Positions 1-64,000 of a DNA stretch of 64,000 nucleotides are shown here, piece after piece (positions within the stretch are counted from its first letter, which is position 1; each line of letters opens with the position of its first letter). Below the pieces are notes generated by a model, which saw nothing but the letters and a program-made list of their open reading frames with translations, was not told where the DNA came from and did not search any database. The DNA is taken from the NCBI RefSeq assembly GCF_028330965.1, contig NZ_JAQMUB010000026.1, forward strand, positions 1-64,000, written 5' to 3'. This stretch comes from Oscillatoria sp. CS-180. Its GTDB lineage: Bacteria > Cyanobacteriota > Cyanobacteriia > Phormidesmidales > Phormidesmidaceae. The position numbers and the translations under genes were made by a program.

Positions 1-1
1 C

Positions 2-430
2 CGCAACGCCGACCTCCGCTCTGCCAACCTCCGCATCGCCAACCTCAGCTCTGCCAGCCTCCGCAACGCCGACTTCAGCAACGCCTATCTCCGCAACGCC
101 TATCTCAGCAACGCCGACCTCTTCGGCACCAACCTCAGCAACGCCGACCTCTTCGGCACCAACCTCCGCAACACCGACCTAATCCGCAGCATTTTTCTGG
201 CTACTGACCTAAAAACGGTTCGAAATCTGACGGTGCAACAATTGACTGGAGAAGCGCCACCGTTGATCTGCAATTCTCCATTACCAGAGGGCATTGAATT
301 TGAGGGCGGGAAAGATCGCGATTGCGACAAGCTTCCAGCTGTATTGCTAGAGCGCTATCCAAGCCGATTTGAAACGCTCGAGGAGGCGGAAACCTATCTT
401 GAGGAGCAGCGTCAGAAGGAATGGGAGTGA
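2..430 (+). CDS. Pentapeptide-repeat protein, C-terminal part (5' end outside window)
   Basis: The frame is open from the first bases and reads as tandem A(D/N)LxN/S pentapeptides (for example RNADL, RSANL, SNADL, RNTDL) for about 60 residues. Pentapeptide repeats fold into a right-handed quadrilateral beta-helix; the role of most cyanobacterial members is unknown. After the repeats comes a non-repeat tail of about 80 residues, ending in a Glu-rich helix (ETLEEAETYLEEQRQKEWE). The start lies upstream of the window, so N-terminal domains cannot be judged. DNA repeats follow the protein repeats, so the copy number could vary between strains. Confidence 0.85.
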   Translation, partial: RNADLRSANLRIANLSSASLRNADFSNAYLRNAYLSNADLFGTNLSNADLFGTNLRNTDLIRSIFLATDLKTVRNLTVQQLTGEAPPLICNSPLPEGIEFEGGKDRDCDKLPAVLLERYPSRFETLEEAETYLEEQRQKEWE

Positions 431-569
431 CGGCGATTTTGGATTTTAGATTGGCGATTTTGGATTAAATTACCCAAAGCTGCGTAATGAGCATTGGCTA
501 TACCTTCAGCCTTACTCTTGGCAGAGTCATAATGGAATTACAACGCTCTTATGCTTGGGAGGGCACTGA

Positions 570-809
570 ATGCCAGCCTCACACCACACTACACTGCACC
601 CTATTGGTGAGTCGCAGGTTCTGACTATTCCGCCAGAATTAGCCTTGTCAGGAAATGAAGTGCTCATTCGGAAAGAAGGAGAGCGTTTGATTGTAGAGCC
701 AGTGAAACCTAAATCTTTAGTCTCTCTGCTGAACACCTTGCAGGATATTCCTGATCCGTTTCCCGATATTGATGCCGACCTGTTGCCTCTGGACGATGTT
801 ATTGTTTAG
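570..809 (+). CDS. VapB/AbrB-type antitoxin
   Basis: A 79-residue protein. Its N-terminal half (residues 10-45) reads as an AbrB/MazE-like swapped-hairpin DNA-binding domain (IGESQVLTIPPELALSG..VLIRKEGERLIVEP). Its acidic, Pro/Asp/Leu-rich tail is the typical toxin-binding segment. It ends 9 bp before the PIN-domain toxin, the usual antitoxin-first order. In such modules antitoxin and toxin together repress their own promoter; no operator was identified here by eye. Confidence 0.8.
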   Translation: MPASHHTTLHPIGESQVLTIPPELALSGNEVLIRKEGERLIVEPVKPKSLVSLLNTLQDIPDPFPDIDADLLPLDDVIV

Positions 810-818
810 CGCTGGCTC

Positions 819-1229
819 ATGGCCTATCAGTATCTCCTCGACACCAACATCCTTTCAGATTTGGTTAGGCATCCTCAAGGTCGAATTCTTCAGCAGATCA
901 ATAGGGTTGACGAAAATAGCGTTTGCACTAGCATCGTTGCTGCCTGCGAGCTGCAATTCGGAGCTGAGAAAAGTGATTCTGCTCGAGTGTCTCAGCAAAT
1001 TCAACGGATCCTGCAAATTTTGCCTGTGCTTCCTCTTGAGTCACCAATCGAAAAGCATTACGCAGTTATCCGTAAATCTCTGGAGCAAGCTGGAACTCCA
1101 ATCGGTCCAAATGACCTGCTGATCGCAGCCCATGCCCTGACCCTTGACATAACACTCGTCACTGCAAACGTCCGCGAGTTTGAAAGAGTCCCTGGTATCA
1201 ATCTCGAAAATTGGCTTTCGTACCATTAG
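819..1229 (+). CDS. VapC-type PIN-domain ribonuclease toxin
   Basis: A 136-residue PIN domain close to the FitB/VapC class. Acidic metal-binding residues are in place: Asp8 in LLDTNIL, Glu in AACELQFG, Asp in GPNDLLIAAHA, and the C-terminal TANVREFERVPGINLENW block typical of this class. The product should be a Mg-dependent RNase that inhibits translation when its antitoxin is lost. Length is normal and all key acids are present, so the module appears intact. Confidence 0.88.
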   Translation: MAYQYLLDTNILSDLVRHPQGRILQQINRVDENSVCTSIVAACELQFGAEKSDSARVSQQIQRILQILPVLPLESPIEKHYAVIRKSLEQAGTPIGPNDLLIAAHALTLDITLVTANVREFERVPGINLENWLSYH

Positions 1230-1270
1230 GCTAATTGATAGCCTATCCATAAAGCACTAATGTCTGAGAG

Positions 1271-1510
1271 ATGACCATACACGAATACGATGTTGTTGCT
1301 CTCACTGAGGATCTTGAAGCGCTACATCCAGACACACAGTCGTCTATTTTGCTTCGCCGAGGTCAGGTAGGTACTGTCTTAATGAAGTTCAACGGTGAAG
1401 CCTGTTTGGTTGATTTCTCCGACAATGATGGCCAGAGTTATGCGATGGAGACAATTTCTGTGCAGAAGCTGATGCCGTTGTTTCATGAGCCAGCCGTTAC
1501 TGCGGCATGA
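1271..1510 (+). CDS. DUF4926 domain protein
   Basis: A 79-residue protein with the DUF4926 signature: a YDVVALTEDL start, a central RRGQVGTVLMKFNGEACLVDFSD beta-strand segment, then a C-terminal METISVQKLMPL strand. DUF4926 proteins are small SH3-like beta proteins, often encoded beside other small toxin/antitoxin-type genes; their biochemical role is not established. The stop codon overlaps the next start (ATGA), which implies translational coupling. Confidence 0.75.
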   Translation: MTIHEYDVVALTEDLEALHPDTQSSILLRRGQVGTVLMKFNGEACLVDFSDNDGQSYAMETISVQKLMPLFHEPAVTAA

Positions 1511-1779
1511 GTAGTATCGCTAACACCAAACCCTCATTTCCGATGGCTAATCCTCAATCCCAAAATCCTCAGATGAACTATTTTCAGGAAGAAGACATCC
1601 TTCATCTGCTGATCTCCGAAGAACCTGAAGCTGGCAGCGTTGAAGTCAGCCCGAACAGCACCGCTGAACTTAACGATGCGGGGGAACTCATCGGTATCGA
1701 AATCCTCAATGCTAGCGCCTACATCCGAGATAGGGTTCTGGAATCTGTGCAGGGCAAAATTTTGAATCTCGTTCGCTGA
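1507..1779 (+). CDS. DUF2283-like small protein
   Basis: A 90-residue protein whose C-terminal 68 residues fit DUF2283: an acidic strand (EEDILHLLISEEP), then ELNDAGELIGIEILNAS. The ATG at 1507 overlaps the TGA of the preceding gene, favouring this start by coupling. An internal ATG at 1573 would give the shorter, more usual family length. DUF2283 proteins are commonly encoded next to DUF4258-type partners or in toxin-antitoxin-rich areas; no activity is known. Confidence 0.7.
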   Translation: MSSIANTKPSFPMANPQSQNPQMNYFQEEDILHLLISEEPEAGSVEVSPNSTAELNDAGELIGIEILNASAYIRDRVLESVQGKILNLVR

Positions 1780-1781
1780 CC

Positions 1782-1964
1782 ATGAGGGACTATCACATCA
1801 ACATTTTCCATAGCGAAGAAGACGGAGGGTATATCGCTGACATTCCTGATTTGCTCTGTTGTTCAGCATTCGGTGTAACTCCAGCTGAAGCATTACAAGA
1901 GCTAGAGATAGCTCAGCAAGTATGGCTTGATGCAGCTAGAGCTGAGGAGAAACAAATTCCATAG
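1782..1964 (+). CDS. HicB-like antitoxin-type protein, no HicA partner
   Basis: A 60-residue protein with the partially degraded RNase-H-like HicB N-terminal fold: YHINIFHSEEDGGYIADIPDLLCCSAFGVTPAEALQELEIAQQVWLDAA. It starts 2 bp after the preceding stop, in the same operon. There is no HicA-type dsRNA-binding toxin on either side and no C-terminal DNA-binding domain, so it is an orphan or a solitary regulator. Confidence 0.78.
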   Translation: MRDYHINIFHSEEDGGYIADIPDLLCCSAFGVTPAEALQELEIAQQVWLDAARAEEKQIP

Positions 1965-1992
1965 ACTGCTATCTCTTTAGGCACTCAACTTC

Positions 1993-2319
1993 CTACGACG
2001 GGTCAGTTTCATTTTCGGCAGCTTTTTCAGCTTCGATTTCGGCTTGCAGTTCAGCCAATTGTTCGGGGGTCATTTCCTCTAACCTTTTCTGCAACACAGC
2101 ATCCTCGTAGTCTCTGAGTTGTTGACCATAAGTCATGTTGCTGGTGACCACGCGAAATAGGTAAGAAAAGACCCAAGCTAAAAGTCCTGCCACAAAAATA
2201 ACTTGGCTCCAGACGCCCGCTGACAGCCCATCGAATCCTACTGCACGAAAGCCTATATATAGGACTCCACCAGTGATGAATACGCCGAGTCCGATACCAA
2301 TGACATCAATTCTCCGCAT
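1993..2319 (-). CDS. DUF3007 family membrane protein
   Basis: A 108-residue protein with two hydrophobic segments (residues about 6-26 and 38-60), then an acidic amphipathic tail (MTYGQQLRDYEDAVLQKRLEEMTPEQLAELQAEIE is its core, residues about 63-97). This layout matches DUF3007, found in cyanobacteria and plastid-bearing eukaryotes. The function is unknown; distribution suggests a thylakoid role (inference). A copy of a dispersed repeat lies immediately upstream at 2361-2467. Confidence 0.82.
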   Translation of the reverse strand: MRRIDVIGIGLGVFITGGVLYIGFRAVGFDGLSAGVWSQVIFVAGLLAWVFSYLFRVVTSNMTYGQQLRDYEDAVLQKRLEEMTPEQLAELQAEIEAEKAAENETDPS

Positions 2320-2360
2320 AGTTGCCTGTTCTCATCTCTTACGTATTCTCTCAGCAAAGG

Positions 2361-2467
2361 TATAGCCATCGCCAGTTCCGTTGGGACAAGACGACAAGCC
2401 ATTGGGCTATAGGCTAAGCACCCAAATGTTGTTTGGTGCATAAGCCCAAATGGCTAAAGCTATATTT
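2361..2467 (+). repeat. Dispersed foldback repeat family B, copy 1
   Basis: About 107 bp with the pattern TATAGCCatCGCCAGTTCCG ... ACAAGACGaCAAGCC ... GGGCTATA ... GCACCcAAATGTTGTTTGGTGC ... ATGGCTAAAGCTATATTT. Related copies are at 12220-12322 and 14970-15074, with diverged or partial copies at 28956-28980 (minus), 39261-39325 and 62511-62610. TATAGCC pairs with GGCTATA, and the GCACC/GGTGC arms form a second hairpin. Confidence 0.75.
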
Positions 2468-2496
2468 ATGGTCGCAGGATTGTTCTAGAAATGATC

Positions 2497-2997
2497 CTAA
2501 TCAGCTTCATGGGTGGCTTGGGTGGCGATGTCTTCCAGCACCTGGCTGACTCGTTCGATCACCATTTCGCAATCGCCCAAGGCATGGCGATCCATCAAGT
2601 AATAGGGATCGTTATAGGCCAAGTGAACCTGATCCGTTTCATCGGTCCATATAAGCATTTTTTGCGGCAGATCGATCGCAACCGTTTGAGCACACTGCAT
2701 CAAAGGGGTACCCACAGCAGGATTGCCGAAGATGAAGAGTTGGGTGTCTCTCAATTCTTTGCCAATGGATCTGGCGTTTTGAGCGTGATCAATTTGGGCC
2801 ATCAGGTTCAGCTGACGCTCTTCTAAGAGTGCGGTTAGGCGATCGCTAGTCTCAGCGAGGGTGAAACGACTCGTAAACTGAACCATACCATTAGGTCCGC
2901 CTGTTTCGGCAACTGCGGACGCCGTCCATCGGGATACAGAAAAACAAAGCAAGATGACGAGAAAAGCAACAATTGAAATCTTTTGAAGGGGTTTCAT
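2497..2997 (-). CDS. Exported DUF302 domain protein
   Basis: A protein of 166 residues. The ATG at 2997 was chosen because it places a signal peptide (MKPLQKISIVAFLVILLCFS...ASAVAE) at the N-terminus; an upstream in-frame ATG at 3060 would add 21 poorly conserved residues. The mature part matches DUF302: FTLAETSDRLTALLEERQLNLMAQIDHAQNA, then LFIFGNPAVGTPLMQCAQTVAIDLPQKMLIWTD and VHLAYNDPYYL. DUF302 is a small alpha/beta domain of unknown role, often periplasmic and linked to redox or metal stress in other bacteria. It appears monocistronic. Confidence 0.82.
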   Translation of the reverse strand: MKPLQKISIVAFLVILLCFSVSRWTASAVAETGGPNGMVQFTSRFTLAETSDRLTALLEERQLNLMAQIDHAQNARSIGKELRDTQLFIFGNPAVGTPLMQCAQTVAIDLPQKMLIWTDETDQVHLAYNDPYYLMDRHALGDCEMVIERVSQVLEDIATQATHEAD

Positions 2998-3375
2998 AGC
3001 AATGTGCTTATAGGTTACAAAGCTTGGCGGGTTTGTCGGATTGGCAGAAGGTAGACGCAACAGACAGTAGCTTACTGCTTACCGAAGTTGAGTAGCTGAG
3101 AATTGCTGAAGAATTCAACTGTGATGGTCTTGGGCTTCATAACGGGATATATTCGTGTGGCCTGTTGCAACAGCTATTGAGCTAGTAAAAGGCTAATCGC
3201 TTTGATTGTCACTAAAATCTAGGGATTGTATCGTCGCCATCTTCATATTGGCAGCGCTATTGTCGTTAACTAATTTCATGACGGCAGGAAAGGTTCTTAA
3301 GGCTTCCGGAAATTCTCAAGGTTTTTGCTAAAGGTGCCGATATCGTATCTTTCTGAAGTTTTACAGAAGCAGTCT

Positions 3376-3591
3376 ATGACCCTTTCTAAGGATACTTTTC
3401 TGCCTCCTCGCAAGGGAGCGATCGCACCTGAATATCTTGAAGCTTATGCTGAAGCTGATGCCCAGACTGGTCAGCCGAATCCTCGCTTTAAACAATCGTC
3501 AATCTACACAAGTCGATACCTTGCTGAGCGGACAAAGCTTGTTGATTTTGAAAACCTCACGGACACCGAGTTGGATCTACTAGCATTTTGA
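3376..3591 (+). CDS. Hypothetical protein, 71 aa
   Basis: Not recognised. The ORF is open from an ATG at 3325 (88 aa), but the ATG at 3376 gives MTLSKDTFLPPRKGAIAPEY, which looks like a more natural start. The protein is mixed charged and helical (YLEAYAEADAQTG; LAERTKLVDFENLTDTELDLLAF), with no membrane segment. It stands alone between a divergent DUF302 gene and the methyltransferase gene. Confidence 0.4.
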   Translation: MTLSKDTFLPPRKGAIAPEYLEAYAEADAQTGQPNPRFKQSSIYTSRYLAERTKLVDFENLTDTELDLLAF

Positions 3592-3620
3592 GTGCTGGAA
3601 AATACAGCTGCTGTAGGTCT

Positions 3621-4553
3621 CTAGCGGATCTTTTCTCGACGGGCAGTCACTTTCTGGTCATACTCAATCCATTGGTCAACGCTCATACGATTGACCTTAT
3701 CCAGTCGATCCATCGCCCACTGATTGTATTCAGGATTCGAGTCGCACCCTAGCCATTGTCGCCCTAGCTGCTCTGCAACGACTAAAGTGGTTCCAGATCC
3801 TGAAAACGGATCTAGTACTACGTCCCCTTGATTGGAGGATGCCAGAATCAATTTTCGGATCAATTCTTCAGGCTTCTGAGTAGGATGGGGCGTAGATTCG
3901 TGCATCCCATTACAAGTTGTTGGGATATCGATAACGTCTTTAGGTTTGGCTCCTTTGGGATGAGGTGTCCAAACCTTTTTAGGCTTGCTGCCATTACCGT
4001 ATTGGCTAGTGTCGGCCTGCGGATGAACCGGATACTTGAGCGTATGTGCGCCATACGGAATCCGGATGTCGTCTACATTAAGTTTGACTTTTTGAGTCTT
4101 TCTGAGATGCAGGAGACTCTCGTGCGATCGCCCCCAATCTTGACCAAGATTGGCCTTATTTTTGTAATGCCAAACGATCCACCGACATGACGCAAAGAAT
4201 CGCATACTGGGATGTTTGATATCGGCAAGAATTTCTGAAAAGCCGCAGACATACATCGTGCCGCTCTTTTTAAGCACTCTAGCAGCCTGCTCAATCCACT
4301 TTAGCGACCATTCAATGTAGTGTTCCTGAGTTTCGAAGCTGTCCCAACTGGCTTTTTTAAGATTGTAGGGCGGGTCAGCAACAATCAGGTTGACTGATTC
4401 AGCTTCGACAGAAGTTAACCAGTCAATTGCATCCCCCTGAAATAACTGTCCATTCGGATGGTCAAACTGGAGTTGACTGCCGCTGGCATTGGGGGCAAGG
4501 GTGAATCGCTGGCCTACAAGCCGGGGCAACTCTGAAAAGGCTGAATCAGGCAT
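3621..4553 (-). CDS. Beta-class (N4-cytosine/N6-adenine) orphan DNA methyltransferase
   Basis: A 310-residue protein. Motif IV DPPY is at residues 60-63 and the SAM-binding motif I (DPFSGSGTT, FSGSG at 250-254) lies near the C-terminus, the order of beta-class amino-methyltransferases. A target-recognition stretch with a TPHPTQKP motif lies between them. No restriction gene adjoins it, so it is an orphan enzyme. Cyanobacteria carry conserved orphan enzymes of this kind (the GGCC-specific Sll0729/DmtB group is one possibility); the specificity cannot be read from sequence. The ATG at 4553 lies 4 bp after the CobO-like stop, so the two genes form an operon; an earlier in-frame ATG lies inside the CobO gene and is rejected. 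Confidence 0.85.
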   Translation of the reverse strand: MPDSAFSELPRLVGQRFTLAPNASGSQLQFDHPNGQLFQGDAIDWLTSVEAESVNLIVADPPYNLKKASWDSFETQEHYIEWSLKWIEQAARVLKKSGTMYVCGFSEILADIKHPSMRFFASCRWIVWHYKNKANLGQDWGRSHESLLHLRKTQKVKLNVDDIRIPYGAHTLKYPVHPQADTSQYGNGSKPKKVWTPHPKGAKPKDVIDIPTTCNGMHESTPHPTQKPEELIRKLILASSNQGDVVLDPFSGSGTTLVVAEQLGRQWLGCDSNPEYNQWAMDRLDKVNRMSVDQWIEYDQKVTARREKIR

Positions 4554-4557
4554 GGTC

Positions 4558-5691
4558 CTAGAAATCGACGCCACGCTTGAGATCAACCCCTTTTTCGGCA
4601 TAATGCTTGTGGTTGAAGACCTCTGAATGAATACTGGCGAGTTCGAAATAGGTTGGTGGGTTTTTGCAGCGGCCTGTAATGATGACTTCAGTGTCGCGAG
4701 GCTTACGGAGAAGGGCTTGAACAATGGGTTCTTCGGGCAGCAATTCCAAATCAACTGTAGGATTCAGTTCATCCAAAATCACCGTTTTGTAAAGGCCAGA
4801 GGCGATCGCAGTGCAGGCCAATTCCCAGCCGCGTTCCGCTTCAACGTAGTCAATTTCCTGCTGCTGTCCTCGCCAGACAATGGCATCTCGCCCACAGCGC
4901 TGATGATCTACTAAGTTGGGGTAGCTTTTGCGTAGTGCCGAAATAGCGGCATCTTCCGTATAGCCTCGTCCACCTTTAAGCCATTGCATCACTAGAACTC
5001 GATGGGATTTGTCCTGGCTAATACCTCGCCCAATGGCCTGCAAAGCCTTACCTAGAGCGCTGGTTGATTTTCCTTTACCGTCTCCAGTATAAATTTCGAC
5101 ACCTTCAATGCCTGGAAAATCCATGTTTCGATGACGCCGAGGCTTCATCTCAGAGTGGAGGTTGGCAATTTCGATCAGGGGGGAAGGCGCAGCCCGTCCA
5201 GTGGCAATAACTTCTAGATGCTCAGGTTTGTTTTTAAGCGATCGCACAACGTCATTAACGGATAGCAAACCCAAATCTAGAACGGGGTTGATCTCGTCTA
5301 GCACAATGACGGAATAGAGACCCGAGGCGATCGCTCCCTTAGCAACATCCCAGCCTCGCTGCGCTTCTAAGCGATCGAACTTGGTGATGCCATCAGGGCC
5401 AAAAAACTCAGCTCGTCCGGTTCTAACCTGATCAATCAGATGAGGAAAACCTCGTTGGAGGGCTTCAATCGCAGCATCCTCGTCATAGGTCCGTCCAGGA
5501 CCTTTGAGAAAGCGCAACAGTAGGACTCGGCTCTCCATAAAGTTTTGGATTCCCAGACCAATAGATCGCAATACAACCCCTAAAGCGACCTGCGACTTTC
5601 CTTTGCCTTCCCCGTCATAAACGTGAATTTGTCCCGCCAAGCGCTCGTTATTGAGTTGCGCTGTGCGAATTCCGATGCCAGTTCTCACCAT
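4558..5691 (-). CDS. Tandem-duplicated CobO/BtuR-type corrinoid adenosyltransferase-like P-loop ATPase
   Basis: A 377-residue protein made of two homologous halves. Each has its own P-loop (GEGKGKS near residue 27 and GDGKGKS near residue 205), an LLRFLKG/VMQWLKG strand, an AERGW-type block (LEAQRGWDVA and VEAERGWELA), a LDEINPVLDLGLL/LDELNPTVDLELL Walker-B strand, and an xVIxTGR sensor strand. CobO/BtuR enzymes transfer the 5'-deoxyadenosyl group of ATP to cob(I)alamin; the family unit is about 190 residues, so this is a head-to-tail fusion. Both P-loops look intact. Whether it makes adenosylcobalamin or has a diverged role is open. It is the first gene of an operon with the downstream methyltransferase. 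Confidence 0.85.
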   Translation of the reverse strand: MVRTGIGIRTAQLNNERLAGQIHVYDGEGKGKSQVALGVVLRSIGLGIQNFMESRVLLLRFLKGPGRTYDEDAAIEALQRGFPHLIDQVRTGRAEFFGPDGITKFDRLEAQRGWDVAKGAIASGLYSVIVLDEINPVLDLGLLSVNDVVRSLKNKPEHLEVIATGRAAPSPLIEIANLHSEMKPRRHRNMDFPGIEGVEIYTGDGKGKSTSALGKALQAIGRGISQDKSHRVLVMQWLKGGRGYTEDAAISALRKSYPNLVDHQRCGRDAIVWRGQQQEIDYVEAERGWELACTAIASGLYKTVILDELNPTVDLELLPEEPIVQALLRKPRDTEVIITGRCKNPPTYFELASIHSEVFNHKHYAEKGVDLKRGVDF

Positions 5692-5944
5692 ATTGTTGCT
5701 ATCAGGCGTTAAGTTTTTATCAGCCCCGGCTTAAAATTTTAGCGAAACCCCTTAGAAGGAGATACCCTTTTGCCTAGCGTATAGGAAGAAGCCTTTGATA
5801 GGGTCATTCTCGATTTCTCCTTCATATAAGGTGAGGTTGCGACTAGATAGTCTGAATTTGTTCATTGGCTATTGTGAAGGCACCTTCCTGCGGCTCCCAG
5901 GGTTTAGCCCTTGCTTTTCTGCTTATCCCGTTCTTCTCACAGCC

Positions 5945-6496
5945 ATGCCATTATTCATCGACGAGGCAGCAGTTCTTCCTCTCAAGGCGATTGTCTTTCA
6001 GTGTTTATTGCTACTGGTAGCGATCGCATTAGAGGCCATTGTCTTAAGAAGGCAGCTGAGGTTGGGATTTCAGCCCAGTATTCGCTACGCAGCAACCATC
6101 AACTTACTCACCGTGGTATTGGGATGGGTTTTATTTTTGGGAATAGAACCCCTTCTGCCTGAGACGGTCCGAACGCAAATCATCAGCTATGTTTTGTTTG
6201 GCGATTTTTATCCTAATGTGCTGTCGGATCGAATGGGATTTGTAGTAGTGCTGACAGGATTGGTTGCTTTTTTCCTCACCCTCTGGACGAAGGTAACTGC
6301 GCTGGAGTGGTTGACTTGGCTATTGGATAAACCAATCGTGAAGCCCGTCGTAGAGAAAAACACCAATCGCTTTCGATACCGTCGCTCATCTTCAGCGCCA
6401 ACCTCTTCTCCTCACGTCTTGGCCGTTTTAGAAGCCAACGCTTTCAGCTTCTCGGCAGTTTTAGTAATCTTGCTGTTGCGCCATGGATTGAGCTAA
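5945..6496 (+). CDS. fraC: Filament integrity protein FraC
   Basis: A 183-residue protein with three to four hydrophobic segments (about residues 10-30, 45-65, 96-115 and 160-178), first in a fraC-fraD-fraE arrangement. The N-terminal part and the VLFGDFYPNVLSDRMGF block fit the FraC family. In Anabaena, FraC localises to septa and, with FraD, is needed for filament integrity and cell-cell communication. The start at 5945 (MPLFIDEA) was chosen because residues upstream in the same frame look random. Five bases separate it from fraD. Confidence 0.8.
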   Translation: MPLFIDEAAVLPLKAIVFQCLLLLVAIALEAIVLRRQLRLGFQPSIRYAATINLLTVVLGWVLFLGIEPLLPETVRTQIISYVLFGDFYPNVLSDRMGFVVVLTGLVAFFLTLWTKVTALEWLTWLLDKPIVKPVVEKNTNRFRYRRSSSAPTSSPHVLAVLEANAFSFSAVLVILLLRHGLS

Positions 6497-6501
6497 AAAT
6501 T

Positions 6502-7497
6502 ATGATCAATTTTTTACGAGTCATCTGGGCACGTGTCTCAGACGTGCTCTTTCCAGAGGATTATTACGCCTGGCAAACACTGATCTATCTGGGCATTTTC
6601 TCTTTCACAATGTCTTGGGTAACTCGGCTGGTTGGCGGAGGAGAGATTACCGTCAATCTGATCGCAACAGCAGGATGGGTCTTTTTTGCTTTAGGGATTG
6701 GCTGGCTGCTTGAAGGGGTCAAGCTACCCATTTTTGGCATTCCAGTGGCGCCGTGGGTTATGGGAGCCATCGTTTGCACCTATGTCTTTGGGTTACTCCC
6801 TTTAGGTTGGCGAACCGGCCTCACAGTTTGGCCGATCGTATCCGTTGCGATCGCAGCAATCCCTCAGTTTCTGAACTGGGAGTTGAAGCCCAAGATCCCG
6901 CCACCAGCCATGCGGCAGAATCTTATTTTGCTCTCGCTGATTGCTCTGTTATTTAGCAACTGGTTTCAGTTTTCCTTTCGACTACAAGACTGGTTTGAAG
7001 ATTATCCCAGTCTTCTGGCAGACGATTTCAGCGACAGTGGTTTTGTTTCCCGAGTTTCGAACTTTCCTGAGGAACAGGCTCGGGGGGTTGTTTTGCTGAC
7101 ATCTGTGGAGACAGAGATCCGAGGAACGTTGAACGATACGCCGTGGTCTTATGTCGAGCGATGGCTCTTAAACTTGGACGAAAGGCTGGTTAATCTTGAA
7201 GTCAAAACTATAGATGCCTTGGAATATCCCAAAGAAAGGAAGCTCTGGCGATTAGAGGCAAGTCCTCGCTCATTGGACAATAATCGCTATGGATTAGATC
7301 TGAGGGCCTTTTGGCTGGGTCCAACAGCAATGGATGAAGGGTATTTCTTAGAGAAAACCTGTATCATTCAGCCGCGATCGCCTGCCGAACCCACCATCAA
7401 CGAAGAGGGGGAAACGGTCCAGCCTAGCCCAGTTGCAGAAGTAACATGCGACTTAGCCACACCCAAGAAGCCCGGCAGACCCTTACCTGTAACCTAG
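6502..7497 (+). CDS. fraD: Filament integrity protein FraD (DUF5357)
   Basis: A 331-residue protein. The N-terminal 150 residues hold five membrane segments; the rest is a soluble, probably periplasmic, domain (WFEDYPSLLADDFSDSGF onward), ending in a Pro-rich tail. This is the FraD layout. In Anabaena the periplasmic part reaches into septal-junction channels. The ATG directly follows the fraC stop, and fraE lies just downstream. Presence in a strain without visible heterocyst genes here fits its wider role in filament integrity. Confidence 0.8.
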   Translation: MINFLRVIWARVSDVLFPEDYYAWQTLIYLGIFSFTMSWVTRLVGGGEITVNLIATAGWVFFALGIGWLLEGVKLPIFGIPVAPWVMGAIVCTYVFGLLPLGWRTGLTVWPIVSVAIAAIPQFLNWELKPKIPPPAMRQNLILLSLIALLFSNWFQFSFRLQDWFEDYPSLLADDFSDSGFVSRVSNFPEEQARGVVLLTSVETEIRGTLNDTPWSYVERWLLNLDERLVNLEVKTIDALEYPKERKLWRLEASPRSLDNNRYGLDLRAFWLGPTAMDEGYFLEKTCIIQPRSPAEPTINEEGETVQPSPVAEVTCDLATPKKPGRPLPVT

Positions 7498-7562
7498 ACA
7501 GACCACTAACCTGGATAGTTAAAGCTGCCTATTTTATTTCGTCGATCATCCTTACTAAAACC

Positions 7563-8342
7563 ATGAGTCTGTCACGCATCTGGGTCATTGCTATCAATGT
7601 TTTCAAAGAGGTGATTCGCGATCGAGTGCTCTACCTGATTGCTATTTATGCAGTTTTACTGTTTGCGATCGCGGCCTTGCTCCCCGATGTTGCAGCGGGC
7701 GCTGAAGAAAAAATCACCCTAGATTTGGGGCTTGCAGGCATTCACATCTTAGGGTTGGTCGTCACTGTCTTTGTGGGCACCGGCCTCATTAATAAAGAGA
7801 TTGAAAAGCGTACTGTCCTGGTTCTCATTTCTAAACCCGTCAGTCGCCTGGAATTCATCCTAGGCAAGCATGTAGGGTTATCTGCTGTGCTAGCTGTCCT
7901 GATGACGCTGCTAACCGCAATTTATCTGGCTGTGCTCATCATCAACGAGATTTCGTTCACTCTGTCCAGCCTTTTGATAGCCGTCTTCTTCACCTTTCTT
8001 GAAATGGTACTGCTGACAGCAGCAGCCCTTCTGTTTGGAGTTTTCACCAGTTCTCTCTTAGCAACGCTGCTCACCATTGGCGTTTATCTGATGGGACACC
8101 TGAGTCAAGACATTGTGGCCTTTGGCAAACTGAGTGAAAATGCAGGATTTCAAAGAGTTGCTAACGGCATGTATCTCATTCTGCCTGATCTAGAGCGGCT
8201 AAATCTCCGAAATGAAGCGGTCTATGGAATGACTCTCCTGCCTTCAACACCTGAACTCATCGGCCACTTCGCCTATAGCTTGCTCTACATAGCGCTTCTA
8301 CTATCAATTTCCGTCGCTATTTTTTCTCGTCGTCAGTTTTAG
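7563..8342 (+). CDS. fraE: FraE-like ABC-2 permease
   Basis: A 259-residue ABC-2-type permease with six predicted membrane segments and the motif GTGLINKEIEKRTVLVLISKPVSR, typical of ABC-2 membrane subunits. The ATG at 7563 (MSLSRIWVIAINVFKEVIRDR) was chosen; the ORF is open upstream into the fraD tail, but that stretch is low-quality. Gene order matches the Anabaena fraCDE cluster, where FraE is required for filament integrity and heterocyst maturation. Its ATPase partner is not in this window. Confidence 0.78.
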   Translation: MSLSRIWVIAINVFKEVIRDRVLYLIAIYAVLLFAIAALLPDVAAGAEEKITLDLGLAGIHILGLVVTVFVGTGLINKEIEKRTVLVLISKPVSRLEFILGKHVGLSAVLAVLMTLLTAIYLAVLIINEISFTLSSLLIAVFFTFLEMVLLTAAALLFGVFTSSLLATLLTIGVYLMGHLSQDIVAFGKLSENAGFQRVANGMYLILPDLERLNLRNEAVYGMTLLPSTPELIGHFAYSLLYIALLLSISVAIFSRRQF

Positions 8343-8923
8343 TCAGCTGAGAGATGCAGACATAAATCAAGCCTGCTTATCGCTTTACAGCCTAATGGCT
8401 TAACAAAAAGCATTCACTTTATGTAGAAAACAGACCTCTGAAGACTTATAGAAACGATTAAAAGAAGTCATTCCAATGACTTACTTCTACTCAAACAATA
8501 GAAAACCTCAAAAAACTTTCTTGGCGAATAAATATCCTTGAATTTATATGTCTACTTTTTGAGTAAAATTGCCTAATCGTGTCACTCAACTTTTATTCTT
8601 TTATGAGTAGTGAACTTTGGAGAAGACATTTTTGCCTTTTTGAAGCTTTTAGCTTCAATTGACTTTGAGACTGAATGGTTGAGTAGCAACAGAGTTGTGT
8701 TGCTCTGCCTATTTGCTCTCAATCAATCCGCTAATTGGTTGCCATAAAATTCTGATTAGTTTGGATTGACTCAAAGCTATGAATCGTTTGCCGCAGACAA
8801 TTTGCGGCAACACAGTGGCTAAACTACCCCGGTTGAACTGACTGTTTCAAGTGATCTTTGATCTCTCGAAGCAGAGTTTAACGCTGCCCAAAATCCATAA
8901 AAAATTTAGTGGAGGAGAATTCA
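8343..8923 (+). promoter_or_regulatory. Long structured leader and promoter region of cpcL
   Basis: A 581-bp gap. Two hairpins can be read: AAGTCATT/AATGACTT at 8465-8482, and TTGCCGCA ... TGCGGCAA (8-bp stem, 7-nt loop) at 8788-8810, about 115 nt upstream of the cpcL start. GGAGGAG at 8911-8917 is a strong ribosome-binding site, 6 bases from the GTG. The stretch is AT-rich and contains no convincing ORF. Confidence 0.55.
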
Positions 8924-9706
8924 GTGACTCTTCAACAATTAGCTTATGAACCTACTAGCCAAAAGCAACGAGTGCAGGGGTTCGAAGTTCCTGGAGATGA
9001 GCAACCCCGCGTTTTTACAAGCGACAATTTGTTAGACGATGGAGAAATTGAGGACCTAATCCTGGCTGCTTACCGACAAATCTTTAATGAACAACAATTA
9101 TTGTCGAGTAATCGCCTTGCTGTGCTGGAATCTCAGCTAAAAATGGGACAGATTACTGTAAGGTCCTTTGTGCGAGGGTTGTTGTTATCCCCTGTTTTTC
9201 GCGAAAGAAATTACGACGTTAACAACAACTATCGATTTGTCAGAATGTGTATTCAGCGAGTGCTAGGCCGAGAAGCCTACAGCGATCGCGAAGTGTTGTC
9301 CTGGTCAATCCTATTAGCGACCAAGGGGCTTAGTGGCTTTGTTGATGCCCTGCTTGAGAGTGAAGAGTACGTTCAGAACTTTGGTGAGAATGCCCTACCC
9401 TACCAACGGCGACGTATTTTGCCTCAGAGAGCCGAGGGCGATGTCACCTTCGCTCACATGCCCCGCTATTCAGAAGATCATTTGGCCCAGCTGAAAGCAT
9501 TAGGCTACGACTTCGAGCGAACCCACGTTCCGGGGAACTACCGTCTCAATTCTATTCCTGCGCCAACTCGTTGGCAGTGGCAGAAGCCTCCGTATCCTTC
9601 AATTGTTCGTCGGATAGGGGGTGGTGTTGCGATCGCGGGAGCCAGCGCCGCTGGCCTTTTGGTTGCAGGTGTGGTGCTGTCTTGGTTTGGCTGGGTACAC
9701 ATCTAG
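8924..9706 (+). CDS. cpcL: Membrane-anchored phycobilisome rod linker CpcL (CpcG2 type)
   Basis: A 260-residue protein with a Pfam PBS-linker domain (residues about 25-160: EIEDLILAAYRQIFNEQQLL, RLAVLESQLKMGQITVRSFVRGLL, VQNFGENALPYQRRR). Its C-terminus is a hydrophobic helix (VAIAGASAAGLLVAGVVLSWFGWV, about 235-258). That C-terminal membrane segment separates CpcL/CpcG2 from the core-attaching CpcG1. CpcL anchors core-less phycocyanin rods to thylakoids, feeding photosystem I and the NDH-PSI supercomplex. The GTG at 8924 is chosen because GGAGGAG lies just upstream. A strong terminator follows. Confidence 0.9.
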   Translation: MTLQQLAYEPTSQKQRVQGFEVPGDEQPRVFTSDNLLDDGEIEDLILAAYRQIFNEQQLLSSNRLAVLESQLKMGQITVRSFVRGLLLSPVFRERNYDVNNNYRFVRMCIQRVLGREAYSDREVLSWSILLATKGLSGFVDALLESEEYVQNFGENALPYQRRRILPQRAEGDVTFAHMPRYSEDHLAQLKALGYDFERTHVPGNYRLNSIPAPTRWQWQKPPYPSIVRRIGGGVAIAGASAAGLLVAGVVLSWFGWVHI

Positions 9707-9750
9707 CCTCAAAAGCCTCATACACAACCTAGATCTCATAAACATCAGTG

Positions 9751-9793
9751 CCGGAAGTAGCGCATGACTGTTGCGCTACTTCCGGTTTCTTTT
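9751..9793 (+). terminator. Rho-independent terminator of cpcL
   Basis: A perfect 14-bp GC-rich stem (CCGGAAGTAGCGCA with TGCGCTACTTCCGG, 7-nt loop) followed by TTTCTTTT. It begins 45 nt after the cpcL stop and separates it from the CpeT-like gene. Confidence 0.93.
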
Positions 9794-9840
9794 GCCTTTA
9801 GTTATAGAATCGTTGGGACAGTTTATAGAGACTAGTTTCG

Positions 9841-10473
9841 ATGGATCAGGCGATGCAGCTTAGGCAGTTAGGCCAGTGCCTGGCAGGAGTTTTTCAGAAT
9901 CGAGAGCAGGCTTTGGCTGAACCCGCTTGGTTTGTCCACATCAAGCTGTGGAGTCGTCCAGTTCCTCTTTTTGCAGATGATAGCCTGACGTTCTTTATTG
10001 AACAGGCGAGCGCGGCCTTTCCACAACCGCCCTATCGTCAACGAGTCTTACGGGTTAGGTGCATCAATGACGACTTGACTGCTGAATATTACGCTTTGAA
10101 TGATCCACAAGCCTTTCAAGGGGCAGCACAGGATTCAGCGTTGATCAAAACGCTATCGTCAGAGTGTTTGCAGTCTCTTTCAGGCAGTCGCTTAAAAGTC
10201 ACGATGCAACCGCAGGCAAGCGCTACCCGGTTTGAAGCACGACACTATGCCGGGGAAAAATGCAGCTTTACGGTGAATGGAGAGGAAAAGCTAGTGGCGT
10301 TGGCGTTTGACGCGATCGTCCCCGTCTCCAACGGACAGGATAGTGCGGCTTTTTGGATGTATGACAAGGGCATTGATCCAGAAACAGGTCAATCAACTTG
10401 GGGAGCAACCAATGGTCCTTTCAAGCTGATAAAGATAGAAGACCTATCAACTTTGCTACCGCCATCCTATTAG
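9841..10473 (+). CDS. CpeT/CpcT-family chromophore lyase
   Basis: A 210-residue protein matching the CpcT/CpeT family: an N-terminal helix (QLGQCLAGVFQNREQAL), then beta strands with FVHIKLWSRPVPLF, PPYRQRVLRV, and CSFTVNGEEKL, and a C-terminal MYDKGIDPETGQSTWGATNGPFKL. The family attaches phycobilins to beta-subunit Cys residues or acts as a chaperone-type homologue. It lies downstream of cpcL but behind a terminator, so it probably has its own promoter. Which bilin and which Cys it serves cannot be told. Confidence 0.85.
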   Translation: MDQAMQLRQLGQCLAGVFQNREQALAEPAWFVHIKLWSRPVPLFADDSLTFFIEQASAAFPQPPYRQRVLRVRCINDDLTAEYYALNDPQAFQGAAQDSALIKTLSSECLQSLSGSRLKVTMQPQASATRFEARHYAGEKCSFTVNGEEKLVALAFDAIVPVSNGQDSAAFWMYDKGIDPETGQSTWGATNGPFKLIKIEDLSTLLPPSY

Positions 10474-10657
10474 CTGGTTCAGCCCTGTCTTGAAAGGTAA
10501 GGATAGGTAACAGTCTGATTGCAAATTCTTTTAGTTGAAAGTCTCATCACTGTTGAAGTTCTTCTGCCAAACTGTTGATTATTGCCTGTTCTGACGATTG
10601 CGTGTCCTCAGTGCTGACATCTCATATGGATTTCTACGGGATAACTAGAGGACCGAC

Positions 10658-11017
10658 CTAGCTAGCTACTTGCTTTGGGCTGCTTTGAAGCGCTTCCTCC
10701 TCAGTCTCAAAGATTTCAAATACTGAATCCATCATCGTGACTTCAAAGACTAGCCTGGCCTCCGGATGAACATTACAGATTCGGAAACTCCCTTTAACTT
10801 TGCCAGCATCTCTCATGCCAGCAACCAATGACGTTAGCCCAGAACTGTCAATGAAGTTGACCTGGCTGAGGTTAACAACGATATGCGGGCTAAGACGCGA
10901 AATGCAGTCTTGAAGTTTCAATCGAAACTGCCAAGCAGTTGTAATATCCAAACGCCCTGATGGAGTAATTACAATAACCTGCCTTCCGTCTTCAGCATTA
11001 TGTGTTTTCTGATCCAT
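10658..11017 (-). CDS. STAS-domain anti-sigma factor antagonist
   Basis: A 119-residue single STAS domain like SpoIIAA/RsbV: VIVITPSGRLDITTAWQFR, then IVVNLSQVNFIDSSGLTSLV with the conserved phosphorylatable Ser in D57-S58-S59-G60. Such proteins bind a partner-switching anti-sigma kinase in the dephosphorylated state. No kinase or PP2C phosphatase gene adjoins it. Transcribed alone on the minus strand. Confidence 0.88.
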   Translation of the reverse strand: MDQKTHNAEDGRQVIVITPSGRLDITTAWQFRLKLQDCISRLSPHIVVNLSQVNFIDSSGLTSLVAGMRDAGKVKGSFRICNVHPEARLVFEVTMMDSVFEIFETEEEALQSSPKQVAS

Positions 11018-11468
11018 ACCTTTTATGGGATACCTCTACCTTAGAATTCACCACTGCTTAGCTAAGCTAACAGGCTGCCCGAGTAAACCCACACCATATC
11101 TTCGTTGGCTTCCACTTCCTAAGCTACCTGAAAGCCTGTGCAAACGAATACATCTATCTGCAAAACCTCTTTCAGCACAGCGACCGAAGCCGAAACAATG
11201 CCAACGACTTCTAAATCTTCCTCAATATTCGTAGAATGCCCCAGATATTCTCCAATGTCGCTAAGCCGACGCACATACTTCGGAACAAATATGAAAGTAC
11301 CCATAACCTGTCCGGTCATCTACATAGCCTAAGAGAAACTCTGAAACATTTCATATTTTCTTATTTTGCAGTCAATTTTAAAGCAAAAAAACGAGTCAAT
11401 TACCTAATCCTTACAGAGTTATAAGGTTAGTTTAGGGCTTAAGCAAGACTTCCCGATTACCCATCGAG
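11018..11468. other. Gene-poor stretch upstream of the STAS gene
   Basis: No recognised gene. A minus-strand ORF at 11119-11319 (66 aa, RRLSDIGEYLGHSTNIEEDLEVVGIV) looks less random than other ORFs here, but no family was recognised; it may be a small hypothetical gene or debris next to the IS remnant. Confidence 0.35.
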
Positions 11469-11972
11469 CTACCTCTTGGTGGAGGATGCAAAAGCGCTTT
11501 GGTTTCTAAGGGCAGAATCATTCTTTTTGAGAGTTCGCCTGACTGTCTCACGACTAATCTCAGTCACAATCCCCCGTTTCTTAAGCTCTGAAGTCAACAG
11601 GCGAATACTCCAGTCTGACTTACCTTCAGGCGGTTCTGAGCGATATAGAGCAAGCAGATGAGCCTCGATCGCACTATCGACTTTAGGAGGCACTGGAGGT
11701 GTTTCCCTGACCTTGCGTTCGAGCGCTGAGTCTTCTCCATGATGCAAAAATCGCTTGCGAATTCGTCCTACGGTGTTGACATGCAGACTAAGAGCCGCAG
11801 CGATTTCGCTATCTGTCCATTTTTTGGGGGCATGTTCGCCTTCGTCTGCCATTAATAAAATCTGTGCGTGGAGGATCTTCTTCGCTGGTGCATGACCATT
11901 ACGGGTGATGCTTTCTAGGCGATCGCGCTGATCTTGGCTCAAGATAATTTTCTCGCGTCTGCCTCTGCCCAT
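11469..11972 (-). pseudogene. IS630-family transposase, truncated N-terminal fragment
   Basis: A 167-residue ORF with the IS630-type helix-turn-helix region: MGRGRREKIILSQDQRDRLE, KILHAQILLMADEG, then WTDSEIAAALSLHVNTVGRIRKRF, RKVRETPPVPPKVDSAIEAHLLAL, and SDWSIRLLTSELKKRGIVTEISRETVRRTLKKN. A full transposase would continue for about 180 residues with the DDE catalytic domain. That is missing: the frame ends in unrelated SALRNQSAFASSTKR and no DDE coding is visible downstream in any frame. No clear terminal inverted repeats were found. A relic. Confidence 0.85.
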
Positions 11973-12068
11973 ATCATCGACCCATTGAATCAGTGTCTCT
12001 ATTCTATCATTTTAACTAAGTCGAGCCGCCGCGCTTCGTTTAGAGCCCTAGAATTCTGTAGCGCTATT

Positions 12069-12171
12069 TATAGCAGCATGCATTTGAATCAAGCACACCC
12101 CACTCCCTAATCCCTAATCCCTAATCCCTGAAGACCCTGAGATGTACTTGACCAAGCTGCATGGGGCTATA
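12069..12171 (-). repeat. Dispersed foldback repeat family D, copy 1
   Basis: A 103-bp element homologous, on the opposite strand, to 33006-33107. Read on the minus strand it begins TATAGCCCCATGCAGC and ends GCATGCTGCTATA, so its ends are inverted repeats. The middle contains TGGTCAAGTA and GTGTGCTTGA(T/C)TCAAA in both copies. This copy also has a tandem expansion of the heptamer CCCTAAT at 12105-12129. Confidence 0.75.
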
Positions 12172-12219
12172 GATCGTTTAGAGTCCAGTGCGCCGTGTCC
12201 AATACGCCGTATTGACACC

Positions 12220-12322
12220 TATAGCCGTCGCCAGTTCCGCTAGCGCAAGACGGCGAGCCAGTTGGCTATACGCTGAGCACCTAAGTATTGTTAGGTGCAC
12301 CAGCCCAGAGGCTAAGCTACGC
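12220..12322 (+). repeat. Dispersed foldback repeat family B, copy 2
   Basis: Starts TATAGCCGTCGCCAGTTCCG, with internal AAGACGGCGAGCC, GGCTATA, and the hairpin GCACCTAA ... TTAGGTGC. It lies about 170 bp upstream of chlP. GCCGTC/GACGGC and TATAGCC/GGCTATA offer alternative stems. Confidence 0.78.
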
Positions 12323-12492
12323 CTTTTAAAGCATTGATGCCGTCAAGGTTTATGCATAAAGGAAGTAGCAATTTTAGTATCCAATTGTTAACGACTGTTG
12401 CATTCCAGTTACAACCCGAATTCTCCGCAAAAAGTCACCAAAACCCCGTGATACGATGCGTTTCGTAGATTTAACAAATCTGGAGAATTCTC

Positions 12493-13728
12493 TTGACACT
12501 GCGAGTTGCCGTTGTCGGAGGTGGGCCAGCTGGCTCCTCTGCTGCTGAAACCTTAGCCAAAGCTGGAATTGAGACTTATCTACTTGAGCGCAAGTTAGAT
12601 AATGCTAAGCCTTGCGGTGGGGCAATTCCCCTCTGCATGGTTGATGAATTTGACCTGCCACCCGAAATCATCGATCGCCGAGTCCGAAAGATGAAAATGA
12701 TCTCTCCCTCCAACATTGAGGTCAACATCGGGGGCACACTCAAGGATGACGAATATATTGGCATGTGCCGTCGGGAAGTTTTAGATGGCTTCTTGCGCGA
12801 TCGTGCTCACAAATCAGGCGCTCATTTAATCAATGGCACCATGCATAAGCTGGAGTTGCCGCAGTCCAGCAATGAACCCTACACACTTCATTACACAGAG
12901 CATCGACCTGAGGGGTTGGTCGGTGAAAGCAAAACCTTGCAGGTTGATTTAGTCATTGGCGCAGATGGTGCTAATTCCCGTGTGGCTAAGGCAATTGACG
13001 CTGGGGATTACAACTATGCGATCGCCTTCCAAGAGCGCATTCGCATCCCCGATGACAAGATGGCTTACTACGAAGAGTTGGCCGAAATGTACGTCGGGAA
13101 TGACGTTTCTCCAGATTTCTACGCTTGGGTTTTCCCGAAATATGACCACGTCGCTGTCGGAACCGGAACGATGCGGGTCAATCAGGCCAAGATTAAGTCT
13201 CTACAGGCAGGCATCCGCAAGCGGGCCGCTAAGCGCATTGAAGGCGGCGAAATCATCAAAGTCGAAGCGCACCCTATTCCTGAGCATCCTCGCCCTCGAC
13301 GGGTTGTTGGTCGTGTCGCCTTGGTAGGCGACGCTGCTGGCACAGTAACCAAGTCTTCCGGTGAAGGCATCTACTTTGCGGCTAAATCAGGTCGGTTGTG
13401 TGCTGAAACTGTGGTCGAATTCTCCAAAGCAGGCCAGCGCATTCCGTCTGAGGCAGATTTGAAGGTCTACCTCAAGCGTTGGGATAAGCAGTACGGCACG
13501 ACATACCTAGTGCTGGATCTGCTACAGCGCGTGTTCTATCGCACAGACGCAACCCGTGAAGCTTTTGTCGAAATGTGTGCCGATATGGACGTCCAGAAGC
13601 TCACCTTCGACAGCTATCTGTATAAGACTGTTGTGCCTGCCAACCCTGTGACTCAGCTGAAGATCACAGCGAAAACGGTGGGTAGCCTTTTGCGGGGCAG
13701 TGCGCTTTCGCCAACCCGAACCTGGTAA
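12493..13728 (+). CDS. chlP: Geranylgeranyl diphosphate/chlorophyllide-a reductase ChlP
   Basis: A 411-residue FAD-dependent reductase of the ChlP/BchP family, starting at TTG with GGAG at 12482-12485. It has the N-terminal Rossmann motif VVGGGPAGSSAAETLAKAG, the CGGAIPLCMV substrate-site block, DLVIGADGANSRVAKAI, and RVALVGDAAGTVTKSSGEGI near residue 280. ChlP reduces the geranylgeranyl side chain to phytyl for chlorophyll a and tocopherol/phylloquinone. Length is that of full-size homologues. It is monocistronic and followed by a terminator. Confidence 0.95.
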   Translation: MTLRVAVVGGGPAGSSAAETLAKAGIETYLLERKLDNAKPCGGAIPLCMVDEFDLPPEIIDRRVRKMKMISPSNIEVNIGGTLKDDEYIGMCRREVLDGFLRDRAHKSGAHLINGTMHKLELPQSSNEPYTLHYTEHRPEGLVGESKTLQVDLVIGADGANSRVAKAIDAGDYNYAIAFQERIRIPDDKMAYYEELAEMYVGNDVSPDFYAWVFPKYDHVAVGTGTMRVNQAKIKSLQAGIRKRAAKRIEGGEIIKVEAHPIPEHPRPRRVVGRVALVGDAAGTVTKSSGEGIYFAAKSGRLCAETVVEFSKAGQRIPSEADLKVYLKRWDKQYGTTYLVLDLLQRVFYRTDATREAFVEMCADMDVQKLTFDSYLYKTVVPANPVTQLKITAKTVGSLLRGSALSPTRTW

Positions 13729-13760
13729 GTTTCTGAACAGCCAAATGATACTCCGAGGAG

Positions 13761-13792
13761 CCGTGGCGTTAGCGATAACGTCGCGGTTTTTT
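13761..13792 (+). terminator. Rho-independent terminator of chlP
   Basis: Stem CCGTGGCGTTA with TAACGTCGCGG (two G-T wobbles, 4-nt loop GCGA) followed directly by TTTTTT, 32 nt after the chlP stop. Confidence 0.9.
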
Positions 13793-13806
13793 CTGTTGGC
13801 AGACCA

Positions 13807-13961
13807 TTAGTACCGCTACGCAGAATTCAAACTGCAAAGTACTCCACTCTCCGAGAACGCCAAAGGCGAACCAGAAGAGCAAAGTTCTACAGAATTCAAA
13901 ACTAAGGGATAATCTTTCCCGGTGTTTTGAATGGTGAGTCTATTTCTGCCTTAGCCGTCTA
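13807..13961 (+). repeat. Dispersed repeat family C, copy 1
   Basis: About 155 bp starting TTAGTACCGCTACGCAGAAT, with AGAAGAGCAAAG, TTCTACAGAATTCAAAACTA, CTTTCCCGGTGTTTTGAATG, and CTATTTCTGCC near the end. Homologous to 31857-31976 (plus) and 56115-56222 (minus). The rest of the chlP to PhnD-like gap holds nothing else recognisable. Confidence 0.75.
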
Positions 13962-14086
13962 CTTTTGGTCTTATCAGGGAGGGCAACGTTTTCAAAATTT
14001 TTTTAGCCGTGTTGACTTATCCTCAAATCAAGACCCTTTGAAGATAAGGGGCTTTAGCTAACTGTTCATTGTTGACGGGACTCCCC

Positions 14087-14968
14087 ATGCAGCGATTGCG
14101 CCGATTATTTGCTCTTTTGTGTTTGGGGTTTTGCCTCGTTTTGCTGCTCCATATCGGCGGCTGCGATCGCGTCTCAACCCCTTCAGCGAATTACACTCGC
14201 TTGACCGTTGGGCTTGTAGTCTACGATGCCTCTATTGAGCCATACAACCCATTTCGTCAGTATCTTGAAGAAGCCCTAAAAGCGACTGTCGAACTAGAAC
14301 CCGTCTTTAACGAAATTCGAGCCGTCGAGCAAATTCAGGCTCAAGCCTGGGAGATTGTTTTGGCACCTGCTGGACTAGCAGCGATCGCCATTGCTGAAGC
14401 TCAATATGTTCCCCTCTTCCCACTACAGGGAACCCCCAATCAGCGCTCTGTCCTCGTGGTTAAAGAAGACAGTCCCTTGGAAGATCTAAATGATTTGACC
14501 GATACTGTAATTGCGCTAGGAGAGCCGGGGTCCGCAACAGGTTATTACCTGCCCTTGTACGACCTATACGGCCTGACGTTAGCAGAGGTTCGATTTGCGC
14601 CTACCCCTAAAACCGTTTTGGAGTGGCTAGAAAACAATGAAATCGCGGCTGGAGCTTTGTCTGAACAAGATTTTCAGCGTCATCGTAACAGCTTCAGCAG
14701 CACCCGGTTTCGAGTCCTACATCAAAGCCGGATAACGACTGGTGGAGCTGTTTTGATTAGCCCTAAAGTTGAGCGCAACCAGCAGCGGTTAATTGAAGAA
14801 GCGATGAAAGCCGCCCCAGCCAGTATCATGTCGGATGCAGGCTACATTGCTAATTCACCTGTTCCAAAATTTGATCAGCTGATTCAACTGGTGCAAAAGG
14901 TCCAGCCTTTAGAAGAGAGAGTCAAAGAACAGCCCGCTATTCTGATCCTTGAGAAAAGTGACGAATAG
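14087..14968 (+). CDS. PhnD-like ABC-transporter substrate-binding lipoprotein
   Basis: A protein of about 293 residues. A signal peptide (RLRRLFALLCLGFCLVLLL) ends in HIGGC, a plausible lipobox. The mature part fits the phosphate/phosphonate (PhnD) binding-protein family: LTVGLVVYDASIEPYNPFRQYLEEAL, WEIVLAPAGLAAIAIAE, a GEPGSATGYYLP block and NEIAAGALSEQDF. In many bacteria PhnD-like lipoproteins are solitary and regulate kinases or cyclases; here no permease or ATPase adjoins, and a cyclase/kinase gene follows 240 bp downstream (linkage is inference). An alternative TTG start lies six codons upstream. Confidence 0.75.
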   Translation: MQRLRRLFALLCLGFCLVLLLHIGGCDRVSTPSANYTRLTVGLVVYDASIEPYNPFRQYLEEALKATVELEPVFNEIRAVEQIQAQAWEIVLAPAGLAAIAIAEAQYVPLFPLQGTPNQRSVLVVKEDSPLEDLNDLTDTVIALGEPGSATGYYLPLYDLYGLTLAEVRFAPTPKTVLEWLENNEIAAGALSEQDFQRHRNSFSSTRFRVLHQSRITTGGAVLISPKVERNQQRLIEEAMKAAPASIMSDAGYIANSPVPKFDQLIQLVQKVQPLEERVKEQPAILILEKSDE

Positions 14969-14969
14969 T

Positions 14970-15074
14970 GTAGCCGTCGCCAACTCAGTTATGACAAGAT
15001 GGTGAGTCATCCGACTGTGCGCTCAGCACCTGGATGCTATTGAGTGCATACGCCTAGATGGCTAAAGCTATATT
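14970..15074 (+). repeat. Dispersed foldback repeat family B, copy 3
   Basis: Starts one base after the PhnD-like stop. Contains TAGCCGTCGCCAACTC, GATGGTGAGTCATC, GCTCAGCACC, GAGTGCATACGCC, and ends TAGATGGCTAAAGCTATATT. It could serve as a transcript-end structure for the upstream gene. Confidence 0.72.
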
Positions 15075-15239
15075 TCTGATCCTTTTTTATAAACTCGTCG
15101 ACTAATCGTGAGGCTGCTTAGACTGGAAAAAGATAGTCAATGCATCCTACAGTATTGATAGAGGGCAGAATCAGGGACGAAGCGTTTATCCAGTCCTCAC
15201 CATCCCTATTTGCTAAAGCTTGTTCTGGCTTCTCCCGCC

Positions 15240-17339
15240 ATGAATCACGACATCTCTGACAATTCTCAAGGTCAAAGAATGCTTGCAGCGATCGTTTTGA
15301 CGGACGCAGTAGGCTTCAGTGCTCGTATGGCGCTTGACGAAGAACACACCTTAAGCCTGATCCAACAGGACCTGCGCCTGATCGAAAAGCTGTGCCAGCA
15401 GTTCGAAGGCCGAGTCGTTAAGTCAACTGGCGATGGTCTGTTGCTCTGTTTTGTAAGCGCGGTTCAAGCTGTCAGCTGTAGTTTGGAAGTACAGCGGCAG
15501 TTGGCTCGTTCTCACGGCGATCACGATCCTCGCAAAACGTTGCGACATCGCATTGGCGTCCATTTGGGAGATGTTTTTTTCAGAAACTCCGACGTCATGG
15601 GCAACGGTGTCAATATTGCAGCTCGTTTGCAAACAGAAGCTCGTCCAGGCGGGATCTGCATTTCACAACTGGTATATGACGTTGTTAAAGCAAGACTCAC
15701 GCTCAATGCGACCTTTGCAGGACCATTAAAGCTGAAGAACATTCATGACCCTCAACCTGCTTACCATATCGATCCTGACCTTCCCCCTCCGCCAAAACCT
15801 GTTGATGTTCCCGACGGAAAACCGGAAGACAATTCTCCACGGCTAGGGGGTTCGCGAGAAAAATTGCCCCCTAGCAGCAAAATAGGAGGTCGCTATGTCG
15901 TGCAGCGAGTCTTAGGGCAAGGTGGATTTGGCCGTTCGTATTTGGTAGAGGATTCCCAGCGGTTCGGTGAGAAGTGTGTTCTAAAAGAGTTTTTTCCTAC
16001 GAATACATCTAAGCGATCGCTGCAAAAAGCCCTCGACCTATTCAAGCGAGAAGCTAAAACGCTTTATCAAATCAATCACCCACAAGTCCCCAAATTTCTA
16101 GCAGGATTTACCCAAGAACAGCGTCTGTTCATCGTGCAAGAGTTCATTGACGGGGTGACCTATTCACAGCTTCTGAAAGAGCGTAAGCGTAACGGTCAGA
16201 CATTTACTGAATTAGAGGTGAAGCGCTGGCTCGTGCACATGCTTCAAGTCCTGGAATATCTTCATGATTTCAGTATTGTGCATCGTGATATTTCGCCTGA
16301 CAACGTGATGTATTCCCACGATCGCGAGTTGCCTATCCTAATCGACTTTGGCCTTGTCAATGATGCGATGAGTGATGTGTTGTCCAGCGAAGAGGACGTA
16401 GACGACATGCCTGAATCAGGAACCATGGTGGGTAAGTTTGGATATTCTCCACCAGAACAAATTCAACTTGGCAAGTGTTTTCCCTGTAGCGACCTCTACG
16501 CCTTGGGCATCACCGCTATCGTGTTAATTACAGGGCGTTATCCCCGTGACCTGCTAGATCGCGATTCTTTAGAGTGGCAATGGCAGAAATACGTCTTCAT
16601 CAGCCATGCCTTCAAGTCTGTGCTGATCAAGCTCACCCGGCGCCAACCCAGAGAACGATATCAAACCGCTAAAGAGGTTTTAGAAGCTATCTTTCCGCTG
16701 CTTGAGAGTGATGACATTAGTTCTCCCTTACCACACTCCTACCTAACAGCGACACAGATTGATCTGTCGCCGGATCCGAATGCAGCCCCTGTCTTCAGTT
16801 CGCCTGTTCAAACTGGGGAGGCAACAACACTACAGGACGAAGCGTTTCTGTCTCAGTGTCGGCAAGAGTTAACACGCTGTATTGGGCCGATGGCAAGTTT
16901 GGTGATGGAAGATGTGCTAGATCAACATCCCAACGCTAGCCCCGAAGAATTGGTAAGAATTTTGGCATCGCAGCTATCTGATGGCAAGCAGGCCGAACAG
17001 TTTGTTAGCAGCATTCACTTGCCTCCCGCGATGTCTACGGCTCAAGAGACTCGTCCGCAGTCATCTGAAGAGGTTAGCAAAGTCGGTTCAACCAACGCCC
17101 AACCCAGCTTTGGCACTTCCAACTGGTCTCAGGAGGAGCCAAAGGTGACCGTCAGTCCCGAATTTGTGGCCCGTTGCCGCAAAGTTTTAACTCAATGCAT
17201 TGGCCCAATGGCCGATCTCCTGATTGAAGAAGTATTGGCCGATCATCCTAATTTAGGACCGCAAGCGCTAGTCCGGCAGCTGGCTGCTGAAATTCCTGAT
17301 GCCCATACAGCTCAGGAATTTCAACAACGACTACTGTGA
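15240..17339 (+). CDS. Adenylate cyclase / Ser-Thr protein kinase fusion with C-terminal repeats
   Basis: About 699 residues from the ATG at 15240 (an upstream in-frame start at 15210 would give 709; numbering below uses 709). Residues 24-190 are a class III cyclase: metal Asp32 (LTDAVGF) and Asp75 (TGDG), adenine-specifying Lys71 and Asp128, transition-state Asn135 and Arg139 (VNIAAR). All are present, so cAMP synthesis is expected. A Pro-rich linker leads to a kinase domain (about 228-490): GQGGFG, ATP-Lys in VLKEF, HRDISPDN (Ser replaces the usual Lys), DFG, and SPPEQ. Two copies of a ~50-residue repeat (CRxxLTxCIGPMAxLxxEx) follow. It overlaps the convergent sensor gene by 9 bp. Confidence 0.88.
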   Translation: MNHDISDNSQGQRMLAAIVLTDAVGFSARMALDEEHTLSLIQQDLRLIEKLCQQFEGRVVKSTGDGLLLCFVSAVQAVSCSLEVQRQLARSHGDHDPRKTLRHRIGVHLGDVFFRNSDVMGNGVNIAARLQTEARPGGICISQLVYDVVKARLTLNATFAGPLKLKNIHDPQPAYHIDPDLPPPPKPVDVPDGKPEDNSPRLGGSREKLPPSSKIGGRYVVQRVLGQGGFGRSYLVEDSQRFGEKCVLKEFFPTNTSKRSLQKALDLFKREAKTLYQINHPQVPKFLAGFTQEQRLFIVQEFIDGVTYSQLLKERKRNGQTFTELEVKRWLVHMLQVLEYLHDFSIVHRDISPDNVMYSHDRELPILIDFGLVNDAMSDVLSSEEDVDDMPESGTMVGKFGYSPPEQIQLGKCFPCSDLYALGITAIVLITGRYPRDLLDRDSLEWQWQKYVFISHAFKSVLIKLTRRQPRERYQTAKEVLEAIFPLLESDDISSPLPHSYLTATQIDLSPDPNAAPVFSSPVQTGEATTLQDEAFLSQCRQELTRCIGPMASLVMEDVLDQHPNASPEELVRILASQLSDGKQAEQFVSSIHLPPAMSTAQETRPQSSEEVSKVGSTNAQPSFGTSNWSQEEPKVTVSPEFVARCRKVLTQCIGPMADLLIEEVLADHPNLGPQALVRQLAAEIPDAHTAQEFQQRLL

Positions 17340-18269
17340 CAGATTGTTAGAAGAACTGCGCCTGATTTCGCGATATCGTTCCAACCGATGCATCGCCATT
17401 TTGAGGCTCATTCGCATCCGGTTAAAGGCTTCAGCTAACTGGCCGACTTCATCTTTGGTATCCTGAACAAACTCCGCGTCTGTATCCCCTAAGCTAACTG
17501 CTTCGGCAACCTGAGCCATACGGTTCAGCGGTCGAACGACGAAGCGTTTGAGCCAGAGATTAACCAATAGGATCGCGATCGCAAAAGCAATCACGAAAAT
17601 ACCCAGAATGAGGACCAAAGACTGTCGAGCGTCTTTAAATACCTTCTCAGCTGGAACAGAGATCATTTGCGCTCCAACAATTTCGTTCAGTTCCCACCCA
17701 AATCCATTGGCGGCACCATAGCGCTCAATCATGCTGGCAGGAGCCGCTTGAGGCGTGCTGTGGCACTCTAAACAGCTCTGTTCTTTAATCTGGATAGGAC
17801 GAGCGATATAGAACAGGTCGCCGCCGGGTGTATTTCTAAAACCGTTAATCTCTCTGGCTCTGTCGGGCGATCGCCGGAACTGATTGACCAATGCCGTTTC
17901 AAAGTTATCGGCTTTATCACGCAGGTTGGTTGGGTTTAGCGCTGCCTCTTTGTAGAAGAAATCAGCATAGGTGGAATTCAGACGAAACGTTTCAAAGACT
18001 TCACGAGCCGAATAAGCTGGAACGCTCTCAGGCAAGAACTCGACCTCAAGGCGATCGGCAATCTCAGGATTAACGTGATCATTGGTGTAGCTGCGGATGG
18101 AGTTCATCGTTTCCATCAGCATTAGTGCTTTAGACGTCAGTTGAGTTTGGGCACTTCTATTCAATACAGAAGAAAGCGCAAGGCTGCTGACAAGAACGCC
18201 ACCCAGAAAAACCAGCACCAGCAGCAATGTAAATTTTTGTCCTAACTGAAGATTTTTTAGCTTAACCAT
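17331..18269 (-). CDS. DUF3365/HAMP membrane sensor with a c-type heme motif
   Basis: A 312-residue protein. A transmembrane helix (about 13-35) leads to a periplasmic Tll0287-like/DUF3365 domain. That domain contains the CLECH heme-attachment motif near residue 170 and an IQIKEQSCLECHST context typical of c-heme PAS-like sensors. A second helix (about 222-243) and a HAMP domain (VVRPLNRMAQVAEAVSLGD..DEVGQLAEAFNRM) follow. It ends without a methyl-accepting or kinase module. The HAMP output must therefore act on a separate protein; the convergent cyclase-kinase is a candidate (inference). Confidence 0.83.
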   Translation of the reverse strand: MVKLKNLQLGQKFTLLLVLVFLGGVLVSSLALSSVLNRSAQTQLTSKALMLMETMNSIRSYTNDHVNPEIADRLEVEFLPESVPAYSAREVFETFRLNSTYADFFYKEAALNPTNLRDKADNFETALVNQFRRSPDRAREINGFRNTPGGDLFYIARPIQIKEQSCLECHSTPQAAPASMIERYGAANGFGWELNEIVGAQMISVPAEKVFKDARQSLVLILGIFVIAFAIAILLVNLWLKRFVVRPLNRMAQVAEAVSLGDTDAEFVQDTKDEVGQLAEAFNRMRMSLKMAMHRLERYREIRRSSSNNLSQ

Positions 18270-18623
18270 AATGAACGATTTGTTTCAGGGTTTTTATTTT
18301 TAAACCAGTCCCGGCATCAAGATTTCGAAAAAACCTTTTGATAGTTGTTCATAGAATCCCTGAAGCGATCGCAGGAATCATTAGAATCTTCGAAATTCTC
18401 GTTTAATGCACCCTGAGCAAATCATTTAGATTTATATGCTTACAAGCATGTCAGTATTTACGCATAGAGTTCTAAAAATTAGTGAAAGTTTTTCTAGACC
18501 TTGTGCGATCGCATCAACGAAACATTTCTTCACTCACTAGCCGAGTCGATTTTCTGGTCCTTTAAACTTTCCCAAAACTGAACCAATAGCGTTTAATAAC
18601 AGCGGTAGCTTTTTATCAATTTC
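18270..18623. other. Intergenic region
   Basis: A 354-bp AT-rich gap between divergent promoters (sensor gene on minus, permease on plus). Two HIP1-like GCGATCGC sites are present. No ORF, strong hairpin or repeat was recognised. Confidence 0.5.
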
Positions 18624-19481
18624 GTGATTGATTTTTTACAGCTCGTTATTTATGGCATTGTTTTGGGATGCATTTTGTCCCTAGGAGCCGTTGGCGTATC
18701 CTTGACCTTCGGCATCCTCAGATTTGCCAATTTTGCTCACGGCGACCTGATGACCGTCGGCGCTTATCTCGGGTTTGTTCTGACCAGGCAGGTTGGTACT
18801 CCTTTTTGGGTCAGTTTGGTGCTGGCTAGTCTGCTGACAGCAGGCGTTGCCATCGTCGTTGATAGTCTAGTTTTCCGTCACCTCCGGCGGCGTCCCCCAG
18901 TCATTTTGCTGATTTCGTCTTTCGGAATTGCTCTCATTCTTCGCAGCTTGATTCAGATCATTTGGGGATCCGATCAGCTTGTCTACCGCCAGGGAATTCA
19001 GCAGCCGTGGCAGATCGGAGGATTGAACCTCAAGCCCGATCAGCTAACAGTTGTAGTGGGCACAATTCTACTGGTCATTGGGCTGTCTCTTTTCCTACAG
19101 CGAACCAAAACCGGCAAGGCTATGCGGGCTATGGCTGATAATGCTGACTTGGCAAAGATCAGCGGTATCAACACCGAGCGAGTTGTGTTGTGGACCTGGG
19201 TTTTGGGATCCATTACGGCCTGTGCAGCAGGAATATTTCTGGGCCTCGACACCCAGGTTTCACCCGTCATGGGTTGGCGAATTCTGCTGCCTATTTTTGC
19301 AGCCACCATTTTGGGCGGAATTGGTAGTCCCTATGGCGCGATCGCAGGCGGCCTTGTTATCGGACTGGCATCAGAACTCTCCACGCTCATAGTCTCTCCG
19401 GCGTACAAATCAGCAGTAGCATTCGCCATTCTGATCGTAATGCTGATTGTTAAACCCACAGGACTAGTAGGAGGACGATAA
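18624..19481 (+). CDS. natD: Branched-chain/neutral amino-acid ABC permease (LivH/NatD-like)
   Basis: A 285-residue LivH-type permease starting at GTG, with about eight hydrophobic segments. Family blocks: LGAVGVSLTFGILRFANFAHGDLMT at the N-terminus, GKAMRAMADNADLAKISGIN (the ATPase-coupling loop) and GGIGSPYGAIAGGLVIG. In cyanobacteria the N-I neutral amino-acid system uses NatC and NatD as membrane subunits. The TTG of the LivM-type gene follows immediately after its TAA. Substrate assignment is by family only. Confidence 0.82.
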   Translation: MIDFLQLVIYGIVLGCILSLGAVGVSLTFGILRFANFAHGDLMTVGAYLGFVLTRQVGTPFWVSLVLASLLTAGVAIVVDSLVFRHLRRRPPVILLISSFGIALILRSLIQIIWGSDQLVYRQGIQQPWQIGGLNLKPDQLTVVVGTILLVIGLSLFLQRTKTGKAMRAMADNADLAKISGINTERVVLWTWVLGSITACAAGIFLGLDTQVSPVMGWRILLPIFAATILGGIGSPYGAIAGGLVIGLASELSTLIVSPAYKSAVAFAILIVMLIVKPTGLVGGR

Positions 19482-20453
19482 TTGAGCTTTTCGGGATTGA
19501 TAACCTACGGCATCTTTTTTCTAACGTTGGCAGGCATTTATGCCATTCTCGTTTTGGGATTAAACATCCAATGGGGATACGCGGGTATGCTCAACATCGG
19601 CATTGGCGCTTTTTTCTCGATTGGGGCCTACGCGAGTACCTTAGTAACGGTTGCCCCTAACGATGCTTTTGTTGGTGGGTTCAATGCGCCTGTCATTATC
19701 GGCATTCTCATTGCCATGGCAATCTCCGGTGTCTTGGCGTTTTTAGTCGGACTGATTACCCTGCCATTGAGGTCGGATTATCTGGCGATCGCCACCATTG
19801 GGATTGCCGAAATTGTCCGGTTGATTCTCAAAAACGAGGGTTGGCTAACCAATGGTGTCCGAGGCATCGCCGCGATTCCCAAACCGCTCGACTGGCTTGT
19901 ATCCAGTCCTTGGATGATGCTTTTGATTGTGTTGCTTGTGCTGACCCTTGTCTTTTGGGCCAGCGATCGCGCCTATCGATCACCCTGGGGACGAGTGTTA
20001 CGGGCCATTCGGGAAGACGAACCGGCGACCTCAGCGGCGGGCAAGAACGTCATCGGTTTTCGCTTACAAGGCTTTGTGCTCGGTTCGATGATTATGGGCC
20101 TTGCAGGAGCACTCTATGCTCATTTCGTTGGCTTTATTAGCCCTGAAGCCTTTCAGCCCGAATTTACGACCTTTATTGTCTGGGTCATGCTAATTGCTGG
20201 GGGCAGCGGTAACACCCGTGGGGCGATCGTCGGTGCCTTCGTCATCTGGGGCATCTGGTCCGGCACGGAGTTGATTACCAACTTGCTTCCAGCAGCCTGG
20301 TTGGCCCGTGCCAGTGCCCTACGATTGCTCTTGATTGGCGTGCTGCTGCAGATCATTTTGCTTCTGCGTCCAGAGGGATTAATCCCGGAACAACCACCAA
20401 GACCTAAGAGGACTCAAAAAGGCGCCAAAGGAAGCTATCGTATAAACGATTAA
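19482..20453 (+). CDS. natC: Branched-chain/neutral amino-acid ABC permease (LivM/NatC-like)
   Basis: A 323-residue LivM-type permease, starting at TTG directly after the LivH-like stop. Diagnostic blocks: VLGLNIQWGYAGMLNIGIGAFFSIGAYAS, GRVLRAIREDEPATSAAGKNVIGFRL (coupling loop), and AGGSGNTRGAIVGAFVIWGIW. It ends in a basic tail (RPKRTQKGAKGSYR). The ATPase and binding-protein genes are not adjacent, which is the scattered arrangement known for cyanobacterial Nat systems. A MITE-like repeat begins 17 bp downstream. Confidence 0.82.
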   Translation: MSFSGLITYGIFFLTLAGIYAILVLGLNIQWGYAGMLNIGIGAFFSIGAYASTLVTVAPNDAFVGGFNAPVIIGILIAMAISGVLAFLVGLITLPLRSDYLAIATIGIAEIVRLILKNEGWLTNGVRGIAAIPKPLDWLVSSPWMMLLIVLLVLTLVFWASDRAYRSPWGRVLRAIREDEPATSAAGKNVIGFRLQGFVLGSMIMGLAGALYAHFVGFISPEAFQPEFTTFIVWVMLIAGGSGNTRGAIVGAFVIWGIWSGTELITNLLPAAWLARASALRLLLIGVLLQIILLLRPEGLIPEQPPRPKRTQKGAKGSYRIND

Positions 20454-20470
20454 CCTTATGTCAATCAATC

Positions 20471-20580
20471 AGGACTTACGCAGTTGCATCCGGCTTTGGC
20501 CCCTTAATCCCCAAATATGAGGAAGCCGGATGCAACGTCCCCCAAAATTGGGGGATGCAAAGGGGCCGTGCGTAAGTCCT
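20471..20580 (+). mobile_element. MITE-like element family A, copy 1 (110 bp)
   Basis: Ends AGGACTTACGCA ... TGCGTAAGTCCT are inverted repeats (a one-base mismatch in the inner position). Internal stems: GTTGCATCCGGCTT with AAGCCGGATGCAAC, and CCCCCAAAATTGGGGG. TCAAT lies one base outside each end, consistent with a 5-bp target duplication. Copies of the same length lie at 38913-39022 (reverse) and 62322-62431. Confidence 0.85.
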
Positions 20581-20733
20581 ATCAATAAGGATTCTTGTTT
20601 GTCGGTAAGAACAAAAGACCGCAAATTTGGGATTTAGAATGAAGTTCTGTCACAAATAAAGTCTATTAGGACAAGGTTATCTACCGTTGTTCTTGTTCCC
20701 AAAGAACAGAAGCACACCGGCTAGAAGTTAATC

Positions 20734-21786
20734 ATGGGCGAGTCTGAACAAATTCGTGTGGGTATCGTTGGCGCTTCCGGCTACGGAGGCGTTCAATTAG
20801 TCAGGTTACTGAGCGAACATCCCTTTGCTCAAATTACGTATTTAGGCGGTCGTAGTAGCGCTGGAAAGACCTATAACGACATTTATCCGCATCTAACGGT
20901 CTCTTTAGTTGTTGAAGCGGTAGACATCGATCAAATGGCGAATCGTTGTGATGTAGTGTTTCTTTCACTGCCCAATGGTATTGCCTGCACGTTAGCACCT
21001 GAGTTGCTGAATCGAGGCTGCAAGGTGTTGGATCTCTCGGCAGACTATCGTTTTGCCGATTTAAAGACCTATCAAGCTTGGTATGGGGGCGATCGCACCG
21101 ATAGCGACACCAGCCAAAAGGCCATCTATGGCTTGCCTGAGCTGTTCCCAGACACTGTGCTAGCAGCAACGCTAGTCGGATGTCCTGGTTGCTATCCAAC
21201 AGCAAGCCTATTGGCGATCGCGCCGTTACTTAAACAAGGGCTAGCTCAGCCTGACAGCATCATTATTGATGCCAAATCCGGCACCTCAGGCGGAGGGCGA
21301 CAAACTAAAGAGCACTTGCTGCTAGCTGAGGCAGACAATTCTCTCGCGGCCTACGGCGTTGCTAAACATCGTCACACGCCAGAGATTGAACAAATTTGCT
21401 CTCAACTGGCTGGGCGCGAAGTGATCGTGCAGTTCACACCTCATCTAGTTCCCATGGTGCGCGGCATTCTTTCCACCGTGTATGCCAACTTGCGGGATCC
21501 AGGTCTTGTTAGAGAGGACCTTCACACTATCTATTCTGCGTTTTATCGACGGTCTCCGTGGATCACCGTCATGCCAACCGGAACTTATCCCCAAACAAAA
21601 TGGGCCTGGGGAACCAATCGCTGCTATCTAGGGGTGGAGGTCGATGCGCGCACTGGCAGGGTGATCGTGATGTCGGCGATCGACAACCTCATGAAAGGAC
21701 AGGCAGCTCAAGCCGTCCAATGCTTTAACTTAATGAATGGGCTAGATGAACAAGTCGGTTTACCGTTCCAAAGCGTCTATCCCTAA
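20734..21786 (+). CDS. argC: N-acetyl-gamma-glutamyl-phosphate reductase
   Basis: A 350-residue type-1 ArgC. It has the NADP-binding [17 protein letters not shown], the catalytic Cys in [10 protein letters not shown], the KSGTSGGGR block, and the C-terminal [14 protein letters not shown]. It reduces N-acetylglutamyl phosphate in arginine synthesis. ATG at 20734. Full-length, with no other arginine genes adjacent. Confidence 0.96.
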
Positions 21787-21841
21787 TTTCTTCAACGGTG
21801 AGAGAACACTTGGATTTGTTGCGTTGGGAGGTGCAGTCACC

Positions 21842-22300
21842 ATGAGCACAGTTAAGGTTCCAATTGACCTAGAAATGTTGGAAGAAGGTTTTGAGAATAC
21901 CAGCGGCGAAATATCGTTCTATCTCGATGTAAAAACTGGGCAGATTGCAATGGAGTCTTCAGATTTTCCTTCAGGCATCTTGGTTGGCGAAGGTGATTTC
22001 GATGAAGAAACCTTTGATTTGTCTGATAGTAGTCGGTTCCTACCGATTCCAATGGCGGATTCAAGGGAAGGCTATCGCGACATGGAGGCATTTATCAACA
22101 CGTTAGAGAACCCTATCCTTAAAGATAAATTGGAGATTGCGATCGACGGTTCAGGAGCTTTTCGTCGTTTCAAAAATGTGCTCATTGGTGAACCGGAAAG
22201 AGAACGCTGGTTTGCCTTTAAGCAACAGCAATTGAGGCAGCGCATTTTTGACTGGCTTGAGGTCAACGGCATTGAAGTGGAGAACTGTGCCGCTGAGTAG
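21842..22300 (+). CDS. UPF0158 family protein
   Basis: A 152-residue protein matching UPF0158: an N-terminal VKVPIDLEMLEEGFENTSGEISFYLDVKTGQI, then an IPMADSREGYRDMEAFINTL block and the C-terminal ERERWFAFKQQQLRQRIFDWLEVNGIEVE. GGGAGG about 12 bases upstream supports the ATG at 21842; the ORF is open into argC upstream but that part is not conserved-like. The function of the family is unknown; it lies 55 bp after argC on the same strand. Confidence 0.85.
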   Translation: MSTVKVPIDLEMLEEGFENTSGEISFYLDVKTGQIAMESSDFPSGILVGEGDFDEETFDLSDSSRFLPIPMADSREGYRDMEAFINTLENPILKDKLEIAIDGSGAFRRFKNVLIGEPERERWFAFKQQQLRQRIFDWLEVNGIEVENCAAE

Positions 22301-22361
22301 ATGAAAATTCATTGTGTAGCCATTATTTTGTCAGCATAGACGGTGCATTCTCAGGCGGCCC

Positions 22362-23102
22362 TTGAAACCTCTGCTTACTGATCCTCAACTGCAACAAAAG
22401 GCGATCGCGCTTCACAACCTGCTCTGCGTTGAATATGGTTGTCCCATCGACTATTTTCATTCCCTCGATCCATTAAGTGAATTAGTGTCATCACTGCTAT
22501 CGCATCGTACACGCAATCACGATTCTGGAAAGGCATTCAAGCAATTGGTAGCTCGATTTCCAACCTGGGAAATGGTCTGCGATGCACCTACGGCAGAGAT
22601 CGAACAGGCGATCGCTCCCTGTACTTGGCCTGAACAGAAAGCACCCCGCATCCAGCAGGTACTACGGCTGATCGGTGAAAAGACAGGAGGGGAATGGTCG
22701 TTAGAGTTTCTCCAAGCAATGTCCGTGACAGATGCGCGGGCCTGGCTAGAGGCTTTACCGGGAGTCGGTCCAAAAACTAGTGCAGCAGTGCTCTGTTTCA
22801 GTCGATTGCGCCTGAAAGCACTCCCTGTAGACAGTCACCATCATCGGGTGGCCCAGCGCGTCGGACTCATTTCCACAAAGGTGGCTGTGGGTCCCTCTCA
22901 TCAAGCATTGGAGTCACTGCTGCCAGAAAACTGGAATGCACAGCAGGTCTACGATCACCACGAAGTCATGATGCTGCATGGGCAGAAATGTTGCTACTAC
23001 CGAAATCCGGCGTGCGATCGCTGTGTCATCGCCCAGCTATGCAACTACCGAAAGGCAGCGCTAGACAAAATAACGGATGAAAGGCAACTTGGATCTGTGT
23101 AA
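22362..23102 (+). CDS. nth: Endonuclease III-like HhH-GPD DNA glycosylase with [4Fe-4S] cluster
   Basis: A 246-residue protein starting at TTG. The helix-hairpin-helix LPGVGPKTSAAVL carries the catalytic Lys position of endonuclease III; the catalytic Asp is in LPVDSHHHRVAQRVG. The C-terminal cysteines follow C-x6-C-x2-C-x5-C (CYYRNPACDRCVIAQLC), the family [4Fe-4S] pattern. It should remove oxidised pyrimidines in base-excision repair. It is diverged from classical Nth (shorter HhH context), so the exact substrate is uncertain. Confidence 0.85.
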   Translation: MKPLLTDPQLQQKAIALHNLLCVEYGCPIDYFHSLDPLSELVSSLLSHRTRNHDSGKAFKQLVARFPTWEMVCDAPTAEIEQAIAPCTWPEQKAPRIQQVLRLIGEKTGGEWSLEFLQAMSVTDARAWLEALPGVGPKTSAAVLCFSRLRLKALPVDSHHHRVAQRVGLISTKVAVGPSHQALESLLPENWNAQQVYDHHEVMMLHGQKCCYYRNPACDRCVIAQLCNYRKAALDKITDERQLGSV

Positions 23103-23103
23103 A

Positions 23104-23265
23104 CTACCAGTGCCGTCTGACCATAAACTCCAGCTGACGAATAACGCGCTTGAGTCGCTTGATCTCTGCTCTGAGTCGAGTATTTTCAGCTTTGAGTGCT
23201 TCGTTTTCCGTTTGTAAGGATACGCGCTCGTGAAGCTGCTTTTGATGAGTGGCTAACGCTTTCAT
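23104..23265 (-). CDS. Small coiled-coil protein, 53 aa
   Basis: A 53-residue ORF, ATG at 23265 and TAG at 23104-23106. The sequence begins MKALATHQKQLHERVSL and continues QTENEALKAENTRLRAEIKR, with Leu/Ile/Val at heptad spacing (L11, V15, L24, L31, I35, L38, V41, L45). It is a near-ideal parallel leucine-zipper-type coiled coil and strongly basic at the C-terminus. No SD is obvious. It converges with, and lies 1 bp beyond, the endonuclease gene. Function unknown; a DNA- or partner-binding dimerisation peptide is possible. Confidence 0.6.
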   Translation of the reverse strand: MKALATHQKQLHERVSLQTENEALKAENTRLRAEIKRLKRVIRQLEFMVRRHW

Positions 23266-23890
23266 GGTTCTTACAAAATGCAGGATGCAACCACAGCTGA
23301 GACTCGCTGGACGGAACGCCTATCTTACGGTTGGGGGAATTAGGGAACTGTTGATAACGCTAGACGGGAGAAGACAAAAACCATTTGTCTTACCTACCTA
23401 ATAGGGCGATCGCCTTTAAAGCTATCGATAATCCTGCTTAATCCATATATGATGGCTTATCCCTTCTATAGATTGGGGTCTTTTGTAACAAAGCCATACG
23501 ACAAGTTGTGTTCGACAAGACAGTGTTTAACCAAACGATGTCCCTTCCAACCCATAGCGTCGTAGACCCTAGATGGCTAAGGAACGGGAACTGATTTAAG
23601 TATCAACTTTGAACTTTGGATTCGCCGATGACTCAATCATTCAAAACTCAAAACTGAGAACTTAAAATTCATTCATTTCTAAAGCTATCAGCAAACCACA
23701 TCCATCTAGACAACGGGAATTCATAGAATTGCTATCACCTGCTTAAAATGCATGCACCAAGAGGAGTTGAGCCAAGAGTTCGAATCTGAGCAAAACTACG
23801 ATTGCCGATGTTGACGCGGTTTAACAACACTCAGCTTGCTAATTCTGCGATCGCAAAAGAAAATAGCTCATCGCTTTTGCTGTTCTTCTC
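23266..23890. other. Gene-poor region upstream of the cupin gene
   Basis: A 625-bp AT-rich stretch with no convincing ORF. A TTCAAAACTCAAAACTGAGAA segment near 23640 resembles the middle of repeat family C, but too weakly to be called a copy. One HIP1-related GCGATCGC lies near 23405. Confidence 0.4.
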
Positions 23891-24340
23891 ATGTCTCATC
23901 CACTGATCACCACCCAAGACATCACTACTCTGCCCGAGCATGTTTTTGTGCATCCCTTAAATAGCAATGCCATCCGCCACACAAAATCGCTATCAGCCCT
24001 AACAGGCTGTTTACATTTGGGCGTTCACCTCGTGCGAATCACATCAGGTCATGATTCAACCGAACACCATCGACATCGAGGGGAAGAAGAATTTCTCTAT
24101 ATCGTGTCAGGACGTGGCGTTGCCACCATTGGAGACGAGCAGTTCGAGATTCAAGCAGGGGACTTTATGGGGTTTGCCGCTGATGGTTTAGCCCACAGTA
24201 TGCATAATCCCTACCAAGAGGACTTGGTGTATTTGATGGGGGGATTGGACTTGGATTATGACGTGGTGGAGTATCCCAATCAAGGTAAGCGCCTATATCG
24301 GGTAGGCGATCGCCGCGTCTATGAGGACATCGCACCATGA
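23891..24340 (+). CDS. Cupin-domain protein
   Basis: A 149-residue single cupin. Motif 1 is readable as TEHHRHRGEEEFLYIVSGRG (residues about 57-76), with His/His/Glu metal ligands. Motif 2 is the GDFMGFAADGLAHSMHNP segment, with a His ligand. The fold binds a metal in many dioxygenases, isomerases and regulators; the substrate cannot be told. It converges with the mutarotase gene. Confidence 0.82.
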   Translation: MSHPLITTQDITTLPEHVFVHPLNSNAIRHTKSLSALTGCLHLGVHLVRITSGHDSTEHHRHRGEEEFLYIVSGRGVATIGDEQFEIQAGDFMGFAADGLAHSMHNPYQEDLVYLMGGLDLDYDVVEYPNQGKRLYRVGDRRVYEDIAP

Positions 24341-24416
24341 TACTGACCGGAGGTTGCTTTTACGCTCTCCGACACACTCCCCAGATAACTCGATGATGGA
24401 CCTGATCGCTGAGTGG

Positions 24417-25319
24417 CTACGCTGCGATTGCATACGTTACGTCCAAGCGATACTCGCTGCCAGCAGGAACCGTTACCACGTCCTCCGCTGCATTCGTAGT
24501 TTCCACACAAATGAAGCGAGTGTAATCGTCGTCTTGCAAATCAGCCATCTTGACAGAAATCTCTGTCCAAGGATTCCACACAACTGCTGTCTTGTTGCCA
24601 GTAGAGGTAATCTGAATGCGGCGATCAAGGGCAGCATCCTCTACGACTAATTCACTAGGAACTCCCTGATAAATGCGATCGACCTCAGAAGTGACCTCAA
24701 TAGCACCCGATTGAGGTTTCACTTTACCTTCATCCACTTTGTCAATGTAGGTCGTGCCGTCTAAACCGAAGACTTTGACTTGCGTAATGTCGCCAATGGT
24801 GAAATAGGTATGCAGGGCTTGCGTGATGTCAAAGGGCTGCTCACCTGTATTTTTGGTAACTAGGGCGATCGCCAGTACATCGCCAATGGTTATTTCAATG
24901 GCTAGCTCAAAAGCATTGGGCCATAATTCACGAGTCTCTTCCGTATCGCTGAAACCGAGAATAACTTTAGTTTCACCACTCGGCAGTGCTTCTGTACTTA
25001 AAACTTGCCAAAGACGGTTGCGAGCCAAACCATGACTGGGACGACCTTTGCCCTCCGGATCGGGACCAAACCAAGGCCAGCAAACCGGAACACCGCCTTT
25101 GATAGCCTTGCCTGATTTGTAATAAGCGTTCTCACTCACAAACAGGAGGTCGTGGGATGCGCTCTGAGGTTGAAATGAGAGTATTTGGCCGCCATAAACA
25201 GAAATCAGCGCAGTTGCTTTAGCATTAGTCACCTTGATGTAGGGAAAGTCACCCTTGCCTGCAATAAACTCAACCTGTCCAGAAATACCGTGTGTGTTGT
25301 TTAGCTGTGCCAAGTCCAT
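24417..25319 (-). CDS. Glucose-6-phosphate 1-epimerase-type mutarotase (YeaD/Ymr099c family)
   Basis: A 300-residue galactose-mutarotase-fold protein. Family signatures: AIKGGVPVCWPWFGPDPEGKGRPSHGLARN, TQALHTYFTIGDITQVKV, and VVWNPWTEISVKMADLQDDDYTRFICVETTNA. The His residues of HGLAR and ALHTYF and the C-terminal Glu (VETTN) fit the catalytic set. It interconverts alpha and beta anomers of hexose-6-phosphates, feeding glycogen or pentose-phosphate metabolism. Complete in length. Confidence 0.88.
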   Translation of the reverse strand: MDLAQLNNTHGISGQVEFIAGKGDFPYIKVTNAKATALISVYGGQILSFQPQSASHDLLFVSENAYYKSGKAIKGGVPVCWPWFGPDPEGKGRPSHGLARNRLWQVLSTEALPSGETKVILGFSDTEETRELWPNAFELAIEITIGDVLAIALVTKNTGEQPFDITQALHTYFTIGDITQVKVFGLDGTTYIDKVDEGKVKPQSGAIEVTSEVDRIYQGVPSELVVEDAALDRRIQITSTGNKTAVVWNPWTEISVKMADLQDDDYTRFICVETTNAAEDVVTVPAGSEYRLDVTYAIAA

Positions 25320-25456
25320 CTGCCTAACCTCCTATCCGCTCCAGGATTACCTACTCAATTTACCGCTCCCTTGTTCAGAATATCGGTTAAGGCTTAGGTT
25401 GGTTTGAGCAGAGTGTTTTAGCTTACATATCCTTCGTGTTGGGGCTAACCATTCCA

Positions 25457-26134
25457 CTACAGCTGGTTAGGATCAATGCCCAATTCACGTAATTTTTCAA
25501 AGGCGCGATCGCGTTCCTGTTGAATTTGATCACGTTCCCGTTGAGCTTGGTCACGCTCTTCTCTCAGCTCATCAGGATCCTTAAACCGCTCACCATTGGG
25601 ATAGAAGACAGCCAGCCCATCGTCAAACATCTCAAAACGAATTCCCAGGGTCGGAGATGTCCAAGGAAAATCTATTGGCATGACAGGCGTGAACTCTTCC
25701 TCTGAGTTTGCCCGCACCAATCCCCAAAAGTCATAGGAATCTGGGTCGTAGAAAAACATTTCTAAGACACCGTACCTGCTGTAAAACGCCTGCTTAGACA
25801 GCATCTCGGTAGTACTGTTACTAGGAGAAAGAATTTCAAAAACAACTTGGGGGGCAACATTATCTTCCTGCCACTGCTTGTAGCTACCCCGGTCTCCAGC
25901 AGGGCGACCCAGCGCTACCATTGCGTCTGGCGCTTGGGAGGGCACAGGCGGCGCGGCTACTTTAACGGGATACCACAGCAAGTCACCCGCAACAAAGGCT
26001 GTCTGCCCCTTGAGTAGACTCTTGAGATTACTGACCAAACGGACAATCCATTGATATTGAAGCGTATTCTCAGCCATTGGCTTGCCGTCTGAATCAGGAT
26101 ATAAAACCTGGGATTCGACAGGTGTTTGAACCAT
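25457..26134 (-). CDS. Uma2-family (DUF820) putative endonuclease with coiled-coil tail
   Basis: A 225-residue protein. It has the PD-(D/E)XK-like Uma2 core, with APDAMVALG (catalytic Asp) and VVFEILSPSNSTTEMLSKQAFYSRYGVLEMFFYDPDSYDF (Glu and Lys of the motif). A heptad-like DQAQRERDQIQQERDRAFEKLREL tail follows. These proteins are expanded in multicellular cyanobacteria; enzymatic activity is largely untested. Monocistronic. Confidence 0.9.
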   Translation of the reverse strand: MVQTPVESQVLYPDSDGKPMAENTLQYQWIVRLVSNLKSLLKGQTAFVAGDLLWYPVKVAAPPVPSQAPDAMVALGRPAGDRGSYKQWQEDNVAPQVVFEILSPSNSTTEMLSKQAFYSRYGVLEMFFYDPDSYDFWGLVRANSEEEFTPVMPIDFPWTSPTLGIRFEMFDDGLAVFYPNGERFKDPDELREERDQAQRERDQIQQERDRAFEKLRELGIDPNQL

Positions 26135-26311
26135 TGAGTAATCCCCTCGTCTGAAGATAGCCGTATTTTAGCGAGATTCATTACCTCTACTATGCCAGCG
26201 TTGTCTGCACAACGCTGGCGGAACACAAGAGGTTCGGAATATAAGGGGGCAGATCGTCCTACCAGTACCGTATCCACACCACATCGAACAGACGTCATTC
26301 AAGAAACCGTC

Positions 26312-27928
26312 TTAGCTCTGAGGGTGGTAAAGGTTTCTTGATGAGTTGGGCTGCTTTGGTAGTTTTACCAAGACTCGGGTCCCTTCCCCTTCCTTGCTTT
26401 CCAAGGAAATGTCACCGCTATGCAGTTCAATACAGGCTTTTGCAATGCTCAGTCCCAAACCCGTTCCAGAAATGGTATCGACGTTACTAGCCCGGCTAAA
26501 CGATTGAAACAGGCTAGTTTGATCCGCTACGGGGATGCCAATACCCTGATCTTGAATAGAGAGCAGAACAAAAGTATCTTCACCCCTCAGCAAAAGCTCG
26601 ATGGTTCCACCGTTTGGTGAATACTTCACGGCATTGGTCAGAATATTGTCAATCGCGATTCGCAACAGGCCTTGATCCCCCCAAAAGCCATTGGTCTTAC
26701 CTACGATTTTGAAAACAAACTCATACTTCTCCCCAGCCGTTTCGCGATGCTCCTCTACAAAATCAGCAAGAAATTGCAATAGGTTCATGGGGGAAGGCTC
26801 AAACTTCGCCTGATTTAGCTCGCACTGATGCATCACCAGCATGTCGTCGACAAGTTTAGCCATCGACCTTGCCTTGTCCTGAATCATTTGCAAAAATCGT
26901 TTTTGCTGTGACGGATTGAGGCCATTACCTTGACGTTCAAGGGTTGATGCGGAAGCGAGAATAGTTGCCAGTGGCGTTCGATACTCATGAGAGACCGTCG
27001 CGATGATCTGAGATTTGAAGTGGTTGAGGTCCTGGGCCTTTTCGAGAGCCATTTGGGTTTGGGCCAGAAGCTCAGCCTGCTGAATCGCGATCGCAAGCTG
27101 CACTGCTAATTCGTTGACGATGGCTTGCTCCTCAGGATCCCAAGGTGTTTCCTGAGGGCACTGATGCGCAATCAGGTATCCCCATAAACAGCTTTGTGAC
27201 TCTCTGGGGGTGATAGCGATCGGAGCAATTAGATCGCCGTTTGAACCAGACGCAGCACCACTAATATAGTCTTGACGGCGGGAGCAAACCAGTGTGGATA
27301 GAGAACCATCCGGCCCTAAGACAGGCTTGGTGCAGCGAGTTCCTAGTTCAGCTCTAATCTCAATGTGGTGGTCAGGGCAGCATTGATAAACTGCAACGTG
27401 ACTACACTCCAAAAGATGCTGCACTTCTGCAACCACAGTAGAGAGAACTTGATCAACATCCAGAGACTGTCGAATTCTCAAGGCCGTCATCGCAATGAGT
27501 CGCTGCCGTTCGCGAGTTTTATTGAGGAGAGAGTGTAAATGGGACTGTTGGATAACGTTGCGAACTGCCAGTTGCAAGACTTCTGGCTGAAGATGCTGTT
27601 TCACTAAATAGTCTTGGATACCTTGCTTCATCGCCTTCACGGCAATGGCTTCGTTTCCTTGCCCCGTCAACATAATGATAGGAGGACGACCTTTGAGCTG
27701 ATGTGTTTGAAGTTCACCTAAAAACTCCAACCCCGTCATATCAGGCATCCAAAAGTCAAGCAGAACGGCATCACATCGCTGCTCATTAAACAGGTCTAGT
27801 CCTACCTCTGCTAGCGGGGCCTCTAGGAATTCATAGGAGCAATGAGGATCACAAGAAAGGTACTCACGATAGATCTCCCGATCCTCTGCACAATCATCAA
27901 CAATAAGTAGCGTATGAGCCGTTGGCAT
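26312..27928 (-). CDS. Hybrid sensor: receiver-GAF-histidine kinase
   Basis: A 538-residue protein. The N-terminal receiver (residues 5-125) has the acidic pair D11-D12, phospho-acceptor D58 and Lys110. A GAF domain follows (about 150-290). The histidine-kinase part has H314 in SHEYRTPL, the N-box DNILTNAVKYSPNGG, G1 DQGIGI and G2 GTGLGLSIAK. The receiver-first layout suggests it receives a phosphate or partner signal and modulates its own kinase. No membrane segment. The GAF lacks a recognisable bilin-binding Cys motif. Lies 500 bp downstream of the phytochrome/Rcp1 pair on the same strand. Confidence 0.9.
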   Translation of the reverse strand: MPTAHTLLIVDDCAEDREIYREYLSCDPHCSYEFLEAPLAEVGLDLFNEQRCDAVLLDFWMPDMTGLEFLGELQTHQLKGRPPIIMLTGQGNEAIAVKAMKQGIQDYLVKQHLQPEVLQLAVRNVIQQSHLHSLLNKTRERQRLIAMTALRIRQSLDVDQVLSTVVAEVQHLLECSHVAVYQCCPDHHIEIRAELGTRCTKPVLGPDGSLSTLVCSRRQDYISGAASGSNGDLIAPIAITPRESQSCLWGYLIAHQCPQETPWDPEEQAIVNELAVQLAIAIQQAELLAQTQMALEKAQDLNHFKSQIIATVSHEYRTPLATILASASTLERQGNGLNPSQQKRFLQMIQDKARSMAKLVDDMLVMHQCELNQAKFEPSPMNLLQFLADFVEEHRETAGEKYEFVFKIVGKTNGFWGDQGLLRIAIDNILTNAVKYSPNGGTIELLLRGEDTFVLLSIQDQGIGIPVADQTSLFQSFSRASNVDTISGTGLGLSIAKACIELHSGDISLESKEGEGTRVLVKLPKQPNSSRNLYHPQS

Positions 27929-28422
27929 AAGTTGACAGAGAAGGATGCAGCAAGAATCCGTTAAGGAAAACGTCTTTACCTAGAATGTCATCACGCTTTA
28001 AAATCTAAGCAAAATTTAATTATCGGTATACATAAATTAATATTCAGGTTCGCGAACTGCGAACTGCTCTCCTTGATTCAACGGCCAGCAACCAGTCTTT
28101 TACTGGTGATCCATAAAAACGTCTGCATTCCTATGAAGACATTTAGCCAAGAATGCAAGTTTAGGTCAGACAAAAAACAATCCTCTTTAAGAACTATCCA
28201 CTCTCTGAAACGATTTCAGAACAGTACTGGATAAAGGAGTGTACCTTAACTTTGTAGCAAGTACTCAAGCCTTAGTCCTTGCATCCATTAGTAATAGATA
28301 TTGCTGAAATAGTATGAGATTGAGACTGCACTATCTATTTCAATTCAATCGAATTATCCTAACGCTGCTGTGATGTATATTTGACGACTTAGCTAAGGAT
28401 TAAGAGCTTATTAGAGATTGTC
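27929..28422. other. Intergenic region between the Rcp1-like gene and the hybrid sensor
   Basis: A 494-bp AT-rich gap carrying promoter space for the hybrid sensor. No ORF, clear terminator or repeat-family copy was identified. Confidence 0.4.
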
Positions 28423-28881
28423 CTAGCCAACCTCATCCCAAATGGGTGAAACGTTTTCAGTCAACCAGTATTCAACAAATGCCTGCACTTTGCGTTCAAA
28501 TTTTTCAGTGTTAGCAGGCTTGATTAAATAGCCATTTGCTCCTTTTTGATAGCAGAACTTTATGTCTTTAGGATCAGAGGAAGTCGTGAAAACAACAATT
28601 GGGATTTCTCTAAGCTGCTCGTCCTGCTTGAGGTGCTCCAAAACTTCACGCCCATCAACTCCAGGTAGATTAAGATCCAGCAAAATAATAGAAGGCCGAA
28701 CAGCTTCCCCCTCACTTTGAGCATTATCGTTTTGCCGAAGAAAACCCAGTGCTTTATCCCCGGTTTTACAGCGGTAAATAGGATTTGCAACCGCCATGTC
28801 TTCTATGAAAATCTGTAAGACCTCAAAATCAGCATCACTGTCTTCGACGACCAGCAAAGGAGTTGGGTTATTCTTCGCCAT
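28423..28881 (-). CDS. Rcp1-like single-domain response regulator
   Basis: A 152-residue stand-alone receiver: acidic pair E13/D14, phospho-acceptor D69 in IILLDLNLPGVDG, T in VVFTTSSDPKD, and K in GYLIKPANTEKF. The long loop before D69 and a C-terminal helix after the receiver are typical of Rcp1, the partner of cyanobacterial phytochrome Cph1. The phytochrome gene lies 170 bp upstream on the same strand, which supports the pairing. Confidence 0.9.
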   Translation of the reverse strand: MAKNNPTPLLVVEDSDADFEVLQIFIEDMAVANPIYRCKTGDKALGFLRQNDNAQSEGEAVRPSIILLDLNLPGVDGREVLEHLKQDEQLREIPIVVFTTSSDPKDIKFCYQKGANGYLIKPANTEKFERKVQAFVEYWLTENVSPIWDEVG

Positions 28882-28955
28882 AAGTTATCAAAAGTTAATT
28901 TTTATTAGGCCCTCAGCATAGCCTAAAACGGTGAAGGTGAGGGCTATGCCGGGTT

Positions 28956-28980
28956 TGTAGCTTTAGCCATCTAGGCTGGT
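28956..28980 (-). repeat. Remnant of repeat family B
   Basis: On the minus strand this reads CCTAGATGGCTAAAGCTA, the 3' end seen in the family B copies. A stem GCATAGCC/GGCTATGC (8 bp, 18-nt loop) flanks it at 28918-28950 and may cap the phytochrome transcript. Truncated copy, in the phytochrome to Rcp1 gap. Confidence 0.45.
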
Positions 28981-29051
28981 AATCTGTCAAGCTTGAATTT
29001 GTCGGTTAAGTTGTCGTCCGAAAATTCAACGTATCCCTCGCTAGTGAAGGT

Positions 29052-31382
29052 TTACTCTGCGAGGGCTTGCGAAAAGCAATCACTGCCTCCTAATAAGGTG
29101 AAGTAGAACGTCGCCCCTTCGCCAAACGTAGACTCTACCCAAATACACCCACCGTGACGTTCGATAATTCTTTTAGTAATAGTCAAGCCAACTCCGGTCC
29201 CGCCACCATAGCTCTCTTGTTCATGTAAGCGCTTGAAAAGACGAAAAATGTTTTGGAAGTGACGCTCACGGATACCAATGCCATCATCCTTGACATAAAA
29301 TACAGCGCCCAGAGGATAGTCCTGAGAGATTTCGCGCCACCCCTTATTGCGTTGCTCCTCCGGGGTTAAATAGCCAATCTCAATCAGGGGTTGAGCCTTA
29401 TCGGTATACTTCAGGGCATTTCCTAGCAAGTTCCCAAAGGCTTCGCTAATAAGCACCTGATCACAATCAACCGTCGGGAGTGGGCGGGGAATGTCAATCT
29501 GCGGCTCCAAATCGTCGCCTTCGCGTCCTGTCAGCAAAACATCGATCGCTTTTTGGACGAGAACCTGTAAATCTGTTTGCCGATAATGCAGATCTGCTTG
29601 CCCTAAACGCGAAAACTTAAGCAGCGTATCGACCAAAGTATCCATCCGCTGCGCAAGTTTCACCAACGTCCTCAAGCGCCTCACACCGGCTTCGTCGAGC
29701 GATTCGCCATAACGCTTGATGATGATATTGGCAAAATTGATGATGCCCCGAAGCGGCTCCTTAAGATCGTGAGAAGCGGCATAAGCAAATGAATCCAGCT
29801 CTTGGTTACGACGTTCCAACTCCAGGTTGATCTGAGCCAATTCATCAGCCTTGTTGAGCACAATGCCAACAATGGCGTTTTTGAGATTTTCAGCACTTTC
29901 TATCTCAGCGGCTTTCCAGGGTAGGGCCGTTGCTTCTACAGTTTCTTGCCACTGCCTAAACGATGTGCGGGGACCCAGGAGGACTTGTCCATCCTGGGTC
30001 TCGTGGATAGATGATCGCGGGTCGCCAGCCCAATTCACCGTTTGCAAGATTTCAGGGCGAAACCAAAGGACAAGATAGCGGCGCAGTTGAGAGATTTTGA
30101 GGACTAGTAACCCACTCCCACTTTCTTTGAACGCCAAAGCGGCTGGGTAATGGTTTGATAGACAATCGGTATGAAACACAGTCTGATCAATCTCTGTCAT
30201 TGACCAATCCAGCAACGCTCGCACTTGATCGAGCGTGGGTGTGTTGCCAATCAGCGTGATGTCCTGATCCAGACAGACGGCTGTGCCATGAGCATTAACA
30301 AGATCTAGAAGTCGAGGCTCTGGATGAATCAGAGCTTCTTTAAAGTCCTCAGCACCTGCAATGGCGGTGACAAAGTCAGACTGAATTGCTTTCAACCGAT
30401 TGAAGTAGCCCAATTCTTCTTCATTAACCTTGCTTACTAATTCGGCTGCTACGAACTGCCCCAAGATTTCACAAGCTGAGCGAACAGGGTAAGCAAGATA
30501 CTTTTCCGTTCTATGGTGACAGGCCATTAACCCCCAAAGCTGCTCCGATTTCACCAAAGCAATCACTAGAAACGCCATCACACCCATATTTTGGTGATAT
30601 TCGATGCAACAAGAATCAACCCCCCTGAGAGTAGATAGGGTCAAATTCAGAGGAGCTTTAGGCAACGGCAAATCAGGAGCAACTAACTCAACCTGGGGGG
30701 CCGTCAAGTTGGCAACGTAGCGTATCATTCCTCGTTGATACAACTGTCTGACCAACTTGGGAATATCCGTCGCCGGGTAGTGCAGTCCCTTATAAGCAAT
30801 GTCATCAAATGGCTTAACTTCTGCCACCACTGATCCCGCTTTTTTTTCATCAAACTGATAAATTACGACCCGGTCGTATCCAGTCAAGCTTTGCATTTCT
30901 TCCACAGCAGCTTGGAGAAACGTAGTTACGTCTTGGATCTGTCGCAATCGAGCGATCGCTTGTCTGACGGAATCATGAAGAGCCACCATTTCTGCCGTGG
31001 AGCGATCGCCCACAGGTTCCAACTCCAGAATAATCTGCTCATTCAATTGATGGATCAAACCATCAAACGGCTTCATGCCCTCTGGTGTCGAAACAGACAG
31101 CGTCAAGTGACTTGGACGATTCGTATCATGACTTAAGCTCTGCTGCACAGCGGCCAGAGCAATGGGATCCAAAACTGCTGATAGAGGCTGGTTTAGCACG
31201 TCCGCAGGAGAGGCACCCAAATAATTCTGAATAGTTTGACTCACGCGCACAATGTGCAACTCTGCCCCGTGCAGCTCCATCAGCACACCATGAGGCTGAA
31301 TTCGACCAATTAAGTGAACGGGATAGTTCTCATGCTCCTGTGGTTGTCTACCGTGGGTCGGACTGCTGTTGGGCTGTCTCAT
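29052..31382 (-). CDS. Cyanobacterial phytochrome (PAS-GAF-PHY-histidine kinase)
   Basis: A 776-residue Cph1/CphA-type phytochrome. PAS: HLIGRIQPHGVLMELHGAEL (about 23-42). GAF: YDRVVIYQFD, DIP motif at D206-P208, and LRGVDSCCIEYHQNMGV with the chromophore Cys at C258. PHY: GPRTSF tongue motif near residue 470. Kinase: H in SHDLKEPLRGI, N-box GNLLGNALKYTD, G1 DDGIGI, G2 GTGVGLTITKR. No Cys in the N-terminal tail, so phycocyanobilin attachment in the GAF is expected rather than biliverdin. Unusual: the nearly invariant His after the chromophore Cys is replaced by Cys (C259). Confidence 0.93.
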   Translation of the reverse strand: MRQPNSSPTHGRQPQEHENYPVHLIGRIQPHGVLMELHGAELHIVRVSQTIQNYLGASPADVLNQPLSAVLDPIALAAVQQSLSHDTNRPSHLTLSVSTPEGMKPFDGLIHQLNEQIILELEPVGDRSTAEMVALHDSVRQAIARLRQIQDVTTFLQAAVEEMQSLTGYDRVVIYQFDEKKAGSVVAEVKPFDDIAYKGLHYPATDIPKLVRQLYQRGMIRYVANLTAPQVELVAPDLPLPKAPLNLTLSTLRGVDSCCIEYHQNMGVMAFLVIALVKSEQLWGLMACHHRTEKYLAYPVRSACEILGQFVAAELVSKVNEEELGYFNRLKAIQSDFVTAIAGAEDFKEALIHPEPRLLDLVNAHGTAVCLDQDITLIGNTPTLDQVRALLDWSMTEIDQTVFHTDCLSNHYPAALAFKESGSGLLVLKISQLRRYLVLWFRPEILQTVNWAGDPRSSIHETQDGQVLLGPRTSFRQWQETVEATALPWKAAEIESAENLKNAIVGIVLNKADELAQINLELERRNQELDSFAYAASHDLKEPLRGIINFANIIIKRYGESLDEAGVRRLRTLVKLAQRMDTLVDTLLKFSRLGQADLHYRQTDLQVLVQKAIDVLLTGREGDDLEPQIDIPRPLPTVDCDQVLISEAFGNLLGNALKYTDKAQPLIEIGYLTPEEQRNKGWREISQDYPLGAVFYVKDDGIGIRERHFQNIFRLFKRLHEQESYGGGTGVGLTITKRIIERHGGCIWVESTFGEGATFYFTLLGGSDCFSQALAE

Positions 31383-31680
31383 GATGTAAAGCTAACGGAG
31401 ATCTGCTTAAGTAAGAAAGATTGAGTATTGGAAAACAAACACCAAGATTATTACAAAAAGTTAAGAACGGCTAACGAAGTTTTAACGCTGCCAGCGAAAG
31501 ATTTGTGCTTATATACAATAATTCAAAAATATTACGTTTTTCCTAGAGAAAATTCGTGAATGCGCAAATCTCTGATATAGGACTATGTCCTCGAAAGTCA
31601 TTCGAATTCATCCTAGTTTTGTGAAGGGGCCTTATCCGCTAGACCCTTGTTCCAAAATCAGAAGAAGGGCAGCAAGATTT

Positions 31681-31712
31681 AAGTCCCTCTTTCAAGCTTG
31701 AAAGAGGGACTT
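31681..31712. repeat. Perfect 32-bp palindrome
   Basis: Arms AAGTCCCTCTTTCAAG and CTTGAAAGAGGGACTT meet without a spacer. Flanking bases extend pairing with G-T wobbles. The absence of a U-run argues against a simple terminator on either strand. Confidence 0.85.
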
Positions 31713-31856
31713 GAGTGAGGCCTACAAAAGTGGAATACACCCAGTCATTCTGACCGTAAATCTGTGGTTTAGAAAACTGAGATCTAGGGTCGATTTTCAG
31801 ATTACCTATTAAAATCGTCATTCTTGAGTGCGAGTCTTGTTATCATCGCAACAGAA

Positions 31857-31976
31857 TTAGTACCGCTATGCAAAATTCAAAATACTCTGCGAGAAGAGCA
31901 AAGCTCTACAAAACTAAGGCAGATAAGCTTTCCGAGTGTTTTACAGGGTAAGCCTATTTTTGCCGTAGTGTACTAG
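31857..31976 (+). repeat. Dispersed repeat family C, copy 2
   Basis: Starts TTAGTACCGCTATGCAAAAT and ends GCCGTAGTGTACTAGA; the ends TAGTAC/GTACTA are inverted. Contains AGAAGAGCAAAG and CTCTACAAAACTAAGGCAGA. A more compact copy than 13807-13961, lacking its internal 30-bp insertion. Confidence 0.72.
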
Positions 31977-32045
31977 ATTTGTTTATCCGCCGAAAACGTT
32001 GTAAATGCGCTTCTATATATCAAAAAATTCAGCGGTACTTTTCCA

Positions 32046-32270
32046 TTATCCTGTCCGTTGCTCTCGCACTAAATCACGAATAAGAGAAGTTCGGCTAGAA
32101 ACATATCGCTGGACAATACCAACCTCTTCGTGATCTAGATAAATCCTCTCCTGAACGTTTTTCAAGATCCAGAAACAGATTGCTTCGTCACTAAGCTCCT
32201 GAAACAGATAACTGTGGGTCTCAACGATGCTCCAGATGAGGCGGAGATGTGAACTGTCGATTGGCAGCAT
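32046..32270 (-). CDS. Hypothetical protein, 74 aa
   Basis: Not assigned to a named family. It is a plausible small helical protein: SHLRLIWSIVETHSYLFQELSDEAICFWILKNVQE, then an EEVGIVQRYVSSRTSLIRDLVREQ tail. The C-terminal SRTSLIRDL pattern is reminiscent of a small conserved cyanobacterial family. No ribosome-binding site is obvious and it stands alone. Confidence 0.5.
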   Translation of the reverse strand: MLPIDSSHLRLIWSIVETHSYLFQELSDEAICFWILKNVQERIYLDHEEVGIVQRYVSSRTSLIRDLVREQRTG

Positions 32271-33005
32271 GGTTTTACAGTATTAGAAAGAATCGAGGCT
32301 TAATATCAGGTCAAATACTGGGCTAAGACATTCAGAGTTTGACTGAATGTGTAAAACTTCTACAGAAGTAATGCTGGTCAATTTTGAAAGTAATCACTCC
32401 TACCGTGATCGGCTAGACAATTTATAGATTTAGTCCTGCAATACCCTGCAATCGTGATGCTGAATAATCAACTCATAACACCAATAGTTCACAAAACTTT
32501 TATCCAAAACCGTTGACACTTCAAAGATCAGACAGACCGTTCAGCAGGTTCTTACGTGGGACATCGATATTTCCGAAGCAAGGAAGCTCTATATTTTGCA
32601 ATGTGTGCGTATTAGCTGCCTTCAAAATCGAAAGCATATAAGGAAAGACAGGCCTAAAATCCAAACCCGAAAATCTAAAATGACAACTTTGCAGTGACAT
32701 CGAGCTTAGAAAAACAAGGATTAGGTTTCAGTTAAAATCCAGTGCACCCTAAAGAAGACTGTTTTCACTTAACAAAGTTGCGTCCGATGAACGCTCCTAC
32801 AATTGACTCATCACTGGTTTCGCTCCTGATTTAGGATATTTCTTAAGATTTACTTTAGATTTTAGTTGCCAATGGTCTCTCTTAATATTTCCGTTATGAA
32901 AATTTATGCCTCAGCATTTCCGCAAAGAAATATTTCGGATTGTAAACTGAGCGGATTTTGTAAGTAAATAAACAGGTGTTTGGATCCGATGAAAGAGTCA
33001 GCAGT

Positions 33006-33107
33006 TATAGCCCTGTGCAGCTGGGTCAAGTAGATCGCAGTGTCTTAAGGGAAGTGAAATAGGGAACGGGATATGGGATGTGCTTGACTCAAACTCATGC
33101 CGCTATA
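33006..33107 (+). repeat. Dispersed foldback repeat family D, copy 2
   Basis: Starts TATAGCCCTGTGCAGC and ends CATGCCGCTATA, inverted ends. Internally GGGTCAAGTAGATCGCAG and GATGTGCTTGACTCAAA. It matches the reverse complement of 12069-12171 along its whole length. Confidence 0.75.
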
Positions 33108-33242
33108 AGAGATCGCCTGCTAACCCAGAGCAGAAGAAAGATCAGCAAGCGTCGTCCAGCTTCTGAGTGATTGGCCAACGTATACGGTTGAACTCTCTCC
33201 CGGCTTCTTGTAGGGTATGCCTTGCGGGGAATGGTTTCAGGC

Positions 33243-33276
33243 GGGGATTTGAGAGGCTGCTACCTCTCAAATCCCC
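33243..33276 (+). promoter_or_regulatory. Strong stem-loop in the leader of the 33410 gene
   Basis: A perfect 14-bp stem, GGGGATTTGAGAGG with CCTCTCAAATCCCC, loop CTGCTA. No U-run follows, so it is more likely a leader element or RNA-stability structure than a terminator. Confidence 0.65.
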
Positions 33277-33409
33277 TGAACATCCCGAACTTAGTCAGAG
33301 TAAGTCGAGACGCCTGGGGTCATTGTATTCCCACTGTCTTGCCCTTACCGATACCAATAGGGATCTGGATAGTTCCCCGTTTTCCTTAACCCGAAAACGG
33401 AGACACTTT

Positions 33410-33646
33410 ATGTTTCAAACTAATTCAGGCGGAGGGGCACCCGTTGCTTCCGCCTTCAACTTGCCATCCTTCAATCAGGAAACCGTGCGCCATATTTTGC
33501 TAGGCGACTATGTGGCTTTGATTGAAGTGATGCAGCGCTTGGCAGTGCTGGGGTATTGCGACAGAACTGCCTGGAGTGATCCTCTACCCACTGGACGTAA
33601 CGGTGAGTACATCAGCGTGATGACCCGTCGCCGTACCCTGCCCTAG
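33410..33646 (+). CDS. Small conserved-looking protein, 78 aa
   Basis: Starts at the ATG in MFQTNSGGGAPVASAFNLPS, with GGAG 12 bases upstream. The frame is open back to 33167, but that part is not protein-like. The rest is compact: FNQETVRHILLGDYVALIEVMQRLAVLGYCDRTAWSDPLPTGRNGEYISVMTRRR. No domain was recognised; it looks like a small helical cyanobacterial protein. It converges with glgC, sharing a bidirectional stem-loop. Confidence 0.65.
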   Translation: MFQTNSGGGAPVASAFNLPSFNQETVRHILLGDYVALIEVMQRLAVLGYCDRTAWSDPLPTGRNGEYISVMTRRRTLP

Positions 33647-33660
33647 CGTTCAAAATCAAA

Positions 33661-33692
33661 GACCCCAGTGATTTGTACAAATCACTGGGGTC
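33661..33692 (-). terminator. Bidirectional hairpin between the 33410 gene and glgC
   Basis: A perfect palindrome, GACCCCAGTGATTTGT with ACAAATCACTGGGGTC. On the minus strand it is followed by CTTTGATTTTG, so it best fits termination of glgC; it may also end the plus-strand transcript. Confidence 0.8.
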
Positions 33693-33714
33693 TCAATAGG
33701 GCTGGATGTCGAAA

Positions 33715-35004
33715 TTAAATCACCATACCATCAGGGATAACGGCATTTTTCAAGATGACAACGATACCGCTGCGGATATAGAAACCGAGGTCTTCGCGTT
33801 CCGCTTCTTCAACGCTTTCTTTGTTGACAATCTGAACATTTCGGCCAATGCGAGCATTTTTGTCCACGATCGCCCCTTTCACAATTGATCCTTCACCAAT
33901 ACCAATGGGGATTTTGCCTCGGGTTAAATGGCGATCGCTCTCAGATAGCGGTTCGTAATAGTCAGCACCAATCAGCAGCGAGTCTTCAATCACGCAGTCC
34001 GAGTTGATACGCTGACGCAAACCAATAACCGAGTGATGTACGCGGCAGTTTTTGAGAATACAGCCATCGCCAATGAGGGATTCTTTAACCTGGCAATCCA
34101 TCAATTTGCTAGGAGGCAGGTAGCGCGATCGGGTGTAGATTGGCGCATCTTCGTGGTAGAAGCTAAACGGAGGCTGAGGCTGCATCGTCAGCGCCAAATT
34201 CGCGTGGTAGAACGCTTCAATGGTTCCGATATCTTCCCAGTAGCCGTCAAACAGGTAAGCCTGAACGTTATAGTCTCGGGAAGAGTTGGGAATGATCTCC
34301 TTACCGAAATCCGTCTGCTCCAGATGCTTTCGCAACAGGTCAACCAAAACCTGCTTTTTGAACACGTAGATGCCCATGGAGGCAATGTAAGGCTTCTCCT
34401 TAGCCTGTTCTGGTGTGAGACCCAAGGTTGAGGTGTCTACCTGCATTTGCTTAAGAGCATCACCTTTAGGCTTCTCATAGAAATCGACAATACGACCGCT
34501 GACATCAATTTTCATTAATCCGAAGCTAGAGGCAACTTTTTCGGTGACTGGAACAACCGACAGCGTAATATCGGCTCCGGTACTCCGATGACGCTCTACA
34601 AAAAGAGTGTAGTCCATGCGGTACAGATGATCCCCAGACAGAATCAGGTACTCATCTACATCCCAAGCTTCCAACATCCACAGGTATTTGCGAACTGCAT
34701 CTGCAGTGCCTTGAAACCAACTTGGACTTTCTGGCGTCTGCTGAGCCGCCAACACTTCAACAAACCCTTCACTAAACTGTGAAAATTGATAAGTCCGACC
34801 GATATGACGATTCAACGATGCAGAATTGAACTGAGTCAAAACGTAAATCTTGTGAATCTCAGAATTAATACAGTTACTGACGGGAATGTCGATCAGGCGA
34901 TATTTGCCTGCCAGAGAGACTGCTGGCTTGGCACGATATTTGGTGAGTGGGTAAAGGCGGGTTCCAGCACCCCCTCCAAGAATAATTGCTAAAACTCTTT
35001 TCAC
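33715..35004 (-). CDS. glgC: Glucose-1-phosphate adenylyltransferase
   Basis: A 429-residue enzyme. The start is GTG at 35004 ([21 protein letters not shown]), with a GAGG ribosome-binding site. Key blocks: [20 protein letters not shown] (nucleotide-binding, N-terminal loop), [10 protein letters not shown] (catalytic Asp), [10 protein letters not shown] (sugar-phosphate Lys), and the C-terminal left-handed beta-helix ending in [17 protein letters not shown]. The C-terminal [10 protein letters not shown] Lys is the 3-phosphoglycerate activator site of cyanobacterial enzymes. It catalyses ADP-glucose formation, the control step of glycogen synthesis. Confidence 0.97.
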
Positions 35005-35176
35005 CAGAAACCTCGCAACTGCAGGTAATAACACTCAGATTTACACCTTCAGTGTGAGACGCTGAGTCCCTATTTGCAAGAGGGGATCATGACTTTCTGA
35101 GGTTAATGTGTTTTAGATAACCAGAATCAAGCAGATTGCAAAGGACAGAAGATAAGTGGGCCTATCTGCAAATTTG

Positions 35177-37543
35177 CTAATCCTCAAACCGTTGATTTTG
35201 CGATGACCAAGTTAGCAGGCGAGGACGATCGCCTTCCACAATCACCAATGCTGGCAAACCATTGGCAGCCTGAATCCAACCCGAGAGAACAGGAGATCCT
35301 GCCCAAAGGGTGCTATAGAGCAGTTCACCTTCGGGTGTAATGACCAAGCTGATGGCCGCCTGATTGGAGAGTCCGAGCGAGGTCCCTAACTGAGGTGCCA
35401 GTGTTAGCAACATTTCGGATTCAGACCGATTGGTGAGGTCAATCTGTCTCACCGTAGCTAGAGCATCTGCACCTGTCGATTGCTGCTGTAGGGTCGTAGC
35501 TAGCGTTGTTGGTTCAAAGCCGAGATGGTTTTTGAGTACGGGAAGTATGCGATCGCCCATCTCCGGCTGCGCTTGAAAAAGCTGTAGTAGGGATTGCGAA
35601 GACACCGTTGCAGGGGAATACCACTGACCTGGAGTAACCGCGACTAACGGAGCCGATGTCTCAACTGGAAAGCCAATGGCGAAAAGAACGACAGCACTAC
35701 CTTGTCGGCGAATCGCTTTAATTTGCAAGGTTTGGACATACTGCCCAGAAGCCGTATCGACCAAATCTAACGTGGCGTTGGCACTAAGGCCCAAGACATC
35801 AGGCGGCACCTCATGGAGTGGAGATGGCCAGGATAGTCGAGATGCCCTTTGCCACTGTTGACTGGAATGGCCTGACTGTAAAGTGACGGCATATCCCTGT
35901 TGCTGTGGTGAAATTGTCAATTCAGTTTCAGAGGGCCACGGTTGCCAAGCATCAGGCTCAAGTCCATTTAGAGGTTCAACCGTCCCAAAGAACCCCGTCA
36001 GCATAGTAGATGAAGAGGATGTTGTTTGAGTTTGATTTGCAGACTGACCTGTAGCCTGCTGCGGTTGATTAGCAGCGGCGACTGTTTGCGGGTCTGGGGG
36101 AAGTAGCTTTTGGGCGATCGCCTCAAATTCCTGCTTCAAAGGAGAGTCTTTCTGACCCTGAGTTAACCACTTCAGCGCTGCTGCCTCGTCCTCTTTGGCT
36201 AGCAGCAGCAACGCCCCCCAGAGCTGGGCTGACTTCTGACCAGGACGAACTTTGAGAGTTGCGGTCAATCGTTGCCAAATCCGATTTGAGTCACGCTCTA
36301 GCAAAGGAAGAACAGCTCTTTCCAGGTTGCCTTGAGCAACGGTAAGCGATTTTAGAGCAGTATCCCACTGACCGTCTAGTAGAAGTGCCAGCAGCTTCTG
36401 ACTAGGCTGAGACCAATCACGCTCAGCTTGCGTTTTACTAAATCGAGCATGGAGTGAAATGAGCTGTAGCTGCTGTTCTAGCTCCTGCGACCACTGATTG
36501 TCCAAGCGCTGCTTGATAGGTGCGAGTTGCTTTTCCGCATCGGACCATAGCCCCTGCTGAGCTAGGTACAGAGCATCTCGGTAGGGCTTGGTGGAAATCC
36601 CTTGAGGGAGCTGGATGGCATTCAGAGAAATTTCCTGGAGCCGAGTTGAGGACTGAGTCGCTGTCAAATTACCAATGCGATAAAGGCGATAGTCTGGCTC
36701 TAGACCATAGCTTTGATTGACAAGCAGTTCGGGCAGTCCTGCTCCATCAACCTCATACCATGAGGGCAATCTCCCTGGTGGACTTTTCCAGTTGAGCAGA
36801 GAACTCACTTCCAAAGTCTGAGCATTGACGTGAAGCATCTGACCATACAAAACACGGCTTCCTTGCGTTTGCCAGCGTCCTGTTAACGTCAACCACACGC
36901 CGGGCAACTCAGACTCATGGAGAGGTTTCAGCGCATCCAAAGGTAGCCGATAGGTTGAACCGACTGTGCCGACATCTCCATGGGAAAGCGGATCAAAAAT
37001 GTCTTCTTCAGTAGGACCTTTGACAGGCAACCGATGCAACAGTTGCAGATAGTCCGTTGGGCCTTCACGCCGCTGAACCCCATAAAGTCGGACTTCAGTA
37101 ATCGCCTCACAGTTACGATTGCAGGGCGATCGCGTCTCGAATATCGGCAGCAATTTGGTTCCAGCGAACTGCCCATCCTTATTCAACAGCGCTAGATCAA
37201 CAAAGTCACCTCGATATCGCTGCTGTTGCTCCAGTTCAGCCTCAATATCTGCAATCGTTTGGATCGGTATTTCGCCCCATCCCTTAGACCAATGCGGCAG
37301 ATGACGAGCCAGCCACTGAGGAGGATTGGGTCGCAAAATTAATACCGCGCTTGCCCACAGACTCAAGCTCACTAAAGCCCCTGCGCCGACTAGAATCACC
37401 CCAATTCCTAGCGTCTTCAAGGTACGCTTGACGATTAGCGACGGATATCGCTGGGTTCGGGCAGAAGTTGGTCTGGTTTTAACTGGCTTTGAAATCAGAC
37501 CAGCGGCAAGGGTATCTTCGGGGGGGCGCGACGGCGTAGACAT
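35177..37543 (-). CDS. Large membrane-anchored protein of unknown function
   Basis: About 788 residues from the ATG at 37543 (MSTPSRPPEDT), chosen because it begins 26 bp after the upstream glycosyltransferase ends. One membrane helix (LGIGVILVGAGALVSLSLWASAVLIL, about 45-70) anchors a long extracytoplasmic part. The first ~270 residues of that part are beta-rich (DFVDLALLNKDGQFAGTKLLPIFETRSPC..). The middle is helical and TPR-like (LYLAQQGLWSDAEKQLAPI; LLLAKEDEAAALKWLTQGQ). A Gln/Ser/Thr-rich linker leads to a C-terminal beta domain. No named domain recognised. It belongs to the operon with the glycosyltransferase at 37569. Confidence 0.7.
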   Translation of the reverse strand: MSTPSRPPEDTLAAGLISKPVKTRPTSARTQRYPSLIVKRTLKTLGIGVILVGAGALVSLSLWASAVLILRPNPPQWLARHLPHWSKGWGEIPIQTIADIEAELEQQQRYRGDFVDLALLNKDGQFAGTKLLPIFETRSPCNRNCEAITEVRLYGVQRREGPTDYLQLLHRLPVKGPTEEDIFDPLSHGDVGTVGSTYRLPLDALKPLHESELPGVWLTLTGRWQTQGSRVLYGQMLHVNAQTLEVSSLLNWKSPPGRLPSWYEVDGAGLPELLVNQSYGLEPDYRLYRIGNLTATQSSTRLQEISLNAIQLPQGISTKPYRDALYLAQQGLWSDAEKQLAPIKQRLDNQWSQELEQQLQLISLHARFSKTQAERDWSQPSQKLLALLLDGQWDTALKSLTVAQGNLERAVLPLLERDSNRIWQRLTATLKVRPGQKSAQLWGALLLLAKEDEAAALKWLTQGQKDSPLKQEFEAIAQKLLPPDPQTVAAANQPQQATGQSANQTQTTSSSSTMLTGFFGTVEPLNGLEPDAWQPWPSETELTISPQQQGYAVTLQSGHSSQQWQRASRLSWPSPLHEVPPDVLGLSANATLDLVDTASGQYVQTLQIKAIRRQGSAVVLFAIGFPVETSAPLVAVTPGQWYSPATVSSQSLLQLFQAQPEMGDRILPVLKNHLGFEPTTLATTLQQQSTGADALATVRQIDLTNRSESEMLLTLAPQLGTSLGLSNQAAISLVITPEGELLYSTLWAGSPVLSGWIQAANGLPALVIVEGDRPRLLTWSSQNQRFED

Positions 37544-37568
37544 CGGTGAAGCTGCCGTGAGGGGCAAT

Positions 37569-38780
37569 TTAGGATAACAGGAGTTGGCGGTAGATTTGCC
37601 CAGCTTGCTGCCAAGTGTAATTTGCCTCAATCATAGTGCGGGCATTCTGAGAGAGGGTGGCCCTCAGGTCAGAGTTTTCGAAAAGTTGAGTAATAGCTTT
37701 GACGTAGGCATCGGTGTCGTTGGCTCGCAACGCCCGTAGAGTAATCCCGGCACCATCTACCTGAAGCCCTTCTAATCCGCGATCGCTCCCCACCACAGGC
37801 ACCCCCGCTGCCATCGCCTCCAGCGTCTTGTTCTTGATGCCATAGCCTGCCCGCATGGGAATAACGCAAACGGTCGCTTTGTGCAGATAGTCCACCATTG
37901 AAGGAACCCGCCCCGTCACGACCACACCAGAGATTTCCTGTAGCGCCTTAACTTCAGGCGTTGGACGAGAACCCACCAGCGACAGCGATGCGTTGGGATA
38001 CTGCTGCCGGACTTGAGGAAAAATATCCTGCGCAATGAACTGGGCTGCATCAATATTGGGTAAGTTGTCCATAGCGCCAACAAAGACCAGGTGATGATCG
38101 CCCGGATCTTGGGTTCGCAATGGAAACAGATCGAGGTCAACGCCATTCGTCACGATATGGACAGGCCGATTAGGACTCAGCGCTTTCATCTGCTGGGCAT
38201 CTTCTAAGGTTGTGACCACTAGATCAGTAAATTTCCGACAGTATCGTTCTTCATAACGCCTGAGCAGAGATAGATTGAGGCGATCGCGCAGAGGTTTCTC
38301 AGCTGTTCCCGATGCTAGCTGCTGTTTGCAAGTGCCGTAGACAGAACTGTGGATGTTAACAATTCGCCGGGGCACCTTCGCTTGAACGTTTTTGGATACA
38401 TAACACTCGTTGACGCTATGCTCACAGGTCAGCACGTCAAAGGACTGCGAATTCACCGCAGCTTCAATCCACGCTTGCATGTCAGCGGTGTAGTTGGCCC
38501 AAACGCTGGGCGGTGTTCCCTCGATCCAGAACTGTGCAAACCGCATCGCTTTCCCAACAGGCCCACTTTTAACTCTATCGACTGGCTTGCGAAAAGTTTT
38601 CAGTTCATCAACGTGTTGCTTCAGCCCAGCAATATCTTCGGCAGAGATAGACTCATCGACTTGGGTAACGAATGTGACGTGGTGATCAGCCAAACGCTTC
38701 AAAAGGTTAAAGGTTCTGACCTGAGTTCCTCCGCGAGTCGGCGGATAAGGAAACGTTGCTGACAGCATCAAAACTTTCAT
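37569..38780 (-). CDS. GT4-family glycosyltransferase
   Basis: A 403-residue GT-B enzyme, start ATG 38780 (MKVLMLSATFPYPPTRGG). N-terminal: a PPTRGGTQVRTFNLLKRLA glycine loop. C-terminal: HHLVFVGAMDNLPNIDAAQFI, PVHIVTNGVDLDLFPL, and VIPMRAGYGIKNKTLEAMAAGVPVVGSDRGLEGL, with the E-x7-E motif of retaining GT4 enzymes. It transfers a sugar to a glycan or lipid acceptor; the acceptor is unknown. Coupled by short spacing to the membrane-anchored protein below it. Confidence 0.85.
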   Translation of the reverse strand: MKVLMLSATFPYPPTRGGTQVRTFNLLKRLADHHVTFVTQVDESISAEDIAGLKQHVDELKTFRKPVDRVKSGPVGKAMRFAQFWIEGTPPSVWANYTADMQAWIEAAVNSQSFDVLTCEHSVNECYVSKNVQAKVPRRIVNIHSSVYGTCKQQLASGTAEKPLRDRLNLSLLRRYEERYCRKFTDLVVTTLEDAQQMKALSPNRPVHIVTNGVDLDLFPLRTQDPGDHHLVFVGAMDNLPNIDAAQFIAQDIFPQVRQQYPNASLSLVGSRPTPEVKALQEISGVVVTGRVPSMVDYLHKATVCVIPMRAGYGIKNKTLEAMAAGVPVVGSDRGLEGLQVDGAGITLRALRANDTDAYVKAITQLFENSDLRATLSQNARTMIEANYTWQQAGQIYRQLLLS

Positions 38781-38912
38781 CGAAGGGGCTGACTTAATGG
38801 AGGTGTTCAAGTAGACGGTAGTGCTGATAGGCAAATTGCAAATCAGCAGCCCGAAAGCAGGATTGACCTGCTCAGTCGATAGGACTCACGCCAATGGGTG
38901 ATTCAACTTCTT

Positions 38913-39022
38913 AGGACTTACGCACGGCCCCCTTGCATCCCCCAATTTTGGGGGACGTTGCATCCGACTTCCCCATATTTGGGGATTAAGGGGCCAAAGT
39001 TGGATGCAACTGCGTAAGTCCT
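38913..39022 (-). mobile_element. MITE-like element family A, copy 2 (110 bp, reverse)
   Basis: Same length as copies 1 and 3, in the opposite orientation. Ends AGGACTTACGCA and TGCGTAAGTCCT. TTCT flanks both sides one base out, consistent with a 4-5 bp target duplication. Confidence 0.82.
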
Positions 39023-39260
39023 GTTCTATGGGTTCATGTGAGCTAGGCAATGCCCCACTTCATGACTAGAGGAATGGGCTTCGCCCACACCCAAAAACGC
39101 CTCACCAGTATGCCCCGCAGCGCCCGGAAAATAGCTCAAACGAGAACAGGACAAGGCTGACTCAAACGTCCTCACTGATCCACTCATCTCCTCATGCCGC
39201 TCTCCTACCTAATGTCTGAGAGCATTCTGCTGCAATCGGGCAATTTGAGTTATGGGTGTT

Positions 39261-39325
39261 GTAGGGTCGTCGCCAGTTCCATTGGATCAGACGGCGAGTC
39301 ATCTAAATCAAGCTTTAGCTCAGCG
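39261..39325 (+). repeat. Partial copy of repeat family B
   Basis: GGGTCGTCGCCAGTTCCATT, AGACGGCGAGTCATC and a diverged AAGCTTTAGCTCAGCG; truncated at the 3' side relative to the copies at 2361 and 12220. Confidence 0.6.
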
Positions 39326-39350
39326 TTAAACACAGGTCCAGCGAAACAAC

Positions 39351-40298
39351 ATGGTGAAGGTCAGCGTTTGCATTCCCACATACAATCGATCGCACCTCCT
39401 AACCTGCGCGATCGCCAGTGTGCTTGAACAGGACTATCACGATTTTGAAATTATTGTGTGCGATGACGGTTCCAAAGACGATACGCCAGAGCGCATGGCC
39501 GAATGGTCCGATGCTCGTATTCGCTACATTCGCCACGAGCAAAACATTGGCAAAAGCAACAACATGATTTCTGGTTACAAAGCTGCCCAGGGAGAGTATT
39601 TCATCAAGTTCGATGACGACGATCGCTTAACGCCTCAGTTCCTCAGCCAAACGGTTGCCATTCTCGACCAGCACTCTGATATCGACTTTGTGGGAACGGA
39701 TCACTGGGTAATCAACAGCGAAAATCAGCGGGAAGTCACTCTCTCTGACGCGAACTCGGAACGCTGGGGACGAACCACACTGCCCGCAGGACCGATTCAA
39801 GACCTTCTAACCCGAGTGTTTGTCCAGCAAAGTTTGCAAATTGGAGCAACCCTATTTCGCAAATCAGTACTGGATGAAATCAGCTACATGCGACCCAACT
39901 TACAAAACTGCGAAGATAACGATCTGCTGGTAAGGTTGGCTTTAGCTGGAAAGCAGGCTTATTATTTGCCCGATCGATTGATGGAGTATCGCTTTCACGA
40001 TGAACAGCAAGGCATCGGACGAGCAATTCCCTACTTAAAGGACAAGATTCAATATCTGAATCTATACAAGTTCTCAGAACCAGCGCTAGAGACCATTCGC
40101 TGCGATCGCCTCCGAGAAACTCAACTTTTACTGGGTTTGCGACTTGTTGAAATTGGTGAAACCCAACAGGGCAAAGACCTTCTAAGACAAGGAGAAGCTC
40201 ATTCAAAGCTCAAAGCTAGAGCTGGACAGTTCATCGCGCTGTTCCCGCGATCGCTACGGCCTTCTTTGTTTGGCCTTCTGCGACGAATGAAGAATTAG
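39351..40298 (+). CDS. GT2-family glycosyltransferase
   Basis: A 315-residue GT-A enzyme: VSVCIPTYNRSHLLTCAIASVLEQDY, DFEIIVCDDGSKDDTPERM, and the metal-binding GEYFIKFDDDDRLTP, with an RPNLQNCEDNDLLVRLALAG acceptor-side block. Inverting glycosyl transfer to a surface glycan is likely; the sugar is unknown. Its last 4 bases overlap the convergent TPR gene. It is transcribed divergently from the GT4 gene, so the two may serve the same polysaccharide (inference). Confidence 0.85.
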   Translation: MVKVSVCIPTYNRSHLLTCAIASVLEQDYHDFEIIVCDDGSKDDTPERMAEWSDARIRYIRHEQNIGKSNNMISGYKAAQGEYFIKFDDDDRLTPQFLSQTVAILDQHSDIDFVGTDHWVINSENQREVTLSDANSERWGRTTLPAGPIQDLLTRVFVQQSLQIGATLFRKSVLDEISYMRPNLQNCEDNDLLVRLALAGKQAYYLPDRLMEYRFHDEQQGIGRAIPYLKDKIQYLNLYKFSEPALETIRCDRLRETQLLLGLRLVEIGETQQGKDLLRQGEAHSKLKARAGQFIALFPRSLRPSLFGLLRRMKN

Positions 40299-40597
40299 GC
40301 CTGCAAAGAAGGAGCTAGACAAGCTCGATTGCTGCGCTGCTGGTAGATACCAAGCGCAGCACCATGAGCGGCAACCGCTTCTGGATCACCAGGCTCGACG
40401 TATAGAGCATGACGGAAGAACTGTATCGCTTCGTAATAACGACTCTCGTGCTGCGCTTCATAACCCAGCCTCATATAGTCGCTGTACCTAAGGACAGAAT
40501 CCCCTCGAACAGGAGATTTAACAGGTGCGATCGCCCGTTTGGGAAGGGTGATGTCGCCAAACAGCAACGTCCCTACTAATGTTTGATTTGCTTGCAT
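40295..40597 (-). CDS. Small TPR-type protein, 100 aa
   Basis: One clear TPR unit: YMRLGYEAQHESRYYEAIQFFRHALYVEPGDPEAVAAHGAALGIY. The N-terminal part (GTLLFGDITLPKRAIAPVKSP) carries no predicted signal. A short soluble scaffold-type protein, on the strand opposite to the glycosyltransferase it overlaps by 4 bp. Confidence 0.65.
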   Translation of the reverse strand: MQANQTLVGTLLFGDITLPKRAIAPVKSPVRGDSVLRYSDYMRLGYEAQHESRYYEAIQFFRHALYVEPGDPEAVAAHGAALGIYQQRSNRACLAPSLQA

Positions 40598-41243
40598 AAC
40601 CCGACTCCATATCCGTCTTTCGTACCAAAATTTCTTAAATTACAATCTCAAAAAAACCTACACGAATAACAAGGAACATATAAAAGTCTACTTTCTAGAA
40701 TAGAGAACGAAAATCCGCCTACTTGCATATCTTCATGTAAACTTTATATTACTTTTCGGTCTTAGCAAGCACTTCTAACTCATCAAGAAAAATTTGTGCT
40801 TCTGCTCTGCTCAGCCGCTTTTGAGCCGGATGATAAAGAATTGATCGACCATTGCCTTAATGCAACCGTTAAAAATTGACACTCCTAAATCAGTTTTATT
40901 AAGAGGGCAGGTCTATGCAGTGTTTAAACCATTCAGCTGCTAAACCTCATCAATTTTTGCGTGTCTAAAACACTGTAGAAATCCAACTGTTGATTCCAAT
41001 GCTGAGTTTCAAAAACTTGTTAACAGTTCTGCGCCACAAAAAAGCCTAGCAGCATGAAATGCTACCAGGCCGTCAGATGCTCCTGTCATTTGTTAGATAA
41101 ACTCTGGGGGCTGTCATCACCTATCGCTCAAATGCCTTATGAGAGCAGGTTTCAGCCCTTAGTTAATACATTGAGGGCGGGCGCGACAATGCTTGTACTA
41201 CAAGACCTCTAAAATCAATTGATGACGCGCCCTAGTGGTCTGT
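40598..41243. other. Gap with terminator; no gene
   Basis: 646 bp, AT-rich. Holds a minus-strand terminator (41034-41070). No credible ORF otherwise. Confidence 0.5.
41034..41070 (-). terminator. Terminator of the 41798 gene
   Basis: On the minus strand, GCCTGGTAGCAT pairs with ATGCTGCTAGGC (10 of 12 pairs, loop TTC), followed by TTTTTTGTGG. It lies 174 nt after the stop of the helical-bundle gene. Confidence 0.75.
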
Positions 41244-41798
41244 CTAGCTTGCAGCCGCACTTACAGCCCCTTTGAGAGCTGCAATTCCCTGCTCAACACT
41301 TGCCCAAAGACCCATGTCTGGCTCTTTGCCTGCCAGTTCCCGAGTTCCAACAAAGTAAAGGGTTCCTTTAAGAACTTCCTGATGAGCCCGGTTTTCAAAG
41401 TTGACCTTGTTCAAAGGCTCCATCGCATCTTGCAGCGTGTCATCCAAAGACTGCGCTACCTTGTGCAGAACCAAGCCACTCATAGTTTGCTGGTGCTTCA
41501 TCAGTTCCAGCTGAAAGAACTTTTCGTATAGGCTCAGCTCTGAACCATTCATCATCTGAAGGATTTTGTCGGCATACTCTTTTGACTTCGCACCGGGTTG
41601 GGCCGCAGTACCCGCTTTACCAATTGCGGTTTCAATAGGCCCCAGGTTTTCGCGATCGCTCTGCAGCATCTTCTCAAGCCGCTCGCGAATGGTGCTGTCA
41701 TTCGTTTGAGCAATCAGCTTCTGCTCGATTTCGATCAGGGTATTCTGAAAAAGTTTAAGATCAGCAAGCTTTGTCGCTAGAGTTTGTGAATCAGCCAT
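41244..41798 (-). CDS. Hemerythrin-like/helical-bundle protein
   Basis: A 184-residue all-helical protein, ATG at 41798 (MADSQTLATKLADLKLFQNT). Repeating amphipathic helices: LIEIEQKLIAQTND, LEKMLQSDRENLGPIETAIG, LYEKFFQLELMKHQQTMSGLVLHKVAQ, and VNFENRAHQEVLKGTL. A similar cyanobacterial family is annotated as hemerythrin/HHE-like; His residues are present but a full HHE metal set was not proven by eye. Soluble; no neighbours in an operon. Confidence 0.6.
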   Translation of the reverse strand: MADSQTLATKLADLKLFQNTLIEIEQKLIAQTNDSTIRERLEKMLQSDRENLGPIETAIGKAGTAAQPGAKSKEYADKILQMMNGSELSLYEKFFQLELMKHQQTMSGLVLHKVAQSLDDTLQDAMEPLNKVNFENRAHQEVLKGTLYFVGTRELAGKEPDMGLWASVEQGIAALKGAVSAAAS

Positions 41799-42107
41799 TT
41801 CTCTAACCTCTGAGTTACATTTACATGAGCGCCGTGGCTCACACCTGCATCTCATGATTCCGTCATATGGGCCAAGTCCCCTCTTTCCATGGAGATATTC
41901 ACAACGGCACTGTGGTTAGAAATAGCGTGAACTTTGAGCCGTTGCTCCTGTTCGAACCTAAAGCAGATTGAGCGCTCTTCAAGTTTGAAAAAGTCAGTAA
42001 AAGTCTTTTTTTGCCCAAAAGGTCCCCAGAAACTAGTCAATTACGGATTGTTGTTCCTAGAGTGGGTAGGAATCATAACAGCTGACAAATCATTAACTTT
42101 TTAAGGT
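41799..42107. other. Divergent promoter region
   Basis: 309 bp between divergent genes. Some weak ORFs on both strands, none protein-like. Nothing else recognised. Confidence 0.35.
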
Positions 42108-42968
42108 ATGCGATCGCTTATTTTTGAAATTTCCCAAAGTATCAACACGATCTACAGCGGCTGGATTCTTTGGAATCTTTTTCTGGCTTTTGTGCCGATG
42201 CTATTGAGCTTCAGGTTGTTTCGACGCAAAGCCGTCTTCTCTCTATGGTTTGTTCCAGCCTGTGTTGTCACTGCTGCGATTGGGGCTTTTGGGCTGCATT
42301 CTAGGATACCGAGGATCTTTGGGTCTTTATCCCTCACCTGGCAGAACATTCAAGCTGGTGACCGAGGAACAGTGCTGCAACTCGTCTGGTTGGGGATTGT
42401 TGTGGCGATCGCTCTAGGCGTCAGCCTTTGGCTTTTCAGACGGTCCTATGCCTCAAAGATTTGGCTGTGGTGGGGAAGTTTAGCGGTTTTCATTGCCTTT
42501 TTACCCAATGCGCCTTATGTTCTGACCGACATCATCCATCTCATTCGCGGCACCAGCTTTGGCGTCACAAGCATCTGGATGATCGCTTTGGTTCTGATTC
42601 CGCTTCATCTATGCGCTATTTTGCTGGGCTTTGAAGCCTATGTGCTCTCTCTGCTCAACATCAATTACTTCTTAAAAGACAAGGACTTAACTCACCTTAT
42701 TCTGCCTGCTGAGCTTGCTTTACATGCCCTCTCTGCCTTTGGGATTTATCTAGGGAGGTTTATTCGACTAAACAGTTGGGACATCCTAGTCGATCCAACT
42801 AGCATTATTGCTATCACATTAAACACATTAACCTCTAGGCGTCCGGTGGCCGTCATTGGCCTGACCTTTGTGATTTTGACCGTTTTTTATTGGCTGATGA
42901 AACAGGTCACCTTAGGTCTCAAATTACGGATTCGCTATGCCCGATCAGGCATTGACATTCTGACCTGA
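42108..42968 (+). CDS. DUF1361 membrane protein
   Basis: A 286-residue protein with about seven membrane helices. The family signature region is FLPNAPYVLTDIIHLIR (residues about 140-156), then a second HLCAILLGFEAYVLSL and a GIYLGRFIRLNSWDIL block. DUF1361 has no known role. No operon partner. Confidence 0.85.
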   Translation: MRSLIFEISQSINTIYSGWILWNLFLAFVPMLLSFRLFRRKAVFSLWFVPACVVTAAIGAFGLHSRIPRIFGSLSLTWQNIQAGDRGTVLQLVWLGIVVAIALGVSLWLFRRSYASKIWLWWGSLAVFIAFLPNAPYVLTDIIHLIRGTSFGVTSIWMIALVLIPLHLCAILLGFEAYVLSLLNINYFLKDKDLTHLILPAELALHALSAFGIYLGRFIRLNSWDILVDPTSIIAITLNTLTSRRPVAVIGLTFVILTVFYWLMKQVTLGLKLRIRYARSGIDILT

Positions 42969-43805
42969 ACAAAAACGGTTACTTAGTAGCTGGAAGGAAA
43001 AAATTGGATATATCTATCAAGCAGCAAACCTATTAGTTAATCAACATGATTATGCGTTTGCACCAGAGAACAGACGTCAAATCCATACCTTCACACAGCC
43101 CTGTTATTCATAGCGTTGTATAAGTCTCAGAGCTTTTACTGAACCGAGTAGTCATGTTCGGTACCGCACGAAGAGAATTGCGGATATCTCATAAACAGAT
43201 TCTTCAAGTTATTGAGCAAAGATTAGTCGAATTTTCGATATCGAGGTATCGACAACCCCAATATTTCTCAATAGAGATGATTAATTTTTTGAGCTAGAGA
43301 AAAAACGTGCTATTTGCGACGACCAGAAGAAGAATACTTGTCCGTATTTTCATATCCCTTGAGAGAGGAACAAAAGGTCCAATCTTCTCCACATGGTCTA
43401 TAAAGCCGACCGACCTTTTTCTCCCGAACCTGCCCTGAAGAACATTATTTCGACCAATAAAGTAGCAAATGATACAATTAAAAAGCGGCTTTCATCAGTG
43501 ATTATTGTTCCTGGTACGCAGAAAAAGACTAGGTGGTCTTTTTCTCGCATCAGATAAAGACAGATCCATTTCTTTGATCGAATAAGGATTTAGAATATAT
43601 CAATTTGTGTAAATTCATCCATGTTTGCTACTGTGTAGAAAATAATTGCTTTTTAATGGCAAGCATCTGCTATTCATCAATAAAGAGGCCAAATGGTCTC
43701 TCACAAGGGTTATTTAGAGACCGATTAGTTTCTTTCGAATATCAAATATAGAGACGAATTGGTTGGGATGAACTCTGATGGCAAACCGATTGGTTTCTTT
43801 GAGAT
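42969..43805 (+). promoter_or_regulatory. 837-bp upstream region of the TetR gene with an operator array
   Basis: No ORF. Near the TetR start are four palindromes of the type AGAgACC-NNNN-GGTxTCT: 43684-43701, 43716-43733, 43750-43767 and 43783-43796, with centres 31-34 bp apart. A related, longer palindrome is at 43521-43544 (GAAAAAGAC/GTCTTTTTC), 160 bp before the first. The spacing is close to three helical turns, typical of cooperative repressor binding. Confidence 0.65.
43783..43796 (+). promoter_or_regulatory. Candidate TetR operator next to the start
   Basis: AAACCGATTGGTTT is a perfect palindrome around a GATT core, ending 9 bases before the TetR ATG at 43806, where bound repressor would block initiation. 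Similar cores lie at 43722 (CCGATTAG) and 43758. Confidence 0.6.
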
Positions 43806-44411
43806 ATGTCGAGAGCACAGCGTACGAAAAATCGAATTGTCGAACAGGCCGCAAAGCTTTTTAATCAAAAAGGAATTGCTGGCGCTTCTATGTCAGACAT
43901 CATGACGGCAGCGGATATCAAAAAAGGAGGAATTTATAACCATTTTGCGAGTAAAGAGGAGCTAGCTCTGGCAGCGTTTGATTACCTCGCTCAATGGGCC
44001 AATCAGCATCATATTCAGATTGCAGGGACGAACGATGAGAGCGGTCCGCGATTAAAGGCAATGGCCCATGATTTTGTGGCTAGTTATAAGGACCTCATTG
44101 CTCTAGGGGGATGTCCGCTGGTGAATATGACGGTGTATAGCAACGATGATCAGTCAAGGCTTCGGGAAAAAGTTCGAGGAGCGATGGATGCTTGGCAAGG
44201 GTTTATTCGCCTAACCGTCAGCAAGGCAGTTGATTCCGGTGAATTTCATGCCAGGACTGATCCTGATGAGGTGATCACTATTCTGATATCCGTTCTGGAG
44301 GGGGCACTCATCATGGCAAGGCTATACGATGATGAGGCTTACATGAAGCAGGCTGAAGTCCATATCAACAGCTATATCGACAGCCTGAGGGCGCCATACG
44401 AATTGAACTAA
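43806..44411 (+). CDS. TetR/AcrR-family transcriptional regulator
   Basis: A 201-residue regulator. HTH: KNRIVEQAAKLFNQKGIAGASMSDIMTAADIKKGGIYNHFASKEELALAAFDYL, ending near residue 60. The ligand domain has ALGGCPLVNMTVYSNDD, the pattern of the YxaF/LmrA-type C-terminal branch, where a Cys may sense a thiol-reactive ligand (inference). The array upstream suggests autoregulation. Its regulated partner is not certain; the MFS gene downstream is convergent. Confidence 0.9.
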   Translation: MSRAQRTKNRIVEQAAKLFNQKGIAGASMSDIMTAADIKKGGIYNHFASKEELALAAFDYLAQWANQHHIQIAGTNDESGPRLKAMAHDFVASYKDLIALGGCPLVNMTVYSNDDQSRLREKVRGAMDAWQGFIRLTVSKAVDSGEFHARTDPDEVITILISVLEGALIMARLYDDEAYMKQAEVHINSYIDSLRAPYELN

Positions 44412-44483
44412 CTGTCTAATTAACCCTGCAACTCTACGATCAGGTGTCACTGACGGCAAGTTCGCCGCGTGACCGAATAGGGT

Positions 44484-45740
44484 TTAAGACGGGATGGAAA
44501 CAATCCGTTGTGGAGCAAAGGTAATGCAGGCTCCTGCCAGCAACAACGCGAGGATGCCCAGCAAAGACGCTAGGCCAGTTGGCATTGTTCTAAGTAGCTC
44601 TGCTACGGTGCCAAACAGTGAGGCGGCGGCGGCTCCACCACTAAAAAACATGCCTGTCCCTAAGCCTGCTTTGGGAGATGGAACCATCGATAGCGCAAAG
44701 GGTATCGTTCCATTTGAAACCAGGCTGAAGGCAGCACCAAAGAGGATTGCCAGAACGATGCTACTGCTGTTGTTATAGGCAATGTTGATTGTGACGCAAA
44801 TAAAAGTCAGTCCAGCTAATCCGACTAGCATGGCGCGGCGATTACCCCAACGGACTGCCAGCTGTCCAGCCGGAATTGCAACAACAGCAAGGGCAATAAA
44901 GATACTGCCCAACACCCAACGAGTATTGGCATCTGGAATCTGACTATCTAGCACTTTTGAGAAAAGCAGCATCAGCAATCGAAAGCCAAATGTGATGCCA
45001 ACTCCCGCAGTGAAGACCAATGCCAGTGAGGACCAGGAGACGGCTGCGTGGGCATTCGTATTGGGGTCAGGCGTGGCCTCATCTGGACTGCCTTCGGGGA
45101 GCATGAGCCGCAAAGCGAGCATTGCCAGCAGCAACACCCCTGACCCTATGCCAAAGGCAACCACAGGTCCCCAGGCCAAAATTTGTTCACTGGCTAAAGG
45201 CCCCATTGCACCAGCAACACCGCCTACTAGGGTCAGAATGCTGGCGGCTAGCGGCAGCCGAGTTCCAAAAGCACAGCGCCCAAGTAGTGACATGGCTGGG
45301 CTGCGAAATATCGTCATGGCCAAAGCCCAAGCCACAACCATTAATGGCAACACCCAACGAAAGGCTGAACTCAGCCCGCCGAGGGCAATTAATGGAATTC
45401 CCAAAAATAGCCCTGCCGACAAAATAACGCCAATACTGATCAGAGGAAAGCGCGTCCCTAATTGCCGTTGAAGACGATCGCTCAAACTGCCCATGAGGGG
45501 TTCCATCACCATTGCCAGCAAATTCTCCAGAATCAGCAGGGCGGTCGCCAGCGCTGCTGAAAATCCAAGCTGAGTGAGCAAGCTAACTAGGTACAGGTTG
45601 TAGATGACCCACGCTAGCGCGATCGCGCCTTGAACTAGTGCCAAGCTCCACACCTGAAGCCACTGAATCTTCTGATTAGCAAAGTTAGAAAAACGCACGA
45701 TCAGGGCACCAGCAATGAACAGATAATAATCAGCAGACAA
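44484..45740 (-). CDS. MFS transporter
   Basis: A 418-residue major-facilitator protein with about 12 membrane segments. Motif A region between helices 2 and 3 is LMGSLSDRLQRQLGTRFPLI, and a half-duplicate follows as AGQLAVRWGNRRAMLVGL. A central loop is acidic (GSPDEATPDPNTNAH). It resembles glycoside/sugar-type or unclassified permeases; substrate unknown. Convergent with the TetR gene. Confidence 0.85.
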   Translation of the reverse strand: MSADYYLFIAGALIVRFSNFANQKIQWLQVWSLALVQGAIALAWVIYNLYLVSLLTQLGFSAALATALLILENLLAMVMEPLMGSLSDRLQRQLGTRFPLISIGVILSAGLFLGIPLIALGGLSSAFRWVLPLMVVAWALAMTIFRSPAMSLLGRCAFGTRLPLAASILTLVGGVAGAMGPLASEQILAWGPVVAFGIGSGVLLLAMLALRLMLPEGSPDEATPDPNTNAHAAVSWSSLALVFTAGVGITFGFRLLMLLFSKVLDSQIPDANTRWVLGSIFIALAVVAIPAGQLAVRWGNRRAMLVGLAGLTFICVTINIAYNNSSSIVLAILFGAAFSLVSNGTIPFALSMVPSPKAGLGTGMFFSGGAAAASLFGTVAELLRTMPTGLASLLGILALLLAGACITFAPQRIVSIPS

Positions 45741-45935
45741 GAATCATTAGAAGCTGGAACAGGAAAACCTTTGGTTTCAATAGTTTTCGTTAGATTTGAT
45801 GTGAAAGGCGGGCTGAAGCAAAATTTGTAGCGCTTGCACACCTTATCAGACTCATCTCCGAGCCTAAGCGAGGATCAACGGTTTTTAACAAAACTTGCAC
45901 AGTTAACCTAACGACTCTTGAGAACTCTTTAAACG

Positions 45936-45975
45936 CAAAATGCGGGAACCCTTCAAGCACGTTGAAGATTCCCGC
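45936..45975 (-). terminator. Terminator of the DUF2811 gene
   Basis: Stem TGCGGGAA..CTTCAA with TTGAAG..TTCCCGCA, on the minus strand followed by TTTTGCGTTT, 10 nt beyond the stop at 45985. Confidence 0.7.
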
Positions 45976-45984
45976 ACCAGCTCG

Positions 45985-46188
45985 TTAAGCAGCGAAATCA
46001 AACAGAGTATCTAAATAAATACGATTGATGCGGCGATCTCCACTCCCGTTTTGCATCAAAAAAAGAGACAGTGCAGCGGAAAAAACCCGTTGTTGATTCC
46101 AGGCCGGATGAGAATCGAGATAACACTGAAGCGATTCGTGGAGTTCTTCAGGGACTTCCACTAACAAGCTAACCATAGGGCCGCTCAT
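45985..46188 (-). CDS. DUF2811 family protein, 67 aa
   Basis: The start is ATG 46188 (MSGPMVSLLVEVPEEL), fixed by a near-perfect AAAGGAGG ribosome-binding site at 46195-46202. The core VEVPEELHESLQCYLDSHP..QQRVFSAALSLFLMQNG is the DUF2811 signature; the tail RIYLDTLFDF is also family-like. Function unknown, restricted to cyanobacteria. A longer in-frame ORF to 46299 is rejected in favour of the RBS-supported start. Confidence 0.85.
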   Translation of the reverse strand: MSGPMVSLLVEVPEELHESLQCYLDSHPAWNQQRVFSAALSLFLMQNGSGDRRINRIYLDTLFDFAA

Positions 46189-46883
46189 CCATTCCTCCTT
46201 TATTACCATAGGCAGACACCGAAAAGCAGCACCTCCACAAGACCAACATCTCAACTCCCTGAGATTTGTAGGAAGTTGAATGCCGTCTCGTAGGCGCAAT
46301 CTTTTCCGGTCGCATCATTGTGCCTATCCCCCCTAAGCCCTGTCAATGTTGAAAAAATCAGAAAAGTCGTTCTGGTGATGCCATCCAAACGAAAGAATAG
46401 GGTTTTCACGGATTACAGGCCAGCGATCCCCAGATGCAATGCTTTTCAGCCTTCTGTGGAAACTTTTTTTCTCTCATCCCACAACAGGCCAGAAAGACTT
46501 TTATCCTCGTTCCTTGCTGTGGAAATCCTTGTGGAAATTCTGAGATGAACTGTGGAGAAGATGTGGAGGCAAAAAAATGCCGGCACTTTTTTTTGAACTT
46601 TTGTTTATTTCCTTAATCCAAAGGGAGTCCTGTGAGTTCTCAAAAGCCTAAAGAGCTCTTCAGGCAAGGCTTACAAAGTCTTAGACAGAAAAGGGTCAGC
46701 TGAAGGTTTGAAAGACCAATGAAGCAACAACGGAACAATAGAATTCCTGAAATGGTATAAATGTACCATAACCAATACAGGCTCATAGCTCTCAATCAGC
46801 AACTCATTGGATCGTCCTTTTTGACGTCTTTGCTTTGCATTTGCTTCAGCACTTTGCTTGTGTTTTATCGATAAGAGGGAAAA
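46189..46883. other. Intergenic region with a cluster of TGTGGA repeats
   Basis: 695 bp without a credible gene. At 46455-46570 there are five TGTGGA-type words in the same orientation, including TGTGGAAAC, TGTGGAAAT twice and TGTGGAGAA, near matches to the reverse complement of the DnaA box. An A-run/T-run flanked TGCCGGCA palindrome lies at 46571-46594. Confidence 0.4.
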
Positions 46884-47981
46884 ATGCTTACACCTCAAAC
46901 CGACACGCAGACTACAAAGCAATGGCGATCGCTGCTTCTGGGAGTACCCTTCTTTGCTTGCTTAGGGTGGGGCTACGAGAGTCAGGCTGCTGATGGCGCG
47001 ATCGCTTTTGCTGTAACGCCACCTCCATCTGCTGATAAGAACGTAGACAGCGTAGTTGCACTCACTGATGAACATCAGATCTCACGCGCTACAGACCGGC
47101 ATATCTTGAGCTTTACCCCTCCAAAAGCAACGGTTCCTTCGTCAGTCTCACCCGCATTTACGGAACCTAGCCAGCCAAACAGTAATCCCGAACCTGCTAT
47201 TGCGGATACCAGTGCGACTGATGTGTCTTCCGCATCATCGTCATCGGTCGCTTCAGTCTCTGTACCTGAGGCGGTGGTGCCCACTCAGGTGAAGCCATCG
47301 CAAACCTTGCCACCCCCTCCTCTGACATCAGCAGTTGCAGACCTATTTAGGGGGGACGATCATTCACTGGTCGCGATCGCCATTGGAAATGCCGAAGGAA
47401 CTCGTACAGCGGATGGTCAAAAGACCTGGGCTTACTATGGGCATGTTGATCCGGGTAATCAGGCTTGGAATCAAGGTACGTTTTCCTATCAGCACGATGC
47501 ATCCTCCCCTGAAGTGGCTGACCAAAAGCAACTCACCCGTTTAAAGCAGCAAACTCAGGACCTACAAAATTTGGCTTTTCAAAACGGGATCACTTTGACA
47601 AAAGATGAGATTTTGAATGGTATTGATTTGGCAAATCAAGCCCCTATGGCAGCCTTGGATCGAGGCTACATCGAGTGGTTGACTGAGGCAAAAACAATGG
47701 GATTGCCTTCAGAAGAAGCGATTTTATGGGCTCGAACACGCTCTTTTTTAGATCCCGATACGGGGCAATGGAACGCACCAGGATTAGGGAATACAGTTCA
47801 GTCTATTTCGCAAGATCAAGCCCGACGGCAGAGCGCGATCGCTCAGGTGATCGCGCTCAACTCTCAAGCTGACAATTATGATCAAACGCCTCTCCATATT
47901 GTTGAAGAGAAATCTGCCAAACCAGTATTGATTCCAGAAGAAGCGATCGACTTTATGTTACTGATGGAGGCCACTTATTAA
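46884..47981 (+). CDS. Exported protein with Ser/Pro-rich linker and conserved C-terminal domain
   Basis: A 365-residue protein. The N-terminal hydrophobic segment (SLLLGVPFFACLGWGYESQA) is a probable signal. Residues about 45-150 are low-complexity Ser/Thr/Pro/Val. The C-terminal domain begins DHSLVAIAIGNAEGTRTADGQKTWAYYGHVDPGNQAWNQGTFSYQH and continues LTRLKQQTQDLQNLAFQNG..; it is reminiscent of a lysozyme/transglycosylase-like fold with a Glu in GNAEGTR, but no family was recognised with confidence. Secreted and stands alone. Confidence 0.6.
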   Translation: MLTPQTDTQTTKQWRSLLLGVPFFACLGWGYESQAADGAIAFAVTPPPSADKNVDSVVALTDEHQISRATDRHILSFTPPKATVPSSVSPAFTEPSQPNSNPEPAIADTSATDVSSASSSSVASVSVPEAVVPTQVKPSQTLPPPPLTSAVADLFRGDDHSLVAIAIGNAEGTRTADGQKTWAYYGHVDPGNQAWNQGTFSYQHDASSPEVADQKQLTRLKQQTQDLQNLAFQNGITLTKDEILNGIDLANQAPMAALDRGYIEWLTEAKTMGLPSEEAILWARTRSFLDPDTGQWNAPGLGNTVQSISQDQARRQSAIAQVIALNSQADNYDQTPLHIVEEKSAKPVLIPEEAIDFMLLMEATY

Positions 47982-48341
47982 TCAAACTGAAGACGGTTAA
48001 TCAATACCTACACTCATTAAGTTCCGAACAGTGATGAGAAAGCTAGATCCATTTCATGTCAAGGTTGATTTCACTCTTATCTTGCTGCCTTTTGCTGTGG
48101 ATACTTTTAAGCGGTTGTTGGGTAGTTTAGAGGCAGTGTTATCAGTTAATCTTGCTTGGCGCTGAATGCTTTTCTGTCAAATCAGCATCAATCTGCTAGA
48201 CAAGCCCTCAGTTCTTGCCAAAAGTATACTTTTCTCTAGAATCCCTAAGTATTTACTGGTAAGTGCTGTAATGCTGCCGTAACACTTTGTAGGTGTGAGC
48301 GACACTCTCTTTTATGATGGTCGCATGATAAAGGTAAGGCC
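47982..48341. other. Intergenic region
   Basis: 360 bp between two plus-strand genes. No ORF, strong hairpin or repeat-family copy recognised. Confidence 0.35.
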
Positions 48342-49094
48342 ATGATTGTTTGCCCAAACTGTAACCATCAGAATCCAGATGGCGCAGTCCAATGCGAAGC
48401 TTGTTATACGCCTCTTCCAGCTCTGACGAATTGTCCCAACTGTGGTGCTTCCGTTCAGTCTGATGCGAGTTTTTGTGGTCAATGCGGATTTGATCTGAGA
48501 TCTGCTAATCTTCCATCATCGATTCCCAGTTCCAGTGAAGAACATTCAACTTCTCCAATCGCAGAGAAAGAGGTTGAAATTCCTGATTTAATTCCTCCTG
48601 ATCCGCTTATTGCTTCAGAAGAAATCACGGGTACTGTAAGGCCTGCGATCGCTTCACCGCCTCAAATGTCACCAGAGACCTCGCCAGTAGCCAGTATTCC
48701 TGCACCTATAGAAACGAATCAGAATGCACCATCTCTAGAAGCAGACGGAGCCACCCAGCTTCAAATTAATAAGGCTCAGCTGTTTCATACCCAGACCAAC
48801 ACAGAAATCGAGATTCCCGCTCAGCTCCATATTCTGCATATTGGTAAACCGAACGATCGCATTCCACCCACAATTGATGTTTCAGGATTTCCAAATTCTG
48901 AAATCGTGTCACGAGTTCATGCCGACATTCGCATAGAAGGCGATATTTACTACATAGAAGATGTCGGTAGTTCTAATGGAACTTACATCAACAATATGCC
49001 GCTGCCACCCGGAAATCGCCATCGCTTACGAGCTGGAGATAGAATAGCTCTTGGCAAAGGGGATAAAGTCACCTTTATTTTCCAATCTGGCTAA
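48342..49094 (+). CDS. Double zinc-ribbon/FHA domain protein
   Basis: A 250-residue protein. Two zinc ribbons: C4-C7-C18-C21 and C31-C34-C45-C48. A Pro/Ser-rich linker follows. The C-terminal FHA domain (about 165-248) has the phosphothreonine-binding motifs VSRVHADIR and SSNGTYINN. The FHA should bind a phospho-Thr protein. First in a cluster with a second FHA and an LRAT gene (34-bp and 57-bp spacings). Confidence 0.87.
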   Translation: MIVCPNCNHQNPDGAVQCEACYTPLPALTNCPNCGASVQSDASFCGQCGFDLRSANLPSSIPSSSEEHSTSPIAEKEVEIPDLIPPDPLIASEEITGTVRPAIASPPQMSPETSPVASIPAPIETNQNAPSLEADGATQLQINKAQLFHTQTNTEIEIPAQLHILHIGKPNDRIPPTIDVSGFPNSEIVSRVHADIRIEGDIYYIEDVGSSNGTYINNMPLPPGNRHRLRAGDRIALGKGDKVTFIFQSG

Positions 49095-49160
49095 GTAGTT
49101 TACTCTTAAGCTATCTTTCAGCTATTTTTGGAATCTGCTATCTTCTACAGGTTGAGTGAT

Positions 49161-49634
49161 GTGATTACCTTATCGCTGCTACATCCTCTGAATAAAAAAC
49201 CGGTACAACACTGGACCTTCGAAAAAGATTCAGTCATCAGAATTGGTCGCTCTACTGAAAACGACGTCGTTTTGTATAGTGCGGTAGTCTCGCGGCATCA
49301 TGTTGAGCTGCGTCAAACCGAACTAGGTTGGGAGATTGTTAACTTGGGCACCAATGGTACTTACTTAGATGGAAAACGAGTTGCCCAGGCTCCAGCAGAA
49401 GACGGCATCATTATTCGACTAGCGCGTTCTGGTCCTAACATTCAAATCAATATTGGGGAAGATGGCAGAGAATCTGTCAGAGCTTTGCGAAAGCTTCAAG
49501 AGGAAGCAGCCGCTAGGGCCAGAGCCTATCCTCACTCTGCCAATGCTGACCAAAAGACGGACATCTACGCTTCAGATAACGGAGAGGATTCAGGCAACGA
49601 TGCCCATGGCTCTGAGAAGCCTTTTCCATCCTAG
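49161..49634 (+). CDS. FHA domain protein
   Basis: About 157 residues from a GTG at 49161 (VITLSLLHPLNKKP); a TTG at 49128 would give 168, and neither has a strong SD, so the start is uncertain. FHA residues: RIGRSTENDVVL, VSRHHVELR, and GTNGTYLDGKRV, all present. A charged C-terminal tail follows (SGNDAHGSEKPF). It probably works with the upstream FHA protein on Thr-phosphorylated targets; the kinase is not nearby. Confidence 0.83.
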   Translation: MITLSLLHPLNKKPVQHWTFEKDSVIRIGRSTENDVVLYSAVVSRHHVELRQTELGWEIVNLGTNGTYLDGKRVAQAPAEDGIIIRLARSGPNIQINIGEDGRESVRALRKLQEEAAARARAYPHSANADQKTDIYASDNGEDSGNDAHGSEKPFPS

Positions 49635-49690
49635 TTACCCTTGAGAAAAGTCGCTATCCTTTAAATCTGGATTGGCAGAAGAGAGCAGAA

Positions 49691-50389
49691 ATGGCGTTGG
49701 GTGACCAAGTTTATGCAATGCGAGAGGCTGTAGGCGTACCAGGCGTGTATGAACACCACGGCATTGATTGTGGTGATGATTCTGTTATTCACTACTACAA
49801 AGGTGGAGACGTTCCCACCGTCACGAAAACGCCTCGTGATCTGTTTGCCCGTGGGGGGCGAATTTTTGTCAAATCACAACCCACTGCCTTCTTGCCACAA
49901 AACGTTGTCCAACGGGCTGAAAGTCGCCTCGGAGAGCAGAAATACGATTTCTTCACGAACAACTGCGAGCATTTTGCCACTTGGAGTAAGACTGGACACA
50001 GTACATGTGAGCAACTTGCAGCGTTTGGGCTACAGCTCGATCGCTACCGCTTGCCTGATATGCGAACTTTGATTGAAGGGACGGCTCGCGATCGCTCTCC
50101 CGAGGAGGCTATTGCTCTATTTCGACGGGCTTTAGGCAACATTTCAACAGCTCACGAAACCCTGAAATCAGAATATGACCGCGCTAAGGAAGAAATGCTC
50201 ACTTGGCAACATGTTGCAGAGGAAGCACTAAGACGCGATCGGGAGGACCTGGCAAGAGCAGCCCTGCACCGTAAAGTAGCTGCCAAGAAAAAATCTGAGA
50301 AACTGACTCAACAGCTTGCTGAGTTGATTGATATCCAACTGTCTTTGGAGCGTAATCGTCGCGTTTCAGAAAACCAACAGATATCGTGA
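49691..50389 (+). CDS. LRAT-domain (NlpC/P60-superfamily) protein with helical tail
   Basis: A 232-residue protein. The LRAT core has H22/H23 (YEHHGID), H34 and the catalytic Cys92 in NNCEHFATW. This is the acyltransferase/hydrolase Cys-His family of lecithin:retinol acyltransferase. The C-terminal ~100 residues are long charged helices (EEALRRDREDLARAALHRKVAAKKKSEKLTQQLAEL), PspA-like. ATG with GCAGAA upstream. Lipid-acyl or thioester chemistry is expected; the substrate is unknown. Clusters with two FHA genes. Confidence 0.82.
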   Translation: MALGDQVYAMREAVGVPGVYEHHGIDCGDDSVIHYYKGGDVPTVTKTPRDLFARGGRIFVKSQPTAFLPQNVVQRAESRLGEQKYDFFTNNCEHFATWSKTGHSTCEQLAAFGLQLDRYRLPDMRTLIEGTARDRSPEEAIALFRRALGNISTAHETLKSEYDRAKEEMLTWQHVAEEALRRDREDLARAALHRKVAAKKKSEKLTQQLAELIDIQLSLERNRRVSENQQIS

Positions 50390-50462
50390 TTTTGACTGCT
50401 TGAGATATTGCGGCAGTATTCTCAATAGACTCGGCTAGCGACAAAAAAAGCCATAAAAAGTG

Positions 50463-50690
50463 AAGCCTCAGAAGAAGATCCTTGAGACGGACGCCACTTT
50501 TGTCAACGTAGCGAGCGCGAACTAAGCTGCCGACGGTAATCCTAAAATTCTCAGACTTTCCATTGACAGCAAAGCCAAAGTCAAAATTGGCAATCTCTTA
50601 AAAGCGAATAAAGTCCCTAGGCTCAAAGCTAACTAAGCGGACGAGCATGATGACCACTGTCTTGTCGTCTGGTAGCAGACGCATCAGCAT
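50463..50690 (+). pseudogene. ISAzo13-family transposase remnant
   Basis: One frame from 50463 reads KPQKKILETDATFVNVASAN-stop-AADGNPKILRLSIDSKAKVKIGNLLK, then an in-frame stop and ADEHDDHCLV. The KPQKKxxETDA..LSIDSKAKVKIG..ADxHD pattern is typical of ISAzo13-type transposases. Two internal stops and missing ends show it is decayed. No flanking inverted repeats or target duplications recognised. Confidence 0.7.
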
Positions 50691-50782
50691 GACTAGAGTG
50701 TGGGAAAATTTAAGACCGTTTGGCGTGGCAAAACGCCGACGGATTTTTCTTAGCTGGTAGAAGCTGTTACTCATAAAGCTCC

Positions 50783-51901
50783 ATGAATAGTCCCACTCCA
50801 CGATTGACGTACACCGATCGCAGCGTATACCGCATTCTCGATGCCAATTTGGACAGGGCGCGGGAAGGCTTAAGGGTCCTGGAGGATTGGTGTCGTTTTG
50901 GGTTAAATCACCACGACTTGACTGAAAAGCTCAAGCATCTACGGCAGAGTTTGGTTCAGTGGCATACGGCTGATCTCCGAGCAGCCCGCGACACGCCTAG
51001 AGATACGGGTACAGCCATTACCCATCCCCAAGAGAAAGTCCGGAGTGGGGTGACCCAAGTCCTGCAAGCCAACTTTTGTCGAGTGGAAGAAGCGCTGCGA
51101 TCGCTAGAAGAATTTGGCAAGATCTATCGGCCCGAAATGGCAGATGCTTGCAAGCAGATGCGCTACCAAGTCTACGTTTTAGAGAGTACGCTTCTAGGAC
51201 ATCATCGATATCAGCAGATGATGCAGGCGCAGCTCTATTTGGTAACCTCACCTACTGATAATCTGCCTGGTATTGTGGAAGCGGCCTTGCAGGGGGGCGT
51301 GCAGATCGTTCAATACCGTGAGAAGGAAGGTGACGATTGCGATCGCATTGGGGTTGCTCGTCAACTTCGAGATCTCTGTCAACGCTACGGTGCACTCTTT
51401 CTAGTGAATGATCGCGTGGATTTGGCAATGGCGGTGGATGCCGATGGTGTCCACTTGGGGCAACAGGATTTGCCAATCGCAGTGGCACGAGATTTGCTAG
51501 GCAACGGTTACATTGTTGGTCGCTCCACCACCAATCCGGAGGAGATGGCGAAAGCGGTTGCAGAAGGGGCTGACTACATTGGCGTGGGTCCCGTCTATGC
51601 GACACCGACCAAACCCGATAAAGCCGCAGCCGGATTAGAGTATGTCCGCTATGCGGCTCAAAACTCACCCGTTCCCTTTTTTGCGATTGGTGGCATCGAC
51701 CTCCAAAATATCGATGAGGTCATGGCTGCTGGGTGCGATCGCGTCGCCGTTGTACGGGCTTTAATAAAAGCCGATAATCCGACCACTGCTAGCCAAGCGT
51801 TTCTTGCCCATCTGCGATCGTCTCTGGGGACATCTCAACGGTTGAATGCAGCGCCGTCATTATTCGCTGAAGCTAGTCAAAAAACCGGATTCCCTCAATA
51901 A
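50783..51901 (+). CDS. thiE: Thiamine-phosphate synthase with cyanobacterial N-terminal extension
   Basis: A 372-residue protein. Residues about 150-345 are ThiE: YLVTSPTDNLPGIVEAALQGGVQIVQYREKE, FLVNDRVDLAMAVDADGVHLGQQD, RSTTNPEEMAKAVAEGADYIGVGPVYATPTK, and AIGGIDLQNIDEVMAAG. The first ~145 residues are the extra helical domain of cyanobacterial ThiE (AREGLRVLEDWCRFGLN; VEEALRSLEEFGKIY). It joins HMP-PP and thiazole phosphate to make thiamine phosphate. thiS lies 59 bp downstream. No TPP riboswitch was seen upstream. Confidence 0.95.
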   Translation: MNSPTPRLTYTDRSVYRILDANLDRAREGLRVLEDWCRFGLNHHDLTEKLKHLRQSLVQWHTADLRAARDTPRDTGTAITHPQEKVRSGVTQVLQANFCRVEEALRSLEEFGKIYRPEMADACKQMRYQVYVLESTLLGHHRYQQMMQAQLYLVTSPTDNLPGIVEAALQGGVQIVQYREKEGDDCDRIGVARQLRDLCQRYGALFLVNDRVDLAMAVDADGVHLGQQDLPIAVARDLLGNGYIVGRSTTNPEEMAKAVAEGADYIGVGPVYATPTKPDKAAAGLEYVRYAAQNSPVPFFAIGGIDLQNIDEVMAAGCDRVAVVRALIKADNPTTASQAFLAHLRSSLGTSQRLNAAPSLFAEASQKTGFPQ

Positions 51902-51960
51902 GGATTGATTCTGCCTCCTGCCTTTCAACACACGTCCTTTCAAAATTTCCCGAGACTTCA

Positions 51961-52173
51961 ATGACCCATTCCATCCGGCTCCAGGTCAACGGCGAAGACA
52001 AAACCTGCATGCCTCAAACCGCTTTGCCCGCCTATCTACAGCAAATTGGCTTGAATCCCCGTCTAGTCGCTGTCGAGTACAACGGCGAGATTTTGCATCG
52101 GCAGTTTTGGGAAACGACTTACCTGAAAGAGGGCGATCGGCTAGAAATCGTCACAATCGTAGGGGGCGGGTAG
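51961..52173 (+). CDS. thiS: Sulfur carrier protein ThiS
   Basis: A 70-residue ubiquitin-like protein ending in VGGG. The glycine tail is activated as thiocarboxylate for thiazole synthesis. The body has LQVNGEDKTC, LPAYLQQIGLNPRLVAVEYNGEIL, and GDRLEIVTIVGGG, the standard ThiS fold. It is in an operon after thiE. Confidence 0.93.
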   Translation: MTHSIRLQVNGEDKTCMPQTALPAYLQQIGLNPRLVAVEYNGEILHRQFWETTYLKEGDRLEIVTIVGGG

Positions 52174-52540
52174 CTTAAAGGCGAAGAGATCGAAATATGC
52201 CAGCAGCCCCGGTATATGTCAGAAGTGATAAACATGTCTTGCTTTCCACATCTTTACTCACCGAAATGCGCGGAATCTTACTCATCCTTAAGCATTGCGT
52301 GAGTAGCCTCCCTAAAGGTCTCATCTCCGCTGTTATTGAGCGTTCAATATCAGAGAACGAGGTTGTTACTATTTCCATAGTCTCTGCAAAGACAAGCCTC
52401 AAGCTTTCGAGATTGAGACCTCTAATTGACACTTGCTGTGGTTCAGATCCTAAACACGAATAAAGCCCCCTCAACAGAAGCATTGAGGGGGCAGGGTGTG
52501 TGTGAGGAAGGGACGTTATCTACAGGGAAGAGTGTGTGAT
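52174..52540. other. Gap with terminator
   Basis: 367 bp between thiS and the secreted repeat protein gene (minus). ORFs on both strands at 52175-52483 overlap each other and have no protein-like features, so none is called. A hairpin at 52465-52492 is the only clear element. Confidence 0.4.
52465..52492 (-). terminator. Terminator-like hairpin of the repeat-protein gene
   Basis: Stem GCCCCCTCAA with TTGAGGGGGC, loop of 8 nt, followed on the minus strand by TTTATTCG. It lies 49 nt beyond the stop at 52541. Confidence 0.75.
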
Positions 52541-53056
52541 CTAGGCAATGGCGTCTTTCTCCAAGTTCTCGCGCCGTAGCTCGTCAAAATCAACGGCATC
52601 CTTATCAAGGTTTTCGCGGCGGAGTTGGTCGAAGTCAACACCTTTAGCTTGCAGTTCGACAACGGCATCCTTATCGAGGTTTTCGCGACGCAGCTCGTCA
52701 AAGTTCACAGCGTCTTTGTCGAGGTTCTCGCGGCGTAGCTCGTCGAAGTCAACACCTTTGACATACACCTCAACAGCAGCATCTTTGTCGAGGTTTTCAC
52801 GACGCAGTTCGTCGAAGTTCACAGCGTCTTTGTCAAGATTTTCGCGGCGCAGTTCATCAAAGTTGAGGGTCTTGACCTGAATTTCGGTGACGGCATCCTT
52901 ATCAAGATTCTCGCGGCGCAGTTCGTCAAAGTTGATGGCGTCTTTGTCGAGGTTTTCCTGGCGCAGTTCATCGAAGTCAGGAGCAGCGTAGGCAGCGGGA
53001 GCAATAGCGATGGAAGCAGCAGTCAGAGCAGTGAGGGCTAATGCAATGCGTTTCAT
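52541..53056 (-). CDS. Secreted protein of eight 15-residue repeats
   Basis: A 171-residue protein. The signal peptide is clear (MKRIALALTALTAASIAIAP, cleavage near AYA-A at residue 24). The mature part is eight units of (N/D)FDELRRENLDKDAx; units 1-2 differ slightly (DELRQ). Pairs of units are separated by 7-8-residue linkers such as TEIQVKTL, VEVYVKGV and VELQAKGV, so a ~38-residue super-repeat exists. The unit is acidic and amphipathic. Exported, highly regular, no recognised family; possibly a structural or binding repeat. A terminator lies downstream. Confidence 0.78.
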   Translation of the reverse strand: MKRIALALTALTAASIAIAPAAYAAPDFDELRQENLDKDAINFDELRRENLDKDAVTEIQVKTLNFDELRRENLDKDAVNFDELRRENLDKDAAVEVYVKGVDFDELRRENLDKDAVNFDELRRENLDKDAVVELQAKGVDFDQLRRENLDKDAVDFDELRRENLEKDAIA

Positions 53057-53417
53057 GGTTGAACTCCTTTTGATTTATCGTTTCAATCATCTTGAGTTCT
53101 ATAGTGCGGTCCTCTCCTGAGTCATTCCTGACTGCAAAATAAGTCTGGCTTAATCGCTTCCTGAGAAAGCTGAGCACTGCCACACAATGGCCTGAGAGGA
53201 ATGAAGAATAGCGATTCTCTGAGCGTTGTACTGATCTGCGGAAACAATTTGATGGAGCTACAGTACCTCTATTGCTCAAGCTTTTCCTGATGCTGGAAAA
53301 TCATAGTCACTTTGAATCGGCGAAGGTTAGAAGGATCTTGGAGTAAGACCCAACTCAGTTAGTTAAAACATTCAAGGTGTCATTGACAGTCTAGATTGTC
53401 ATCGTTATGATGGCGAC
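53057..53417. other. Divergent promoter region
   Basis: 361 bp between the repeat-protein gene (minus) and the MerR-like gene (plus). GCAAAATAAGTCTGG near 53135 and TTGACAG at 53383 are promoter-type words, but no element is certain. The TGTCATTGACAG stretch near 53376 is a partial palindrome. Confidence 0.35.
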
Positions 53418-54089
53418 ATGAGCACATTGCAGCAGCTTGCCCAGACTAATCCGAGCTGGGGTTTAGATTCATTTGTGGACACTGCAAATCGAGTTTTGCC
53501 CCAATTTTCACCTACAATCGGGGACGATCGCCCTTCGGCTGAACTCGTGAATCCGCGCTTAGTGCGGTATTACACGACCCAGGGGGTGTTGGACCGACCG
53601 CAGCGCATCGGGCGCGAAGCCCGGTATCAGTATCGGCATCTACTGCAACTGCTTGTCGTGAGGAGGCTTTTGCAGGAAGGCTATAGCACTTCGGCAATTC
53701 AGCCTATTACAACTGAGAAGGTTAATGCGGAACTGGAATCCCTTTTGCAGGGTGGTATGCAGGTCACCATTGAGGCAGCTAATCCAGCACTGGCTTTTTT
53801 GCAGTCGGTGCAGTCGCGTTCAGTTTCAACCTCAGAGGCAGCACAGTCAGCGCCGATAGCATCACCATCACCGCCGTCCCCGAGGACACCATTGGCACGA
53901 TCGCGATCTGCGGAATCCACGCCCGCAACCATTTCTCAATGGCGACGCGTCGAAATTTTGTCCGGATTAGAGATACAGGTACGGGACGATTTTGTGCTCC
54001 CAAGTACCCCCCAAGAGCTGGAGAATCTGCTGCAACTGATGGCTCAAAAGCTCACGCCATTATTTCCTAATCAAAGGTCTTCATCATGA
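53418..54089 (+). CDS. MerR-like HTH protein
   Basis: A 223-residue protein. Residues about 40-95 (ELVNPRLVRYYTTQGVLDRPQRIGREARYQYRHLLQLLVVRRLLQEGYSTSAI) form a MerR-type winged helix with the RYY/GRxARY signature. The rest is a helical segment, then a Ser/Pro-rich linker and a short C-terminal domain (EIQVRDDFVLPSTPQELENLLQLMAQKL). No metal-binding Cys set. Its stop overlaps the next ATG (ATGA), so it is translationally coupled with the VWA gene. Confidence 0.82.
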   Translation: MSTLQQLAQTNPSWGLDSFVDTANRVLPQFSPTIGDDRPSAELVNPRLVRYYTTQGVLDRPQRIGREARYQYRHLLQLLVVRRLLQEGYSTSAIQPITTEKVNAELESLLQGGMQVTIEAANPALAFLQSVQSRSVSTSEAAQSAPIASPSPPSPRTPLARSRSAESTPATISQWRRVEILSGLEIQVRDDFVLPSTPQELENLLQLMAQKLTPLFPNQRSSS

Positions 54090-55363
54090 CATTGCCCACT
54101 CTTACCTTTATCCCGATGCATGCTGCGATCGCCACAGGTCGCTCAGTCACTCTCGACGTGCTGATCACTATCACTCCGCCCGCAGTTGCCCCGCACCAAA
54201 ACCGGCCCCCGCTCAATTTAGGCTTTGTGCTAGACCGGTCTGGCTCGATGCGCGGACTCAAAATTGACTATGCCAAGCAGGCGATCACCTACGCGATTGA
54301 GCAGTGCTTGCCGAGCGATCGCCTGAGTCTCACCCTGTTCGATACCCATGTGAAAACCGCGATCGCTAGTACACTGGCAACTGACAAGCGCCAACTGCTG
54401 CAAACCGTTCAAACGGTGCAGGCTGGAAGTTCTACGGCACTCCACGCAGGCTGGGTCAATGGCGGGATGCAGGTCAGCCAGTATCTCAATTCGGAACACC
54501 TTAATCGGGTTATTCTCCTGTCAGATGGTTTAGCCAATGTCGGTGAAACGAATCCCGATACGATCGCTAACGATGTGCACGGACTTGCTAAGCGAGGTAT
54601 TAGCACAACTGCGCTGGGGGTCGGCAACGGCTACGACGAAGATCTGCTGGAATCCATGGCCCGCAGCGGCGATGGTAACTTTTTTCACATTGGCTCTCCG
54701 AACGATTTGCCCGAGATTTTTGAGACTGAACTACAAGGGCTGGTGAATACCGCTGGTCAGTCAGTCACTCTGATGCTGATGCCTCTGGCAGGAGCTAAGG
54801 TCACAGATGTGTTGAATGATTTTGACACTCTCGCTGACGGATCTTTAAAACTGCCCAACCTGATGATGGACAATCCATTGGAGGTTGTGGTGCGGCTACA
54901 AGTTCCAGCCCTTTCGCAAGGGACTGAAGTGCTGCAAGCCTCGGCCCAATGGCAGGACACTCAAACTGCAAATTTGCAATCGCTCTCCAATACGCTCTCG
55001 ATTCAAACGGTCAGTCCTGAGCAGATGAGCGATTTTCCGGCCAACCCGGCTGTGCAGGAACAGGTTGCTTTGCTGATGGCAGCTCGCGCTCGCCGTGAGG
55101 CTATCGAGTTTTTCGATCAGGGCAACGCCGCCAAAGCAGCATCGGTTCTGCAAAGTTCGGGTCAGATGCTACGCCAAATGCCGCTTTCTGCTCCGGCAAT
55201 GGCAGAAGCAACAGCGCTCGAAGATTTATCTGTAGGCTTCAGTCGGGGTGCTAGTGATTCGCGCAAGCAAGCCAAATCGCAAGCCTTTCACCTCAGCCGG
55301 GGTCGTCGCAGCTCAGGGCGTCAAAGAAATGAGTCGAATAGCGATCGCTCCAGTTCCAAGTAG
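54086..55363 (+). CDS. VWA-domain protein coupled to a MerR-like regulator
   Basis: A 425-residue protein. The VWA MIDAS is intact: D50-x-S52-x-S54 (LDRSGSM), a T in GSSTALHAGW, and D in LLSDGLANVG. It ends with a basic, Ser/Arg-rich tail (SRGRRSSGRQRNESNSDRSS). No signal peptide or membrane anchor, so cytoplasmic. The MerR-VWA pair occurs in other bacteria; no ligand or pathway is known. An effector-binding or protein-assembly role is inference. Confidence 0.85.
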   Translation: MTLPTLTFIPMHAAIATGRSVTLDVLITITPPAVAPHQNRPPLNLGFVLDRSGSMRGLKIDYAKQAITYAIEQCLPSDRLSLTLFDTHVKTAIASTLATDKRQLLQTVQTVQAGSSTALHAGWVNGGMQVSQYLNSEHLNRVILLSDGLANVGETNPDTIANDVHGLAKRGISTTALGVGNGYDEDLLESMARSGDGNFFHIGSPNDLPEIFETELQGLVNTAGQSVTLMLMPLAGAKVTDVLNDFDTLADGSLKLPNLMMDNPLEVVVRLQVPALSQGTEVLQASAQWQDTQTANLQSLSNTLSIQTVSPEQMSDFPANPAVQEQVALLMAARARREAIEFFDQGNAAKAASVLQSSGQMLRQMPLSAPAMAEATALEDLSVGFSRGASDSRKQAKSQAFHLSRGRRSSGRQRNESNSDRSSSK

Positions 55364-55471
55364 CCCTAGGGGCACAATTATTTGCGCCTTGGCAAAAATT
55401 GCGAGCGAGGTAGCTCTGCAGAGGGATCAAATCTATAATTTTTATAAAGGTGTTAATAGTCAGGAAAACAC

Positions 55472-55942
55472 ATGGACCTTGGAGCACTAGATCCAATCAA
55501 GCCTTGGTTGAATTTTATTCATCCCATTATCATGTGGGCGCTGTTGGGATTGAGCCTCTATGCCCTTTATTTAGGGTGGCAGATTCGTCGGACGCGATCA
55601 GCTGAAGGTGAGGCAAAGAAGGAGTTAATCAAAGGCAAATTCAACATTCGTCACCATCGCATGGGGTCAGCACTACTGGCTTTCATGATTTTGGGTAGCA
55701 TTGGCGGCATGGCGGTCACCTACATCAACAATGGCAAGCTTTTCTTCGGTCCTCACCTACTAGTGGGACTCGGTATGACGGGCATCATCGCGGTGTCTGC
55801 TGCCCTGGTTCCTTTTATGCAAAAGGGAAATGATCTTGCCCGTTCAGCCCACATCACTCTGAACATTGCTCTGGTTGGACTATTTGGCTGGCAGGCGGTA
55901 ACTGGGATGCAAATCGTCCAGCGGATTTTGGAGAACTTTTAA
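55472..55942 (+). CDS. DUF4079 membrane protein
   Basis: A 156-residue protein with four membrane helices, beginning LNFIHPIIMWALLGLSLYALYLGWQ and containing GKFNIRHHRMGSALLAFMILGSIGGMAVTYINNGKLFFGPHLLVGLGMTG. It matches DUF4079 of cyanobacteria. The His pairs (HP in helix 1, RHHR, PHLL, SAHITL) are conserved-like and could bind heme (inference). Function unknown. Confidence 0.82.
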   Translation: MDLGALDPIKPWLNFIHPIIMWALLGLSLYALYLGWQIRRTRSAEGEAKKELIKGKFNIRHHRMGSALLAFMILGSIGGMAVTYINNGKLFFGPHLLVGLGMTGIIAVSAALVPFMQKGNDLARSAHITLNIALVGLFGWQAVTGMQIVQRILENF

Positions 55943-56114
55943 AGTCTTCGAATAGTTCGGAAAAATCATCAAAACCTTGGCGCTTTGGTAGTGACTTTCT
56001 ACAGAGGGAATTCATGACCGAAGGGCCAAGGTCTTATAGCTTCATCTGGTCTTAATGGAATTGGTGACGGTTATGAATGTCAATCCAACCCACAGCTTCG
56101 GGGTGATTGGTTTA

Positions 56115-56222
56115 GTAGACTACGGCAGAAATAGGCTCACTATTCAGAAGATTGGGAAAGCCCATCGGTCTTAGTTTTGAGTTCTGAATTTTGAATTCCG
56201 CTTGGCGGTACAGTAGTCTGCC
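56115..56222 (-). repeat. Dispersed repeat family C, copy 3 (reverse)
   Basis: On the minus strand it reads GGCAGACTACTGTACCGCCA ... GAATTCAAAATTCAGAA ... GCTTTCCCAATC ... AGTGAGCCTATTTCTGCC ... GTAGTCTACTA, matching copies 1 and 2. Confidence 0.72.
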
Positions 56223-56313
56223 AATCTTGAAATTGTGAGTGAGTTATCCCAGCAAGTGTTGAGACAGACCATACGGTACTCTGATCTCTCGGTTCAGCAA
56301 ATCGCGTGCATTC

Positions 56314-56381
56314 GCCCTCTAAATACCTCAGAATGGGGGATTTAAGGGGGATTAGCTCCCCCAGAATGGGAGCTGGAGGGC
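56314..56381 (+). repeat. 68-bp foldback
   Basis: GCCCTC ... GAGGGC ends, with inner AGAATGGGGGATTTAAGGGG and GCTCCCCCAGAATGGGAGC. Similar C/G-rich foldbacks with GGGGGATT words are common in cyanobacterial intergenic DNA. Confidence 0.55.
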
Positions 56382-56459
56382 TTGAAGCGGTCAGCCTCAG
56401 CTCAACTGCACGATCTGGATTGACTCACCATTTCGAGCTTGACGCTGCACTAGTAAGCG

Positions 56460-57932
56460 CTATGTTTCAAGATCGACAGACTCTAGAAAAGGAGACTGAA
56501 TCCGTTTGAGGAGTGCATAAAAAGGATCCCAATTATTTTCAGCGACAATGGGTTCCCAAATCGCTTCAATCTCTGGGCGCAATAGTACCGTTTTAGGATT
56601 CGTGCGCCGCAATCGTTCAGGAATTTGCTCAAGGGCTTGAGGTGTTTGGGATTGGAGCGATCGCTGATACAAAGTACGCCACTGATCCAACAGCGCTTGT
56701 GCCCCTCCATCAGATGCCTGCATGGTCGTCCGAAAAATCTCGTCAGCGTCCTCCACCCATTTCAGAGAAAATTGTCGCGTCAGCTCTAAAAAGAAAGTGT
56801 GGTAGCCAACTTCAACGTTACTCAACAGCTCAAGTGTCTGCTTCACCAAATCCACCCCTAAAGGGGACGGTAAGGCATCAAAGCCCAGCTTGTGAAGCAT
56901 CCGTTGCGTATAGTAATGCCAATAGTGACCTTCATAGCGGGCTAAAGCAGCGTCTAGTTCCGTTTGAGGCATAATTCGCTGTAGCGGTTTTTGTAACATG
57001 CGGAGATTCCACTGACAGACCGCAGGTTGGTTGCGAAGACAATAGCGACTTCCATAATCGAAATAAGCCGCCGTAAAGCGAGGATCGTACGTATCGATGA
57101 AGGCATAGGGACCGTAATCGAAGCTCTCCCCCGTAATCGACATGTTGTCCGTATTCAAAACGGCGTGACAAAATCCGACTGACATCCATTGAGCCACCAA
57201 TTCAGCAGTCCGCTCAACCAACTCACTATAAAAACGGACATAGCGCTCGGCACTATCTGTTAGCAGGCGGGCCTCAGGATAGTAAGTCTCGACAACGTGT
57301 TCCACGAGTCGCTGAATCAGGTCCGTCCTGTCTAAATAGTCCAACCGCTCAAACGTTCCAAAGCGAATGTGCGATCGACTGAATCGGACCATCACGGACG
57401 ATCTCGTCGGCGATGGTTCATCTCCCCGCCATAGCGATTCCCCTGTTTCAATTAAGCTCAACGTCCGTGATGTTCGCACGTCTAAAGCGTGGAGGGCTTC
57501 TGCCGCCAAAACTTCTCGCACTCCCCCTTTAAGGGTCAGTCGGCCATCCCCACCCCGAGAGTATGGCGTTGTTCCAGACCCTTTAGTCCCAAAATCGTAT
57601 AGGTTGCCATCTACTCCCCGAACCTGCCCATACAAAAACCCCCTTCCATCCCCCAAAAAAGCGTTGTAGGTACCGAACTGATATCCGTGGTAGCGCAACG
57701 CTAGGAAAGGCGATCGCCCTTCAAACTGGCCAAAGGCACTCACAAAATGCTCATCGCTGATTGCTGCTGGGTCAAGCCCCAATTGCGTCAAAATATCGTC
57801 ATTCCGAAACCGAAGTAGATGTTGAGGGAAATCTGCCGCCGCTACAACGTCATAGTAATCATCCCCAATGGACTCTAATAGAGGGATGTAGTCCAAAGAC
57901 ACAAGGGGGTTCGCCTGAGAAGCTGCGGTCAT
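56460..57932 (-). CDS. selO: SelO/YdiU-family protein AMPylase
   Basis: A 490-residue pseudokinase-fold protein. SelO motifs: [62 protein letters not shown] (catalytic Asn/Asp), and [13 protein letters not shown]. SelO transfers AMP from ATP to hydroxyl side chains of protein substrates, linked to oxidative-stress response. It lacks the C-terminal extension with selenocysteine (Sec/Cys) of eukaryotic SelO, as expected for bacteria. Full length. Confidence 0.92.
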
Positions 57933-57976
57933 AAAGCGCTGGTCTAATTTGTCTTACTTAAGAAAAGTGTAGGTTG

Positions 57977-58993
57977 TTAAAGTCCATCTTGGCTAAGAAA
58001 TAATGACTCCAATCCAGCACGGCCAGCTATTTTCTGAGCCAGATCTTTGAAATCCCAATATACGTTATTGACTGCCTTTACATGAGCACCAATCGCTCCA
58101 TCAGCAGGCTTGAGATGAAAAATTGGTTTACGGGCTTCTTGAGCCATTGGCATCAAGCTCTGATAGTGTTTCAGGAGTGCTAAACGGCTAGGGTCTTGTG
58201 ATGAGGCAAGGAAAGCTGCCTCTTGTGACTGAATAACATCAGCATGATAAACCTGAGGAATTCGCTCTACCCATCTTTGAAAGGCTTTAACAGGCCTATC
58301 AAATCGAACTCCATGCTGAAGAATGACGTATCCAATAGGTTGCATATCACCATTAGGCAAAACAAGATCTGGGGCCGGATTTTTGAGGATACGCTCCTGC
58401 CACTCTCCTCTCCACCGTCTCACCGTGGGCCCAAGATTCTTAAGCCCTTGCAATGAAAACAAATCGGGTGAAAGAGGCACAACAACATAATTCGCAGATA
58501 TTAAAGCAGCTCTATTGATGGCACCTAAGTTAGGCCCTAAATCAACTAACACAACATCTGCATCACTATTGATTGAGGCCTGATTTAAAAGTCTCCAGAA
58601 AGCCGAAATAACCCTGAAAGCTCTTTCTTTTCCATCTAAACAGTCTGGCCATTGGGATGATAATTCATCTTCAAATCCAGAAAGCTGTAAATCTCCAATC
58701 AAAAGGTTCAGTCCATCCTCTATGACTTCTAACTCTGGACTCGCAATGTCTCCAATTCCTCTAAGTAAAGGCTTGACACATCGAAAGACAGTATTGAAAC
58801 TTTCCTCTTTTTCCCATATTTCCTCTAACCGATTCTCGTCTAAAAAAGCTGATGTCAAGTTTGCTTGAGGGTCTAAATCGGCAGCTACAACACGTAAGCC
58901 TAAGTCAAAATACATCCAGGTCAAATGATAAACGAGGGACGTTTTTCCTACCCCCCCTTTATTGTTGAAGAAGGCAATAATAGGTGAACTCAT
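57977..58993 (-). CDS. ParA/MinD-type AAA ATPase coupled to a Schlafen-like protein
   Basis: A 338-residue ParA-like ATPase: deviant Walker A NNKGGVGKTSL, switch strand AADLDPQANLT, Walker B DVVLVDLGPNLGAINRAAL. It lacks an HTH. A C-terminal ~120-residue extension (PAPDLVLPNGDMQPIGYVI onward) includes LKHYQSLMPMAQEARKPIFHLKPADGAIGAHVKA. Its ATG overlaps the stop of the upstream Schlafen-like gene by 4 bases (ATGA), so the two are translationally coupled. No ParB or centromere site is near. A partner role in a two-component system with the Schlafen protein is inference. Confidence 0.87.
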   Translation of the reverse strand: MSSPIIAFFNNKGGVGKTSLVYHLTWMYFDLGLRVVAADLDPQANLTSAFLDENRLEEIWEKEESFNTVFRCVKPLLRGIGDIASPELEVIEDGLNLLIGDLQLSGFEDELSSQWPDCLDGKERAFRVISAFWRLLNQASINSDADVVLVDLGPNLGAINRAALISANYVVVPLSPDLFSLQGLKNLGPTVRRWRGEWQERILKNPAPDLVLPNGDMQPIGYVILQHGVRFDRPVKAFQRWVERIPQVYHADVIQSQEAAFLASSQDPSRLALLKHYQSLMPMAQEARKPIFHLKPADGAIGAHVKAVNNVYWDFKDLAQKIAGRAGLESLFLSQDGL

Positions 58994-60180
58994 TTTTGCC
59001 TCCTGATGACGACTGAAATATAAGAGTCTTCAATAGTAAATTCTGCTGGTGGATTTCCATTCTTTTCAAGCTCTTTCTGGGCTACAGGAATGCCGATACC
59101 AAAACGCTGAACATAGCCGAGGTTTTTCATGGCCTCTGCTAAATGAGGGTTCCGATAATCAGTCACGCCTTCGCCAAAATTTCGGCGGTTGACTTGTCCA
59201 AATAATCCGCCTGGACTTTGAATTTCAATTCGATCTTGAAACCAGTAAACTCGCACCGGAGCATAGGTCTCTTCATAAGAACGATGCATTACAGCATTAC
59301 GTACAAGTTGTTGCAATGCGGCGATAGGATAATCTGGTTGTTTTATCTCAACAGACTGCACTGTGATGTTTGTGGCCGTCGAAATATTGGCTTGCAAGAC
59401 CTCATCTATATAGCGCAGTAAATCCACCAAACTACCACTGATATCTTTTTGATCTCGAATAGGAGCAGTTAAATCTACACCATCGAAGCGAACAAATTGA
59501 ATATAGAATCCCGGAACAAATTGTCTTGGGTCCTTGCCAATTACTAGGATTCCTAAGCAGGTTGGAGAAGAATTTGGTTCCGGCGTCATAAACCGCAGCG
59601 AAATCAGCTTTTGATTTAAAGATCTTTGATTCTCTTGCAGTACTTCTGGCGCTAAGGCTGAAGCCAAATATTCATGCTGAAAACCCTCTAAGTCCAGATC
59701 GTCAATAGAGGCTGAAACGAAAGGGCGTAAATCAAAAGGTAAGTCCCTTGCACGTCTCTTTTCGTTGAGACGGCGTTCTTCTTCAGGGGTAGCCGTTGCA
59801 CGCCTAGGTCCAACTCGTACACAAGTACGTCCATCAAATCTAATCGGCGGAGCATCCGATGGCTCTACAATAATGACGGCTATCTCACAGTCATTGATGA
59901 TTCGCTTGTTCACCTGGAGCACGGGAAAAGGAAGGATCTTGCCCTCGGAACGGATGTTGGATAGGTTTAGCAGGAGATCATCTGTAATCGGTAAGTTAGA
60001 GCAAGTCCCATCATCATTGACTCCCACGAACAAAACGCCTGGCTGTTTGTGGTTTGGTAAGTCGTTAGCGAAAGCGCAAATTGCCTGCCTGATTTTTTTT
60101 CCGTCTGAAGCTGAAGCCTTACGCTCGACTCTATCAGATTCAAGATCGGCAAAGAGCATTGCCAGTTCTTGATCCTTCAT
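58990..60180 (-). CDS. Schlafen/AlbA_2 domain protein with C-terminal HATPase_c_4-type ATPase
   Basis: A 396-residue protein. The N-terminal AlbA_2 (Schlafen-type) domain (about 12-130) shows ESDRVERKAS, AICAFANDLP, VLFVGVNDDG, and the ALBA-type strand DGRTCVRVGPRRATATPEEERRL. The Glu/Lys residues of the putative nuclease/RNA-binding site are present. The C-terminal half (about 270-396) is the GHKL-like HATPase_c_4 block: LVRNAVMHRSYEETYAPVRVYWFQDRIEIQSPGGLFG, YRNPHLAEAMKNLGYVQRFGIGIP. A two-gene coupled unit with the ParA-type ATPase; related proteins occur in defence-type loci (inference). Confidence 0.87.
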   Translation of the reverse strand: MKDQELAMLFADLESDRVERKASASDGKKIRQAICAFANDLPNHKQPGVLFVGVNDDGTCSNLPITDDLLLNLSNIRSEGKILPFPVLQVNKRIINDCEIAVIIVEPSDAPPIRFDGRTCVRVGPRRATATPEEERRLNEKRRARDLPFDLRPFVSASIDDLDLEGFQHEYLASALAPEVLQENQRSLNQKLISLRFMTPEPNSSPTCLGILVIGKDPRQFVPGFYIQFVRFDGVDLTAPIRDQKDISGSLVDLLRYIDEVLQANISTATNITVQSVEIKQPDYPIAALQQLVRNAVMHRSYEETYAPVRVYWFQDRIEIQSPGGLFGQVNRRNFGEGVTDYRNPHLAEAMKNLGYVQRFGIGIPVAQKELEKNGNPPAEFTIEDSYISVVIRRQK

Positions 60181-60272
60181 ATGTCAGTCTCCACAGTCTT
60201 CTGTGTCAATCATAATCATGGAGAGTAGAGTTACAAAAAGTTTGTATGCTAATCCTGCGCTAGTTCAAATCC

Positions 60273-62309
60273 TCAAGAACCTGCCTGCGCTGTCTCTATA
60301 GTTGCGATCGCCGAATCACCAGCACTCGGGTGAAAGTACTCGTAGATCTGTTGAGCCATATGAGGACCAATGCCAGGAACTTCCGCCAGCTGTTCTGGCG
60401 AGGCTTCGCGAATGTAGTCGATAGAGCGAAAGGTGGCCAGCAGTTCTTTTTGGCGATGTTGACCGAGACCCGGAATATCCGACAATCGAGAGCGCCGCAT
60501 GCGATCGCTCCGCTTCTTACGGTGAAAACTCACGGCAAAACGGTGAGCTTCATCCCGTAACCGTCGCAGCAGCTGCACCCCTGGCTGTTCTGCCTCAGTT
60601 TTGAGCGGCGCCGAATCTCCAGGTAAGAAAATCTCCTCTCGCTTCTTTGCCAAACTGACAACGTTCAGTTCTGATAGCAAATTCATCTCTCGCAGAACGT
60701 CCACAACTGCCGAGAGCTGCCCCTTACCCCCATCAATCATCACGACGTCCGGCCAATCGGGATTACCCACGCGCGGCTTATTGGGGTCAGTCGCATAGCG
60801 CCGAAACCGCCGTCGAATCACTTCCGCCATACTGGCAAAATCATCTGAATGTCCTGCTCGCACCTCAGGATTTTTGATCTTGTAATGGCGATAGTGTTGC
60901 TTTGCAGGCATCCCATCGACAAACACCACCTGAGAAGCTACGGCATCCGATCCCTGAATATGAGAAATGTCGTAGCCTTCAATCCGTTTTGGCAGGTCTG
61001 GTAAATCCAAGATCTCAGCCAAATCCTGCATGGCTTGGGCATTGCGATCAGCCACTCGCTGAGTCCGCACCAGCTCATACTGAGCATTGCGCTCGACCAT
61101 CTCTACCAGCTCAGCCTTGGTCTGACGCTGGGGCATCTCGATAGATACCTTACGTCCCCGCTGCTCAGTCAAATACTCTGCCAGAATATCCCCATCCGGC
61201 AGCTCATGCTGCACCAAAATCTCCGCTGGAATCTCAATAGATTCAGCTGTTTGATAGTGCTCCTCCAATACCCGCTGCAATATTTCGCCTGGTGTGCCGG
61301 CCTGGGCATCGGCATTGAACCCAAGCCGTCCGACCAAACGTCCAGCTCGGATTTGGAATAGTTGAATGCAGGCAAATTGATCATCACTGGAGAGGGCGAT
61401 CGCATCCCGCGACACCGTATCATCCGGTAGCGCCACCTTTTGGTGCGCCGTTAGCCGCTCTAGGCCTTGAATTTGATCCCGCAGCTCAGCCGCCTGTTCA
61501 AATCGCATTTCCTCAGCTGCCTTTTCCATCTGCCGCGTTAAGGCGTTGACCAACTCATCCGTTCGTCCTTGAAACACCATCGCCACTCGCTGCACAATCT
61601 TGTGATAGTCCTCAGGGGAAATGAGCTGCTGGCAGACTCCCGGACAGCGACCAATATCGTAGTTCAGACAGGGACGATCTTTGAACAAAGGCTGAGGCCG
61701 CTGCCGCAGCGGAAAAATTCGCTTCGCAATGCTCAAAGTACGACGCAACAGTCCCGCGTCAACGTAGGGACCGTAATAGCGATCCTTCAGATTCTTGCGG
61801 CGCTTACGGGTCACAAAAATGCGGGGATAATCCTCTGACCACGTAATGCAGAGATAGGGATACTTCTTGTCGTCCTTTAGCAGCACGTTAAAGTGAGGCT
61901 GGTGCTGCTTGATCAGATTCGCTTCCAGCGCCAGTGCTTCAGCTTCAGTATCGGTGACGATAAATTCGATTTCCACAACCTGCATCACCATCATGGCAAT
62001 CCGAGGCATATGGCGATGGCTATCGCGAAAATACGATCGCACTCGATTCCGCAGCTTTTTTGATTTACCGATATAGAGGATCTGATCCCGCGCGTCTTTC
62101 ATGAAATAGACGCCGGGTTCTAACGGCAGCTCCTTTAGCAAATTCTCAAGGCGATCAGGATCTTTGACCAGAGGGGGACGCACTTCGGAATACACGATGT
62201 CAGTGAGTGGGACAAAACCTGCACTAAAAGCATAGCGAGGATCCTGGAAAGATAGCGGATACGGAATAACGACTTTGTGAATTGCAATATCCGAAGCCCA
62301 TGAAGGCAA
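60273..62309 (-). CDS. uvrC: Excinuclease ABC subunit C
   Basis: A 678-residue UvrC. GIY-YIG nuclease: [31 protein letters not shown] Cys-rich region ([18 protein letters not shown]), the UVR motif ([24 protein letters not shown]), the RNase-H-like second nuclease ([36 protein letters not shown]), and C-terminal HhH repeats ([28 protein letters not shown]). It makes both incisions in nucleotide-excision repair. The exact N-terminal start (up to 20 residues shorter) is uncertain. Confidence 0.96.
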
Positions 62310-62321
62310 AAGAATAGAGTT

Positions 62322-62431
62322 AGAACTTACGCAGTTGCATCCGGCTTTGGCCCCTTAATCCCCAAATAGGGGGAAGCCGGATGCAACGTCCCCCAAAATT
62401 GGAGGATGCAAGGGGACCGTGCGTAAGCCCT
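62322..62431 (+). mobile_element. MITE-like element family A, copy 3 (110 bp)
   Basis: Same orientation and length as copy 1. Ends AGAACTTACGCA and TGCGTAAGCCCT, slightly diverged from the other copies. AGAGT flanks each end, one base out, as a 5-bp target duplication. Inserted 12 bp upstream of the uvrC start. Confidence 0.82.
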
Positions 62432-62510
62432 AAGAGTATGAAGAATGACTCGATCTTGTATCGCTCTCAAGCTCATTTAGTTTTGGGCCGCGTCACAACG
62501 TTGCTAATGA

Positions 62511-62610
62511 TGTAGCCCCATCGCTAGTTTCATTAGGCAAGGCGGCGACCATCTAGTTACGCCTTCCGCACTCAGATACCCTTGGGTTTAAACAAGCCTG
62601 GATGGCTAAC
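62511..62610 (+). repeat. Diverged copy of repeat family B
   Basis: TGTAGCCCCATCGCTAGTTT, then AAGGCGGCGACCATC, and GCCTGGATGGCTAAC at the end. Order of the blocks is as in the other copies but with more substitutions. Confidence 0.55.
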
Positions 62611-62692
62611 CATATTAATTTTTTTCGCGTTTTGTTGACTCTGCTAAGAGCGTGCCGGCCATACTTTAGCGTTGGCATCAGAGGATTTCAAA

Positions 62693-64000
62693 ATGGGTAG
62701 AGTCAAGCAAGTCGCACTTGGAATCATGGTGCTGGCGATCGCTGCTTGTGGCAGCAACTCATCAGACATCGTTGTTGAACCGACCCTACCCAGAACATTG
62801 CGCATCTTCTGGAATCAAGGGTTTTATCCAGAAGAAGATCTGGCGTTACAGCAGCTGATTGAAGCCTGGGAAGTGGAATCCGGCATTGAAGTCGAACTAA
62901 CCCTCTATAGCTCCGATGACATTTTGAATCAGGCAACCGTAGCCCTAGAAAACGATAACCCGCCAGATGTCCTGTTTGCCCATCGAGCAGATTATACGCT
63001 GCAACCTCAGTGGGCTTGGGAAGGAAAATTGGTTGACGTTTCCGATGTCCTAGAACCTTACCTAGACGACTACACCCCTGCGGCGCTGGAAGCAGCCTAT
63101 CTCTATGATGAGACGAAGGGCGATCGCAGCTACTACGGTGTCCCCATCGAGCAGCAAACACTCCACTTGCACTACTGGCGCAGTTTGCTGCAAGCCGCAG
63201 AACTTGACGAAGATCAGATTCCTCAAGACTGGCAAGGATTTTGGGATTTTTGGCAGCAAGCTCAGGCAACCCTACGTCAGCTCGACAATCCCGACATCTA
63301 TGGACTAGGTCTGACCCTCTCAACCCAAGGTAGCGATACCTACTATTTTTTTGAACAGGTCATGGATGCCTATGATGTAGAACTGTTCGACCAAGAGGGA
63401 GAGTTTCAGGGAGACGATCCGGCAGTTCGGGCACAGCTGATTGAGGTGCTCGACTGGACGACGCAGTTTTATGTCAATGACTACGTACCTAAGGATGCCG
63501 TGAATTGGCTGGACGTCGATAACAACGTTCAGTTCTTGAATCAAGCAACGCTGATGACACCGAATCCGTCCCTCTCCATTCCGGCATCTCAGCGGGAGGA
63601 TGACGCCCTGTATACGGAGCAAATTGCCACCCGAGTCTTTCCCAACGAACCCGACGGAGAGCCAATCACCTACGTCGTGACGATTAAACAGGCACTCATC
63701 TTTTCAGAATCGAGCAATATTGAGGCTGCCAAGGACTTTTTGAGCTACTTGTTGGAACCAGATCGACTGAACACTTACGTCAAAGGATCCTTAGGGCGCT
63801 GGTTTCCAGCAATGGAGTCTTCTTTGCAAGATCCTTTCTGGTCTGACCCTGCTGACCCCCATGTCGCAATAGCCGTGCAGCAGTTTACACAAAGCCCCAC
63901 TCGTCCTCTCTATCACGCCGTCAACCCAGCATATTCACAAGTACAGGCCGAGAATATCTGGGGACAAGCAATTGGTCATGTTGCGATCGACGGCTGGTCC
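62693..64000 (+). CDS. ABC sugar-binding lipoprotein (family 1), 3' end outside window
   Basis: Open from the ATG at 62693 through the last base (436 codons). Signal peptide MGRVKQVALGIMVLAIAACG with the lipobox AIAAC. The mature protein has TLRIFWNQGFYPEEDLALQQLIEAWEVESGIEVELTLYSSDD, ALENDNPPDVLFAH, and PDGEPITYVVTIKQALIFSESSNIEAAKDFLSYLLEPDRLNTYVKG. These are typical of family-1 extracellular solute-binding proteins of sugar ABC transporters. The permease genes would be expected just beyond the window end. Confidence 0.88.
   Translation, partial: MGRVKQVALGIMVLAIAACGSNSSDIVVEPTLPRTLRIFWNQGFYPEEDLALQQLIEAWEVESGIEVELTLYSSDDILNQATVALENDNPPDVLFAHRADYTLQPQWAWEGKLVDVSDVLEPYLDDYTPAALEAAYLYDETKGDRSYYGVPIEQQTLHLHYWRSLLQAAELDEDQIPQDWQGFWDFWQQAQATLRQLDNPDIYGLGLTLSTQGSDTYYFFEQVMDAYDVELFDQEGEFQGDDPAVRAQLIEVLDWTTQFYVNDYVPKDAVNWLDVDNNVQFLNQATLMTPNPSLSIPASQREDDALYTEQIATRVFPNEPDGEPITYVVTIKQALIFSESSNIEAAKDFLSYLLEPDRLNTYVKGSLGRWFPAMESSLQDPFWSDPADPHVAIAVQQFTQSPTRPLYHAVNPAYSQVQAENIWGQAIGHVAIDGWS

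Follow-up and report, generated by a model that had tools for sequence, protein, structure and literature searches.

A Schlafen-ParA gene pair in Oscillatoria sp. CS-180 as a probable two-gene conflict module of a ParA family with exchangeable partners

Introduction

Automatic annotation labels ParA proteins as partition proteins, and the question raised by the present locus is what such an ATPase does when its gene overlaps that of a Schlafen-type protein. The window, that is, the whole stretch of 64,000 nucleotides from Oscillatoria sp. CS-180 that was analysed, carries such a pair on the reverse strand between uvrC and selO. A first-pass annotation made from the letters alone had proposed that these genes may form an antiviral or stress-induced RNA-targeting module in which the ParA protein acts as the sensor or positioning partner, and this interpretation was found to be partly supported.

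Two coupled genes between uvrC and selO

Both open reading frames were recovered where they had been reported, and the assignments were made from the reading frames and Pfam. The upstream gene encodes a Schlafen-type protein of 396 aa (58990..60180, minus strand) and the downstream gene a ParA/MinD-type ATPase of 338 aa (57977..58993, minus strand), with a start/stop overlap of four bases (58990..58993). As context only, uvrC (60273..62309) lies upstream and selO (56460..57932; PF02696, E 3e-211) downstream, both on the same strand. The pair had been described as standing alone between selO and uvrC, which was right as to placement, but uvrC lies only 92 bp upstream in the same orientation, so that the pair need not have a promoter of its own. 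In this 92-bp gap (60181..60272), no structured RNA was detected above chance (fold z-score 0.64), and the promoter scan returned four promoter-like matches against 3.9 expected from shuffled sequences, again nothing above chance.

Pfam agreed with the domain reading of the first-pass annotation, namely an AlbA_2 domain with a C-terminal HATPase_c_4 domain, followed by a ParA-like ATPase, and neither window protein matched ParB or an HTH. Additionally, no ParB gene was found near the window ParA, whose neighbours are Schlafen, selO and uvrC, and the locus thus lacks the adjacent ParB of a ParABS system. No close paralogue of either protein was found in the same genome, where the other ParA matches reached E 7.6e-4 or worse and a single further AlbA_2 gene is located on another contig. 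The pair was absent from all five congeners searched; as regards an empty site, in these five genomes neither selO nor the module follows uvrC, and selO is placed elsewhere.

The context of the window pair consists of housekeeping genes, with no defence island, and none of the BREX core genes pglZ, brxC and pglX was found beside it, although they are present in some relatives. No full-length match to a system protein was obtained for the pair in PADLOC-DB 2.0.0; what matched was limited to parts of long pAgo/Aga models and to a P-loop stretch of 40 residues. A pAgo/Aga membership of the Schlafen protein was considered and dropped, because these matches are partial and involve long models.

Predicted active sites of the two proteins

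In the Schlafen protein, the SLFN_AlbA_2 domain was assigned by Pfam to residues 14-127 (E 3e-13; 50.8 bits against a curated cut-off of 25.3), and HATPase_c_4, a GHKL ATP-binding domain, to residues 308-392 (E 5.7e-18). When 42 non-identical pairs were aligned, E14 and E19 were kept in all 41 readable relatives and D56 in 37 of the 42. The active site of the RNase SLFN13 is composed of E205, E210 and D248, and the E205A and E210A variants are inactive (PMC5862951). The spacing of E14, E19 and D56 resembles that of these three residues, a correspondence drawn from spacing and not from a residue-level superposition. The protein carries the three-carboxylate site Glu-x4-Glu ... Asp and is, on this basis, a putative RNase.

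In the GHKL domain, the N-box Asn was invariant across the 42 pairs. The catalytic Glu of GHKL ATPases occupies the position four residues before this Asn, and in 31 of the 42 pairs this position is a Gln. Hence, many of these Schlafen GHKL domains may bind ATP without hydrolysing it efficiently. The predicted structure of the Schlafen protein was weak (seven sequences, pLDDT 55) and, since its overall confidence was low, only the N-terminal domain of the model was used; in a structure search, this domain matched the N-domains of SLFN13, SLFN11 and SLFN12, as well as 2kyy/3lmm.

In the window ParA, Pfam assigned AAA_31 to residues 5-197 (E 2.3e-26) and also CbiA. The Walker A motif is of the deviant type, N-K-G-G-V-G-K-T, in which K12 and K17 were conserved in 42/42 relatives, and D39, D41 and D151 were likewise invariant. 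The protein also has a long C-terminal region that is conserved in the family. Its predicted structure reached a pTM of 0.83, with 3pg5 (DIP2308) as the closest structure, followed by Soj/ParA, and the profile match to 3pg5 (E 4.5e-35) covered almost the full protein.

Conservation and decay of the pair

Close relatives of the window ParA, about 47-81% identical to it, were gathered from cyanobacteria, actinobacteria, Pseudomonadota, Bacillota, one Bryobacteraceae genome and viral contigs. In 54/54 non-redundant loci with a close ParA, the gene that immediately precedes it in the same orientation is a Schlafen gene or its remnant; this count comes from a ParA-anchored search and leaves out one further locus cut by a contig end. 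In the control anchored on Schlafen, which covered cyanobacteria only, 17 of the 373 genomes scanned held a close Schlafen, and ParA was immediately beside it in all 17. Moreover, the start/stop overlap measured exactly 4 bp in 41 of the 44 pairs examined, which would be expected to couple the translation of the two genes. Because of the 54/54 and 17/17 associations and the recurrent overlap, Schlafen-ParA is one conserved unit and no chance neighbourhood. The co-occurrence over several phyla also gives a positive answer to the check, proposed at first reading, of whether the pair is conserved across genomes.

The decay of the unit was asymmetric. Among the 54 loci, both genes were intact in 43, Schlafen was broken beside an intact ParA in seven, both were broken in four and the reverse was never observed. 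This contrast of seven against none, which comes from a small sample of loci found through ParA, fits a harmful effector that is held by ParA. One solitary intact Schlafen relative was found without ParA (G071 C1:739635-740804, corresponding to L272:3666-4802), in which the first catalytic Glu is replaced by Asp and the motif Lys by Asn.

Exchangeable partners of the long-ParA family

The window ParA falls within a family of "long ParA" proteins of about 330-370 aa that are similar along most of their length and whose members are coupled to differing enzymes, usually by an overlap of a few bases. SIR2_2 genes follow the long ParA on plasmids of Spirosoma, Vibrio and Salmonella, on chromosomes and on viral contigs, and HEPN genes follow it in many cyanobacteria and actinobacteria, in Burkholderia and in phage Pf1. 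A RelA_SpoT gene comes after the long ParA in L087 and in the viral contigs L138, L142, L143, L144, L149, L151, L154, L156, L157, L159 and L160, which suggests a nucleotide-synthetase toxin under ParA control, and a PIN_12 protein is encoded downstream of one long ParA. The Schlafen partner is upstream of ParA, whereas the SIR2, HEPN, RelA_SpoT and PIN_12 partners are downstream. The V. cholerae SIR2 system was also considered as a ParA-SIR2 case and ruled out, as it corresponds to SIR2-HerA (Nezha).

In a tree of 96 ParA sequences, the Schlafen-, SIR2- and HEPN-paired proteins each formed one group (SH-aLRT 100, 100 and 98, respectively), and the RelA/SpoT-paired ones fell into two separate branches. 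In the Schlafen, SIR2 and RelA branches the Walker A motif is KGGVGKT, whereas most ParAs that are HEPN-paired or stand alone in prophages (L042, L033, L028, L034, L064 and others) have KGGVSKT. A constant ATPase is thus combined with changing toxic enzymes, a pattern familiar in bacterial immunity, and therefore the ATPase would be the controller and the enzyme the effector. The controlling role that had been suggested for ParA was strengthened by these SIR2, HEPN, RelA/SpoT and PIN couplings of the same family.

Some individual loci deserve mention in their own right. In phage Pf1 (AY324828.1), an unannotated open reading frame that overlaps the Soj-like Orf317 (L042:5013-5540) matched HEPN_RiboL-PSP (E 2.4e-9), and Pf1 therefore carries a HEPN-ParA unit. 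On a Salmonella Infantis megaplasmid (L035:4896-7910), the genes are ordered DNA methyltransferase, ParA and SIR2, possibly a three-gene defence unit. Stand-alone long ParAs also occur, above all in the immunity regions of prophages, both in Salmonella phages and in E. coli. One of them, in E. coli KE47 (L064:5029-6105), recurs in near-identical form (at least 99%) in 109 of 5426 E. coli genomes and is a probable relative of the anti-phage prophage protein GiPD474, which is compared below.

Defence neighbourhoods

It had also been proposed to look for the pair in defence islands, and some of the relatives' pairs were indeed found inside BREX, DISARM and Hma operons. The gene order is BrxC-PglZ-BrxD-SLFN-ParA-BrxHI in L220 and the same without BrxC in L249, SLFN-ParA-BrxC in L010 and L012, PglX-SLFN-ParA-PglZ in the viral contig L128 and DrmD-SLFN-ParA-DrmMI in L007, and in L265 the unit lies beside HmaC. 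About 45 other contexts were read, the majority of which had no recognised defence neighbour. When 90 neighbouring proteins were roughly compared with 89 distant ones from the same genomes, matches to DISARM and related systems were found near the pair only. MADS membership was rejected, given that the PADLOC mad3/mad8 matches were mostly to UvrA in the cyanobacterial loci and to an ABC transporter in L218, an ABC-ATPase artefact.

Apart from these operons, the gene immediately preceding the pair in the same orientation is uvrA in seven cyanobacterial loci (L212, L213, L214, L225, L226, L263 and L264), as it is uvrC in the window. Since nearly all of these loci come from one family, most of the uvrA placements are attributed to shared descent, and the uvrC and uvrA neighbours were not taken as showing a role in excision repair.

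Proposed function and alternative explanations

Judged from the sequences compared, the pair is conserved, coupled, patchy in distribution and often in defence operons, its catalytic residues are kept and its partner has been exchanged several times. Schlafen-ParA is very probably a conflict or defence module and, more specifically, the reading that we favour as fairly probable is that of a two-gene conflict module with a ParA-controlled Schlafen RNase, probably acting by anti-phage abortive infection. This reading is supported by the obligate coupling, the asymmetric decay, the exchange of effectors, the defence context, the conserved residues, the activity of GiPD474 and the earlier prediction for HEPN-ParA. 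The Schlafen protein would be the effector, a latent endoribonuclease that most likely cleaves tRNA or rRNA, and its GHKL ATP-binding domain would help to set the active or inactive state. ParA would act as the controller, an ATP-dependent dimer that restrains or positions Schlafen. When infection disturbs the cell, the state of ParA would change and the RNase would be released, so that the cell or the population would be protected from the phage. Counted against this reading are the lack of a PADLOC-named system, the housekeeping context in the window, the many contexts with no defence neighbour and the solitary Schlafen, although in the latter the catalytic Glu and the motif Lys are changed. 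Furthermore, AlbA_2 domains can also serve in DNA binding.

The asymmetric decay would also be accounted for by a plain toxin-antitoxin pair, in which ParA would neutralise Schlafen constitutively and the genes would persist by addiction, or act in stress, with no phage sensing. The same was proposed for the HEPN-ParA/Soj dyad (Anantharaman et al. 2013, PMC3710099), and the occurrence of family members on plasmids and phages is in agreement with it. However, this explanation is considered unlikely, since defence is indicated both by the pairs embedded in the operons of BREX, DISARM and Hma and by the published finding that a ParA-like ATPase acts against phages on its own, the effector gene comes first, unlike in most type II toxin-antitoxin pairs, and Schlafen was found on no plasmid at E 1e-40.

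It is quite improbable that the AlbA_2 domain binds DNA as a ParB-like partner of ParA, with a role in segregation, transcription or repair that might be connected with the neighbouring uvr genes. Such a role could be read from the ParA fold, which after 3pg5 is closest to Soj/ParA, and from the same-strand uvrC and uvrA genes upstream, but the partners of the sister ParA clades are SIR2, HEPN, RelA/SpoT and PIN enzymes and no DNA-binding adaptors, ParB and HTH are absent, the catalytic Glu pair is invariant and the distribution is patchy, as the congeners illustrate. Finally, the view of the pair as an accessory or backup part of BREX-like systems with no autonomy, which the gene orders inside BREX operons and the listing of Schlafen RNases as BREX backup effectors in more than 1000 taxa (PMC12839542) would favour, is very improbable, because most pairs, including that of the window, have no BREX gene nearby and the pair thus travels and persists alone.

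Taking up again the conflict module controlled by ParA, the long-ParA core could be an unrecognised class of immune controllers with interchangeable effectors (Schlafen, HEPN and PIN RNases, SIR2 NADase and RelA/SpoT nucleotide synthetase), comparable to STAND and CBASS sensors, with the window pair as its Schlafen branch; this wider proposal may as well prove wrong as right. If true, thousands of ParA annotations on plasmids, prophages and chromosomes would be misleading, and a new sensing principle would be at work, in which a nucleoid- or nucleotide-sensing ATPase unleashes RNases or NADases. It would also explain why phages are blocked by a ParA-like prophage protein that stands alone, and it would provide the bacterial Schlafens, which are related to the human antiviral SLFN proteins, with a dedicated regulator.

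Comparison with known systems

The window ParA shares with ParABS the ParA ATPase fold and the deviant Walker A motif, but it has no ParB, and the family partners are toxic-type enzymes. A partition system was therefore rejected, as ParB is absent and the partners of the sister clades are enzymes.

Among bacterial Schlafens, RNases with a histidine-kinase-like ATPase domain have been listed as BREX backup effectors in more than 1000 taxa (PMC12839542), in a paper that cites Taboada et al. 2025 (bioRxiv) on bacterial Schlafens. The BREX-linked proteins resemble the present ones in their AlbA_2 domain, minimal histidine-kinase-type (GHKL) ATPase, linkage to BREX and proposed role as tRNA-cleaving backup effectors. 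However, a C-terminal wHTH is described there that is absent in the window protein, and a ParA partner is not mentioned there.

Solved structures are available for both types of protein. DIP2308 (3pg5) is a long-ParA member and DIP2311 (3lmm) an AlbA_2/GHKL protein, which differs from the window Schlafen in its 583 aa and extra domains. Both come from one species, Corynebacterium diphtheriae, and have near-consecutive locus numbers; they may be encoded by neighbouring genes, in which case the structures of the two members of a related unit may be known.

On the ParA side, GiPD474, a ParA/MinD/Soj-like ATPase of the Gifsy-1 prophage, protects Salmonella and E. coli and blocks T4, FO1 and Alf5 (PMC12724215). 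Like the window ParA, it is a ParA-like AAA_31 ATPase, in its case experimentally anti-phage, but it is a single gene product of about 360 aa with no adjacent effector, whereas the window ParA is always found with Schlafen and does not follow this single-gene type. An E. coli prophage ParA at the equivalent place (repressor-ParA-integrase) aligns with the window ParA along a stretch of about 315 residues at 26% identity. GiPD474 is likely kin of the long-ParA family, as judged through prophage ParAs at the equivalent place, which resemble the window ParA over their full length, and not through its own sequence.

A search for papers that link ParA to Schlafen, SIR2 or HEPN, in a literature set with few subscription journals and no preprints, returned only GiPD474 and the HEPN dyad of 2013; units of ParA with Schlafen, SIR2 or RelA were not reported in it. 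Among effector-ParA pairings, only the HEPN-ParA dyad had thus been described, the HEPN protein being of the MAE_18760 family and the dyad having been predicted as a toxin-antitoxin (Anantharaman et al. 2013, PMC3710099). In both, a ParA/Soj ATPase forms a two-gene unit with an RNase-type effector, and the HEPN-paired ParAs found here belong to one long-ParA family with the window ParA. On the other hand, the window partner is composed of SLFN_AlbA_2 and HATPase_c_4 with no HEPN, it is encoded upstream and not downstream, and the window ParA belongs to another clade, with KGGVGKT in place of the KGGVSKT of most HEPN-paired proteins. Schlafen-ParA would thus be a variant of the known HEPN-ParA type with another effector, within a wider and apparently undescribed family of effectors that ParA would control.
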